From NCBI GenBank assembly GCA_001972305.1, contig BDDD01000430.1:248001-312000 (forward strand): a stretch of DNA of 64,000 nt, written 5' to 3'. The translations under genes were made by a program, and so were the position numbers. This document shows positions 1 through 64,000 of the stretch, piece after piece. A model generated the notes under the pieces. That model made no database searches. It was not told the origin of the DNA and saw nothing but the letters and a program-made list of their open reading frames with translations. Each line of letters starts with the position of its first letter. Position 1 is the stretch's first letter. The DNA comes from Cephalotus follicularis. Its lineage: Eukaryota > Streptophyta > Magnoliopsida > Oxalidales > Cephalotaceae.

Positions 1-76
1 TGGCTCCAGAGTTTTTATTTCTTCTCGGAATGATTCTTACTAGCTTTTTGCTGCGTTTTCCACAGACGACGCCCAT
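1..76 (-). mobile_element. Start of internal region of a Tat-type Gypsy element, with primer-binding-like site
   Basis: Read on the minus strand, the LTR at 77-567 is followed by GGGCGTCGTCTGTGGAAAA (about 56-74). This resembles the (T)GGCGCCGTCTGTGGGAA stretch that follows the 5' LTR in Tat/Retand-type Gypsy elements and primes reverse transcription. The body of the element therefore continues past the left edge of the window. No coding sequence is visible in these bases. The lineage is inferred from the primer region and from LTR similarity to the element at 56837-64000. Confidence 0.6.
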
Positions 77-567
77 TGTTGATACAGAAATCCTTTCCTC
101 AACAGTATTCCACGTGTAGGACTTTGATTTGTTGAGAGAAACACTGTGAAAGCTCCGAGAAGATAACGAAAATGGTGTGATCGTATTCCCTGCACAGATA
201 AGCAAATTAATCGTAGGTCCAGAAGGGTTTACTCTCGGGGACACTCTGATGCTTAAGTCAGACAAAGCAATGAAGAATACAATCACAAGGTGCTTTAGTA
301 TATAAAAATGGTTGACCTGTGTAATATCGTTGATTCTTGTATTTATAGGAGGTGATTGTAACTGTCTGCTTGACTTTTGAAATTGCTGTGTGTTCCCCTA
401 AGGAAATACCGAGGATCTCAGACAATTTCCCTGATTCTCCACCTGATTTGGTATCATTCCGTTATTTGACATTATCCTTCCAGATTTAGAGCGCTCGGCC
501 ACGTGTTCTTAGCTCTTCTCCCGAAGACACGTGGCAATACAATTTAAGAAAGATTTTTTCCGTATCA
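77..567 (-). mobile_element. 5' LTR of a minus-strand Tat-type Gypsy element
   Basis: The segment begins TGTTGATACAG and ends CCGTATCA on the plus strand, so on the minus strand it reads TGATACGG...CAACA, a TG...CA LTR. It is colinear with the LTR at 56837-57716: same end, same TTAAGTCAGACAA-like block, same TATTTATAGGA block, and a shared GCCGAGGATCTC-like block. The TATA box is TATAAATA on the minus strand (plus 340-347). Two G-boxes (CACGTG at 500-505 and 528-533) lie in the presumed U3. At 491 bp it is shorter than the 880-bp relative. The right flank is GAATT; the matching target duplication would lie outside the window. Confidence 0.65.
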
Positions 568-2475
568 GAATTCTTTGTTAAAAAATAATTATAAATATGA
601 AATTTGTTGTTCTTCAATTAGTTCAAAATTTGATACCATGAACCAAAATGGAATTAACCGAAATGATTTTTCCGATTCAGTTTTGGTTGTTTAAATCTAT
701 TTAGCCAATTTTGTACGTATAGCGGAAGTATAATAATTGCTTAAAGACAAAAGTTAAAGCGTGTTTCAATATGTATTTAATGTGGTTCACATGTGAATGG
801 TGGTCCTTTTGGATAGTCAAGAGTGCATGCATCATGCTCCTTAATTTAATCTTCAACCACGTCTTGTATCTCCTAGTTTTATGACTAAAATTCCCCGTTA
901 GAATATTTGTCACCGGAGATCATGCAAACTCTCTCTTAATTAATCACAGCTTGTCCAATCTTGCACCGCCCAACTCGCCTTTTTCTTGTTTCCTTCCCTT
1001 TTATTTTTATTTTTTTGTTGGTCCACTAGTCTGTTGGAGGTTAAGATTTTTTAAATTTAATTATTGAATTTGATCTATTATTTTTTCAAGCAACTCTCAA
1101 CAGTTTTATGTAAAAAAAAATTATAACAGTTGAATTTATTCAGTGTAAATAATATAGCTAAAAATATCTGATTGACTTGAAAATTAATGTATATTTAATA
1201 AATAAAATTCAACTGTTATATATAAAAAATATAATTCACAACTTAAATAATTAAAGAGAGTATATCTTTTGGTGATAATCATATATAAAGACTGAACACA
1301 ACACTCTTCAAAACTAATATGTTTGATGCGATATGTAAGTTTCATATTATATCACTTATAATTATCATATTTAAATTACTATATCGTGTAAATTTAGTAA
1401 TTGAATGTAACGTTCTATTTATATAAATCGTTCATTCAATTTTTAATTTTATTGAACTTTTTAAACTACTTTATCTATATATAACAATTTCAATTATCAT
1501 AAACTTTCTCATATTCAGTAAAAGGAAAGCTTATTCAGTAAAATATCTACAGACTTTCAATTAACTTGAAAATTAACGTATATGATATTCATATATAGAA
1601 TAAAAAATATAACGATTTAATTTATGAAATACAAATCGTAACTTTAATATGGACGACAAAAAAAAGAGATACGTGCATTGTCAAACACGTTTCCTTTAAA
1701 TAATAACCACTTAACTAAATTATGTTTATTTCTTCAAATACATAATTATCATGGTAATAATTATATTCAATAATATTAGATGTTCTAATATTTTTATCAA
1801 TTATTTTATATCAATTGATATGACACTTCATTCACGTTATATATTTATTCACTCGTAAATAATATTGAGCTCGTGTGTGTAGTTTATTAAATAAATGTTT
1901 TTTTTATTAATTGACATATTAACGAAGAAAATATAATTAAAGTATTAAAATATGTAGCATTAATTAAATATTGTAGAAGACATTAAAACAACACAACTCA
2001 AATCATGTTGACCTTGTCTTTTTTAGTGCTGGGTGAAAATTGTTCAACTTATCTTCTGCAAACAATAGTTAAATATTGATGAGGAGAAATTCGATCAGAA
2101 TTGGCCTAATCTTGCACCGTCGAAGTGCCCAACTCGGCTTTTACTTGTAGTTTCTTTATTTTTATTTTTTGTCCACTAGTGGGCTGGAGATTTTGATGAC
2201 AATATTTTATCTTAACTGAGCATCTCCTAATTTGACAATTCATAACGATATACAATTTAAGTCTTAAAATTTATGCCTTTGATATGGCATGTCACTTATA
2301 TTTTTTATGTTTAATGATTATAATATTTTTTCATATAGATAATATATATATCAATTTTCAAGTTTTTTACACGCCGTTAACTAATTTATCTATATATAAC
2401 AATTTTAAACATAAAAAATTCTCATATTAATTAAAAGAATAGCTTATTTAACGAAACATCCATAAATATTCGATT
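568..2475. other. Host intergenic DNA, AT-rich, including first copy of a tandem duplication
   Basis: I see no gene here: the open frames are short, have no recognisable motif and lie in AT-rich sequence. The main structure is the diverged tandem duplication described separately. The last five bases (CGATT, 2471-2475) are the left target-site duplication of the SIRE/Maximus element. Confidence 0.6.
937..2086. repeat. Tandem duplication, copy A (about 1.15 kb)
   Basis: The block starts near AATCTTGCACCG and ends near GCAAACAATAGTTAAATA. It is repeated, diverged but colinear, in three pieces: 2087-2475, 11220-11284 and 23486-23990. Shared landmarks include TTGCACCG...CCCAACTCG, TTTTTGTCCACTAGT, ACTTGAAAATTA, ATACAAATCGTAAC, TAGATGTTCTAATATTTTTATC and CATGTTGACCTTGTCTTTT. 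The pieces of copy B join in the right order once the elements at 2476-11219 and 11285-23485 are removed, so the duplication is older than both insertions. Confidence 0.7.
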
Positions 2476-2823
2476 TGAATAAACTACAAGGGGGGGTGAA
2501 TTGTAATTTCTAAAAATGATCTAAACTTTTCGCAATGAACAAGAATAAAAGACAATATTAAAATGAACAACAATGTAAAGAGATAGAGTTAGAACGATTG
2601 GCAAACACTAGTTTAGAGTGGTTCGACGAAACTCTTGCCTACGTCCACTTTTCCCAAGGATCTCCTTGAGTTTCCACTAGTTCACCGAATACAATTGCGG
2701 GTGCTATTCGGTACACCTTTGTGATTGACCTCAATCACTTACAATTCTCTTTGGGTTCACTCCCCAAATTCACTAGGGTTCACTCTCCTATTACAATCAA
2801 AGTATAAAGAGTGGTGTTTTGAT
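2476..2823 (-). mobile_element. Remnant of SIRE-type 3' LTR
   Basis: Positions 2534-2823 match 10140-10429 of the other LTR almost base for base, including TTGGCAAACACTAGTTTAGA and ATTGCGGGTGCTATTC. It also keeps the extreme LTR end (2476-2533, with a G7 run at about 2491-2497) that the 5' LTR copy has lost. It is cut at 2823/2824, where LARD sequence begins. About 790 bp of the LTR are missing. Confidence 0.8.
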
Positions 2824-4096
2824 ATGCTCATACATTCATAACATTAAAACATTTCAAAGTAAAAAGGGTTAAAGAAAGGGGTTCCACTCACAGTACAGAC
2901 GAGCGAGTCCCTCGACTGGTCGCCTCCATGGCCGACCTCAACGGTAGGATCCTCTACCAACAGACAGACAGACAGATAACAGACTATCAGAACTCAGACA
3001 GACAATAGACTACAGACATATCAGACTCAAACATGCACAATGCGTTAATGCAATGGAATGCGTGCAGATGTCAGAAAATCATAACTACCTATACGGTCGA
3101 CAGAAACAGAAATCAGATTATTTTAAACATCCTTTAAACGTTCATTTTAAACATCCTTTTGAAAACATTAAAGCAAGTCCAAGTCATTAAAACTAGTCCA
3201 AGTGATCGTCCAGGTTATCCAATTAGAGTCATATAAGCAATTTAAGTTCATATGCAACAGAAACAGATACAGAAATGCAGAAAACAGCGAAAAACAGAAA
3301 TAACGGAAAAAGGTTCGGAATTTACCGAAAGTTGATGAAACGGATCACAGAGTCAGAATCCCGCAGCAGAACTGGAACGGATGACATCGCCGCAGAGAAC
3401 GGAGTCGGAAAGGCCGGCGATTTGCGATGCCGACGTCGTCACGGGTCAGGGCCGGTGCCGTTCGAACGGCCGTGACGCCAGGAGTCCGAATCTGGTCTCC
3501 CCTTGTCGTGACGACCACCGGAGACGCCTGAACGACGAAGAACAATGGCCGGGAGAGAGAAACGCTCGCCGGACGCAAACGGCGCCGTTGCCGGCGTCGA
3601 GGCTGGGACCGGTGTGACCGGGAGGTCGCTGTGGTTCGACCGATACCCTCGCCGGCATCAGATCGGCTCTGACGCCGGTGGCAGAAGCAGAGAGAGAGAG
3701 AGAGAACGGGAGAGAAACGGGGAGAGAGAGGGAAATCGGGGAGAGAGAGAGAAATGGTAAAAAATGAGCCAAAAAATGGCATTTTCCCTTATATATTCAA
3801 CCCAAAACGGACTGGATTTTACCCAGAATTTACCCGATATGGATAAAAATCGGATGTTTAGGACATACCACTTGGCCTATTTTCCGAAATCAGTAGCAGT
3901 TTCAGTAAAACAATTTTTAATTTACGGAAAGGCAATTTAATTTCTTTTGCAGAAAACCATCAGAATAAAATCGTAAAAATTTAAATAATGCCATGATGCA
4001 TATCATGAATGCCAGAAAACAGATTAACAGACAGACAGACAGACAGAAGCCTCGTAGGCTCACAGACACCGACCGTACAAGGACACGGATGTCACA
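2824..4096 (-). mobile_element. LARD copy a, 3' LTR (truncated)
   Basis: It ends GATGTCACA like every LARD LTR. It contains the minus-strand TATA box TATATAAGGG (plus 3786-3795), then on the minus strand a CT-rich leader (complement of the GA-rich stretch around 3690-3755) and a GC-rich block (about 3345-3690). Open frames in the GC-rich block are not conserved between LARD copies, so I do not call them genes. Confidence 0.75.
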
Positions 4097-5569
4097 AACA
4101 TATCCCCCTTAACAGAATTTCGTCCTCGAAATTCGCAGAACTCCAAAGGTTGACAAAACAGAAGATCGAACTCATAGTAACTTTTCCACAATACAGAAAT
4201 CAGATCACCTAAAACTTTCGACAATCGCTTCTATACACATCAGAACCATTTACACATCACTATCAGATTTTGACACCAGAACCAGAAAAGTTTTTCTCCA
4301 AGCATAATTCACAAGGTATCTTGACTCGTAAAATTTATCAATCAGAAACCTCAAGTTCATTCTATAAACAGATCGCGTCAAAACTTTAAGTCACGGATAC
4401 AGATCCTCAACAGACTTTGATCAGAAATATTATACTATAATCCTCAACATTACCAGATTCATAACTAGACAGAAACCGCAGAACACTTATAACAACTTGC
4501 TCTCATCAAGAGAATTATATCACTAGAACTCGTAACATTTCCATCATCTAGGAACTTCAATTCAACATAAAATTTTAATCATATCAGAACTTTAAACAGA
4601 TACTAAAGATCTTTAACGGTTATCAAATTAGCAGAACTCATATTACAATCATCGATATCACATAGGCCTATCGAGAACCCTACGAACATATTACTGCTTT
4701 ACAGATCCTCATTTCCTATCATCAAGTCTACCATATAACTTGCAGAGGTTAAAACTAAAGTCATCAAAATGCAACTCAAGTCAAATCAGATCATATAAGT
4801 AACCATTAACTTACTTCAAAGCAAGTCAGAAGAGTCTGCAAACAAAGGATTCTTATAGACCTCAAGGCCATAATACAGATTTTATACTCTAATCATGTAG
4901 TGAACCATCAAGCAGAAAGATTGAATCTCGAACTTCAATTTAACCTTATTCAAATGACCATACTCATTATCTCAAGAGATGTTTCTCAATGAACTCCACA
5001 TTATATCTTCTCGTACCACAATTTATAAAAGATCAGCTGCTCGACGTTTACTGCACAACAGAACATCACATTCATCAGAATCTATTGACTCCCAAACATA
5101 TCCCCCTTAACAGGGAACTCCATCAGACAGAGTATCAGACACCGATCAGAACCTCATCAGAACTTAATCATAATTCCACAAAACAGATATTCATACTAAA
5201 ACTCAAACCTTAAAACTTCAGAATTGAACATCTTTATCTTTATAACCTCAGATATAACCAGCATATTCAGAAACAGAATCAGACCTCAAAACATCAGCAG
5301 ACATTTCAGATCTACCATAACAGAACAGGGGAATAGGGTGTGACACCCCAGCAACAAACTCTGTTGCGACAGAGAAATCCAAAGAGAAATCTCAGGCATC
5401 AGAACATTTGGGTCTAGCCCAAACTCAACTCTACCACAAGATGATTTCTCGACCACAAGGCATGCTACCCACACTTATACCAGAACTCAGAACTGAATGC
5501 CTACCAGAAATGCATGAGATGCAGATGAGTCTAGAGAATCTGAAAACCAAAAGCTCTGATACCAAACTG
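4097..5569 (-). mobile_element. LARD copy a, internal non-coding region
   Basis: This is about 1.47 kb with no gene-length frame, colinear with 30619-32153. Next to the left LTR, on the minus strand, it reads AATTTCGAGGACGAAATTC followed by AAGGGGGATATGTT (polypurine tract, 4097-4112). The same arrangement closes pol in Tekay-type chromoviruses. At the other end the primer site TGGTATCAGAGCT (plus 5552-5564), matching initiator-Met tRNA, lies 5 bases from the LTR. Confidence 0.75.
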
Positions 5570-7868
5570 TGACGCCCGGACCCAGACCCGCTGGAATCCG
5601 TAGCGCCTGCTACGAGGCCAAACCTCCCAACAGACACTCACCTCGTAGGTTCAGCAGAATAGAGATTCAAAAAATACATTTTAAAACAGAAAGTTCTTCA
5701 AAACAGAAAGAAAACATAAAAGTTTATTGAAAATCTTGAAAATAATTCTAACTCTTAAAATTTTACGAAAATCGGGCATGTAGTATTCGTTTATAGGACT
5801 ATGCCCCCTGTAAAGAAAAACACAGTTTTATAAAAATCACACTCCCGAAGGAGGAACCAGTTTGTAATGGGCTCAGCCCTCAGCAGATCACACTCCCGAA
5901 GGAGGAACAGTTTATAAATTGGGCTCAGCCCTCAGCAGATCACAATTTAAACAGAAAACAAGTATGGGTTGGGCTCTGCCTCAACCATATTATCAAAAAC
6001 TTAAAACCTGATTAGGGTTCAACCCTTTTTAAACAAAACCAAAACAGATATATGAACATATAAGTAATGCAAAATTTAAAACATTGATGCAGTATGCTAG
6101 GCATATGTTGACTCTAGTAGCATGCCCTTTATGTGGTCTCACCTCAGCAGACAGACAAACTCCAGCTGACAGAGCGCAGCAGACTAACCTGTCAGAACTA
6201 AAAACAGAAAACAGAGGAGAGGGTTAGTCCACAGGACTAGTGAGATGGAACAAAAGACTCAGTAGAGTATTAACAGAAAACAAGTATGGGTTGGGCTCTG
6301 CCTCAACCATATTATCAAAAACTTAAAACCTGATTAGGGTTCAACCCTTTTTAAACAAAACCAAAACAGATATATGAACATATAAGTAATGCAAAATTTA
6401 AAACATTGATGCAGTATGCTAGGCATATGTTGACTCTAGTAGCATGCCCTTTATGTGGTCTCACCTCAGCAGACAGACAGACTCCAGCTGACAGAGCGCA
6501 GCAGACTAACCTGTCAGAACTAAAAACAGAAAACAGAGGAGAGGGTTAGTCCACAGGACTAGTGAGATGGAACAAAAGACTCAGTAGAGTATTTGCTCGC
6601 ATATAAATATCTTTACAGAAAAGATAAAATAAACTTAAACGGAAGTTTCGGAAACAGAAATAAAGTCCAAACACTGACTTATAAAACAGATTAAAACAAC
6701 TTAAACAGAATATAAATCTAAAATCGATTTATAAAACCAAAGTTAATAGAATTAGCAGAAAGTCAGATTCTTTTCTCAAAACAGATTCAATTCCTCAGAA
6801 TCTCAGATATACATATAGTATCCAACAAAGTTTAAACAGAATAAACATATAAAGATGCACTGGGTCTACTAGGTAAGGTTGACGCTTGGGCCCCGTCGGG
6901 CCGAACGTCCAGCAGAACAGAAGGGCAATGATACCGTCGTATCAAAGCATCAGAAACAGAAAGTCTACCGTGTAGACAGTGCCTCTCATGGGCATCAGAT
7001 ATATATATATAGATAATACAATGCCGAGATCCCAGAGCATCAAGATATATTTAAACCGATTTCAGAAACACAGAATACAGAATCTCAGATTTTCTCAAAA
7101 CAGACTTCAAACAGACTTAAACAGATACAGAGATCGGCAGAGCCGTCAAAACAGATTTATACAGATTCAAAAATCGTTTTCTTATCAAATACAGATATAA
7201 CCGAAAATAGCGTCATACTATGACTATAGCTGTGCGAGCATTTGAAAACAGTAAATGAAAGTTTCAGACATTAAAACTTAAACAGATTTCAGAAAATGAA
7301 CTAAAACCAAGTTCATTCAGATACAGAAACAGATAAGCAAACATGCTCATACATTCATAACATTAAAACATTTCAAAGTAAAAAGGGTTAAAGAAAGGGG
7401 TTCCACTCACAGTACAGACGAGCGAGTCCCTCGACTGGTCGCCTCCATGGCCGACCTCAACGGTAGGATCCTCTACCAACAGACAGACAGACAGATAACA
7501 GACTATCAGAACTCAGACAGACAATAGCGTAAAAAATGAGCCAAAAAATGGCATTTTCCCTTATATATTCAACCCAAAACGGACTGGATTTTACCCAGAA
7601 TTTACCCGATATGGATAAAAATCGAATGTTTAAGACATACCACATGGCCTATTTTCCGAAATCAGAAGCAGTTTCAGTAAAACAATATTTAATTTACGGA
7701 AAGGCAATTTAATTTCTTATGCAGAAAACCATCAAAATAAAATCGTAAAAATTTAAATAATGCCATGATGCATATAATGAATGCCAGAAAACAGATTAAC
7801 AGACAGACAGACAGACAGAAGCCTCGTAGGCTAACAGACACCGACTGTACAAGGACACGGATGTCACA
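5570..7868 (-). mobile_element. LARD copy a, 5' LTR
   Basis: It runs from TGACGCCCGGACC to ACGGATGTCACA on the plus strand (2,299 bp). It is colinear with the other LARD LTRs but lacks the GC-rich block and contains a 322-bp tandem duplication. The TATA box on the minus strand is at plus 7558-7567. The right flank passes straight into the truncated ORF at 7869-8602, so this junction is the undisturbed insertion edge. Confidence 0.8.
5950..6593. repeat. Near-perfect 322-bp tandem duplication
   Basis: 5950-6271 and 6272-6593 both run from AACAGAAAACAAGTATGGG to CTCAGTAGAGTAT and differ at very few bases (for example ACAAACTCC versus ACAGACTCC). The related LTRs at 27814, 32154 and 19143 carry this segment once, so the duplication arose in this copy. 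Confidence 0.9.
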
Positions 7869-8602
7869 GTTATAATATTGCTATAACCTAATCTTGCATT
7901 CTCCCGGTCATGAAAAAAGTGCATATGACAAACCATTAGAGATAGAACATTTATCCGTCGCCCGGTGATCAAATGGTACATCGTATAGGCTTCCATGTGG
8001 GTCACTTCATCGAACCCACCAGCCTTAGGGAGAATATGCGTGCATACAACACGGTGTAGGAATCTATAGTCTAAGGGTAGGTTCCTAGTGTACATTTGCT
8101 GAATAGGATCAGCGTTCTCCCCAAATAACACTCTCACGCAGTCTTGTTGATCAAAGTCTTCGCTAGATACCCAAGACCGTTGGTTCCAACCCGTAGCACC
8201 AAGGTTCGGAACCCTTAAGATAGTGTTTAAATTATCTAGGTCTAAATCAATACTTGTGTTTTTTACCATTGTGATAATACTATCCAATGAATTACCACGC
8301 ATGTGAACATAGAACTCTTTCATGAGTTCGGGATAACTAGGCAGATTTATAGTGAAAAACGGTTCTAGACTTTGAGCCCTAATCCACTCAACAATGGGAA
8401 ATCCTTCCTTAATGCAAAAATCAAAGTCAAGAACTTTACCTACAAAGATTTTCCTATTGAAGTAGGCCTCTGGATACCTAGGTTTAGAAACAATCACCTC
8501 AGGAGTTGCAGAATCAGTGGCAACCCCCTTTCCCTTCTTCCCTGCCATCTTCTTCTTGCCCTTGGAGCTTTGCCCTTGCTCAAGACCCTTGGTTCTAGTC
8601 AT
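7869..8602 (-). CDS. Extra ORF of SIRE-type element, plant-transposon-protein-like (Transposase_32-like), 3' truncated
   Basis: This open frame lies downstream of the Copia pol and on the same strand. The frame is open from 8653, but I prefer the ATG at 8602, which starts a short basic leader (MTRTKG, then a K/G-rich stretch up to about residue 30). The body contains an RxPEAYF-like segment, ...PELMKEFYVHM..., and a stretch around 'VVCTHILPKAG' typical of the plant-only domain family called putative plant transposon protein. Its function is unknown. The coding sequence is cut by the LARD insertion at 7868/7869; the frame runs on into the LTR and stops at 7796, so the last residues come from the LTR. 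The domain call is from memory of the family pattern and needs a profile search. Confidence 0.55.
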
Positions 8603-8689
8603 GGTTGAAGTAGTATGATGGTTTAGCTTGGATTTCCAAGTGCAAATCGCCAAATCGCCAGAGAGATGTAATTTTTGAAGTTAGGGTTC

Positions 8690-8870
8690 GTAACTCTATG
8701 AGGCAGACGACGCTTAAAAGCTTAAAACGCGACTAAAGCGTCGACAGAGTGGGTTTAAGCGTCGGCGCTTAGACCAATTTCTCCAATTTCGAACCCTAAT
8801 TTTGCTTTAAAGCGCTGACGCTTTAAAAGCAACGGTCGGCGCTTTGCTCTGTTTTTCTGCAGATTTGCCG
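8690..8870. repeat. Cluster of GTCGACGCTT-type motifs in SIRE-type element
   Basis: Between pol and the extra ORF there are several variants of the motif, including an exact AAGCGTCGAC at 8736-8745, AAGCGTCGGCGCTT, AAAGCGCTGACGCTTT and GGTCGGCGCTTT. Many are near-palindromic. Confidence 0.75.
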
Positions 8871-8966
8871 TTTATGCGCGAGAACGAATGCAAATGATGC
8901 AAACATGCAAAAGTAAGTATTTTGAACAAACATACATATTCACATCAATCATATAAACATGTTACA

Positions 8967-10141
8967 TCACTCAATTTCACACAAACCTAATTCCAATCTA
9001 AATTTCGAGAAGGTTTGTTCATCTAGAGGTTTAGTGAATATGTCCGCGACTTGTTCTTCGGTCGGGACGAAAACTAATTCTATGTCACCTTTTTCAATGT
9101 GGTCTTTAATGAAATGATATCTAATGACTATGTGCTTAGTTCTTGAGTGGTGAACTGGGTTTTTTCCTAAGCATACAGTACTAGTGTTATCACACCTAAT
9201 TGACACTTTTTCAAAGATAAACCCATACTCAAGAAGTTGTTGCTTCATCCACATGACTTGTGCGCAACAACTGTCTGCGGCAATATATTCAGCTTCGGTA
9301 GTTGAAAGAGCTACCGAATTTTGTTTCTTGCTAAACCAAGAAATGAGCATATTGCCTAAGAATTGACATGTGCCACTTGTGCTCTTTCTATCCACCTTAT
9401 ATCCTCCGAAATCGGCATCAGAGTAAGTGTGTAAGTCAAATGAAGATTTCCTAGGATAACATAATCCTAAGGACGGTGTATATGCTAAATACTTAAAAAT
9501 GCGTTTTACGACATGCAAATGTGATTCTTTGGGACAAGCTTGAAAACTAGCACACAAACAAACACTAAACAAGATATCCGGCCTACTTGCCGTTAAATAA
9601 AGCAACGATCCTATCATACTTCTACATAATTTTTGATCGATTGACTTACCTTCCTCATCCTTGTCAAGCTTTGTTGTTGTGCTCATGGGTGTCTTGCTCT
9701 TTTTAGCATTCTTCATCCCAAATCTCTTAAGTAAGTCTTTGACGTACTTTGATTGATTGATGAAGATGCCTTCCTCCAATTGTTTGACTTGAAGTCCTAG
9801 GAAGTAATTGAGCTCACCCATCATGCTCATCTCGAATTCCACCTGCATAATCTTAGCAAAGTTCTTGCACAAGTTTTTGTTAGTAGAACCGAATATGATA
9901 TCATCCACATATACTTGAACAATCAAAATTTCATTATTGACAGATTTTGTAAATAGTGTAATGTCAATAGCGCCTCTTTTAAAACCATTTTCAAGTAAAT
10001 AACCACTTAGCTTTTCATACCAAGCTCTTGGAGCTTGTTTCAAGCCATACAAAGCCTTTGAAAGCTTAAAAACATGGTTGGGATAATTAGGGTTTTCAAA
10101 CCCGGGAGGTTGTTCCACATACACTTCCTCCTTTATTAGAA
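8967..10141 (-). pseudogene. SIRE/Maximus-type Copia pol, C-terminal part (reverse transcriptase and RNase H)
   Basis: The frame is about 390 codons without a stop. It starts inside reverse transcriptase at EEVYVEQPPGF, keeps the catalytic YVDD (VYVDDIIFGS), the ALYGLKQAPRAWYEKL block, and then RNase H with TYSDADFGG, STTEAEYIAA, RCDNTS and HHSRTKHI. The protein ends normally with DIFTKPL...F..FR.ELGLCEIE. The upstream half of pol is gone: at about 10140 the frame runs into LTR sequence, so the apparent Met start at 10148 is an artefact of the junction. Such an element could not transpose by itself. Lineage is inferred from the EEVYVEQPPGF and RNase H regions. Confidence 0.85.
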
Positions 10142-11219
10142 TGAACAAGAATAAAAGACAATATCAAAATGAACAACAATGTAAAGAGATAGAGTTAGAA
10201 AGATTGGCAAACACTAGTTTAGAATGGTTCGGCGAAACTCTTGCCTACGTCCACTTTTCCCAAGGATCTCCTTGAGTTTCCACTAGTTCTCCGAATACAA
10301 TTGCGGGTGCTATTCAGTACACCTTTGTGATTGACCTCAATCACTTACAATTCTCTTTGGGTTCACTCCCCAAATTCACTAGGGTTCACTCTCCTATTAC
10401 AATCAAAGTATAAAGAGTGGTGTTTTGATCTAAACCTCTTACAAGGTTGGATTTTACAAGATAAGATTGCTCAAATCAATGAGAACAAGAAATAGCTCAA
10501 AATGTAAAATGTAAACTATTTGGATGAGCTTTGGATTTTGATTCTCTTTGAATGTATGCTTTGAATGATGTTTGTATATGTGTTTTGCTTGTGTTAATCT
10601 TCTATTTATCCTTCAAAACATTCGTCCATTTATAGCTTCTTCCCTCATAGATCCGTTGGGATTAGTTTAGGATTAATTCCATAATGGAATGTCCACTGAA
10701 ATCTGTCAGAAACTGTTCCAGCCGACTAAAGCGTCGACTGTCTCCTTTAAAGCGTCGATGGTCATGTGACCGTTGGGGATCTCAAATTTGAATATTCATC
10801 TCAAAGCGCAGGCGTTCAAAGTTGGAGTCGACCGGCACCTTAAAGCGCAGACGCTTAGACTTGGCAGTCGACGCTTAGGCTCCTTTTAATTGAAGTTGCT
10901 TCCACTGGTTTAATCGGACGACGCTTTGCACTAACGGCAGACGCTTAGTACCCCAAAGCGCAGACACTTGAATATTGAACGTCGACGGTTTAAGTGTATA
11001 TGCCACTTCTCCAAGTGCTTCACCGGTAGACGCTTTGTTCTTGTCTCGACTGTTTGTCAAAGCGCAGACGCTTTAATTTGGAGCGTCGGCGGTCTGGGCT
11101 GTTTTCTGCATAATCCTTGTTCTGTTTTTCTCACTTTATTGCTTTCTTGCACATTAAGAAACTTTGTCAAATACAATATGTTATCATCAAAACTTAGGAT
11201 TGAGACATAAATGTCAACA
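10140..11219 (-). mobile_element. SIRE-type 5' LTR (last ~60 bp deleted)
   Basis: On the minus strand it starts TGTTGACATTTATGTC at 11219 and continues to 10140, where it joins pol. The missing terminal bases are still present in the other LTR at 2476-2533. A TATA box (CTATAAATGG, plus 10626-10635) lies on the minus strand. The interval 10725-11100, just upstream of it in the U3, is packed with GTCGACGCTT variants. Confidence 0.8.
10725..11100. repeat. Cluster of GTCGACGCTT-type motifs in SIRE-type U3
   Basis: Exact copies are at 10729-10738 (AAGCGTCGAC) and 10867-10876 (GTCGACGCTT). About ten variants lie between, such as AAAGCGCAGACGCTT, AACGTCGACGGTTT and GGTAGACGCTTTG. The cluster is directly upstream of the predicted LTR TATA box, where enhancer elements of LTR promoters usually sit. 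Confidence 0.75.
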
Positions 11220-11284
11220 CGATTCACTTGAAAATTAGCATGTACGTATAAATAAAACATAATATATAACCGTTTGATTGACAA

Positions 11285-13654
11285 TGTAAGCCCCGAGTAT
11301 AGATGTCCGTACTTTATTGTATTTATACAATCTTGTGTAGTATTGTATTGATGGATGGCATGGATTGTATATAACATATAGTATTTTACACTTTTATGTC
11401 GGTTTATGGATTATGGGGGTTCAATCGAACCAAAACGTAGTTTTTAAGATTTTCATCTAAAGGAGTCTATATATAGACAAGTTAACTCTTTCAATTATCA
11501 TTTTCATTTCTCGTCTCATGTTCTAGAGAGAGTGTGAGTTAGAAAGAGTGTGTGGGGAATCAAGCAAGGAAAGAGTTATTGGGTTCGTGATAGAGTGTAG
11601 AACTTGAAGGGAGAAGCAGAACAAGGATTCAAGCAGCCAATTAGCTTGTTCTTCGTTCTCAACGAAATTGAGGTAGGTTCTACATATATGCTTTGAATCC
11701 ATGCATATTGATTTAATCGTATACTTGTATAGTTATAGATGGATGGATATATGTAAGATGGGTGAGTTAGGATGATTGCCATGATTGATTGTGGCTTTAA
11801 ATGGAAATCAGAGAGAGAATTAAGAGTTATAGGTTTATAAGCTTATTCTCTTCTATCTCTCGATTATGGGTTACGGGAGTGGATAATGGTGTTTTAAAGG
11901 TGTTTAAAATTGTAATCGACCATGGGGGCTTCTACCTTCCTTTGGATCGAGTTTAAAATGATTTAAATGGATTTAAACTGGTTTTGAATCAATTTTTCAA
12001 ACTGTCGACGAACTATCTGCTACCGCCTGACCGTCCAGGCTTGGCAGGTGATCAGTCGACGCTTTTGGATCCGATCCTTAACCGTCGACGCCTTGCATGA
12101 AACCGTCGACGCTTTGCTTAAAGGATAACGGTCGACGCCTAGCGCAATGGTCGACGCTTTATGTGTTGCTAAGCGATCGACACTTCGTGTAAGGGTCGAC
12201 GCTTAAGTTATAATGCCTTAACCGTCGACACCTTGTGCGAAACTGTCGACGCTTTACCACTAAAGGGTCAGTGCTTAGTGCCCTATTTTCTGTAAAACAC
12301 AATGTTTTCAATCCCTTTTCAACTCCAAATCCTTTTATCTTCAAATGGGTTCCATAGGAAGCCTCCACAAGGCCGTGTAGCCTATGTGAACCCTTCTTTA
12401 AACAAATGGTCTTCAAATCAATCATCAAAAACGGATTTTCAAAGAGGTTTTCAATAAATGGTTAGGTTAGTTCGATTGGGATATTTGGACGTGAATATCC
12501 TAGTTGCACTTCCACTCCATTATGTTACAAACTCCGATAGGGACCAAGAAATGGTTATGAAAAATGGTTATGAAAATGGCTATGGAAATGGTTTTGAAAT
12601 GGTTTTGACGGATGGATCTTATGTGATCTTTTATGGTCAGGTCTCTATCCTTTAAAAGGTTATATGGTCATGGGTTACAGGCTTCGCATAGTTTGATTGA
12701 TGGTTGATATTGTTTGAGACCTGATGAGATAACTCATTTATAATCTTCATTTCCATTATGAAGATTATGGGTGTTAGACCACATCATATGGGGGTTACGG
12801 AACCCCACTTTAGGGGTGGACCCAAGGGGACCACCGCATTGTGGGCGGACCAATGAGAATATTGTATCATGGGCTGGGACTATTGTGAACAAGCTCTATC
12901 GTATCGTTAGCTGAGACCATTGTGAACAAGCCTTATCGTATGGATGATGTGGTCAGTGTTATCTCGACTCCACTCAACTACGACCCTGAAATGGTAGTTA
13001 GTCAGTGGCAGTACTATCTCGGGCCGGAGGAGCAGAGTGGTACTCAGACCTTATGGATTGTTTGACCCATGGATGGTTATGGATTGAATTATGGAGTGTC
13101 TGCGGACCTATAGTCCTTTATGTGTTTAGGACTAGCCAAGTATGCCACCGCTTAGGGATGGTTGGTATACTGACGCTGTCCACAATTGACAATTATGCAT
13201 ATCACATGTCATGCATATATCTGTATATATATTGTTCACTTCATTACATATAGTATTACCTACATAGCCATTGTTGGTTGACCCATTCTCGAAATAGGTA
13301 CAACATTTTAGGGACGAGTGCTGAGGATGCCTTGACGTCAGACGAGATGGTTTGCATAGCAGTATGGCTAGCAGTGCAGTTTCCTTTATCTACCTTATTG
13401 TATAAGAACATATTGTATTCATTTGTGTTGACCTGCAGATTTGTGGCAGTGCTTAAGTTATGTATGTTGTATTATGGATTATGTTGGGTTCATCTATGCA
13501 AGTTTTGAACAGTTGTTTCCGCATGCATGATTATGTATTAAGGTTTTAAATTATAGCGTATTTGGGGTTATGATGCTACATATAGGATGGATCGTATGGA
13601 CGGACCTGTCACGTGTCGGGCCCTGAGGTCCTCCTCGAGGTTCTGGGTGTGACA
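11285..13654 (+). mobile_element. Tekay-type 5' LTR
   Basis: It runs from TGTAAGCCCCGAGTATAG to GGGTGTGACA (2,370 bp). The TATA box CTATATATAG is at 11467-11476. A GTCGACGCTT cluster occupies 12004-12270. The copy of the first part of this LTR at 18586 is highly similar, including the stretch around TGGATGGCATGGATTG. Confidence 0.85.
12004..12275 (+). repeat. Cluster of GTCGACGCTT motifs, Tekay-type 5' LTR
   Basis: Five exact copies of GTCGACGCTT start at 12055, 12105, 12150, 12195 and 12245. At least six diverged copies lie between them (GTCGACGCC, ATCGACACTT, GTCGACACC). Spacing is about 20-50 bp and all exact copies have the same orientation as the element. Confidence 0.9.
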
Positions 13655-13661
13655 GTTTAGG

Positions 13662-13674
13662 TGGTATCAGAGCC
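13662..13674 (+). other. Primer-binding site (initiator-Met tRNA)
   Basis: TGGTATCAGAGCC is the usual complement of the 3' end of plant initiator-Met tRNA. It lies 7 bases after the 5' LTR and sets the element on the plus strand. Confidence 0.9.
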
Positions 13675-13817
13675 AGGCTATGTTAGCCATGCCAGGATAA
13701 GATCCTTGACTGCTGGAATTAAGTGATATTGACAAGATTGATGGTTGCATCATTTGTTTTGGAATTATGGTTATGATAATTGGATATCTGACATTTTGTC
13801 TCTTATACATGGTAGAT

Positions 13818-15051
13818 ATGGAAGGCTGAAGGAGGGGAGCTGCTAGAGGAGCCAGAGGTAGTCAGCCAAATAGGCGTACTAGGGCTAATAGGGGTGTTGA
13901 GGAGCCAGAAGGGAGCAATGTGGTACCGGATGTTGCGCCCGCTCCACAAGCGCCAGTGGATAGTTTGAGGGAGATGTATGCCACTATGGACTGAATGAAT
14001 GAGGTCTTGCAACTCCAAATGGTTGCATCAGATCAAGCTGCAGCTGAGAGAGCAGCTAAACCTGCAGAGGCAGCAGAGAGATCAACTAGTCGTGCCGCAC
14101 GCAGGGAGGATTCTTTGACTAGATTCTTGAAGCTAAATCCTCTAGCTTTTATGGGAGATTCAGATTCTATGGCCTACGAGAGATGGTTGATGCAGATGGA
14201 TAAAATTTTTAGGTTTTTGGAGTGTTCAGACCTACAGAAGATTGTTTTTGCTACATATATGTTGCAGGGTGAGGCAGAGCATTGGTGGAAGATGGTTGAA
14301 TCCTCCTAGGAAGAATCATGGATAGAGAGGTCTTGGGACTTGTTTGTAGCAGAGTTCAATGAAAAGTATTTTTCTGAGATAGAGGTTGACAATAGGGAAG
14401 CCGAGTTCCACAGTTTGGTGCAGGACAACATGACAATGCCCCAATATGAAGCCAAGTTCATTGAATTGACGAGGATTGCTCCTCACATGGTCAGCACGGA
14501 GGCAAGAAGGCTAAGAAGTTTCTTACTGGGCTAAGGCCAGGCATCAGACAAAGACTAGTACCGCTGCGGTTGAGGTCTTTCTCTGAGTTGGCTAGCAGAG
14601 CTAGGGAGCTCGAGTCTATGTCTGATGAGGTACGCAACTTTAGGATTCAGGCTGGTAGCAGAAGATCTGCTTCTTTAGGTGGGCAGTCAGGGAGGAGTTC
14701 TGAGAGCAGTAATAAGTCCCAGAGATCAGGGAACAACAGTTGGGGTCAAGGCGGCTTACCTCAAAGTGTCGGCAGTCCACCCAGTTTTCCTGGCCATATA
14801 GGACAGTCACAGCAGAGGGGTAGTGGACAGGGCTTTCGGTAGAGGGAGCAGAGGAGGACATCTTCTCAAGGAGGTCACTCTAGACTTTTTAGTGGTGGCA
14901 GTCAGGTTTCTTTTGAGCCTTGCGTACATTATCAATGCACTAACCATACATTGGATGATTATTGGTGGAGAGCTGGTAAGTGCATGGTTTGCGGGGCTTC
15001 TGATCACATGGCTAGAGAGTGCCCTTATGATAGATATGGTTTAGGGAGTTA
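13818..15051 (+). pseudogene. Tekay-type gag, broken
   Basis: The capsid-nucleocapsid precursor would package element RNA. The likely ATG at 13818 is followed by an in-frame TGA at 13827-13829; further breaks are a TGA at 13992-13994, a TAG at 14307-14309 and a frameshift near 14535. Recognisable parts are the capsid core (FLKLNP..F.G......W, then EAEHWWK and the FV.EFNEKYF segment) and a zinc knuckle C-x2-C-x4-H-x4-C at 14981-15022. Arg/Gly/Ser-rich sequence precedes the knuckle. Not functional. Confidence 0.85.
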
Positions 15052-15232
15052 GCCAACGTAGAGTATGGGTCGAGCACAGGGAGGTTCTTAGCAGAACCTG
15101 GGTACCAGTTTTTAGTAGGGCCGTGGTATGGGATAGCAGCATCAGGGCCGCCCTACTACCAATTCGCCTTCTGTGGCAGGGAGAGATCATGGTAAGTAGC
15201 CTAGGGGATTGACACCTATGGTGTAGGGTAGG

Positions 15233-15832
15233 GTGTATGCTATGGATCAGAGAGCTATAACGGGATCTGCTTTAGTGATAAGAGGTACTATTTGTATCTC
15301 CCAGCATATGGCACGGACCCTTATAGATTCGGATTCATCCCATTCATACATTGCATCGCATTTTATATGTTATGTTGATGTGGAGCCCGAGCCTTTGCCT
15401 TTTGTGATGGAGGTTCACACCCTAGTAGGAGAGCCTGGGTATTCCGAATGGGTGTGTAAGTCTTGCGTCATAGAGATCGTCGACCGTGTCTTGTTAGCAG
15501 ATCTTATAGTATTGCCGATAGGTGAGTTGGATATGATCTTAGGGATGGATTGGTTAGCGGCACACTATGGTCAAGTGTATTGTTACGAGAAGGTCGTGAC
15601 CTTCAGTATGTCGAGACAGTCTCAGTTCCAGTTTATTGGGACCTTGGAGCACCAGTCAATTCAGATGATTTCTTTCATTCATGCTGACAGGCTTATGAGA
15701 CAGGGTTGCAGTGGTTACATGAGACATGTGACGGACAGTAGAAAATGGGTACCGAGGTTGGAGGATGTCCCAGTTGTTTGTGAGAATCCGTATTTGTTCC
15801 TGGATGAGTTGACATCATTACCTCCAGAATGA
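15233..15832 (+). pseudogene. Tekay-type aspartic protease, broken
   Basis: The frame includes the retropepsin-type region, with an active-site loop that reads IDSDSSHSYI where the family has D-S-G-S/A-S. The glycine is replaced by aspartate, which should abolish or weaken activity. ILGMDWL follows, as usual for the protease C-terminal part in chromoviruses. The upstream link to gag and the downstream link to reverse transcriptase share this frame but carry stops (for example TGA at 15830-15832). Confidence 0.8.
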
Positions 15833-17214
15833 GATGTGGAGTTTGTTATCGATCTTCTATCAAGAACAACACCGATATTGAGAGCCCCTTATCGTATGGC
15901 ACCTCCCGAGTTGAAAGAATTGAAAGTCTAGTTGCAAGGGAATAGGGGTTTCATCAGGCTGAGTGTTTCCTCCTATGGAGCACCGATTTTGTTTGTCAAG
16001 AAAAAGGATGGATCGCTCCAGATGTGTATCGATTATTGGCAACTCAACATGGTCACTGTTAAGAATAAGTACCCGCTACCACACATAAAGGAATTGTTTG
16101 ATCAGGTGAGAGGTGCTTCGGTATTCTCCAAGTTGGATTTGAGATCAGGATATCATCAGTTAAGGGTCAAAGCAAAAGATATCCCTAAGACAGCCTTCAG
16201 ATCAAGGTATGGGCATTATGAGTTCATCGTGATGCCGTTTGGGGTGACCAATGCCCCTGCTGTATTTATGAGTCTGATGAACAAGGTGTTTAGTCCATAT
16301 CTCGACCAGTTCATGTGGTCTTCATCGATGACATCTTGGTATATTCCAAGTCTATGGAGGAGCATGGAGAACATTTGCACTTGGCATTGCAGGTTATGAG
16401 AGATCATCAGTTGTATGCCAAGTTCTGCAAATGTGAGTTTTGGTTGTCAGAGGTAGCTTTCCTTGGTCGTTATCTCTAGTGCTGGTTTATCAGTGGACCC
16501 GACAAAGATAGAAGCAATAAGGGACTGGAAACGGCCGACAAACGTGATAGAGGTCCGTAGTTTCTTAGGCTTAGTGGGTTACTACCGCCGCTTTATCCAA
16601 GGATTATCACGGATTGCTACACCTTTGACCAGGTTGACGTAGAAAAACACAGTGTTTGTTTGGGATGATAGTTGTGAACAGAGTTTTCAAGAGCTGAAAC
16701 ATCGCCTAATTTCTGCACTGATCTTTGCTTTTCCAGAAGGCAATGAGGACTTCGTGGTGTACAGTGATGCATCGGGAAATGGTTTGTGTTGTGTTCTAAT
16801 GTAGTATGAGAAGGTGATTGCATATGTCTCAAGGAAGTTGAAGTCTCATAAAGAGAGTTATCCTACTCATGACCTAGAGTTAGGGGCGATAGTCTTCGTA
16901 TTACGTAAATGGAGGCATTACTTATATGGTACCAACTTCAATGTGTACACAGACCATAAAAGTTTAAAATACATTTTCTCCTAGAAAGACCTAAATATGA
17001 GGCAAAGAAGGTGGATGGAGCTACTCATTGATTATAACTGTGAGATACAGTATCACGCAGGCAAGGCTAATGTGGTTGCAGATGCCTTAAGTCACCGATT
17101 AGCTTGCTTGACCGTATCTCAGATCCAAGCACACCCATGGTTATTGGACAGAATCAGAGAGGCTCAGGGTATGGATGGAAGCTTGCTCAAGGTTGATTTG
17201 ATGGTTAAGGAGGA
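15833..17214 (+). pseudogene. Tekay-type reverse transcriptase and RNase H, broken
   Basis: The reverse transcriptase fingers and palm begin at ...YRMAPPELKELK, followed by [35 protein letters not shown] and FGVTNAPA. A one-base loss near 16310 shifts the frame just before the catalytic motif, which reads FIDDILVYS at 16321-16347 in the next frame. RNase H follows (about 16650-17095) with [26 protein letters not shown] and [13 protein letters not shown] at 16621-16700 and other stops break the frame again. Normally one polyprotein with gag-protease and integrase. Confidence 0.85.
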
Positions 17215-18542
17215 TTGAAACCTGAATTCTCGATTTGTGGTGATGGATTGATCAAGTTTCAGGGCAAGATCTGTGTTTTTTACATTAAGGAGCTGAAGGA
17301 TGAGCTGTTCTCAGTACATCCAGGGAGTACCAAAATGTACCGAGACTTACAGCTCAGTTATTGGTGGAATAACATGAAGAGGGAGATAGCAGAGTATGTT
17401 GCTTCTTGCCTAATCTGTTAGCAAATCAAGGCAGAACACCAGAGGCCAGCTGGATTGCTTCAGCCGCTGCCAGTAGCACAGTGGAAATGGGAGCATATCA
17501 CAATGAATTTTGTAACCGGATTACCAAAGACAAGGTCTAACCGAGATGCCATATGGGGTATTGTTGATCGCTTTACGAAGTTTGCATATTTTCTAGCGAT
17601 CAAGATGACCTTTTTGCTACAAAGGTTGGCATCCTTGTATGTTGAGGAGATCGTTAGGCTTCATTGAGTGCCAGTTAGTGTTGTATCTGACAGGGACCCG
17701 TGGTTCACTTCTCAGTTTTGAAAGAAACAAGCAGACGGCTTTTGGTACTCAGTTGAGCTTTAGCACTGTTTTTCATCCCCCATATAGATGGCCAGTCTGA
17801 GGGGACAATTCAGACTCTCTAGGATATGCTCAAAGCATGTGTGCTGGATTCGGGTAGTAGTTGGGACAAGCATATACCTTTAGTGGAGTTCTCATACAAT
17901 AACAGTTATCATTCTAGCATCGGGATGGCACCGTATGAGGCTCTTTATGGACGGAAGTGTAGAACTCCAGTATGTTGGTTTGAGGTAGGTAAGCAGAGCC
18001 TTTTAGGGCCAAGGCTTGTGCAAGAGACAATAGAGAAGGCCAGGATTATCAGGGATAGGCTTCAAACAACCCAGAGTAAGCAAAAGAGTTATGCAGATCA
18101 TCGAATGCGAGACTTAGAGTTCTTGGTGAGAGATCATGTGTTCCTCAAGATTTCACCGAGCAAAGGAATTATGAGGTTTGGCAAGAAAGGGAAGTTAGCC
18201 CCACAATATATAGGACCTTTTGACATCCTTGAGAGAGTAGGTACAGTTGCCTACATACTTGCCTTACTGCCCAGTTTGTCAGAGGTGTATAATGTCTTCT
18301 ACGTGTCGATGCTGAGGAAGTATCATCTATATCCTTCGCACGTATTGCAACATGAGTCGTAGGAGTTGAGGACATATATGAGTTTTGAAGAGATGCTTGT
18401 TCAGATTCTAGATCCCCGAGTCAAGCAGTTAAGGAACAAAAGCATTGCATTGGTAAAAGTATTATGGCAGTATCATGGGCTCGAAGAAGCAACATGGGAG
18501 CGTGAAGAAGACGTGAGGGCGTTATATCCTCCCCTGTTTTGA
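17215..18542 (+). pseudogene. Tekay-type integrase with C-terminal chromodomain, broken
   Basis: The zinc-binding part has HPGSTKMY...YWW..M and C-x2-C (ASCLIC). The catalytic core shows the region around MNFVTGLPKT, DRFTKFAYF and SDRDPWFTSQF; frameshifts around 17670-17825 interrupt the segment with the third acidic residue (DGQSEG). The GPY-like part (APQYIGPFDILERVG) is followed by an in-frame TAG at 18360-18362. A chromodomain-like tail (18390-18542: RVKQLRNKS, VLWQYHGLEEATWE) then ends at a TGA. The chromodomain places the element among chromoviruses, which use it to target chromatin. Confidence 0.85.
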
Positions 18543-18572
18543 TCCTAGGAAATCTCGGGATGAGATTTCTCT

Positions 18573-18585
18573 AAGAAGGGGAGGA
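18573..18585 (+). other. Polypurine tract of Tekay-type element
   Basis: AAGAAGGGGAGGA lies directly before the 3' LTR (TGTAAGCCCC). It primes plus-strand DNA synthesis. Confidence 0.9.
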
Positions 18586-19142
18586 TGTAAGCCCCGAGTA
18601 TAGATGTACGTACTTGATTGTATTTATACAGTATTGTATAGTAATGTATTGATGGATGGCATGGATTGTATATAGTATATAGTATTTTTCACTTTTATGT
18701 CTGTTTATGGGTTATGGGGGTTCAATCGAACCAAAACATAGTTTTTGAGATTTTCGCCTACAGTATTCTATATATAGATGAGGTTATTCTTTCTATTCTC
18801 ATTTTCATTTCTCGTCTCCTATTCTAGAGAGAGTATGAGTTAGAGAGTGTGTGTGCGGAATCGAGCAAGGAATGAGTCCTTGGGTAGAACTTGAAGGGAG
18901 AAGCAAAACAAGGATTCAAGCAGCCAATTAGCTTGTTCTTCATTCTCAACGAAATTGAGGTAGGTTCTACATATATGCTTTGAATCCATGCATATTGATT
19001 GAATCGTATACTTGTATGGTTATAGATGGATGGATATAGGTTCGATGGATGAGTTAGGGTGATTGTTATGATTGATTATGGCTTTAAATGGAAATCATAG
19101 AGAGAATTGAGGGTTATAGGTTTATAAGCCTATTCTCTTATC

Positions 19143-21967
19143 TGACACGGCCGGACCCAGCTCACTGGGATCCGTCACGCCCACTACGAGGCTAAGCCTC
19201 CCATCAGAGACTCATATCGTAGGTTCAGTAGAACAGAGATTCAGAAAATACATTTTTAAAGCTGAGAAATTCTTCAAAACATAAAATTTTCTTGAAAACT
19301 TGAAAATAATTCTAACTCTTAAAATTTTACGAAAATCGGGCATGTAGTATTCGTTTATCGAACTATGCCCCCTGTAAAGAAAAACACAGTTTATAATAAT
19401 GGGCTCAGCCCTCAGCAAACACACTCCCGAAGGAGGAAACAGTTTATAAAATGGGCTCAGCCCTCAGCAGACCACACTCCCGAAGGAGGAAAGAGTTTAT
19501 AAAATGGGCTCAGCCCTTTTAAAACGAAAGTAAAACATTTGTATAAAAACATAAGTAATGCAAAATTAAAATGTTGATGTGGTGATGTTATGCATGTGTG
19601 GACACTAGTAGGCATGCCCTTGTGGTCTCACCTCAGCAGACTGACTGACTCCAGCTGATAGAGCTCCGTAGACGAACCTATCAGAACTAAAAATAGAAAA
19701 CAGAAGAGGAGGTTAGTCCACAGGACTAGTGAGATAGAACAAAAAAACTCAGCAGAGTTTTGCTCGTAATAAAATATACTTTATAGAAATGCTACAACAA
19801 AAAGTATAAAACAAACTTAAACACAAGTTCAGAAACATAATCAAATCCAGAATATGATTTATAACACAGATTAAAACAACTTGAACAGAATATAAATTCA
19901 AAAACCATTTATAAAGCAGATATTTCCAGAATCAGCAGAAAACTGAAACATATCCTCAGAAACTCAGATACAATATAGTAGTTAACAAAGTTTAAACAAA
20001 ATAAATATATAAAAATACAATGGGTCTACTAGGTAAGGTTGACGCCTGGGCCCCGTCAGACCGAACGTCCAGCAGAACAGAAAGGCAACGATATCGTCGT
20101 ACCAAAGCATCATAACAGAAAGTCTACCGTGTACATAATGCCTCTCATGGGCAACAAATGTATAAGTAACACAATACCAAGATCCGAGAGCATCAAGATA
20201 TATTTAAATAGATTTCAGAAACACGGAAATCACCAATACTTCAAAGCAGATTTAAAACAGATTTAAAACAGACTTTAAAACAGATTCAGACAGATACATA
20301 ATTCATCAATGTATCAATACATACTTAAAACATATTTCAAACAGATACAGAAATCGTATTTCTTTCAAGTACAGATATAACTGAAAATATTGTCACACTA
20401 TGACTATCATCGTGCGAACATTTGAAAAACCATTACAAGAAAGTTTCAGACATTAAAACTTAAACATCTTTTAGAAATAGAGAAATCCAAAATCATTCAG
20501 TTACAGAAAAACTTAAGCGAAAACGTTCAATCATTCAAACCAATTACAAGAACTTCAGCATAAAAAAGTTAAAGAAAGTGTTCCACTCACAGAACAGACA
20601 AGCGAGTCCCTCGACTGGTCACATCCATGGCTGACCTCAAAGGCAGGATCCTCTACCAACAGACAGACAGACAAATAGACAACAGACTATTAGACTCAAA
20701 CACGTACTAAGACGTGAAAAGCTTTATACGATGAAATGAAATGCATGCATATGTCAGAAACTATAATCGACCTATACGGTAGACAGAAACAGAAGTCTGA
20801 TTATTTAAAACATCTTTTAAATCCTCAGTTTAAACACCTTTTCGAGAATCATTAAGTAAGTCCAAGTGGTTGTCCAGGTTATCCAATTTTGAGTTGATAT
20901 AAAATTCAAGCTCATAAGCAACAGAAACAGATACAGAATTATAGAATTCAACGAAAAACAGAATCAACAGAACAGAGTTCAGAGTTTACCGAAATCCGAC
21001 GGAACGTAGCACAGAGTCAGAATCCCACAGTGGAACAGGAACGGATCACATCAACGCGGAGAACGGAGTCTGAAAGCTGTCAGAACGGGCCACAGAAGGT
21101 TGCCGATGCGTTGGCCCACGCGCCTCCGCTGGCAGGGGCGTGTCAGCCACGCGCATCACCAGTCAGCCGCAGAGGTCGCATTTGGTGCACTGGAGGCCGG
21201 GGAGCACGGATCTAAGGCGTGTTGGTCACGGCGCCACTGCATCTGGTCGGAATGGTCGCGTTGACTGCTCATGCCTTCACCACCGATCTGCGTTTCCGGC
21301 ATCATCACGCGTCAGGGCTGGTACCGTTTGAATGGCCTTGAAGCCAGGAGTCCGAATCTGGGCTCGCCTTACCGTGACGGTCACCAGAGATGCCAGAACA
21401 ATACAAAACAGAGATGGAGAGAGAAGCGGTCACTGTGCGAGCACAGCGTGGTTGTCGGCGGGGGGGAGGGGTCCGGTGCACTCGGGAGGTGACGGAGGTT
21501 CAACTGGTACCTTTATCGGCGTCAGATCGACACTGATGCCGGTGACAGGAGCAGAGAGAGAGTGAGAGAACGGAGAGATGAGAGAGAAACGGTGAGAGAG
21601 GGAGAGAGAGAAAGGCATAAAATGAGACAAAACAAATGGCATTTCACAACATATATAAATTCAACCCTAACAGACGGGGTTTTTGTCCAGAATTTAACCG
21701 ATACGAACAAAAATTGGATGTTTAGGATATACTACTTTGCTTATTTTTTGAATTCAGCAGTAGTTTCAGTAAAACATCATTTAATTATAGCAAAGAAAAT
21801 AATTTGTTATGCAAAAAAATTATCATAAAGAAATCGCAATAGAAAAAATTTATTAATGTCATGATGCATATGTCATGAATGTCAAAAAAATAGACTAGCA
21901 GACAGACAGACATACAGGATGCCATGTAGGCTCCACAGACACAGACCACTGGGACACGGATGTCACA
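19143..21967 (-). mobile_element. LARD copy b, solo LTR
   Basis: It runs from TGACACGGCCGGACC to GGGACACGGATGTCACA (2,825 bp) and is colinear with the LTRs of the complete LARD element. It contains the GC-rich block (about 21040-21560) and GA-rich tract, and an ORF-like frame there is not conserved. The surrounding Tekay LTR lacks about nine bases at the insertion point and no 5-bp target duplication is visible, so a small deletion accompanied the insertion or the later LTR-LTR recombination. Confidence 0.85.
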
Positions 21968-22129
21968 TGGGTTACGGGCATGGATAATGGTGTTTTAAAG
22001 GTGTTTAAAGTTGTAATCAACTATAGGGGGCTTCTAGCTTCCTTTGGATCAAGTTTTAAATGATTTAAATGGATTTAAACTGGTTTTGAATCAATTTTTT
22101 GAACTATCAATGAACTATCTGCTACCGCT

Positions 22130-22445
22130 TGACCGTCGACGCTTTGATCAAAAGTGTCGACACTTGGCGGGTGATCAGTCGGCGCTTTCGTGCAATTTGT
22201 CGATGCTTTTGGATCCGATCCTTAACCCTCGACACCTTGCACGAAACCGTCGAGGCTTTGCTTAAGGGATAATGGTCAACGCTTAGCGCAATGGTTGACG
22301 CTTTATGTGTTTCTAAGCGATCGGCACTTCTTGAAAGGGTCGACGCTTAAGGTATAACGCCATAACCGTCGACGCCTTGTGCGAAACCTTTGACGCTTTG
22401 CCGCTAACAGTCAACGCTTTGGATCAAAGGGTCGATGCTTACTTA
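22130..22445 (+). repeat. Cluster of GTCGACGCTT motifs, Tekay-type 3' LTR
   Basis: Exact copies are at 22135-22144 and 22339-22348. Several others seen as exact in the 5' LTR are here altered (GTCGGCGCTT, GTCAACGCTT, GTTGACGCTT), mostly by changes at CpG positions. Confidence 0.85.
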
Positions 22446-22935
22446 GCACCCTGTTTTCTATAAAACATAATGTTTTCAACCCCTTTTCAACCCCAAATCC
22501 TTTTATCTTCAAATGGGTTTCATAGGAAGCCTACCTAAGACCGTGTAGCCTATATGAACCCTTCTTTAAACAAATGGTCTTCAAATCAATCTTCAAAAAG
22601 GAATTTTCAAAGAGGTTTTCAATAAATGGTTAGGTTAGTTCGATTGGGATGTTTGGACGCGAATATCCTAGTTGGGCTTCCTCTCCATTATTTTACAAAT
22701 TTCGACAGGGACCAAGAAATGGTTATGGAAAATGGTTATGAAAATGGTTTTGGCGGATGGATCTCATGTGATCATTTATTGTTAGGTCTCTATCCTTTAA
22801 ATGGTTATATGGTCATGGGTTACGGACTTCGCATGGTATGATTGATGGTTGCTACTGTTTGAGACATGATGAGATAACCCATTTATAAACTTCATTTCTA
22901 TCATGAAGGTTATGGGTGTTAAACCACATCATATA

Positions 22936-23084
22936 GGCCGATTGCCGTTACCGACGCGGTGGTCCGGTCTGATGTGCTCGGAAGGTGACGGCGGTCATAC
23001 CGGTGCCTTCGCCGGTGTCGGTTCGGTAATGACGCTGGCGGCATAGGGTCACAAAGATAGAGAACGGTAGAGAGGAAGAGAGAG

Positions 23085-23129
<45 letters not shown>

Positions 23130-23446
23130 GAATTTTCATATAAATATCCAAAACGGACTGGGTTTTGCCCAGAATTTAACCAATGCGAACATAAATTGGA
23201 TATTTAGGACATACCACTTGGTACATTTTTTCAAAATCAGTAGCAATTTCAGTGAGACATCATTTAATTTACAGAAAAGAAAATCAATTTCTTATGCAGA
23301 AAACCATCATAATAAAATCATAACAATTTATAAATGCCATGATGCATATGTCGTGAATGCTCGAAAAATAGACTACCAGCTAGACAGACAGACAAAAGGT
23401 CACGTGGGCTCACAGACACAGGCCGTACTAGGACACGGATGTCACA
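22936..23446 (-). mobile_element. LARD copy c, LTR fragment
   Basis: This is the terminal 0.5 kb of a LARD LTR (compare 34470-34968), ending GGACACGGATGTCACA. The left side is cut inside the GC-rich block and abuts Tekay LTR sequence, with loss of part of the host LTR. Confidence 0.85.
23090..23124. repeat. (GA)n microsatellite
   Basis: A pure run of GA dinucleotides lies in the position where the other LARD LTRs have shorter GA-rich stretches. On the LARD sense strand it is (TC)n, just after the TATA region. Confidence 0.95.
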
Positions 23447-23485
23447 TCTTGCCCTAGGATCCTCCTCAAGGTTCGGGACGTGACA

Positions 23486-24075
23486 GATAGATACAAATCG
23501 TAACATTGATACGAGATGGTAAGCATGTAAGCTTACGTGTCATGTCAAGCACAAAGTTAAAACCCATATAGTATATGTCTCCATCAACTAATTTGCCTAA
23601 CCACTAAAATAAATTATATTAGTACCTAGGAATAATGGGTGATAATTATATTCAAGAACACTAGATGTTCTAATATTTTTATCAATTATTTTATTCCAGT
23701 TTATATGATACTTTATATGTCATATATTTATTAACCCTTTAAATAATATTAGGACTCACATATGCTTTTTATTATATGGTGTCCATATAAATTGACACAT
23801 TACTTAAAAAAAAAGTATATATTACATTATACTCAAATATATTACATTACATAAAAACAACACAATGTGTAAACCATGTTGACCTTGTCTTTTTAAGTTC
23901 CATTTGTAACGATTAAAATTGTTTATCTTACATTTTGCAAACAAAAGTTATATACATATATGTCATGATCCTTAAAACATAAAACACAACTATATTTTTC
24001 CATTCAAGAGAAGTTATAATTAGTTTTTCCATTCAAGAGAAGTCATATTAAAAAAATATGATGTGATATGGATAA
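23486..24075. other. Host DNA, rest of tandem-duplication copy B
   Basis: 23486-23990 matches copy A at about 1630-2085 (ATACAAATCGTAAC, TAGATGTTCTAATATTTTTATC, CATGTTGACCTTGTCTTTT). The remainder is AT-rich. No gene is seen. Confidence 0.65.
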
Positions 24076-24471
24076 TGTTGCTACCAACATTCGAATAGCT
24101 TCGAGCAACCGTTTATTTCAAAGACACGCACCAAGGAAATATTGGAAAATAAGTGGTCAAAGTGATCTCTAAAGAGGACTCTTCGATGCCTAAGTCCGGT
24201 GAGTTTACGTAAGGCAGTAGTAGAAATTTTAGCTATAAGGGTGATTGTCCGTACCTGATGTGTACCCCTCTTTATTTATAATGATAGGTAGTGGTGTTCG
24301 ATAAGGTTTTGGATACCTCGTGTTGATCTCGAAGTTCTATTAGGACTCGTTCGAGGTAGTCTCATATTAATCAAATCAAGTATTCCATTTTAATCAAGTT
24401 TGGATCACTTCGCGGAGCTACTCATCAATATGTGTCACCATCTTAATTGATAACTGAATTTTACTTCATCA
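24076..24471 (-). mobile_element. 3' LTR of gutted Tat-type element
   Basis: It is colinear with 39566-39953, sharing CACCAAGGAAA, AAGTGATCT, GGCAGTAGTAGA, TTTGGATACCTC and CATCATAATT-type ends. On the minus strand it begins TGATGAAG. The complement of a polypurine tract, TAATTCCCCCACTTCC (24472-24487), follows directly. Confidence 0.7.
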
Positions 24472-24487
24472 TAATTCCCCCACTTCC

Positions 24488-24863
24488 TTGAGCTTGAAGA
24501 ATTTCGAAAGCTTTAAGAAATTGTCTTCTTCTTTTGGAGATGATCATTTGAGGAGTTTTAAAATTTCTTTTTGAAAATGCTTAGAGGAATTTTTTATCCC
24601 AAAAGAAAATATTTTTTCCACTTTTGTTGGGTGGGTCGGCCGGTCCTCGACGACCTGGTGTGCAAGTGCACACGCTCAGCAGGTGTGTGCGAGCGCAACA
24701 TGCTTGCTCGGCATCTCAACGCAGGGCTTGTCAGCATGTTTGCTCCTTTCACACTCCAAACTTGAATATCCAGAATTTTTTAGTTACGTGACACACAACA
24801 TATCAAATCAAAGCTTGTTTCGAGATCTATAATATTTTGATGCTAATGAGGATGGTGTGTAAC
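24488..24863. other. Non-coding remainder of Tat-type element
   Basis: This is unclassified sequence between the polypurine tract and the first nested LTR. A 64-codon open frame (24571-24765) has no motif and probably arises by chance. Sequence around 24630-24740 is GC-richer than its surroundings. Confidence 0.4.
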
Positions 24864-26073
24864 CTCATGTTGACCTTGTCTAATTTCAGTAAGGATATTA
24901 AGCATATTGTTTGTGCATATGGCTATGGAGGTTTTGGGGTATTTCCAATACCCATATAGTATGTTTACTTGTATGTTTACGCTATCAGTATAATATGGGA
25001 GTAGACAATTGCAAAGAGAGTATATATAGAACCAAATAACCTTAAAACACTCAAAACTCTCTTACTCATTTCTCCCTCTACCGTTTTCCCCTCTCTCTTC
25101 TCTCAAACTCACCTCAAAAACACCACATTGTTGCTGTTTTGATCAAGAACAAAGGGAGAAAAGGGTTTTGATTGATCAACCATGTTTTGAAGCCAAGATT
25201 GAAGCTTCCATATCCAAAGACTTAGAGTCTTTTCTCACTTCTCTTAACCTAGGAATTCAAGATTAAGCTTCAATATTTGGTAGAAATTTTCTCTACTTAA
25301 ATATGCTTATGGTTTACACATTTGATGTACATGTATGAATTGATTGTATGCAATGAATTGATTGAAATTGGATTAATTGATTTGTTAAAGTTTCTAGGTT
25401 AAAAAGGGAGTTATTGACTTAGATTTTGAATGTAAGGTTTTTATGGATTAAAATTGGTTTTAATAGCTTATAAATGTTTAAAAGAACTTTTATTAAACTT
25501 GGTTTCAAAGGATTTGAAGAAATATTTGAGTTTGGAAATATTGAATCAAGAACCCTTGATTCTGCAACTCTAAGAGTCAACGCCTTACCCGCGAGAGTAG
25601 CCGCTTATAGTTCGTTTTATATGGGACTATGCTTTTAAACCTTTGATGGTTTGCCTATGGGCATCATCTAGCTAAGCGATGACGCTTAACCCAGTGCGTC
25701 GCCACTTAGGTAAATTGGAAATGGAATTAAGCTACTGCCTTTCTCAGGCTATAACGCTTAGATTAACAGTCAATGCTTAGTGCAAAGTGTAGATGCCTAA
25801 ACCTATGGCATCCCAGCTTAAGGTCTGTAATAATTTTTAAAATGGCTTTCAAGAATGTTTTCTCAATGGTTTTCTTCCTAGACCTTTCCTAAGCTCGTGC
25901 AAAGGTTTTCTAGATGACTTAGTAAGGGTAATGGAAAGACCGTAATGTTCACTGTAGAGTGAACTCATAATTTCTAGTCAGGTATGCTAAGCGTCAATCT
26001 ATAGTTGATTGATCCCTTTGCTAGATTTACTCATGGTGCGTGACTAGTGAGCTCCTTGGTTGAGGAAGGGAGT
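24864..26073 (+). mobile_element. Chromovirus-like LTR, first copy, truncated at its 3' end
   Basis: It is colinear with the next copy: TTTGTGCATATGGCTATGG, CAATACCCATATAG, the TATA box AGTATATATAGAACC (about 25018-25032), GATCAAGAACAAAGGG, and CTTCTAGTCAGGTATG. It breaks off after GACTAGTGAGCTCC, and the next LTR begins immediately. About 20-30 bp of its start differ from the second copy. Confidence 0.7.
25575..25830 (+). repeat. Diverged GTCGACGCTT-type motifs, first chromovirus-like LTR
   Basis: Variants such as GTCAACGCC, GATGACGCTT, GCGTCGCCACTT and GTCAATGCTT are spaced 20-60 bp apart. They correspond to the better preserved motifs at 26815-27065. Confidence 0.6.
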
Positions 26074-26814
26074 ATGTAATGCCCCGAAACAACTCATGTT
26101 TACTTTAGCATTTATTGGATCATATCTAGTTTCAGTATGGATATTATGTGTATTGTTTATGCATATGGCTATGGATGATATGGGGTACTTCCAATACCCA
26201 TATGGTATATTTACTTGTATGTTTATGGTATCAGTATAACATGGGGGTATATTATTGCAGAGAGAGTATATATAGAACCAAATAACCCCAAAACACTCAA
26301 AACTCTTTCACTATCTTCTCCCTCTTCCATTTCTCCCTCTCTATTCTCTCAAACTCACCACAAAAACACCACCTTACTGTTGTTTTAATCAAGAACAAAG
26401 GGGGGAAAAGGTTTTGATTGATCAACCATTTGAAGCCAAGATTGAAGCTTCCATAGCTAAAGACTTGAGTCTTTTCTCACTTCTCTCAACCTAGGAATTC
26501 AATATCAAGCTTCAATATTTGGTAGAAAACTTATCTACCTAAATATGCTTATAGTTTACACATTTATGTACATTTATGAATTGATTGTTTGCAATGATTT
26601 GATAGAAATTTGATGAATTGATTTATTAGAGTTTCTAGGTTAAAAAGGGGTTATTGACCTAGAATTTGAATGAAAGGTTTTTATGGATTAAACTTGTTTT
26701 CATGGATTATAAATGATTAAAAGAACTTGTATTAAACTTTCTTTCAAAGGATTTGAAGAAATATTTGAGTTTGGAAAGATTGAATCAAAAACCCTTGATT
26801 CTGTAACTCTAAGC

Positions 26815-27065
26815 ATTGATGCCTTACCCGTGAGCATCGTCGCTTATAGATTGTTATATATCTAACAATTTTTTCAAACCTTAAACTCTTTGCCCTTATG
26901 GGCATCATCTAGATAAGCGATGACGCTTAGCTCAAAGCGTCACCGCTTAGGTAAATTGAAAATGGAATTAAGCTACTGCCTTCCTCAGGCAATGACTCTT
27001 AGATTAACAGTCGACGCTTAGCGTAAAGCGTTGACGCCTAAGCCTATGGCGTCGTTGCTTAAGGT
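26815..27065 (+). repeat. Cluster of GTCGACGCTT-type motifs, second chromovirus-like LTR
   Basis: One exact copy is at 27010-27019. Variants include GCATTGATGCC, GATGACGCTTAG, AAGCGTCACCGCTT and AAGCGTTGACGCC. Confidence 0.7.
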
Positions 27066-27264
27066 TTCTTGTAGTTTTTAAAAAAAAATGCTAAAAGATT
27101 TTCTTCTGGGCCCTTTTCTAGGCCCGTGTAAAGGTTTTCTAGATGACTTATTAAGGACAAGGGAAAGTCTATAGGTGTTCACCGTAGAAAGAACTTGTAA
27201 CTTCTAGTCAGGTATGTTAGGCGTCGATCTACAGTCGATTGATCCATCTACTAGAGTTACTCAT

Positions 27265-27720
27265 GGTACGTGACTAGTTGAGCTTCTATCGATCTCAACG
27301 ATAGGCAACTAGTTCTAGTCGAGTTCCTATCATCTCAATAATAGGTGACTAGATGTATAAACTTTCAGTTTGTGCCGCATTCAAAAAGATTTATATTCAT
27401 GTATGTATAGGGTATGGTTCACGTGACTGGTTGAGCTCCTATCGATCTCAATGATAGGTAACTGGGTCTAGTTTAGCTCCTATCGATTTCAACAGTAGGC
27501 AACTAGATGTTTATACATCGAGCATGTGCCACCTTTGGCAGGGTTCTAGACTCACGATGATTACGGTACGGTATGGTATGCCATGGTATGATTTTTGTTA
27601 ATCTATAACTAGTTGAGCTCCTATCGATCTCACTGGTAGACAACTAGTTCTAATTGAGCTCTTATCCATATCAATGGTAGGCAACTAGGTATTCTAAACA
27701 CTGAGCTTGTGCCACCNATT
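27265..27720 (+). repeat. Three tandem units of ~160-190 bp, each with paired short hairpins
   Basis: Each unit holds CTAGTTGAGCTCCTATCGATCT-like sequence twice and ends with a GTGCCRC block. Six short inverted repeats of the type CCTATC-(loop)-GATAGG occur at 27284-27305, 27326-27345, 27438-27458, 27479-27499, 27620-27639 and 27661-27681, some with mismatches. A single undetermined base (N) is at 27717. Confidence 0.8.
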
Positions 27721-27813
27721 TGTATGCATAGGTTAATTATTTATATACGCTGGTATGAGACAGTAATATATAACTAGTCAACTTTCTGATTATCTGATAG
27801 ATGTGTGAATAGG

Positions 27814-30618
27814 TGACACGCCCGGACCCAGCTCGGTTGGGATCCGTCGTGCCCACTACGAGGCTAAGCCTCCCATCAGAGACTAACCTCGTATGTTCAG
27901 CAGATCATAGTTTCAGAAATACATTTTTTTTTTAAAACAAAAAAAAATTCAAAACAAAAAAGTTTTCTTGAAAAACTTGAAAATAATTCGAACTCTTAAA
28001 ATTTTACGAAAATCGGGCATGTAGTATTCGTTTATCGGACTATGCCCCCTATAAAGAAAAACACAATTTATCAACACACTCCCGAAGGAGGAAACAGTTT
28101 ATAAAATGGGCTCAGTCCTTAGCAGATCACAATTTAAAAGCAGAAAACAAGTAATGGGTTGGGCTATGCCTCAACCATATTATTAAAACATAAATCAGAA
28201 ACAGGGCTTAGCCCTTTTAAAATGAAACTAAAATATTTATATAACATATAAGTAATGCAGAATTTAAAACATTGATGCAGTGATGCTATGCATATGTTGA
28301 CTCTGGTAGACATGCCCTTGTGGTCTCACCTCAGCAGACAGATTGACTCTAGCTGACAGAGCTCAACAAACTAACTTGTCAGAACTAAAAATAGAAAACA
28401 GATGAGGGGTTAGTCCACATGACTAGTGAGATGGAACAAAAAGACTCCGCATAGTTTTGCTCGCAGTAAAATATACTTTTACATAAATGTTACAACAAAA
28501 TTATAAAATAAACTTAAACAGAAGTTCAAAAACAGAATCAAATCCAGAATCTGATTTATAAAACAGATTCAAACAACTAAAATAGAATATAAATTCAAAA
28601 CTCATTTACAAAACAGATATTTCCATAAAACAATAGAAAACCAGATCATTTTTTTCTAACAGATTTAAATCCTCAGATTTTTATACATAGAGTTTAAACA
28701 GAAATAAATATATACAGATGCCATGGGTCTACTAAGTAAGGTTGACGCCTAGGTCCCGTCGGGCCTAACGTCCAGCATAAATAGTGGCAATGACACCGTC
28801 GTGTCAAAGCATCAGAACAGAAGGTCATACACATGTACACAAAGCCTCTTATGGGCAACAAATATGTAACCAATGCAATACCGAGATCACCATGCATCTA
28901 AACATATTTAAACATATTCAGTAGACTCAGAAATCACAATTTCTTCTAAACAGACTTAAAACATATTTCAGACAGATACAAAAATCATCAACGTCATCAA
29001 AACATATTTAAAACAGATTTAAACAGATAGAGGAATCATTTTCCTCATCATATACAGATATAGCTGAAAATAGCGTCATATTATAACTATCATCTTGCGA
29101 GCGTTTGAAAACATTAAAAGAAATTTCAGATATTAAAACTTAAACATCTTTCAGAAAAGAGTAATCCAAAATCATGCAGATACAGAAATAAATAAGCGAA
29201 CACGCTTATACATTCATAACATCAAAAACATTTCAGAGTAAAAAGGGTTAAAGAAAGCGTTCCACTCACAGAACAGACGAGCGAGTCCCTCGACTGGTCG
29301 CCTCCATGGCCGACCTCAAAGACAGGATCCTCTGCTAACAGACAGACAGCAGACTATCAGAACTCAAACACGTACTAAGACGTGCATAGCTTTATGCAAT
29401 GAAATACGTGCAGATATTAGAAAACTAAAACCGATCAATACGGTTGACAGAACAGAAGTCAGATTATTAAAAACATCTTTTAAACCTTCAATTTAAACAT
29501 CCGTTTAAAAATATTAAAGTAAATCCAATTGGTTGTCCATGTTATCCAATTTCGAGTCATATAAGCAATTCAAGTTCATATACCACAGAAACAGATGCAG
29601 AACTATAGAATTCAACAAAAAACAGAACTAACGGAACATAGTTCAGAATTTACAGAAAGTAGACAGAACGGGGCACGGAGTCAGAATCTCATAGCCGAAC
29701 AGGAACAGATCACGTCAACGTGGAGAACGGAGTCAGAAAACTGTCAAAAAATGGTTTCCGGAGGCTGCCGGTGCGTGGGCCTACGAGTCGCCGCTGGCCG
29801 ACGCGTGTCAGCCACACGTGGTCGCCGGTCAGCCGCAGAGGTCGCATCTAGTGCATCGGAGGCCGGGGAGCACGGATCTGACGCGCGTTGGTCACGGCGC
29901 CGCCGCATCTGGCCAGAACGGGCGCATTGACCACGGCTGCCTTTGTCGTTGATCTGCGTTGTCGGCGTCGTAACGGGTCGGGGCTGGTACAGTTCGAACG
30001 ACCGCGATGCCACGAGTCCGAATATGGGCTCGCCTTCCCATGACGATCACCGGATACGTCGGAACGACGCAAAACAGTGGATGGGAGAGAAGAGCTCGTC
30101 GGGCGCAAACGGCGAGGTTGCCGGCGTCGAGGCTGGGCTCGGTGTGTTCGGGAGACCAAGGCAGTCATGCCGGTACCTTCGCTGGCGCCAGATCGGCACT
30201 GACACCGACAGCAGAAGGCAGAAGGCAGAAGGCAGAGAGAGAAGGGAGAGAGGAGAGAGGAAGTCGGGGGGAGAGAGAGAGAAATGGCAAAAATGGGAAA
30301 TTTTTGGCATTTCCCTTATATATTCAACTCAAAACGGACTGGGTTTTGTCCAGAATTTAACCGATACGGAAAAAAAATTGATATTTATGACATACCACTT
30401 GGGCTATTTTTTCGAATTAGCGGTCATTTAAGAAAAAACATCATTTAATTTACAGAAAAGAAAATTAATTTCTTATGCAGAAAACCATCAGAACAAAATC
30501 ATAAAAATTTATTAATGCCATGATGCATATGTAACAATTGTCAGAAAAACAGACAGACTGACAGACCGAAGCCCCATAGGCTCACAGACACAGGCCATAC
30601 TAGGACACGGATATCATA
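27814..30618 (-). mobile_element. LARD copy d, 3' LTR
   Basis: It runs from TGACACGCCCGGACC to ACGGATATCATA (2,805 bp). The end differs from the usual GATGTCACA by two transitions. The GC-rich block lies at about 29640-30230 and the minus-strand TATA region at about 30311-30320. Confidence 0.9.
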
Positions 30619-32153
30619 AACATATCCCCCCTAACAGAATTTCGTCCCCGAAATTCCCAGAACTCCAAAGGCTGAAAAGATTTAAGCACTTGCCTCATAA
30701 GATAAAACAGAAATGATCAAACTCATAACAACCTTTTAACAATACAGAAATCAGATCACCCAAGACTTTTGACCATCACATTTATTCACATTTTGACACT
30801 AGAACCTGAAAAGTTTTTCTCCAAGCATGATTCACAATGTATCTTGGCTCACAAGATTTTATCAACCAGAAACCTCAAATCATTCACTAAACAGATCATG
30901 TCAAAATTTAAAGTCATAAATACATATTCTTTAACAGACAGTTAATCAGAAATTACACTACAATCCTCGACATTACCAGATTCATAACCATGCAGAGACT
31001 GTAGAAAACTTATAACAACTTGCTCTCATCAAGAGAATCATGTCATTAATCATAACATATCACTAGAACTCGTAGCATTTCCATCATCTAGGAACTTCAA
31101 TTTAACATAAAAATTCAATCATACCAGAACTTTAAACAGATACTAAGGATCTTTAATAGTCATCAAATCAGCAGAACTCATATTGCAATCATTGATATCG
31201 CATAAGCATATCGAAAACCCTACTAACATATTACCACTTTACAGATCCTCATTTCCTATCATCAAGTCTCCCATATAACTTGCAGAGGTTAAAACTAAAG
31301 TCATCAAAATGCAACTCAAGTCTAATCAAATCATATAAAAACCCATTAACTTAATTCAAAACAAGTCAGAAAAGTCTGCAAATAAAATATTGTTATACAC
31401 CTTAAGGCCACAATACAGATTTCCTCTACATTCACTTATCTACACTTACTCATTTTATACCCTAGTCATGTAGTGAATCATCAAACAGAATATTGAATCC
31501 AGAACATCAATTCAACCTTGTTTAATTAACCATACCTATCTCCTCATACCACTGTTTCACAAAGGCATACAGTCATTTAACTTTCCAGAGAGATGGATCA
31601 ATCACATCAATTACTCGACATTACTGCACAGCATAGCATCATATTACTCAGAATCTATAGACTCCAAAACATATCCCCCTTAACAGGGAACTCCATCAGA
31701 CAGAAAATCTGACACCAATTAGAATCTCATCAGAAACTTAATCACAATACCACAAAACAGATAAACCTACTAAAACTCGAACCTTAAAATTTCAGAATTA
31801 AAAAGTTCTATCTCCATAACCTCATATATAACCAACCAACTACTTCAGCAACAGTATCAGAACTTCAGATCATTATCAGACATTTCAGACCTACCATATC
31901 AGAACATGGGGAATAAGGTTATGACACCCTAGCAACAACTTTGTTACGACAGAGAAATCCAGAACAGAAGTGTCAGACCTCAGAACATTTGGGTCGAGCC
32001 CAAACACAAACTCTACCACAAGATAACTTTTATTGTTGACCACAAGGCATGCTACCCACACTTATACAAAAACTCAGAACTGAATGCCTACCATAATGCA
32101 TGACGTGCAGATGAGTCTAGAGAATCTGAAAACCAAAGGCTCTGATACCAAAC
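30619..32153 (-). mobile_element. LARD copy d, internal non-coding region
   Basis: It is colinear with 4097-5569 over its length, so the family keeps this sequence although it codes for nothing recognisable. Likely contents are the packaging and dimerisation signals of the RNA; that is inference. The polypurine tract lies at 30619-30634 and the primer site at 32138-32150, 3 bases from the 5' LTR. Confidence 0.85.
32138..32150 (-). other. Primer-binding site of LARD copy d (initiator-Met tRNA)
   Basis: GGCTCTGATACCA on the plus strand is TGGTATCAGAGCC on the minus strand. It fixes the element's orientation. Confidence 0.9.
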
Positions 32154-34968
32154 TGACAATCCAGGACCCAGCCCAGCTGGGATCCGTCGTGCCCACTACG
32201 AGGCCAAGCCTCCCATCAGAGACTCACATCGTAGGTTCAGCAGATCAGAGTTTCAGAAATACATTTTTTTTTAAACAGAAAAATTCTTCAAAACAAAAAA
32301 GTTTTCTTGAAAAACTTGAAAATAATTCTAAATCTTAAAATTTTACAAAAATCGGGCATGTAGTATTCGTTTATCGGAGTATGCCCCATGTAAAGAAAAA
32401 CACAGTTTATAATAATGGGCTCAGCCCTCAGCAACACACTCCCGAAGGAGGAAACAATTTATAAAATGGGCTCAGTCCTCAGCAGATCACAATTTAAAAG
32501 TAGAAAACAAGTAATGGGTTGGGCTCTGCCTCAACCATATTATCAAAATATAAATCAAAAACAGGGCTCAGCCCTTTTAAAATAAAACTAAAACATTTAT
32601 ATAACATATAAGTAATGCAGAATTTAAAACATTGATGCGGTGATGCTATGCATATGTTGACTCTGGTAGGCATGCCCTTGTAGTCTCACCTCAGCTGACA
32701 GACTGACTCCAGCTGACAGAGCTCAGCAGACTAACCTGTCAGAACTAAAAACAGAAAACAGAGGATGGGTTAGTCCACAGGACTAGTGAGATGGAACAAA
32801 AAGACTCCGCAAAGTTTTGCTTCCAATAAAATATACTTTTACAGAAATGTTACAACAAAATTATAAAAACAAACTTAAACAGAAGTTCAGAAACAGAATT
32901 AAATCCAGAATCTGATTTATAAAACAGAATATAAATTCAAAACCCATTTACAAAACAGATATTTCCATAAATCAGCAAAAAATCAGATCATTTCTTTCAA
33001 ACAGATTTAAATCCTCATATTTTTATACATATAATAGTAACAGAGTTTAAACATAAATAAATATATACAGATTCCATGGGTCTACTAGGTAAGGTTGACG
33101 TTTGGGCCCCGTCGGACTGAACGTCCAGCATAAATAGTGGCAATGACACCATCGTTTTAAAGTATCAAAACAGAAGGTCATGCACGTGTAGACAAAGCCT
33201 CTCATGAGCATTAGATATGTAACCAATACAATACCGAGATCACCATGCATCTAAACTTATTTAAACAAATTCAGCAGATTCAGAAATCATAATTTCTTCA
33301 GAACAGACTTAAAACAGATTTCAGACAGATACAGAAATCATCAACGTCATCAAAATAGATTTAAAACAGATTTAAACAGATAGATGAATCATTTTCCTCA
33401 TCATGTACAGATATAACTGAAAATAGTGTCATACTATGACTATCATCTTGCGAGCGTTTGAAAACATTAAAAGAAAGTTTCAGATATTAAAACTTAAACA
33501 TCTTTCAGAAACAGAGTAATCAAAAATCATTCAGATACAGAAATAAATAAGCGAACACGCTTATACATTCATAACATCAAAAACATTTCAGAGTAAAAAG
33601 GGTTAAATAAAGCGTTCCACTCACAGAACAGATGAGCGAGTCCCTTAACTGGTCGCCTCCATGGCCGACCTCAAAGGCAGGATCCTCTGCCAACAGACAG
33701 ACAGCAGACTATCAGAACTCAAACACGTACTAAGACATGCAAAACTTTATGCAATGAAATGCGTGCAGATGTTAGAAAACTAAAACCGATCAATACGGTT
33801 GACAGAACAGAAGTCATATTATTAAAAATATCTTTTAAACCTTCAATTTAAACATCCGTTCAAAAACATTAAAGTAAGTCCAAGCGGTTGTCCAGGTTAT
33901 CTAATTTCGAGTCATATAAGCAATTCAAGTTCATATACCACAGAAACAGATGCAGAACTACAGAATTCAACAGAAAACAGAACTAACGGGATAGAGTTCA
34001 GAATTTACCGAAAGTAGACAGAATGGGGCACAGAGTCAGAATCTCCGAGCTGAACGGGAACGGATCACGTCAACGCGGAGAACGGAGTTGGAGAAATGTC
34101 AGAAAATGGTCGCCAGAGGCTACTGGCGTATGGGCCCACGCGCCACCACTGGCCGGTGCGTGTCAGCCAAGCGTGGTCACCGGTCAGCCGTAGAGGTCGC
34201 ATCTGGTGAGTCAGAGCCCGGGGAGCACGGATCTGAAGCGCGTTGGTCATGGCGCTGTCGCATCTGACCTAAACAAACGGGTTGACCACGGCTGCCTTCG
34301 CCGCCGATCTGCATTGTCGGTGTCGTCACAGGTCAGGGCTGGTACCGTTCGAACGGTCGCGACGTCAGGAGTCCAAATCTGGGCTCGTCTTGCCGTGACG
34401 ATCACTGGAGACGCCGGAACGACGCAAAACAGAGACTGGGAGAGAAGAGCTCATCGAGCGCAAACGGAGAGGTTGTCGGTATTGAGGCTGGGCCCGGTGT
34501 GTTCAGGAGACCAAGGCGGTCATGTCGGTACCTTCGCCGGTGTCAGATCGGCACTGACGCCGGTGGCAAAAGGCAGAGAGAGACGGGAGAAAAGAGAGAG
34601 AAAGTCGATGAGAGAGACAGAAATGGCAAAAATGAGAAATTTTTGGCATTTCCCTTATATATTCAACTCAAAACGGACTGGGTTTTGTCCAGAATTTAAC
34701 CGATACAGACAAAAATTGGATGTTTAAGACATGTCACTTGGGCTATTTTTTTGAATTAGCAGTCATTTAAAAAAAAGATCATTTAATTTATGGAAAAGAA
34801 AATTAATTTCTTATGCAGAAAACCATCAGAATAAAATCATAAAAATTTATTAATGCCATGATGCATATGTAACAATTGTCAGAAAAATAGACTAACAGAC
34901 AGACAGACAGACAGACAGAAGCCCCATAGGCTCACAGACACAGACCATACTAGGACACAGATGTCACA
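32154..34968 (-). mobile_element. LARD copy d, 5' LTR
   Basis: It runs from TGACAATCCAGGACC to ACAGATGTCACA (2,815 bp). The TATA box TATATAAGGG lies on the minus strand (plus 34652-34661), about 310 bp inside the LTR. That leaves a short U3 and about 2.5 kb of transcribed R/U5, including a CT-rich leader (34560-34625) and a GC-rich block (about 34040-34560). Confidence 0.9.
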
Positions 34969-34973
34969 ATAGG

Positions 34974-35475
34974 AGTGTATGTTTGGGTTAAAGTTTTGTA
35001 TATATGCCGGTATGGGATGATTATATATATAAATTTGTTAACCACAATTGTTACTATACATATATGATGACATGCATATATACTTGCGATATTTGTTCAT
35101 ATCGTAAGCATGTAGTTGTTTTCTACAAGGCCGTATAGCCGACTCATCCTTTAGGATTTGGACACCTTTATGTGATAAGGTTTAGATGGAGCAAGGGTAA
35201 GTGGCAGTGATCAACAACCATTAAGCGTAGAGATGCATGAAGCAAGGTGTTCAAGGATGATGTCCTATCATGGATTTTATTTGATGTATAAGCTTGTATT
35301 GTAAAACAACAGGTTTATATGAATATTTAAAAGCATTTGAATGGATTTACGCATATTTGTATTCATATGTATTAAATTTTGAAGTTTTTATGGTTTTCCG
35401 TCGTATGGAATAGATTTAACTAATATTCAACTTAAGGATTAAGAGATTGATTATGATTGAGGTGACGAAAGGTGC
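34974..35475 (+). other. Remainder of chromovirus-like LTR and unclassified sequence
   Basis: Sequence resumes after LARD copy d. ACAAGGCCGTATAGCC near 35128 resembles ACAAGGCCGTGTAGCC in the Tekay LTR (about 12367), which supports an LTR origin. The LTR end is not recognised and no gene is seen. Confidence 0.45.
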
Positions 35476-35479
35476 AGGC

Positions 35480-36660
35480 AGGCATCTTACCTTTAAGGCT
35501 TCATTACTTTCAAATATGGGTATGCCTTCGAAAACATTCTTCCTTGTGAGGCAAGGTACCCTTTGAAGCTTCATTACATTATAAGGTCAGTTTGTCTTCA
35601 AAGATATTCTTACATGTGAGGCAATGTTGGCACATTGCCTTTGAGGCTTCCTTACTTTCGAAGGTGGGTATGCCTTCAAAGATATTCTTGCATTTGAGGA
35701 AAGGTTTCACCTTAACTTTGAGGCTTCACTACCTTCTAAGGTGGCCTTTGAAGATATTCTTGCCTATGAGACAAGGATGGCACCTTGCTTGTGAGGCTTC
35801 ATGTTTAGCATAAAAATGTGTGATTTTAATGATTTATTTATTATATTTTTATGCTTGGAATAGACTACTTTGGGTGTGTTATATTGATTTTCAGGTACAA
35901 GTACTGAATGACCAAAGTGCAAAAATACTATCCAAAAATGTGCAAATTGGAGCTTAAAAGAGTAAAGATTGAAGAATGGATAAATTCAGCAGAAATAGAA
36001 AGTTTAGATTTTTGCCATATTTTTAACCGCTTTTTAATTATATTTTCTCTTAGTTTTTATTTATTGCTTTAATTAGTTTTAATTTGCACGTGTTATTTTC
36101 TATTATTTTATTTTAGTCCGTTATTTTATTTTATTTATTTATTTCCTGTTTTCAATTATTTTATTATTTTGGCATAATTAGGAGTAGATTTTAATAGTTT
36201 ATCTCTTGAAATTTGGTATACTCCGCCTAGGTTGGATAAATTATAACTAGTTTACATTTCTCTGCGTTCGACCCGTTACTGCGTGATCCGTGCACTTGCG
36301 GCCATAAATTTTAAAACATTCTTTTTACGTGAACACTTCATTATTTTCGAAGGTGAGTATGCCATTGAAGATATTCTTGCCTTTGATACCTTCGACGATG
36401 GATATGCCTTCAAAGATATTCTTGTTTGTGAGGCAAGGTGGACACCCTAACTTTGAGGCTTCATTACCTTCAAATGTTGGTATGCCTTTGAAGATATTTT
36501 TATTAGTAAGGCAAGGTTGGCACCTTCACCTTAAGGCTTTGTTACATTCGAGAAGGTATGTCTTCAAAGATATTCTTGTCTGTAAGGCAAGTTTGGCACC
36601 TTGACTTTGAGGCTTCATTACCATCAAAGATAGGTATTTCGAAGATATTCTTGAACTATT
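35480..36660. repeat. Tandem array, ~75-80 bp unit, about eight diverged copies, split by a solo LTR
   Basis: The unit reads roughly GAGGCTTCATTACCTTCGAA, GGTGGGTATGCCTTC, AAGATATTCTTG, then TGAGGCAAGGTTGGCACC. Units lie at 35490-35801 and 36336-36660; the solo LTR 35802-36335 sits inside one unit. Short open frames across the array are by-products of the repeat. Confidence 0.85.
35802..36335. mobile_element. Solo LTR, 534 bp, with target duplication CTTCA
   Basis: It runs from TGTTTAGCATAAAAATGTG to TTTTTACGTGAACA. CTTCA occurs on both sides (35797-35801 and 36336-36340) and the tandem unit is restored when the LTR is removed. The part with CTGCGTTCGACCCGTTACTG and GTGCACTTGCGG resembles LTR-end regions of Tat/Athila-type Gypsy elements; that assignment is tentative. 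Confidence 0.85.
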
Positions 36661-37309
36661 TCAAATTTTTAGCTTTTTGGAAAGATTGCATTTTTGAACT
36701 TCAAAGCACTTTTTCATATTTTCTTTGGTGAGCTCTTGGGATGATAACGAGAAAGGAGATGAGGATGATGATGCGCCCCAGTCTTAGTTCTCCTTATATT
36801 TGTTGTCTGTATTTTCTCCTCGTAGGAGTTTTTCTTTGCAACCTCTGAACTTTATTTGGGCTTCGACCATTGTTTTCTAACATTTTTATTTTGTTGAGTT
36901 TGCGCTTTTGTGACTCATGGAATTTCTTGAAACGTTTGTAGTTTCATTTGTTGATTTTGAGAATTGTTGTGTCTTTACTTGCTCTATTTTCAACCATTAT
37001 TAAGCCTTGAATGGTTTGACAACCGTTTATAGGTTTTGGTCGAGCCTTGGACAGTTTTTGAAACCGTTTTAGGCAGTTTTCATAACTACTTGTAGAGGCT
37101 TTGCTCGACCAATTTAGCCATTTTTTGAACTGACTTGACAAATTGTAGACAATATGACATGAAAAAGGAATGTTCATTTAATCATTGAAATAAAGCAAGT
37201 GTGACAGGAGATCCTAATAAGAAGTCCTAAGAAACAAAGATCCTAACAATCTCATCACTCCTATGTTCTACCTCTGTTGTCCTTCAATGACATCTATTGG
37301 TAGAATTTA
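36661..37309. other. Unclassified degraded sequence within Tat-type element
   Basis: The stretch includes GATGATGATGCGCCCC and imperfect repeats around ACCGTTTATAGGTTTTGGTCGAGCC. A 77-codon minus-strand frame (36944-37177) has no motif I recognise. It may be what remains of the pol region or its replacement. Confidence 0.35.
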
Positions 37310-37935
37310 TGCAATTTTTTTGGAAGTTATAGGCATGTCTGTGGCAGTCTATGCAGATACTTTGAAATAGGACTGTAAGAACTTATCTCTTCCAAAAAAG
37401 AACCGATGTGCATGACCTCATTATGGTCATCTTCGAAGAGCTGGACTAGAGATCGTTTCTCTCCAAGTTTTCCTCTTTGCTCAAGTGCGGAGTCTCTTAG
37501 GTCTTGTATTTCGATTTGTATAGACACTATTTGGCCTTATGCTTTAGTGCGGTTAAATAGTACTACCTAGACTTTTTTTTTTGTCTCCACAAACTTCTTT
37601 AACTCCACAGTTGGTTGAAACCTCATCTTCATGTGGAAGTCGATACAACTACACTTAGTGCGTTAAGGCTCGACCTACCCATAATCATGTGGTATGCTGA
37701 ATGGAGTTTAACAACAAAGAACTTCACCATTTTCGTTGATTGGTAAGGTGCAATCCCCGATGTGAATGGTAACCTAATTGATCCTTCAAATTGTATAAGC
37801 TATCCCAAGAACCCATAGACAAGAGAGTTTATAAACTTTAGCACATGAGCTTCCATTGTCAATGAAGACCTTTTTAATTTCATAGTTTGTGACAGCAAGA
37901 GTGACAACGATTACATCATCACTTCAAAAAAGTGA
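37310..37935 (-). pseudogene. Tat-type protease and start of pol, ruined
   Basis: On the minus strand the protease shows VFIDNGSS, the D-N-G-type active site of the Tat lineage, at about 37860-37890, and later YHMIMGR..LNAL, the usual protease end. The frame 37327-37527 then resembles the linker before reverse transcriptase (LFEDDHNEVMHIGSFLEE). Several stops and frameshifts are present; reverse transcriptase itself is absent. Confidence 0.65.
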
Positions 37936-39480
37936 TTACAATGTTTGTCTTCGGTTTCTTATTCGGACCAAAGGCAGTTGAAACCTGACGAGTTTAGGCC
38001 TTGCGAGATGTCGTGATTGTGCCTTCTGCGACAAAGCCTCCATATATAGTGTGAATAACTCTCACAATAGCTTGTTGCTGATTATTGGCCTTCGTGTTTA
38101 TGGAGCATCGAGGCTTTTCTTCATTCTTCTTTGGGCTTTCATTAATGTAGGCTTTTAGGTAGCCACTTTGAATCAGGGCCTCAATCTCTTCTTTAAGATG
38201 TCTATAGTTTTTGGATTCATGCCCATGACCCTACGGAATTAGGAATAACATTCGCGATCCATTTTATTTGGACTTAAGTTTCTCAAACCACCAAATATAT
38301 GATTCTGAGAACTCCAATAGGATGTCACTCCTTGCCATTGTGAGAGGAGTGTATCTCCTAGACCTTATATTTAAGCTTGATTCCTGATTATTTGATTGGA
38401 TTCATTGGAACACATTGCCTTTCAGCTTAGCTCATCTGTCCCTTTCCTTTTTCTTGAATATCTGCTTTCATATATCTCTTTTTGAGTCGACATTGTCTCT
38501 TAAGCATTGATCTTTTCCCTAGTCATCCATTCAGCCAAAGTCTGGGGTGGTCTCTTAGAGAGCAAAAGGCTAAAGCTAAGTACTTAAGCACATTCATCAT
38601 CACAACAAGGGCTACTGAAGAGTCTAAATCTTGCACCTCGAGAGCTTTGTTGTTGAAGTACTCTCGAAGGTATCTACCTGCCTTTTGCCTAACAAACATC
38701 AACAAGGCTAGTGTAGTGTGGCTACAAGGCATGCTTATGAAATGGTTTACGAAATACTACCTCAACTGACTAAAGGATTCAATTGACCTTGGTGTGAGTT
38801 TTGAGTGCCAAACTCATGCAGCGGTCTTAAGAGTAGCTGGGAAGGCCATACACATAATCTCATCCAGGAACCTATATAACAACATTCATGGACTTGAAGT
38901 TCTCAATGGGGTCGATCAGATCTGCAGCACCATCATATTGCTTGATGGTTGGGATCTTGAAGCCTTTTGGAAGGGGAGCCATTAAAAAATCCATAGTGAA
39001 TAGTGGCTCGTTATCGAGTATGTACTCATCCTTCTTATCTGTCATCTATCCGTCGAGTTTCTTGTTCATCTCGTCAAATTGACGATTAACCTCTATGCTT
39101 ATTGATCTGCGAGGTCTAGATCGGACTGGATAAGGACTAGACCAGTCTGTTTCATGAAGGCTGGAAATAGAATAAGAGAGGTCATCCCCTCTCTCTTCCC
39201 TCCAATATTTATACCCTTAAGGGCGCGGTTCTTCATCCCTTCCCGAGGTTTCCACCAACCCTCCGACCTGGACAGTGAGGGCGCTAGTTGCACATTTAGT
39301 TCATTTAATTTTGGCTACATTTGCGAGGGCCTCGAGAGTCTGTTGGGATTAACAATCAACACCATTAAGCTCAGAGTCATATGAGTGAATGCGAGAACTA
39401 GAATGCCTGGAAGTGTCAGTTTGGTCTTCGTGCTCGTTGTTTCAATTTGGTTACTATGGTGAGTAGTCTTGCTTGTAGGA
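37936..39480 (-). pseudogene. Tat-type gag, ruined
   Basis: On the minus strand, 38520-38740 encodes a capsid segment (VRQKAGRYLREYFN, then LEVQDLD). 38110-38290 encodes a nucleocapsid-type segment (CHGHESKNYRHLKEEIEALI) followed by GYLKAYI. These are typical of Tat/Retand gag. Stops and frameshifts break it throughout. The 5' end merges into the leader near 39480-39565. Confidence 0.7.
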
Positions 39481-39565
39481 ACCTTCTTTGGTGTCACGAT
39501 CTTATTTCGAAAGAATAGGAATTGTCCACTAAGATCTCAGATTCCCATAGACGATGCCAATCAAT

Positions 39566-39953
39566 TGCTGTAAAAATACAGAGAGCTTTGAGAAAATGTT
39601 GATTTTGAAGACCTACACCAAGGAAAGAGATCGAAAATTGTGATTGTAGTGATCTTTAGAAGGGGACTCTCCTATGCCAAAGTCATATGAGTTTTCGTAA
39701 GACAGTAGTAGAGAGTTTAAGTATGAGCGTGAATATTCCTACCTGAGGTGTGCTCCCTTTATTTACAATGATAGGTTGTGGTGTACGATAAAATTTTGGA
39801 TACCTCATGTTGATCACGAGATCTTATTGGTAATCTAATTTAAATCAGTTTAAGTATCATATTTTAATCAGGTTTGGATCACTTCATGAAACTAATCTTT
39901 AATTGAGTATCATGTGTCACCAGTTTAATTGGTGACTGAATTTTATCTCATCA
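39566..39953 (-). mobile_element. 5' LTR of gutted Tat-type element
   Basis: It runs from TGCTGTAAAAATACAG to TTATCTCATCA. To its left the plus strand shows TTCCCATAGACGATGCCAA (about 39542-39560), the complement of a Tat-like primer region. Identity with the left LTR is moderate, so the insertion is old. Confidence 0.7.
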
Positions 39954-40225
39954 TATAATAACACATTGCCCGTGGTCATTTAATATAGCCGTGTTGCCCT
40001 CTTGTATGCGAGTTTACAAAATATGAAGTTTTATTCACACCCAAAATATAACTGAAAAATAAAAATAAAAATAAAAAGTAGTTGACCCACACATATATTA
40101 TGTATGGACAAGGTGGTTTTAGAATTAAACTAGAGAACTCGGATTCCATTCTCACTGTAGCTAACATTATATGTGATGTGTGAATTATCTCAATTAACAA
40201 TTGATGAAAGAAACTTATGGGTTTG
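39954..40225. other. Host spacer
   Basis: AT-rich sequence between the Tat-type and Copia insertions. No gene is seen; a 74-codon minus-strand frame has no motif. Confidence 0.5.
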
Positions 40226-40433
40226 TGTTGTAAACTTAAGACATTAACTCATAAAGGAAGATAAAGAGATTTAAAGAGAAAGTGAGAGAGAATAAGAGAT
40301 TTTATTATTATGAATTCATTAACTTCTTCATAACAATACATTCCTATTTATAGGAGTTTAGAGGGGCTTGTTGGAATAGTGTTTGGTTGTTAGAATAGTA
40401 ATTCACTATTCATTTGTTGACAATTTTATAATA
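40226..40433 (-). mobile_element. 3' LTR of short-LTR Copia element
   Basis: It runs from TGTTGTAAACTTAAG to ACAATTTTATAATA. The TATA box (CTATAAATAGG on the minus strand) is near 40349-40360. Confidence 0.85.
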
Positions 40434-40572
40434 CTCCCCCTTGAAGTTATATTCCATATTACTATGATTGTCTCGTTAAAACCTTGCTAGGAAAAACCCA
40501 TTAGGATAAAAACATTTGCGAAGGAAAAAGAGTACAGTCTCCCCCTGAAACAAAACTTCACAAGTTGTTAAA

Positions 40573-41345
40573 ACTGTATTAATGAAGATCTTTAATCTGA
40601 CGCATCCCAATATCATGTCTGAGCTTCTTGAATATAGTACCTGGTAATGCCTTCGTAAATAAATCCTCTAAATTGTCATTTGATCGGATTTGTTGTACAT
40701 CAATATCACCATTTTTCTGAAACTCATGGGTGTAGAAGAATTTTGGTGAAATATGTTTCGTTCGATCACCCTAGATATATCCTCCTCCGAGTTGTGTAAT
40801 ACAAGCAGCATTATCTTCATATATTACTGTGGGATTATTTCTAATCGAGGATAGTCCACATGATTCTTGTATATGTTGAATTATTGATCTCAACCATATA
40901 CATTTTCGGCTTGCTTCATGAATTGCAATGATCTCTGAATGATTTGAAGAAGTTGCTGTCATTGTCTGTTTTGTTGATCGCCATGATATAGCAGTGTCAC
41001 AAAAGGTAAAAACATAACCAGTTTGTGATCTTGTTTTATGTGGATCAGATAAGTATCTTGCATCAGCATATCCAATCAATGTTGATTTTGTTCCCCTTGG
41101 ATAAAATAGACCCATATCAGGGCTTCCATGCAGATAGCGTATTATGTGCTTAATCCCATTCTAGCGTCTTCTTGTAGGTGTAGAGCTATATCTTGCTAGC
41201 AAATTAACGAAAAATGCAATATCAGGTCTTGTGCAATTTACAAGATACAATAGTGATCCAATTGTGCTAAGATAAGGGACTTCAGGTCCGAGAATTTCTT
41301 CCCCTTCTTCTTGAGGACGAAATGGATCTTTCTTGACATCAAGAG
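40573..41345 (-). pseudogene. Copia RNase H, broken
   Basis: The clear part is 41115-40771: YADARYLSDPHKTRSQTGY, TAISWRSTKQ, ATSSNHSEI, and YEDNAACITQL. A TAG at about 40769-40771 stops the frame. The protein's usual end (DRTKHI, FTKALP) continues to about 40573. Catalytic residues D (YADA), E (HSEI) and D (YEDN) are still visible. Confidence 0.8.
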
Positions 41346-41960
41346 ATCAGACGACCATTGGAGTGCTTAGAGGGTAAGCTTTGTCCATGTTGAATCGACT
41401 AATAACCTTTTCAGTGTATGTGGATTGATGGATGAAGATCCCAGATGATATGTGCTCCACCTGTATACCAAGACAAAACTTTATTTTTCCAAGATCTTTC
41501 ATTTCAAACTCACATTTTAAATAGGTCGCAGTCTTTGTAAGTTCTTCAAAAGTACCTACAAGATTTAAGTCATCCACATATACTGCAATAGTAGCAAATC
41601 CATCGTTAGAATTTTTTGATAAAAATACATGTACATATTTGATCATTTGTATACCCTTCTTTTATTAAATATTCACTTAGTCGATTGTATCACATTCGAC
41701 CAAATTGTTTCAATCCATACAACGAACGTTGTAGCTTAATTGAATACATGTGGCGAGATTTGTTCGATTCAAGAACTTTAAATCCATCAGGAATTCTCAT
41801 ATATATGTCACTATCAAGTGATCCATATAAGTATGCTGTTACTACGTCCATAAGACGAGTTTCACGTCCGTTTGAAGTAGCCATACTAATTAGGAATCGA
41901 AAAGTGATTCCATCCATAACTGGAGAATATGTTTCTTGGTAATCAATACATGGTCTCTGT
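41346..41960 (-). pseudogene. Copia reverse transcriptase, broken
   Basis: Two open pieces (41917-41690 and 41646-41347) hold LMDVVTAYLYGSLD, SLYGLKQFGRM, and the catalytic YVDD in IAVYVDDLNLVG, then CEFEMKDLG and STPM. A frameshift lies between them near 41650-41690. Confidence 0.85.
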
Positions 41961-42729
41961 GAGAACCCTTGAGCTACAAGCCTTACTTTTTATCTCACTA
42001 TTTCATTTTTATCATTTCGTTTTTGAACAAATATCCACCTGAATCCAACAGGGGTTACCCCATTTGGTGTTTGAATTATTGGTCCAAATACTTCTCGTTT
42101 GGACAAAGATTACAACTCGGTTTGTATTGCATCTTTCCATTTTGGCCAATTATTTCTTTGTTGACATTGTTCAACACTTTGTGGTTCAGGATCCATAACA
42201 GGATTTGCAATATCCAATGCAACGACATAGACAAACATGTCATTAACTATAATATCATCTCGATTCCATATTTGTTCATTATGTGCATAATTAATCGAGA
42301 CTTCTTGATTTTGAAATCACACAGCCTCTTCAGGGCTTTGTACTCTCTCTGGAGTCAATGTGGGTTCTGGAAATAACACATTATCTTGTGTTAATGCTAT
42401 TTCAGGGTTTTGTACACCACCCTTATTTGCCTTTCGTTTTCGTTGCACAATATCTTTAGCACCAATTGGTCTACCACGTTTCAACTGTGGTTTAGACTTT
42501 AATATATCGATTGAGCTTTCACTAGTTTTAGATATATTAATTCTTGCTGGAGCATTCACAGCTGGTATATAAGATTTTACCGCTTTTTGAGCATCATTAA
42601 ATGCATCTAGCATTTGATTAGCAATATTTTACAAATTAATGATCCTTTGAACTTGTAGTTCACATACATTTGTACGTGAATCAAAATAATGTAATCTTGA
42701 TGCTTTCCATGAATTTTCATTTTCATTTT
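41961..42729 (-). pseudogene. Linker between Copia integrase and reverse transcriptase, broken
   Basis: It includes the frame 42613-42317 (KRGRPIGAKDIVQRKRKAN) typical of the basic linker in this Copia group. No enzymatic motif is expected here. Multiple stops. Confidence 0.65.
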
Positions 42730-43705
42730 TCAATAAAATCTTTTTTTCCCTAACACTGAGAAAACCAATTCATCAAAGTGACAGTCTGTATAACGTGCAG
42801 TAAACATGTCACCTGTTAATGGCTCAAGATATCTTATAATTGATGGAGAATCAAATCCCACACAAACGCCAAGTCTGCGTTGTGGTCCCATCTTAATCCG
42901 CTGAGTAGGTGAAATAGGGACATAAACTACACATCCAAACACTCTTAAGTGGGATATGTTTGGTTCTTGACGAAGAACAAGTTGCAATGGAGAATATTTA
43001 TGATATGCAGTCAGTCTTATCCGTATAAGAGCCGCAGCATGCAATATCGCATGTCCCCAAGCTGAAATGGGTAACTTTGACTTCATTAATAAAGGACGAG
43101 TAATCAATTGAAGTCTCTTTAGAAGAGATTCGGCTAACCCATTTTGGGTATGTACGTGAGGAACAGGATGTTCAATGGCAATTCCTATTGCCATGCAATA
43201 TTCATCAAATGCTTTGGAACAAAATTCAGTAGCATTATCTAGCCGAATATACTTTATAGGATGATCTGGAAATTGTGCTCGCAATTTTATTTATTTGAGC
43301 CAACAGTCTCGTAAATGCAACATTGCGAGTTGAAAGTAAGCATACATGCGACCTTCTTATCGATGCATCTATTAAGACCATGAAATACCAAAATCGTCCA
43401 GATGGTGGATTAATCGGTCCACATATATCTGCTTGAATTCTCTCTAAGAATTTTGGAGATTCTACATCCACTTTTGTTGTAGATGGTCTTATAATGAGTT
43501 TTCCTTGCGAACAAGCAACGCAATGATTTTCATTATTCAATAGCATTTTCTGCTTTTTAAGTGGATGGCCATGTGAACTTTCAATGATTCGACTTATCAT
43601 TGTCACACCTGGGTGGCCTAGCCGTTCATGCCAAATCATGAACCCTTTTAAGTCTATGACTTTTGAATCCACAACATTATGAGATTCAATTGCTCTAATT
43701 TTCAT
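42730..43705 (-). pseudogene. Copia integrase, broken
   Basis: 43705-43235 has the zinc-binding part (HERLGHPGVTMISRII, HCVACSQGK) and the first part of the core (ADICGPINPPSGRFWYFMVLID). 43284-42730 continues with RLDNATEFCSKAFDEYC, HTQNGLAESLLKR and VFGCVVYVP. Acidic residues at the DDE positions (ADI, LDN, AES) are visible. One frameshift joins the two pieces at about 43240-43280. Confidence 0.85.
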
Positions 43706-43753
43706 AATGTATAGCCCATAAGAAAGCCTAGGGAGTTTCTCAAATATTTGTTT

Positions 43754-44104
43754 TCAGCCGGAAGCATTACCAGTGATATAAAGATATTCTTTGTCATTTT
43801 CATTTGTAGTTTCAATATGATAACCATTAAGGCGAATATCTTTGAAACTAAGCAAGTTTCTTCTAGACTTTGTCGAATATAAAGCATCTGTGATACGCAT
43901 TTGTGTTCCATTTGATAACACAAAGCTGGCCATCCCAGAACCTTCAATTAGGTCTGATGTACCAGAAATTGTTCCAACATTAGCCTTTGCTATTGTTAAA
44001 TGTGAAAAATATTTTTCATTCTGGAGTATTGTGTGTGTCATTGCACTGTCAGCTATGCATATATCTCCAATATCCATTGTATGATGATCTATAGATAAAA
44101 ACAC
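43754..44104 (-). pseudogene. Copia aspartic protease, broken
   Basis: The active-site region reads CIADSAMTHTIL. In this Copia group the loop is D-S-A-T-T-H, so the change here is T to M rather than loss of the aspartate. The frame ends RNLLSFKDIRLNGYHIET...EYLYITGNASG with a stop, where integrase should follow in the same polyprotein. Confidence 0.8.
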
Positions 44105-44194
44105 ACATGTTATTAATAAATATAACTATGTTATATTTAACATCATAAGCACTTTATTCAAAAGTGATAAACATTAAAACAATAGCACATAACA

Positions 44195-45248
44195 TCAACC
44201 GAGATGGAAGTCTTCATCGACAATCACTTGATTCATTTTCTCGTTTGGATCAGTTACGAAATCAGCAATGTCCAAATGGGTTATACCCATTGAACCAACG
44301 TCTGATTGCGTAGTTTCCAAAGGGTCACAATGACCTATAAAATTCGTTTCAATTCGTTTGTCTTTCTCTTTTAGACAAGCTTGATATAAGTTGACCCAAT
44401 GCTTCGCTGTGCGACAAGCACGGTACCAATGACCTTCCATACCACATTGGTTGCAATTACCCTTTCTATTTTGGGTTTGTTCATCATTACTGGATTGTCC
44501 AAGATTGCGCCACTTTTGACGTTGTTTTGTATCAGGATTTTGCCATTTCATGTTATTATTATTACGTGGCCCCAAGAAATTTTAATTTCTTCCACTGTCG
44601 CGTCCTCGTCCAGGCCCTCTTCCTCGTCCTCCAAAATGGGACGAATTTGCATTTACCTCTGGTAAAGGGGTTGAACCAGTGGGACGATTTTCATGATTTT
44701 GCAGGAGTAATTCATTATTTTGCTCTGCAATAAAAAGAGATCCAATTAGTTCACGATATTTCTTGAACCCGTGCAACCTATACTGTTGTTGCAGTAACAC
44801 ATTGGATGCATGAAATGTTCGATATGTTTTCTCCAGCAACATATCCTCGATGATAACTTCACAACACATCTTTAATTGTGATACAATTTTGATCAATGTG
44901 GAATTATATTCCGAAACTGTTTTAAAATCCTGAAATTGTAACTGTGACCAATCATTCAATGCCTTTGGCAATACAACAGTTTTCAAGTGCTCAAACCTAT
45001 CATTTAGGTTTTTCCACAATTCAAGTGGATTTTCAACAGTTAAATATTCATATTTCAGGTCATCATCAATATGATGCCTTAGGAAAATCAGCGCAGTGGC
45101 GCGTTCCTCATTTGATGCTGCATTATTTTCATCAATTGTGTGCCTTAATTTCTTAGCACTCAAATGCAATTTCACATCAAGTACCTATGATAGATAATTC
45201 TTTCCAGAAATATCAAGAACAGTGAATTTCTGATTTTCAATATTTGTC
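44195..45248 (-). pseudogene. Copia gag, broken
   Basis: The likely start is the ATG at 45248 (MTNIENQKF). An in-frame TAG (plus 45185-45187) replaces a tryptophan codon of the conserved YLSW segment. The rest (45175-44582) covers the UBN2-type capsid, LW..L..RF and LIGSLFIAEQNN. A TAA near 44579 separates it from the nucleocapsid part, where a zinc knuckle C-x2-C-x4-H-x4-C (CNQCGMEGHWYRAC) is intact. Confidence 0.85.
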
Positions 45249-45436
45249 ATTTTTATAATGAATCAAAAAATAAAAATAATTACTTAAACATAGTAAATAA
45301 ATAAAGTTTACAATCGATGGAACCGTTAATCTCTATTATTATATATATATGTATGTATATATATGTACATATATATGTGACAAACTAATTTAAATTACCT
45401 CAAATCTCAGTTAGATAGAACCTCGTACTGATAACG

Positions 45437-45633
45437 TGTTGTAAACTTAAGAAGTTAACTCATAAAGGAAGATTGCACTATAAAGAGATTTAAAGAGAAA
45501 GTGGGAGAGAATAAGAGATTTTCTTATTATGAATTCCTTAACTTCTTCGTAACAATACATTCCTATTTATAGGAGTTTAGAGGGGGTTGTTGGAATAGTA
45601 ATTCACTATTCATTTGTTGACAATTTTATAATA
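45437..45633 (-). mobile_element. 5' LTR of short-LTR Copia element
   Basis: It has the same ends as 40226-40433. The minus-strand TATA box lies at plus 45563-45571. Confidence 0.85.
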
Positions 45634-45920
45634 GTATGGATGTATTATGTATAAACTGATGAAAGGAAAATAGTAAATTCTTTGAGAAAACTTTTAACAC
45701 TACTGTAATATGGAATGATATGTATCTTCTCATATATATTTTTTACATATCAATCATTTTTCTTTATTTTGTAAAATAATGTGTTCAACTAATACATATG
45801 ATCAAAAATATATGAAAGATGTATTCCATCATTTCATACTACAATAATACTAGAATTTTTTTCAAATTCTTCCTACCCTTTTTGTGTTTAGCATAAACGA
45901 ATATAAAGTATACCTCTACA

Positions 45921-46235
45921 ATCATTAAAAAAATCTTTACCACCTATAATGCAGCATCCATTAAAAAAATACAATGTTACATATATAATTATAGCACCAA
46001 GTGGTACACCAAAGAAAAAGAGAGACGTACATGTGGAACGTTAGGCCAAAAATCGGCGGGTATCTTTATTAAGCGAATGTAAAAGATGCCTGTTAAACCA
46101 TCAAAATATCATTACCTCCTATAATGCAGCATACGTTAAAAAAATGCAGGGTTCCATTTTTAATTATGGAAACGTACATGTGGAAGGTTAGGCAATAAAT
46201 CGGCAGGGTATCTGCATTTACGCAAGTGGGTCATA
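45921..46235. repeat. Two diverged direct repeats of ~140-160 bp
   Basis: Both contain CCTATAATGCAGCAT, CGTTAAAAAAATGCA-like sequence, GTACATGTGGAA, and TCGGCRGGTATCT. They occupy 45921-46085 and 46100-46235. Confidence 0.75.
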
Positions 46236-48231
46236 AAATTTTTCAGGTTCTTATTTTTATTAATATGTTTACTATAAGGATTGGGACATGAGGATTTCAT
46301 CGAATCATAAGATTACTTATAAAATTGATAATTAAAGGGCAGGTGGTTAGTATTACAAGAAGGACGGCAGTTCGTGCAATATTGGTCTTAAGACTTCTTT
46401 ATAAAGAGTTTTTTTTTACATAAAAGTTGTATCACTAGTTTAGTTATTACCAGAAAATGAAGAAGAGTCACGATCATAACGTGACCGATGAGAGAAGTAA
46501 TTATCATACAGTTAAATCATACAAATAACTCATAATAATTAAATGTAATGAATCGTTAAAAATTGAGTCATTGTAGAATATTTCAAGTTTTATACTTGAG
46601 AGTTTTAAATATTACAAGTCTTTTAGGTTGAAATAATTTAAAAACCATATTATAATATATGATCGATTATTTATTATTTTTTCTAGTTAAAGAGATGATT
46701 TAAACTTATATTTTGAGTAACAAGTGAAGTGATAACACAATTGTTAAAATAATTTTTTATTAAAAATTAAAACATTGTTTATGATATTTAAAAAAATATT
46801 AATAATATTTTAATAACTTATAATATATTTATGATATCACATCACTTATAATTAATACCGTTATTTTTATTAAATTCTACAAGGGATATGCATGCATATG
46901 CTCGTACCATGTTATGTAACTTAGCAGCGTTGAGATGCAATGCACCAAGCGGGCCCAAAGTAACATAATTCCAACAATACGCACATGAAGTGTGGTCCAT
47001 GTGATCATGTCCCTCATCAACTTGTAAGACAAATCAGACCTAAAACAAAATTGACATTTTTCAATCTTTTAATTGCCATTATATGCCAATTACTATTTTC
47101 TTTTTTGAAAAAATACAAAAAAAAGCTAATTGGTTTTTTTTTTTTTCCAATGAAAAATAGAGATGCTTTCATTAATTAAAATCTAAAGAAATCCAATTAC
47201 ATAAAAACAAAAAGAATCTTCCTATGCCACAAACATTCAATTCACAAATGACCAACGATATTATATTCTCTACAAATGTTACTGAAAAAACATCCAAACA
47301 GCCCTTTAATATCTAAAAAAAAAAAAGCAGGGAGTGATTTCTACAATTTTTTTTATCAAAAAAAAAAGACTGATTCTTTTTTCTTTAAATTTGTATTTAA
47401 ATAACTCGTTTTACAAACTAACTGTTATATGTGATAATTTATATGAAGATCATTTATATAAATTTTCAAATAAATTAGATGTCTCTAACTATTTTATTTT
47501 TTCATAATAATTTTAATCATTAAAATTGTCATGATAAGATTGAAATAGTTAAAGATTTTTAATTTATTTAAAATTTTATATAAATAATCTATATATATAT
47601 TATCACATTTAATAATGAGATTTATAAAACAGATTATTTAAACGTAAAAATAAGGGGAAAAAAGCTATCATTTTCTCTAAAAGTCACTCACCTTCAAACA
47701 TATTACCAAAAAAAAAAAACATTAGTTCCTTTACGAAATTACCAACCAAGAATCAGACTCCACTATCAAACTTGAGAGGCCTTGATCCCTTGCAAAAAAG
47801 CAAGTTGTTTTTAACATGTGGTTCACTTCACCCTGCAAAAGCTTTTTCCTCTTCATTTTTTTTTTTTTTTGGTTCTTTTCCAGAGCTTTTATCTTTTGCA
47901 TGATTCAAATATTGTCCCTCTCGGGTCCCCTCCAAGACCTTTTTCACTTTTTGTCCTTTTTATCTTTCTTCGAGAAGATACTTCTAGTAACAAATTAACA
48001 GTTCCACCTGTGTTCTCTCCATAACACAGTCAATTTTTAACATTGCTTTTGGTTTAAACATTTTATTTTTAGCAGTATTATTTTTACGATCAATTATATT
48101 ATTGTTTGGTTATTTTTAAAAAATATTTTATTTCAATATTTGATTCATCATAAAAAAGTTATAAAAATCTAAATAAAAATTTTATAATATCTTTATTATG
48201 TAAAATTATATTAAATACAATAATTTCTTTT

Positions 48232-48234
<3 letters not shown>

Positions 48235-48268
<34 letters not shown>
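48235..48268. repeat. (TA)n microsatellite
   Basis: A run of about 16-17 TA dinucleotides. Confidence 0.95.
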
Positions 48269-48270
<2 letters not shown>

Positions 48271-49244
48271 CCACAAACAAAGGCAATTTGATTCTGGTCC
48301 ACTGTCACAACAAGAGGTTCCATCATGGCTTGCTTCTTGATGCGTCGAAGCCATAAACATTGCTCCAAACTAGAGTAGAGGATAATGCCAATTACAGACC
48401 ATAAACTACATGATAGAAATAAAGAAAATTCACAGCGACCAAACCATGAACAGAACAGTTAAAAACTAATAGAGTCGCCGTTTGAATGGAAACGAGAGAA
48501 AGTGATTAGTTAGGGTTATGAGTATTAATTTGTAATTAATTAATAAAATAAAAATAATTTTGTTTATTCAAAAAGAATTTTAAAGGTATAATAGATATAA
48601 AAAATAGATTATCATAAAAATATTTGATTCTCAATTTTTTTTTATGAAAATCACTTATCCGTATTTTGTGGGTAAGATATCAGTTTTCTCTGATATAAAA
48701 CATTCTAATGAATGTTTAATAATTAACCGAATCAAATTCTGACATATAAAGAAATTTTATAAGCATTTCTCAAAATGATAAAGAATTCTCCAAACTAAAC
48801 AGTAAAATTTGTTAATTGCAATACATTTAGCTATTAAGGAATTCTTAAAAAACCAAGCAGAGACAAAAGAACAACATAAAAAATAAAGAATTAATGAATA
48901 AAAAAATTTCTTTTTTATGTTCATTCTTATGTTCCAACATGACAGTTAATGAAATAAATAACCTTAATTTTTTATTAGGTTATATCTATTAAAAAAAATT
49001 TAACGATTTATTTTTATATGTCTTTGTTAATCCTCTACGTGCGATGATAACAAGTGAAAATAAATTTTGAAAAAAAAAACAATTGTTGATCTGACCCACC
49101 ACACATGACTATTAATTGATCATAGATTCATGAAGATTGACTATCTACTTACTTTAAATCTTTACCTTTAATAAAATTTTATGATTTACGTTTTCAATGA
49201 ATAATTCAAATTAAAAATATTGTATGAGTGACGCAGATAACCCA

Positions 49245-49475
49245 TTTTTATATATTCATACCCCAAAATCTTCCACTTTTTAGGCCCCAAAAGGAAAAAC
49301 CAATCTCTATTAAATTTATTTAGTAACAACACAGACACCCACAACAAATCATCTTCTTTCTCTATCTCTCTCTCTCTCAAAAACACAAAACAAATTTCTC
49401 TCACGCAACAAAACTTGAGTCTTGATACATACAAACATAGACATAAACAAAAGAAGCACTTAAAAATCGTGAAAG
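49245..49475 (+). promoter_or_regulatory. Predicted core promoter and 5' UTR of the RING-H2 gene
   Basis: A TATA-like TTTTTATATATTC lies at 49245-49257. It would place the transcription start near 49285 and give a 5' UTR of about 190 bases, which includes a CT-rich tract (49349-49378), common in plant leaders. An ACGTG core (ABA-response type) occurs further upstream near 49037; its relevance is unproven. Confidence 0.45.
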
Positions 49476-49976
49476 ATGGGATTACATTGCCATCTGAACG
49501 ACGTGTCATCAGATTCAATCCCACTACTATTAATTGCCCTAATCGCCAACTGCGTCAGTTACCTTCGGTCCTCCCTCTTGGGCCTTCTCCATTCCATGGG
49601 CCTCTCCCGCTTCGGCTCGGCTCAGATCGACAGCAACTTCTTGGGCTCCATGGGCTCGGGCCTTGCCAGCCTCGTCGTCCTCACCGAACAGCTCAACCTT
49701 AACAGAATCGTCTCTTACAGGTATTTTAACGGTGGGGGTGGGGGTGGGGGTGGCAGTGATTGCGTGGTTTGCCTGTGTACGTTAAGAGATGGGGACCATG
49801 TTAGCGAGCTGGATTGTCGCCACGTGTTCCACAAGGTGTGCTTCGATGGGTGGCTTGATCATCTCAATTTCAGTTGCCCTTTGTGTCGGGTGCCGTTTGT
49901 TTCTGATGAGCGCGTGAAGCTCACTGGGAGGCGCGTCGGTGGGGATTTGGTCACGTGGTTTAATTTGCAGAGATGA
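49476..49976 (+). CDS. RHA2: RHA2-like RING-H2 E3 ubiquitin-protein ligase
   Basis: The product is a 166-residue protein from a single exon. An N-terminal hydrophobic stretch (about 15-40) is likely a membrane segment. A conserved region follows (GLASLVVLTEQLNLNR, 62-77), then a glycine run (86-93) and a RING-H2 domain with all zinc ligands: C96, C99, C114, H116, H119, C122, C134 and C137. Length and order fit the RHA2A/RHA2B family, which transfers ubiquitin with an E2 partner; in Arabidopsis these proteins promote abscisic-acid signalling in seed germination and drought responses. The start is chosen because MGL...DVSSDSIPL matches the family N-terminus as I remember it. Three consecutive TGA codons (49974-49982) end the frame. 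Surrounding sequence is repeats and AT-rich DNA. No neighbour suggests an operon or cluster. Which of the RHA2 paralogues it matches is not decided. Confidence 0.9.
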   Translation: MGLHCHLNDVSSDSIPLLLIALIANCVSYLRSSLLGLLHSMGLSRFGSAQIDSNFLGSMGSGLASLVVLTEQLNLNRIVSYRYFNGGGGGGGGSDCVVCLCTLRDGDHVSELDCRHVFHKVCFDGWLDHLNFSCPLCRVPFVSDERVKLTGRRVGGDLVTWFNLQR

Positions 49977-50274
49977 TGATGATTGTGTCTTGATTAATGA
50001 TGATGGCATATGATGATCATTTTTATGATGATTTGATTGTCATCCCTCCACCATGATTATATGGTTTTATTATGCTTGTTTTGTTTTTTTTTTTATAAAT
50101 ATTATGGTTGTTTTTGTTTTTATGGTTTTTCGTTTTTTGCCATGTACTTTCTTTTTTAGATTTTATTTTTCCTCTTCTTTGAAGGCACTCTTTGGTTTGT
50201 TTTTTGTTGTTTTTTTTTTTTACAAAATGTTTTTATTGTGTATGATTAAAAAAATAAAATAGACAATTCTCTTC

Positions 50275-50280
50275 AATAAA
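50275..50280 (+). terminator. Candidate poly(A) signal of the RING-H2 gene
   Basis: AATAAA lies about 300 bases after the stop, following T-rich sequence. Other AT-rich signals nearby could serve as well. Confidence 0.35.
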
Positions 50281-51941
50281 CACTGACTGCTCCAATTTCG
50301 TTGGCAGTCTGTAATCATATTTCTTATTCACATGGGAGGTCCAAAAAAATTGCATCTTTGGATGTGGTTAGCGGATATTCTCTGTTTTTCAATAAATATA
50401 AAATTAATTATTCTGATTTTTAGGTATTTATAATTGTGTATCGAAAATTGTTGTCACTTGATTTTTGATTGATTGCTTTGATTGTTTTTAATACCACATG
50501 AACACTAAATGAAAACGAAAGCAACAATAAAAATTTAGAGCATACAGTATTGTAAATGTTGAAAGATAGTAGATATATAATTAAAGTAAGACAATGAGTT
50601 GCAGATTTGCAATATAAAAAAAAAAAAAAGTTAAGTTGCCCGTTTCTTTCTAGTCACAGTTGCTAAGTTAGAGAATCCTGTGGTGACTTTATAAGTAATA
50701 ACTACATTCCCAAAGAAAACCAATTACAGTTATCCCTCTCCATGTACGTCACGCAAATATATAATAGTAATTCTTTTTTTCAAAATACCAGCTTAATGTT
50801 ATTACAACCATGCATGATTGCCGCCTTGGTCTTTCACAGTCTATGTTCGATGGTTGTAACCTACGCAATTATCTTTGTATTGCCGTTTACACCGTGGTAT
50901 GAATCTGATCCACAATAAATTTATTTCTTCTCGTTAAAGTAAGTTTTGGAGTTAGACTCCAAAGTTAAAATCGGATCCCGGAGAAAATATAAAAAATGGT
51001 TAGAGAGTAATCCAGAGTCTTTTTTTTTTTTGTTATTTTTCAATGATTAAGTCAGTATTAATTATTTTAAGAGAACATATTTACTTAGGGAGTTGTAATA
51101 AAGGAGAGAGTTTGAGAAAATGTACAGTAATATCAACAGAATGTGTAAGTCTGAAAAACCTATTTCTGAAAGGGACATAGAGTCCTTCATATAACGGTAC
51201 TGTACGTAACTCATGCTAAATAATCGATACACCCCTGCCAAATTCTTAATCAGTGGGGGGTATAAGTGTAATTTTGGTTATGACGGTTTGGCTCAGCCTT
51301 ACAGCTAGTGACGCGGTCCCTGTTAGCTGGAGACATGCAGACCCCACGGACATTGGTTTCTCCTTCGTGGTCTTACGGATTGGGTTTTTTGGAACTCCAT
51401 CATCAATTTTGAAGTGTATTTTTATGATATTTGTATTATTATATTTTAACTAATTTGAATATCAAATTGCAAATTTTCAGTCATAAACGCTTATGTACAT
51501 TACAATCTGGCATTAAGATTGCTTGATTGCGTAAGAAGCATGTCACTATTTGTAGTTAAGATATTTCTATGGTCCCTACGAGGTTAATTGTGAAGATACC
51601 ACGCCTGATTTTAATATAACCATTTGATTAAAAAGGTTATATTAAATTCGGATCACATCGAACAGTCCGACTAGTGAATCAGTCAGTCTGACAAGTGAAT
51701 AAGTCGATGAATTGATCCAAGTCAAGTATCAGACCAATTATGTAATCGAATCAATGTTGAATTAATTGACCTGACAAATTGAACTGGTGACCCAGAATTG
51801 ACCCAGGCTTGTCAGAGCGGTAAATCGGTCAGGGTCAATGTTTTTTTTAATTTCAAAATTAATTTATTGATTAATCTATTGACCTATTTACCTAAAACCT
51901 CAATCGATTTAGTCGATCCGATACTGATAACTATGATATTA
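50281..51941. other. Host intergenic region downstream of the RING-H2 gene
   Basis: No gene is seen. 51600-51930 is rich in GATCGGTC/GACC-type words (for example CGGTCAGGGTCAATG) and ends in CTGATAACTATG, a style seen in old non-autonomous DNA transposons, but no terminal inverted repeats were confirmed. A 66-codon frame at 51253-51453 has no motif. Confidence 0.4.
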
Positions 51942-52591
51942 TGTAACGCCACAAAACCTCAAGAGTCAACCCCCAAGGTTTGACGTGCTACGAACAGTAT
52001 CATTTATTTACTAATATTCAGCGGAAATTAAAAACTTTTAACAATATAATAATGCATGCGGAATAAATTCAATTAAATATCATTTGCATGGATAAACCCA
52101 ATGTTATACAATACTGTTCATAAAAGTTCTGACACAAGCCTGCAGGTCTTAAAACAAAAATACAATATTCTTATGCTCTTCGGTCGTCGAACTGCAATAA
52201 AAGGGAGGAGACTCACCCGTGACTTCAAACCTCAGCTTGCTGCGAAACTCTACCTGTACCTGACCCATTACATTAAAATGCAATGACCACTGGTCGTGTA
52301 GGAACTACCACCATGCATTTATGAAATGCAGATGCAGCAAGCATATGCAATGCAAATGAGAGATGCTATGATAACAGTGCAGTACATTCAATAAGCAGTC
52401 ACTAACAGTCATTCGATCACTAACAGTCATTCACTAAATCCCTCGGTCGGCATCCCCTACTAAAGGAGGAGCGATAACGTACTCCAGACGTTAAGGCAGA
52501 GGAGCCGGGACAAGAATATTATACAGTAACAGTGACAGTCAGTAACAGCAACACTAACATTAACAGTAACAATCAGTGCACTATCAACCTT

Positions 52592-52738
52592 GGTGACCCT
52601 CTTGGATCATCTCGGTCGGTGGCCCAATTCGGATCATCTCGGTCGGTGACCCATTGGATGATCTCGAGGGATAGGCTTCTTGGATTATCTCCGTCGGTGA
52701 CCCTATTTAGGATCATCTCAGTCGGTGACCCAGTACAG
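52592..52738. repeat. Minisatellite, ~28-bp units, in the solo LTR
   Basis: About five units with the core GGATCATCTCGGTCGGTGAC, some with altered spacing. Confidence 0.85.
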
Positions 52739-53869
52739 TACGTTGACAGTATCATTACAATAATCACTACACTATAATATAACACTACATTCACTACCTT
52801 AATCTTTTTCTTACATTACATCTACTATTTTATAAACCACTTATCATCCTTTTTATACTCCCACTTATCACTCACTGCACTTATCACTATTTTAATCTCC
52901 CTTCCACAGTCGACATATCAATCATACTCACATATAAATATTGATTTCCTTTAATGCACGGTTAATGGCGCTGTAGGTGCACTATTTCACCAACACACCA
53001 TGCCATTGCCTTATGGACGCATGCGGAGCATTGTTTAGGCATCTATCATGTAAGGGTCGCATGCATAAACCCACTTAATGCCTTCTCTGCCTTATTTCTG
53101 CTCTGGCGCATAGCCCGTGCTCAACACCCACTCCCAAGGCGCTTGCATGAGGAGTGCTCGGCATACCAGAGGAGAGCTCGGGCATACAAGGTACGCATGG
53201 CAGCTCGGGCATGTGGCTCCTCGGCACACCATGGCAGCTCGGGCAGTGCTTAGGGCCCATGCAGAGGACAGTGTTGCATGGCACAATATGGCATCCCGGT
53301 GGAATGGCATGCGTGGCGCCACGGACGCATGGTGCAGTGGAGAGCCCATGCACTTTGCATCCTTGGCAATTCATCCCGGCGCATGCATGGCGCACCTCGG
53401 ACGTATGCCAGGGGAAAGCCATGCTCGGCACATGCGATGGTAGTGGTTGGCTCACACATGCTCAGGACGCATGGAAGTAGCACCTGGGCACCTCTGGCGT
53501 AGGACGATGGCACCTCAGGCGTATGTCAGTGGCACCTCGGGTGCATGACAAGGGCTCCACAGGTGCATACGGTGGAGGGCTTGGCACTTGGCCGTGCTCG
53601 ACGCCACAGTGGGGAGCTCAGACGCCACATCGGAGAGCTCAAACATCACAGTAGGGAGCTCGGCATGCACCGCTTGCCCATGGTGTGCCTCTCGGACGTT
53701 GCTTGACAATGGAAGCTAAATTGCATGCTGAGGACGCATGCATGGTTGGTAGTTGCAAGGCACGTTGTAGCATCCCCGGGCATTTGCCAGTGGGGAGCTT
53801 GGGTACTCAGCATACAACAGCTATGGCTTGCTGCCCTACACTGGTGCATCCTCGGCACAATGGTTCCTC

Positions 53870-54055
53870 GGCTCAATGGCGCACAAGGGCACCTCAGCAC
53901 AATGGGTCCTCGGCACAAGGGCTCCTAGGCTCAATGGTGCACAAGGGCACCTCGGCACAATGGGTCCTCGGCACAAGGGCTCCTCGGCGCAATGGCGTAC
54001 AAGGGCACCTCTGCACAATGGGTCCTCGGCACAAGGGCTCCTCGACTCAATGGGG
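53870..54055. repeat. Minisatellite, 58-bp unit, just over three copies, in the solo LTR
   Basis: Units start at 53870, 53928 and 53986 with GGCTCAATGG or GGCGCAATGG, and contain GGCACCTCGGCACAATGGG and CTCGGCACAAGGGCTCCT. Half-unit similarity suggests an older ~29-bp core. Confidence 0.9.
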
Positions 54056-54887
54056 TGCGCTGTATGCTTGGGAAGTATATTCAATACTTGGATACATGAC
54101 GCACGACGCTGTACGCTTGGGATGCTTGTGCCATGAAAAGCCGGTATGGCATGCTAGGAAGGTAACAACGGCGCCACTAATTCTTATACCCATTACTTGC
54201 AAATGATCTATAACTGCGCTCCCTAACCTTTCCATTATACTCATCCTGTACAATAATTCTAGTCATTGATAAAAACAGTATATATCATTTACAATAAAGC
54301 ATATGCACTGAATAGGTAGTAGAGCCTACCTAGGATCCGAGAGCTTGTGGCACACTTGTCTTCAATCTGCATCCCTCCTCCATTCCTCTTCTCTTTGCTC
54401 ATTCCTTGATAGCTCCTATTGTCTCTTTCTCTCGTAAATTTCCAACAGTCGTACCACTCACTCTTTTCTCCTTTTATAGCCAGTCCAAGGAAGTCTCTAG
54501 AATTGGTTACACAATTCTACCACTTTCAACACTAATTTGGGCGTTTAATAAATATCTCCAAGCCCAATCAACATCAATACCAATTTAAGCCCATAATTAA
54601 TATTTATCCAATTAAGGCCCAACATCCCTACTTTCCCTTTCTTTATTTATAATAATATGCCCAATATTAATATTATTAAGCCCAATAGCATAATAAATAT
54701 TTTAAGCCCAATTTTCCTTTATTTCTCTTAGACCAGATTTGGCCCAAGGCTCCATTTAACCATTTGTCACATTTCGGTCAAAAATGTCATTTATCCATGA
54801 ACTCAATTTCCAGTCCAATAACAGTATCACATTTTGAGCCCAATTTTCATTCCTCAATATTTATAAAATTCGAGCTATTACATATTA

Positions 54888-56836
54888 TATAAAGCTTTCT
54901 TGCTACCTAGCTATGCTTTCTATACGAAATACAATATCAATATCTGATTGTACCACAAGATTCTAGCGTTGTCTATTCCATCTCACTCCTCTGTTTCTTT
55001 TTTAATCACTTAATATTAAGATTACAACCATTGTTTTCGTTTCTATCTTTTCAAATATATAAAACAATTGATTTAGTACTAAAAATTATTGAAAAGTTAG
55101 TAAAAAAAGATTATTTAATTTGGATTAGATTTTATGACATTTATACTTTATTATACTATCTTTACATGTATTGAGGACAAGGATATCACTCTATCCAAGT
55201 ATTAATCAAATCCACGCCCCTTAAATTTATTAAAAAAATACTAAAACAAAATTATCTAAAATTTTAAATCAATCAAGTATTTTAAAAAGAATTTATACCT
55301 AAGATCAAGATTTAAATTCTCAAGAATTAAATGAATATATTTTCTTCACATATTCTAAGATGAAATCTCCTTATCAGTTTATGATGATTAGAATTAATAA
55401 ACTATTTTAAATTAATAAAAATTTAATAATATATATATATATGTGTGTGTGTGTGAATTTTCAAATCAATCGATTATTATATATTTTTTTATTAGGTTAA
55501 TATTTTGATATATATAAATAATTAATAAAACGGTTATTTTTAATGTAAAATAAAAATAAACTAATTAAAGATAAGCTCTATATATATTGAGATATAATTA
55601 CAACTATAATAATTAAATTTAACAAATATTAATCATAAAATTATTTTTTGAGAGAAAAAAATGGATCCAATTCTTTGAGCAACTCCCGAAACATATTATA
55701 TATTACTTGAAAGCAGGGTTGCAGCGTTATACTAGAAATGTAGAATAGTAAGGCTGTAACATGTTATACTTCCTTTGCTGTGGGGTTAATAAACAAAAAA
55801 AAATTCCTTTAAAAAGTAGAATCATATCTCTTCTTTGAAAAGCATAGACTAAGGAGTTCAACATAAGTAAAGCTCACTTGAATAAGGGCATAATTAGAAG
55901 AAAAAAAGAGACTAATTTTTATTCTTTAAAAATAATATTTGTTAAATTCATGTATCACTTGTTGTGTCATCGCATTCCAAAACGCTAATATAAAAAAAAC
56001 ATGTATCGATTAACTTCATATGTCATTTTGAACATGTTTATTTGTGTTAAATTACAAAATGAGAAGCTCTCAGTCAGTTATAATTTTATCATACAATTAT
56101 TATTTTTATCAAAAAGTTGGAGTGCTTATTAGTTTTTATCATGAATTACACCTTTATATTTTTAGTTTAATCTTTAGATAATGTTTTTTTTTATAACATC
56201 AATGCAGGATTGATAAATTAATGTGGTTCAACTAAAAATATTTCTCTAGTGGCCTGTGCAAGTAGATCATTAATTACCGGTCAAATGATTAATTATCATA
56301 CAAAGCAACCCACTTGATGGTATAATCGAATTGGTACTTAATAAATTAGGATTTTGACTTACAGTTGCTGCTGCCAATTCTCATTGTATGTCTTACCAGT
56401 AACTCATCTTGATGTACTATTTCTTTCAATATTAACAAATTTGTAAGTACTTACTTTATATATTTTTGTTTTATTTTTTTTTTGTCGTTTTTAGGCAATT
56501 AATTTTAAATGAAGAAATCAGCAGAATACAGTAGAGAGAAACAAAAATACACCAAAAAAGAAAGTGTCCAATAAAATTAAGAAACCAGAGCGCGAATGCC
56601 TATAATTTTAGTTAGCTAATATTAACCTATCATAGTTATTAATTGAATGTTTATTATTGTGATTGAAGTACTCTCACTATTTTACAAATATGATAGTGTT
56701 GAGCTCATGTTTACTAATTAATAAAATAAAAAGGTATAACTCAACTAATCAAGTTGATTGTTAGAAAGATTCAATCTAAGAGGATGGAAGCTATTGTTGT
56801 TAAAAATTCAAAAATTTCTTAACAACCGTTGGTTTC
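54888..56836. other. Host intergenic region, AT-rich
   Basis: Low-complexity AT-rich sequence with a short (TA)n(TG)n tract at about 55430-55455. I see no gene, RNA gene or element ends. Confidence 0.5.
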
Positions 56837-57716
56837 TGTTGATACAGAAATTCTTCTCTCAACAGTATCCTACATGGAGGACTTTAATTTGTTAAGAGAA
56901 ACGCTCGCAAAGGATGTCTAGGAGGAAGACGTCGATCTCTGATTCATGCACAAAGTAACAAACTGGTGGAAGGTCCAGGAGGTTGTTCTCCCGGGGACAC
57001 TCCGACGGTCAAGTTAGACAATGTGCAGAGGGTATAAGGTTCTTTGCAATGTAAAAATGGCTGACCTTTGATTTGTGTTTGATTCTCGTATTTATAGGAC
57101 TGGTTTGTAACTGTCTGAGCGTGAAAAGCAGAGGTGATAGATGTCCTCTAAAGAAATGCCGAGGATCTCGGGATTTCCCTTATCTCCACTTGATTTGTCG
57201 TCATCTTCCTTGTAGGTAGTTAACTGCATCTTATCTTCTATATTTGGAAAAATATGGATCCCTGAAAAGTAGGCTAACTTCATGGTCTCATTCCATAAAT
57301 GAGGAGGGGATCCTCTGCAATAGGGCTGCCGAGGAGGTGAACCATAGTGAGCTACTGAGGTAGTCAACCCCTTGCTTCAAGGTCTTCTACGTCCGTAGAC
57401 TTGTGCTTGAAGTGGATGGTCTTCTGCTATGTAGCCGAGGAGGTTCTCGACACTGATGTTTAAAAAGGGGGTCCTCGGCCCTGATGCTTCAGAAGGTATC
57501 CTCGGCCCTCATACTGAGGAGAGTAGTCTTTGCATAGCATACACGGGGTGGCTCCTCGGCACCTAGGTCGAGGAGGAATTCTTCACATGTCACTGTTTTT
57601 GTAATTAATAAACTTCCTCTGACTACAGTTTGCCAACTGTTGAACCTCTTGGACACCTGACTGTGTTTGGAGAGGACACGTGCCGTTTTTTATTTTGCTC
57701 AATTTTCCCCATATCA
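56837..57716 (-). mobile_element. 3' LTR of the Tat/Retand-type element
   Basis: It runs from TGTTGATACAGAAATTC to TTTTCCCCATATCA (880 bp); on the minus strand TGATATGGGG...CAACA. The TATA box TATAAATA is on the minus strand (plus 57089-57096), and a G-box CACGTG lies at 57677-57682 in U3. It is related to the LTR at 77-567. Confidence 0.8.
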
Positions 57717-57735
57717 TATGCCCCCCTGGTCCTTT
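57717..57735 (-). other. Polypurine tract of the Tat/Retand-type element
   Basis: TATGCCCCCCTGGTCC on the plus strand is a GGACCAGGGGGGCATA purine-rich tract on the minus strand, directly before the 3' LTR. Confidence 0.75.
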
Positions 57736-58119
57736 TTCTCTGGCCTTGGTCAGAGGAGGAGGAGTAGAGTTGAGAGCCGTGGCTCAGGCCAAACTCCTCT
57801 GCAAAGCTTCCTGCTAATTTTCCTGTTTGCGAGCGAGCCGAGATCATAAGTATTGCTTTGGTCGATCCTCTGCACAAAACTGGATGTGCCTTGACAGAGG
57901 ATCGAAGTCAGCCTCCTTGTCTGCGTCTGTCCCATCTAAAGGGCCTCGTGCCATGAACCCAAATCATTGCAATTAAGTAGCGTATTAAGCACACCTCACA
58001 CCTGGCATGAGCAGAGCGTTTCCCGCCTCTGCCCCTTCGTTTCCCGCGCTTAATATGTCGGTTCACTTCTCAACCATTGGATGTATGCAAGATGGAGGGC
58101 CAGGATCCCAGCTCTGGCC
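57736..58119 (+). other. Spacer between polypurine tract and antisense-gene promoter
   Basis: No coding sequence on either strand. It is the upstream region of the plus-strand gene and probably carries its control elements; none is recognised with certainty. Confidence 0.45.
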
Positions 58120-58130
58120 TATAAAAGGAG
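58120..58130 (+). promoter_or_regulatory. TATA box of the antisense gene
   Basis: CTATAAAAGGA is an excellent plant TATA box on the plus strand, so it does not serve pol. A transcription start near 58150 would give a leader that contains the intron at 58260-58342. Confidence 0.65.
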
Positions 58131-58259
58131 CCCTACTTCACTAAGCCAACCTTTTTACGCCTTCTAATTTCTTGCCAACACCTTTGAGAGTTCTTGTGAT
58201 CTCCAGTTTCTCCAGTATTCAATCTTCACCTTTCAGCCGCTTTTCATACAAGTTTCTGG

Positions 58260-58342
58260 GTAAGTTGACTGTCTTTTTGTAGCTCTAAGCCACATCTAAG
58301 TCCCTTCTATCTTCTTCTCTCATTTTCTTTGTGTCAACATAG
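58260..58342 (+). other. Predicted 5'-UTR intron of the antisense gene
   Basis: The donor CTGG|GTAAGT is a consensus match. The T-rich 3' side ends CAACATAG directly before the ATG at 58343, giving an 83-base intron. Whether it is spliced must be shown by RNA data. Confidence 0.6.
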
Positions 58343-60713
58343 ATGACCAGAACCAAACAAACTGCTAGGATTTCTCCTCCCTTAGAGGTCGAACCCCTGG
58401 CCATGGTGGTTCCCCCTGCTGAGAGTCCCCTTTCCTCTGAAGGTAGCCTGGGGGTTGCGGTGGGTGTCCCCACTATTCCTGTTACTGAGGCTGACACCCC
58501 TGCCCCTGATTGCTTTGGTGTCAGTACTCTTTCTCACAATGAGGTGCTTGCACTCACTCGCAAGTACAATTTTCCTTATAGGTTGAGATTTAGTCTTCTC
58601 TCGGATCCTCGGCTGGTCACGGAGAGTAGAGAGGGCCTCTTCGCTATTTTTGAAGGCGCTCTCTCCCATGGTCTGAGGGTCCCAGTACCCTCTTTTGCCC
58701 TCTCGGTCTTGGAGACGTTTAATCTCCATCCTTCTCTTCTCCAACCCCAATCTTGGAGTTTCATTATAGGTTTCCTAGTTAGGTGTCTGGAGTCCGAGGT
58801 GGCCGCAACAGTGGGATTGTTCAAACATTTCCATGTCATCTCGTCCTCGCCAGGGAGACGTGGCTATTTCTTCAAGTCGCGTCTTGGCATAAAGAAACTT
58901 CTTGTCAAACCCATACAATCCATCAAGAACTGGAGGAGGATATACTTTCTCATAAAAAACTTTGAGGGGTTCACTCCCCCTGTCTGGTGTGATTCCATGG
59001 AAACTACACGTCTCAACAGGAGACCTTTATTGACAACGGCCGAGAACCTAGACTTCGACAAACTCATACACCTGGAGCCCGAGGAGGTGAACTCTGTCGT
59101 GGTCGAGGAGCGTCTGCTCCGAGTTGGGCTGAGTATAGTTCCCATCCAAGGATCATACTCGGCAGAGGTCGAGGAGGCCTCAGCGGGTGAGGGATCCCCA
59201 GATGTATCCATGCCCCAAGAGATGGGGGAAAACTGTATAAAGCTTTTGTCTCCTCCGTCTTTCTTGTCTTTGTACTTCTGTTGCCTTGTGGTTCAATTTT
59301 AAGTTACTAACTTTCTTAACCTCTGTTTATGCAGCAATGGCTTCTCGCCGAGGATTCGAAGCTCTTTTCAGTGCCACAAAAATCAGCAAGACATCCACTG
59401 AAGAGGAAGACAAGCAGAAGGCTGCCAAGGAAGCAGCCAAGCAGAAGGAGAAGGCTGCTGCTGAGGGGGATAAGCAGAGGGAAAAGGCCGACACTGAGGG
59501 GGCCAAACAGATGAAGAAAGCTGCGGATACTACCAAAGGGAAAGGATCAAAGCGTCCTGCTGGAGGGCGTTCCTCTGGCAGTGCTCCTCGTCCCCCAAGC
59601 AAGAAAGGGAGACTTATCTACGAGACAGAGCTGGATTCTATCCTCGGCCGTACCTCAGACGTCCCCATCGTCCTGCCTCCTCCTCGGGACGTGGAGAGGA
59701 TGATCGAAGAGCTGGAGGGGGTTGGAAATGGCTCCTCCAGCCTGGACACACAAGGGGTGCCGTTCGCCCTTAGTGCTCTCTGCCTCTTTCCAGATGAGCT
59801 GAAGGAGATGAAGGATTGGTCCAACAAGGACCTAATCCATAACTCTCTACGGAGCCATTTCGAGGTAAAGGGTGATCCTCTTCTTCTGCATCTTACATTC
59901 TTTATGTGTTCTCTGTTCTCATTCTTGTCTTATTTGCAAGCTTTAAAAAATCATCACCTCTTGGTCAAGAACTTCTCGATCATCTTGGATAGGTACGACA
60001 AGGTGAGGGAGGAGCTGATGGTGGAGATGGAGACTTCTTGGGTGGCCAAAGCTCAACTTGAGGAGGTCCTCAAGGCCCAGGAGTCTGCTATGGATGAAAG
60101 GAACAAGGCTGTCCTGGAGAAGGACCAATTGACACAGGACCTCTCCAAGGTTAGCACTCAGTACCAGACTCTGCAGAAAAGGCATGAGGAGTCCGTCAAG
60201 AGGCAGGAGGAGTTGCGGGCCAAGGCAGTGGAGGACACCCTGGCAGAGTTCCAGACCTTGGATGAGTTCCACAGCTTGATGGAAGCCTCCGTGGAGGACT
60301 TCAAAGCTTCTGAGGCCTTTGGAGATGAGGTCTTCAAGGAATCTGCCGAGTACTATCGTCGGGGATTCTACACCTGCAGGAATTGGGTGAAGACTTTGCA
60401 TCCAGAGGTTCCTTTGGACGAGGTCGCCTACTGCTCAGCTGCTAAGGCTTTCGATTACTATCCTGATGGATACAAAGCCGAGGAGCTGAGGGCCGAGGAA
60501 GCCTTGGAAGGGAGTGCTGGCCTTGGGGCCGAGGTAGAGGAAGGGGAAGTCCTGCCTACTTCTGAAGACGTTCCTCCTCCTGAGCCCGCGTTGGCCTTGG
60601 CTTCTCTGTCTCTCTCTTCGGATCTTGTCGCTCCCCAACCTCCTCAAACTGGGTCTTTTGTTCCTCCCCCTCCTGAGGATAAAACCTCTACTGACGCTCC
60701 TTCCATAGCTTAG
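58343..60713 (+). CDS. Antisense-ORF protein of Tat/Retand element (Transposase_28-like), histone H3-like N-terminus
   Basis: My model joins 58343-59234, 59335-59871 and 59941-60713 (733 residues). The first intron (59235-59334, donor GTATAA, branch TTACTAAC, acceptor TTTATGCAG) keeps the frame. The second (69 bases, donor GTGATC, acceptor TTTGCAAG) also keeps it, but is weaker; without it the frame stays open. The protein starts MTRTKQTARIS, like the histone H3 tail. Residues 60-180 resemble the plant family 'putative gypsy type transposon' (Transposase_28): FALSVLETFNLHP..LQP.SW..IIGFLV. After a Lys/Glu/Ala-rich basic linker (about 299-380) comes a long predicted coiled coil (EVLKAQE...KRHEESVKRQEELR) and an acidic, proline-rich tail. 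The role of these antisense proteins is unknown. It lies opposite to pol and converges with it. The H3-like start could be chance. Confidence 0.75.
59235..59334 (+). other. Predicted coding intron 1 of the antisense gene
   Basis: 100 bases, phase 1. The exon 1 frame stops at 59302 without splicing; splicing joins it to the frame starting MASRRGF. It contains a perfect TACTAAC branch-type sequence 23 bases before the acceptor. Confidence 0.75.
59872..59940 (+). other. Possible coding intron 2 of the antisense gene
   Basis: The T-rich stretch encodes an out-of-place hydrophobic run (LLLHLTFFMCSLFSFLSYL) and ends TTTGCAAG. A donor at 59872 (AAAG|GTGATC) keeps the frame; the better-looking GTAAAG at 59865 would not. 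Retention is possible. Confidence 0.4.
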
Positions 60714-61822
60714 TTTTTGTAGGCTAGCTCTTTCTTCTTTTTTGCCTTGTAATAATTTTCCTTTTTCCGCACTTGTAATCTTCAACTAATGAGTAAAGAT
60801 AACTTTTTGCCTTCTCTGCTTTTGTCTTTACTTTTCACGTTGTGAGCTTGATGTGTTTGCACTTGGCATGTATGTTTACAATCCCCTTAGGAGTTTTGCT
60901 CACTGGGACCTCTGACTTCTCGTAGAAGTAGGCACCACCCCAAAAGAGTTTAAAATAACTTATCAAAGATATTAACAAACCTGTTGTATTCTCGGACTTC
61001 ACCTTTGGTAGGTTCCTTATGTATTTGAGCTTTGAGTGTATACATATGCTGATAATTCCCTTAGGAGTTTTAACTTAGTCCAAATCACTAATTTTTCGTA
61101 GATGAGGTCACTTAAACCTGACAGTCCTCGTAGGACCCTTTACTTCAAATGTGCTTAAGTAACTGTAACTCAGGTCTTTAAAAATTTTATTGTACTCATA
61201 GATTGAGCTCTTGGTCTGCTCGGTCAAGTTCCTATGGGTTTGCCGAGGAGAGTATCGTCTGACCTATTACGTTTTAGGACAGGTCGGCTGAGTTTGCAGT
61301 CCACTTAGGGACACTTGTATTAAAGTGCTCAGTCTGACGAGCTTGATCATTGCGAGTTCCCATGGATTCGCCTTTCAAGTCACGACTTTAGGTCTGGTTG
61401 GACAACTTCCTATGGTGTTGCCAACTAGTGTTTGCTCCCTTAGGAGTCTTAGTGCTTCCTTGAAAGTCTTTGGGTGTGCTCCTCGGAAGGAGTCTTCTGT
61501 GTGCTCCTCGGAAGGAGGCTTCTGTGGGTGCATCCTTGGATTCTCTCTTGAATGCCTGTTACTCTGGTCTGTTTGAGACCTCGGCTTGTGTTGGTTTTCC
61601 TTTTGAGGGTTAGTCTTCGTAAGACTTAGGAAGCTTTGGATCTCTAGGTGCCCCCTTGGAGGCATGGTCTGAGATGCTTAAAGTAAAGCTGAGAGAGCTG
61701 ATCGGTGGCTGTTCAGAGGTTTGAGGACATGAACATTGGACCTTCGGTCCCTTGCAAACTTGGAAATATAATATTGCACACAAATTTTGAAAAAGTTCAA
61801 CTTCATTGAAGACATCTTACAA
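60714..61822. other. Spacer between antisense gene and pol
   Basis: No coding domain on either strand. The phrase CCCTTAGGAGTTTT recurs (about 60885, 61055 and 61428) and GTGCTCCTCGGAAGGAG is directly repeated at 61477-61515. A candidate poly(A) region for the antisense gene (GTAATAATTTT) lies at about 60748. Confidence 0.5.
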
Positions 61823-63240
61823 TCATTGAAAGTACTTCCTCAGATGCTCGGCATTCCAAGCTCTGGCAATCTCCCTACCCCCAAAGTTTCAAGTTTGAAT
61901 GTTCCTGGGCAGAGGACCCTTTTGATTTTGTATAGCCCTTCCCAGGCAAGGGCTAGCTTTCCTCTGGTACCGGTAGGATCTGCAACGGCTGAGTTGTGTA
62001 GGACTAGATCTCCCTGCCTTAGTGGTCTTGGGCTTACTCTTTTGTTATAGTAACGGCTTACCCTCTGCTGGTAGGCTGCAACTCTAATTGCAGCCTTGTC
62101 TCTGAGTTCTTCCACTAGGTCGAGGAGGCACCTCAGTCCTTCTTCATTGCTGTCTTCAGTAAAGTGTACAACTCTTGGTGATTGTACTCCAATCTCCATC
62201 GGTATCATGGCTTCAGCTCCAAAACAAAGGCTGTATGGGGATTCACCAGTTGTGGTACGAGGAGTGGTTCTATATGCCCATAGTACACTTGGTAGCTCCT
62301 CTGTCCATCTTCCTTTGCTGTCTTCTAGGCGCTTCTTCAAGCCTGAGATGATTTCTCTGTTGATCACCTCGGCTTGACCATTACTTTGAGGGTAGGCTAC
62401 TGAGGCAAGCCTATGTTCTATCCTCCATTCCTTGCAAAAATCACGGAAGGCTTGGCAATCAAACTGTTTACCATTGTCTGAGATGATTGTCCTCGGAACT
62501 CCAAATCTACAGATGATTGACTTCCATACGAAGCTCTCTGTGTTCTTCTCAGTAATTGTGGCTAGAGGTTCTGCTTCTACCCACTTGGTAAAGTAGTCCA
62601 CTGCTACAATGAGAAACTTCCTCTGACCTGAAGCCATGGGTAGTGGTCCAACGAAGTCCATTCCCCATTGTCCAAAGGGCCACGGGGCCGTGATAGACGT
62701 AAGAGGCTGGGAAGGTCTTTTGCTTATGTTCGCGTTCCTCTGACACTTGTCACACTTCCTTACCAGGTCAATATCATCTTGATGCATAGTTGGCCAGTAG
62801 TAGCCTTGCCTCAACAACTTGTGGGACAATGTCCTGCCCCCAGTGTGGTTGCCACAAATTCCTTCATGGACCTCCCTTAGGGCGTAATCAGCCTCTGAGG
62901 GGTTCATGCACCTCAGCCAAGGAAATGAGAAGGATCTTTTGTAGAGGATCCCATCTCGGAACTGGAATCTGTTTGCTCTGTAGACCAGCTTCCTCGCCTC
63001 CACGGGGTCCTCGGGCAGGATCCCGTTCCTTAGCCAATTAATAAAGGGAGTCATCCAGTTTGGCTCCTGTGGCACATCTATTGCCATTACATCTGCTTCA
63101 TAGATGGTCGGGCGATCCAGGTAGTCTACTAGCACAGTTTGATTCTTCTCCACCTCCTCTGCCGTAGCCAGTTTTGATAACTGGCCTGCTCGGATGTTCT
63201 CTGCCCTGGGTACTTTCACAATCCTTAAGACTTCGAATGC
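61823..63240 (-). CDS. Tat/Retand-type integrase (C-terminal part of pol), frameshifted near its end
   Basis: Integrase joins element DNA into the chromosome. The zinc-binding domain has H-x6-H and C-x2-C (residues 118, 125, 156 and 159 counted from 63219). The catalytic core has D188 (GMDFVGPLP), D248 (IISDNGKQF) and E284 (SNGQAEVINRE), so D,D-35-E is complete. The start of the frame (VPRAENIRAGQLSKLA) is normally continuous with RNase H; a TAA at 63241-63243 cuts it off. Near 61880 a one-base shift in a G-run region makes the frame end early at 61840; in the next frame the usual RAWNAEHLRKYFQ tail ends at 61823. It converges with the antisense gene. Confidence 0.9.
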
Positions 63241-64000
63241 TTACTTCATGCCCTGAAAATGGGATAAGTATTTCATCATAAGGTCTTCTCTGGCCTCATA
63301 CTCCCCATTTGCCAGACCAACCACTAGCTGAGAATCACTGGAGGCTTCTATCTTTTGCACCTCCAAGTGCTTTGTAATTGTCAGTCCAGCTATCAGAGCT
63401 TCCCACTCAGCTTCGTTATTTGTAGCTTTGAACTTGAACCTCAGAGCATACTCCAACGTCCAACCATCTGGACTTGTCAATACTAGCCCTGCTCCACTGC
63501 CAGTGAGGCAGGGCGAACCGTCCACGGATAGCTTCCAAATTCCCCTCTCGCTCTCGGAGGGGTCCTCCTCCATACACTCCGTAGGTGTATTATCTCCAAT
63601 AAAGTCGGCCAGTACCTGTGATTTTATTGCTGGTCTGGCTTCGAACTTCACATCATACTCGCCTAGCTCGACTGACCACTTGATTAACCTGCCCGAGGTG
63701 TCAGGCTTGGCAAGAACTTGTTTGAGTGGTTTATCAGTCAGAACCTTGATTGTATGGGCTTGGAAATATGGCCTCAATTTTCTGGACGAGATGATCAATG
63801 CATAGGCATACTTCTCCACCTCTGGGTACCTCCCCTCTGCATCGTTCAGAGTCTTGCTCATGTAATATACTGGCTTTTGAACTTTTTCCTCTTCTCTGAC
63901 TAGCACTGCACTCACTGCGCCCGAGGTGGCCACAAGATACAAATACAAGTCTTCCCCATCCTTGGGTTTCGAAATCAGAGGAGGGGAAGCCATGTATTCC
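63241..64000 (-). CDS. Tat/Retand-type pol, RNase H and archaeal-type RNase H, partial
   Basis: The frame enters from beyond the right edge. The first RNase H region includes VYYMSKTL, RYPEVEKYAYALI, RKLRPYFQAH and LTDKPLKQVL, and in this lineage it is degenerate. The second, archaeal-type RNase H starts at LSVDGSP and shows the acidic triad: D in SVDGS, E in NNEAEWEAL and D in SSDSQLV. It degrades RNA of the RNA-DNA hybrid. The frame ends at TAA (63241-63243), between RNase H and integrase, where the family normally reads through. Otherwise no stop is seen. Confidence 0.9.
   Translation of the reverse strand, partial: EYMASPPLISKPKDGEDLYLYLVATSGAVSAVLVREEEKVQKPVYYMSKTLNDAEGRYPEVEKYAYALIISSRKLRPYFQAHTIKVLTDKPLKQVLAKPDTSGRLIKWSVELGEYDVKFEARPAIKSQVLADFIGDNTPTECMEEDPSESERGIWKLSVDGSPCLTGSGAGLVLTSPDGWTLEYALRFKFKATNNEAEWEALIAGLTITKHLEVQKIEASSDSQLVVGLANGEYEAREDLMMKYLSHFQGMK

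Follow-up and report, generated by a model that had tools for sequence, protein, structure and literature searches.

A histone H3-like N-terminus on the antisense protein of a Gypsy-type retrotransposon from Cephalotus follicularis

PAF15 (PCLAF) is an animal host protein whose N-terminal V-R-T-K resembles the A-R-T-K of histone H3; it is coupled to replication and recognized like H3, and the cited passages describe the likeness for VRTK (PMC7060239, PMC8034647). According to the first of these sources, the H3-like peptide at the N-terminus of PAF15 has a Kd of 2.2 µM for the PHD finger of UHRF1, compared with 1.5 µM for H3; the interaction is lost with the substitutions R3A and T4D in the peptide and changes little with K5A (PMC7060239). 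The VRT motif of DPPA3 is described as engaging the same pocket of UHRF1, and mouse DPPA3 regulates the dissociation of UHRF1 from chromatin (PMC11187062).

In plants, the VANC gene of VANDAL transposons counters the silencing of the transposon's own copies; it belongs to another transposon type and another protein family than the element described below, and its cited passages make no mention of H3 mimicry (PMC10398659). Retrotransposons of the Retand lineage carry antisense ORFs that code for a Transposase_28 (TRP28) domain, a predicted DNA binder, and the role of these ORFs is given as unknown (PMC11963269, PMC7264820). Of the Retand clusters with recent activity, 97% are reported to contain such ORFs (PMC11963269). 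The portions of the two papers drawn on here describe the domain and its predicted DNA binding, and in them no H3-like N-terminus, E2F sites or 5´UTR intron is described (PMC11963269, PMC7264820).

Here we describe an antisense ORF in a 64 kb stretch of Cephalotus follicularis DNA (the window, meaning the whole stretch analysed) in which, as in PAF15, residues resembling those of H3 and in register with them immediately follow the initiator Met. PAF15 is, by analogy, the closest working precedent for this start. In comparison, the element copies eight residues, with a strict K4 and without K9. It differs from DPPA3, a mammalian protein rather than mobile DNA, in that the H3-like motif of DPPA3 is internal and that of the element N-terminal (PMC11187062, as excerpted). 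VANC counters silencing, the role proposed here for the antisense protein, and thus provides a functional precedent from another family, since it demonstrates that anti-silencing encoded by a plant transposon exists. Among the literature matches listed, none reports a transposon or retrotransposon protein with a histone H3 tail, and the literal string MARTKQTAR returned no match about transposons, as judged by title or the start of the abstract. The element may be the first retrotransposon-encoded histone-tail mimic reported, among the matches listed. A selected H3 N-tail on an antisense ORF would offer a concrete and cheap test, peptide binding, for ORFs of unexplained role, and, if the reading is true, the replication of the element would be tied to host chromatin inheritance.

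The element and its H3-like start

The window element is of the Gypsy type with a Retand layout, and its lineage is placed by layout and domain (Table 1). The 3´ LTR is 95.8% identical to the 5´ LTR, which lies beyond the window but still on its contig. The pol domains found in the scanned ORFs of this element are integrase and RNase H only. The antisense TRP28 ORF sits between pol and the 3´ LTR, and its Transposase_28 domain (PF04195, residues 103–166) passes with an E-value of 3.4e-10 and 40.4 bits against a gathering cut-off of 26.2. Both this position and this domain are common to the Retand antisense ORFs, as far as the cited passages describe them (PMC11963269, PMC7264820).

Table 1. 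Features of the window element and its antisense gene (positions in the window).
Feature	Position	Strand	Basis
Target-site duplication GTTTC	56832..56836	.	second copy outside 5´ LTR
3´ LTR, TG...CA, 880 bp	56837..57716	-	LTR comparison
Polypurine-tract-like CCAGGGGGGCATA (minus strand), adjoins 3´ LTR	57717..57729	-	by eye
E2F-type site TTTCCCGC, distal	58019..58026	+	exact in 74/108 copies
E2F-type site TTTCCCGC, proximal	58040..58047	+	exact in 56/108 copies
TATA box TATAAAAG, antisense promoter, in internal region of element	58120..58127	+	copies compared
Predicted 5´UTR intron, 83 nt, GTAAGT donor, acceptor TAG abutting ATG	58260..58342	+	signals
H3 N-tail-like start, codons 1–9, M-T-R-T-K-Q-T-A-R	58343..58369	+	family alignment
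Codons 10–20: K9-equivalent (I in window copy) and strongly constrained SPPLEVEPLA	58370..58402	+	alignment, branch counts
First coding exon (predicted), with Transposase_28	58343..59234	+	domain scan, splice signals
Second coding exon (predicted), joins in frame	59335..59864	+	splice signals
Third coding exon (predicted), coiled-coil-like by eye	59941..60713	+	splice signals
Integrase part of pol (Integrase_H2C2, rve)	61840..63219	-	domain scan; strand opposite antisense gene
RNase H part of pol	63241..63993	-	domain scan

The ATG at 58343 (plus strand) opens a frame of 319 codons whose translation begins MTRTKQTARISPP, reading M-T-R-T-K-Q-T-A-R-I-S-P-P. H3 residues R2 to R8 and S10 are matched in register, exactly as the sequence-only reading had it. 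That reading also held a chance match to be improbable. A degenerate pattern for the RTKQTA core has a single match across the 64 kb window and none in 100 dinucleotide-preserving shuffles.

A search of the Cephalotus follicularis genome with the window protein yielded 14,511 first-look candidates and 125 scored copies, 110 of which were read. The copies were picked by similarity to the window protein, so the sample, drawn from this one genome, is biased towards its like. The H3-like start, noticed originally in one copy, recurs in other copies and is a family-wide trait: MARTKxTAR is present in 75 of the 110, and the exact MARTKQTAR, which is H3 residues 1–8 after Met, in 48. Position by position, the H3 residue is found in 104 (A1), 105 (R2), 102 (T3), 109 (K4), 65 (Q5), 106 (T6), 98 (A7) and 109 (R8) of the copies. 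The T of the window copy at H3 position 1 is a rare variant (2/110), which means that many copies are closer to H3 than the window copy, itself a slightly mutated example of the family's H3-like start. The K9-equivalent is V in 77 copies, A in 29, I in 2, and T and F in one each; S10 is retained in 107/110. The proposal that the peptide avoids K9 therefore stands as a fact of sequence, with K in 0/110 copies and in none of the listed starts of the second family described below, and the purpose attached to it goes beyond that fact.

Searches of the nr protein database with the whole protein and with a profile gave 7 and 9 matches, all from Cephalotus. That these relatives might be proteins of another species was ruled out, as one of them, P0007, is 100% identical to a locus of the same genome (C5267, 262/262 residues); they are further copies from the genome of the window. 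Residues 1–50 alone gave 41 candidates in nr, none at E<=10, and three scans of viral contigs found no relative. An AlphaFold model of the 319-aa frame (8 sequences) reached a mean pLDDT of 38 and was set aside.

Selection within and between families

The sequence-only reading had proposed comparing the constraint on the first codons with that on the rest of the gene, and the two measures applied gave different answers. By pairwise pN/pS (70 copies), the N-terminus is not singled out: codons 2–9 give 0.34, which is not below the overall 0.25, and codons 2–20 give 0.24. Codon changes were also counted by parsimony on a midpoint-rooted FastTree phylogeny built from codons 21–290 only, with the N-terminus left out of the tree. 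In these counts, changes on internal branches are taken to date from the time when elements were active, and those on terminal branches to reflect largely post-insertion decay; this split was adopted after the pairwise result and was thus unplanned beforehand. On internal branches, codons 2–5, 7–9 and 11–20 (17 codons) show 2 replacement and 31 silent changes, which differs from the linker (codons 21–102; internal 137 replacement and 101 silent, terminal 422 and 247) at p=6e-9 and is close to TRP28 (28 replacement, 114 silent; p=0.07).

At the seven H3 sites, with Q5 excluded, internal branches carry 2 replacement and 9 silent changes and terminal branches 32 and 30, so these sites do mutate after insertion. 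Against the linker, Fisher tests give p=0.011 for the internal/terminal and p=0.013 for the replacement/silent comparison. Against all codons (internal 269 replacement, 440 silent), the seven sites show no significant excess constraint (p=0.07 and 0.22). Equally shaped windows with as few internal replacements number 82 of 281 along the gene and 9 of 85 in codons 10–102. For the 17-codon shape, 18 of 270 windows, including itself, have at most 2 internal replacements, and all the others begin at codon 128 or later. The Q5 codon took 10 internal replacements, which places it in the top 5 of 289 codons, and at the K9-equivalent all 5 internal changes are replacements. The first 20 residues are thus constrained to about the same degree as the domain core, apart from two positions, H3 Q5 and K9, that are free. 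Since the constraint extends past the H3-like part (residues 11–20, SPPLEVEPLA, have 0 replacement and 22 silent internal changes), the within-family test alone fails to single out H3 mimicry; within the family, the selected unit, residues 1–20, is larger than the mimic. Constraint on residues 11–20 is no weaker than on the H3-like residues.

P0007 aligns with 66% of the window protein at 54% identity and represents a second family, with 146 scored copies. Sixteen of these were taken, namely 15 of the 16 stop-free copies listed and one high-scoring copy with one stop. An H3-like start is readable in some frame in 15 of the 16 and is absent in L122. The starts include MARTKQTKR, MARTKQTSR, MARTKQTAR, MVRVKQTAR and similar sequences, and the exact eight-residue match to H3 is found in one copy, L121. 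Not all of the 15 starts are intact: the Met is missing from one, a stop stands at Q5 in another, and some do not share the reading frame of the ORF that follows. The H3 residue is kept at A1 in 12, R2 in 13, T3 in 12, K4 in 15, Q5 in 12, T6 in 14 and R8 in 14 of the 15; position 7 is more variable (A 4, K 7, S 3, V 1).

When the window family is compared with three P0007-family copies, residues 2–9 match at 7, 7 and 8 of 8 positions, against 5, 5 and 4 of 51 for residues 10–60 aligned without gaps; a gapped alignment adds scattered matches. Of the 1650 pairs formed across the two families, 24, 17, 26, 1, 52, 10, 75 and 8% have different residues at H3 positions 1–8, respectively. R8 is the same residue encoded by a different codon in 85% of these pairs, which indicates conservation of the protein rather than of the DNA. 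The adjoining sequence diverged, and the H3-like peptide for the most part survived it through silent codon turnover; this is our strongest result. Judged from these alignments, protein-level selection acts on residues 1–20 as a unit within the window family and on the H3 sites across the two families. The mimicry reading is supported by this selection, as far as sequence evidence within Cephalotus goes.

Predicted gene structure and promoter

The structure of the antisense gene, in order a TATA box, a leader, the 5´UTR intron and three coding exons, was predicted from sequence signals. A donor-like match for the 5´UTR intron is present in 67/70 copies, and AG directly precedes the ATG in 49/70; in the other 21, the bases before the ATG are CACCT or CTCCT (9/70) or other sequences (12). 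In the P0007 family, AG stands directly before the ATG in 6 of 15 copies and is absent in 9. Internal-branch changes per site are 1.33 for the donor, 4.55 for the intron and 4.80 for the five bases before the ATG; the donor is constrained relative to the intron, and the five pre-ATG bases are not. Downstream, the second coding exon is rich in lysine over one stretch and includes a basic cluster that, by eye, resembles a nuclear localization signal. The acceptor region of the third exon in the window copy is unlike that of seven other copies, and the frame through it hits a stop. With the third exon apparently damaged at its acceptor, the window copy may have lost the ability to make the full-length protein.

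Promoter signals were compared in 108 of the 110 copies (L022 and L038 were excluded for unrelated upstream DNA). Two TTTCCCGC sites lie upstream of the TATA box in the window copy, and TATAAA occurs within 400 bases upstream in 65/70 copies. We take the TTTCCCGC motif to be an E2F binding site, which would imply S-phase expression; E2F-type promoter sites are typical of S-phase genes. E2F-like matches number three across the 64 kb, these two sites included, and two sites arise in 2 of 2000 shuffles of the 400 upstream bases. They changed 11 times on internal and 77 times on terminal branches, compared with 248 and 653 for the background (p=0.0014). Constrained sites of this type upstream of a TATA box, a feature of E2F-controlled S-phase genes, are therefore present. 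In the P0007 family, 2 of 6 copies carry the exact TTTCCCGC at a distance similar to that in the window family, and the other copies have one- or two-base variants, of which two were found by scan and two by eye. The upstream stretch covered for this family shows no TATA match.

Alternative explanations and proposed mechanism

We consider it probable that the first residues of the antisense protein are a selected mimic of the H3 N-tail (A1-R2-T3-K4-x-T6-A/K/S7-R8, without K9). The N-terminal peptide could instead be selected for another role, such as localization, nucleic-acid binding, stability or contact with proteins of the element itself, with a coincidental likeness to H3. The constraint does run through residues 11–20, which have no internal replacement, and there is no H3 likeness past S10; the change of A7 to K or S in the P0007 family (10/15) likewise keeps the stretch basic. 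Yet all eight H3 residues stand in register after Met in 48/110 copies and in L121, with odds of about 1e-10 per N-terminus (an estimate from usual residue frequencies), and retention of T3 and T6 (12 and 14 of 15) amid the turnover of the adjoining sequence is more than one would expect of a generic basic signal, so that we regard this explanation as unlikely. Chance likeness in one founder element, spread by copying, would account for the copies of the main family, which share ancestry and could all have inherited a single event. It is disfavoured by the internal-branch constraint and by the retention of the motif with synonymous turnover in the P0007 family, where the next 51 residues are down to 4–5 ungapped matches, and it appears highly improbable.

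Capture of the 5´ end of a host H3.3-type gene, perhaps together with its 5´UTR intron, followed by retention of the peptide, is an origin compatible with mimicry. The match starts right after the predicted intron and ends sharply after R8 (S10 aside), and the E2F-type promoter sites are a feature of S-phase genes. Against it, only S10 is alike after R8, K-S-T-G-G being absent, and the capture would have to predate the split of two families whose proteins are 54% identical; we find it doubtful. The remaining alternative denies that the peptide is translated from the ATG at 58343, either because the AG within ATGGCCAG serves as acceptor or because initiation occurs at M21. All four nr gene models that reach the region begin at M21 (P0001, P0002, P0003 and P0010; protein models only), one lineage has CACCT or CTCCT and no AG before the ATG (9/70 copies), and no constraint is seen on the five bases that precede it. 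This is opposed by the AG|ATG junction of 49/70 copies and by codons 2–20, which, without the two free sites, show 2 replacement against 31 silent internal changes, as expected of translated sequence. In addition, the one gene model that was checked, P0007 (L112), has an upstream H3-like start, out of frame with the model. We think a start that bypasses the peptide unlikely.

Returning to the mimic, its retention by selection in two families suggests that it imitates the histone tail to engage the chromatin machinery. Initiator Met is normally removed before Ala or Thr. The antisense gene would be transcribed in S phase, its product would lose the initiator Met, exposing Ala1, and would enter the nucleus, where the H3-like peptide could occupy the pocket in which host readers or modifiers receive the N-terminus of H3. 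The Transposase_28 domain, a predicted DNA binder, would keep the protein on element DNA, and H3-tail factors would be diverted or recruited, which would weaken the silencing of new copies. The target is probably some H3 N-tail binding protein. UHRF1-like VIM proteins maintain CG methylation in plants, and a VIM-type (UHRF1-type) PHD finger is the best single candidate, a long shot taken individually; it is favoured because the UHRF1 pocket of animals accepts the N-terminal VRTK of PAF15. A replication-timed decoy of a VIM-type reader would fit the E2F-type sites. More broadly, and tentatively, the Retand antisense protein could be an S-phase anti-silencing factor whose near-exact, K9-less H3 N-tail serves to decoy or hook the host proteins of that tail, VIM/UHRF1-type PHD fingers for instance, during the replication-coupled maintenance of silencing, with a mimic ancestral to much of the lineage.

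The strict K4 and R8 exceed what the UHRF1 pocket needs, and LSD1-type H3K4 demethylases or COMPASS-type factors therefore stay candidates.

Variation within and beside the H3-like start

A little beyond the H3-like start (codons 1–9) of the antisense Transposase_28 gene, residues 11–20 read SPPLEVEPLA in the majority of the copies read. Parsimony on the family tree assigns them 22 silent changes and no replacement on the internal branches, a stricter conservation by this measure than that of the H3-like residues. Codon 6, the equivalent of H3 Q5, ranks within the five most variable of 289 codons, encoding Q, R, L, M or other residues and showing 10 internal replacements, in contrast to its nearly fixed flanking codons.

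Splice sites and gene models

In one lineage of copies, CACCT or CTCCT replaces the AG acceptor immediately 5´ of the ATG. Because the next AG falls within codon 3, the sequence suggests that splicing may be different or absent in this lineage. In two copies, L022 and L038, the promoter region 5´ of the ATG is replaced by unrelated DNA. The first and second predicted coding exons of the window copy are open. An in-frame stop is encountered in the third, the acceptor region of which is altered relative to that of seven other copies.

P0007, an annotated Cephalotus gene model from a second Transposase_28 family, has its start placed far downstream of the H3-like start. The latter is found upstream of P0007 in the family copy L112 but is out of frame, and the public model therefore lacks the motif.

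Other transposon ORFs

A copia-type RVT_2 ORF is followed at a short distance, in the same orientation, by a Transposase_32 ORF (PF20167, E=1.6e-20).

Coordinates of the features
Feature	Location	Positions	Strand
Codon 6	window	58358–58360	
Residues 11–20	window	58373–58402	
Acceptor region, third coding exon	window	59935–59945	
CACCT/CTCCT before ATG	L007, L009, L010, L028	1496–1500	
CACCT/CTCCT before ATG (same feature)	L015, L019		reverse
Transposase_32 and copia-type RVT_2 ORF pair	window	7796–8653 and 8967–10148	(-)
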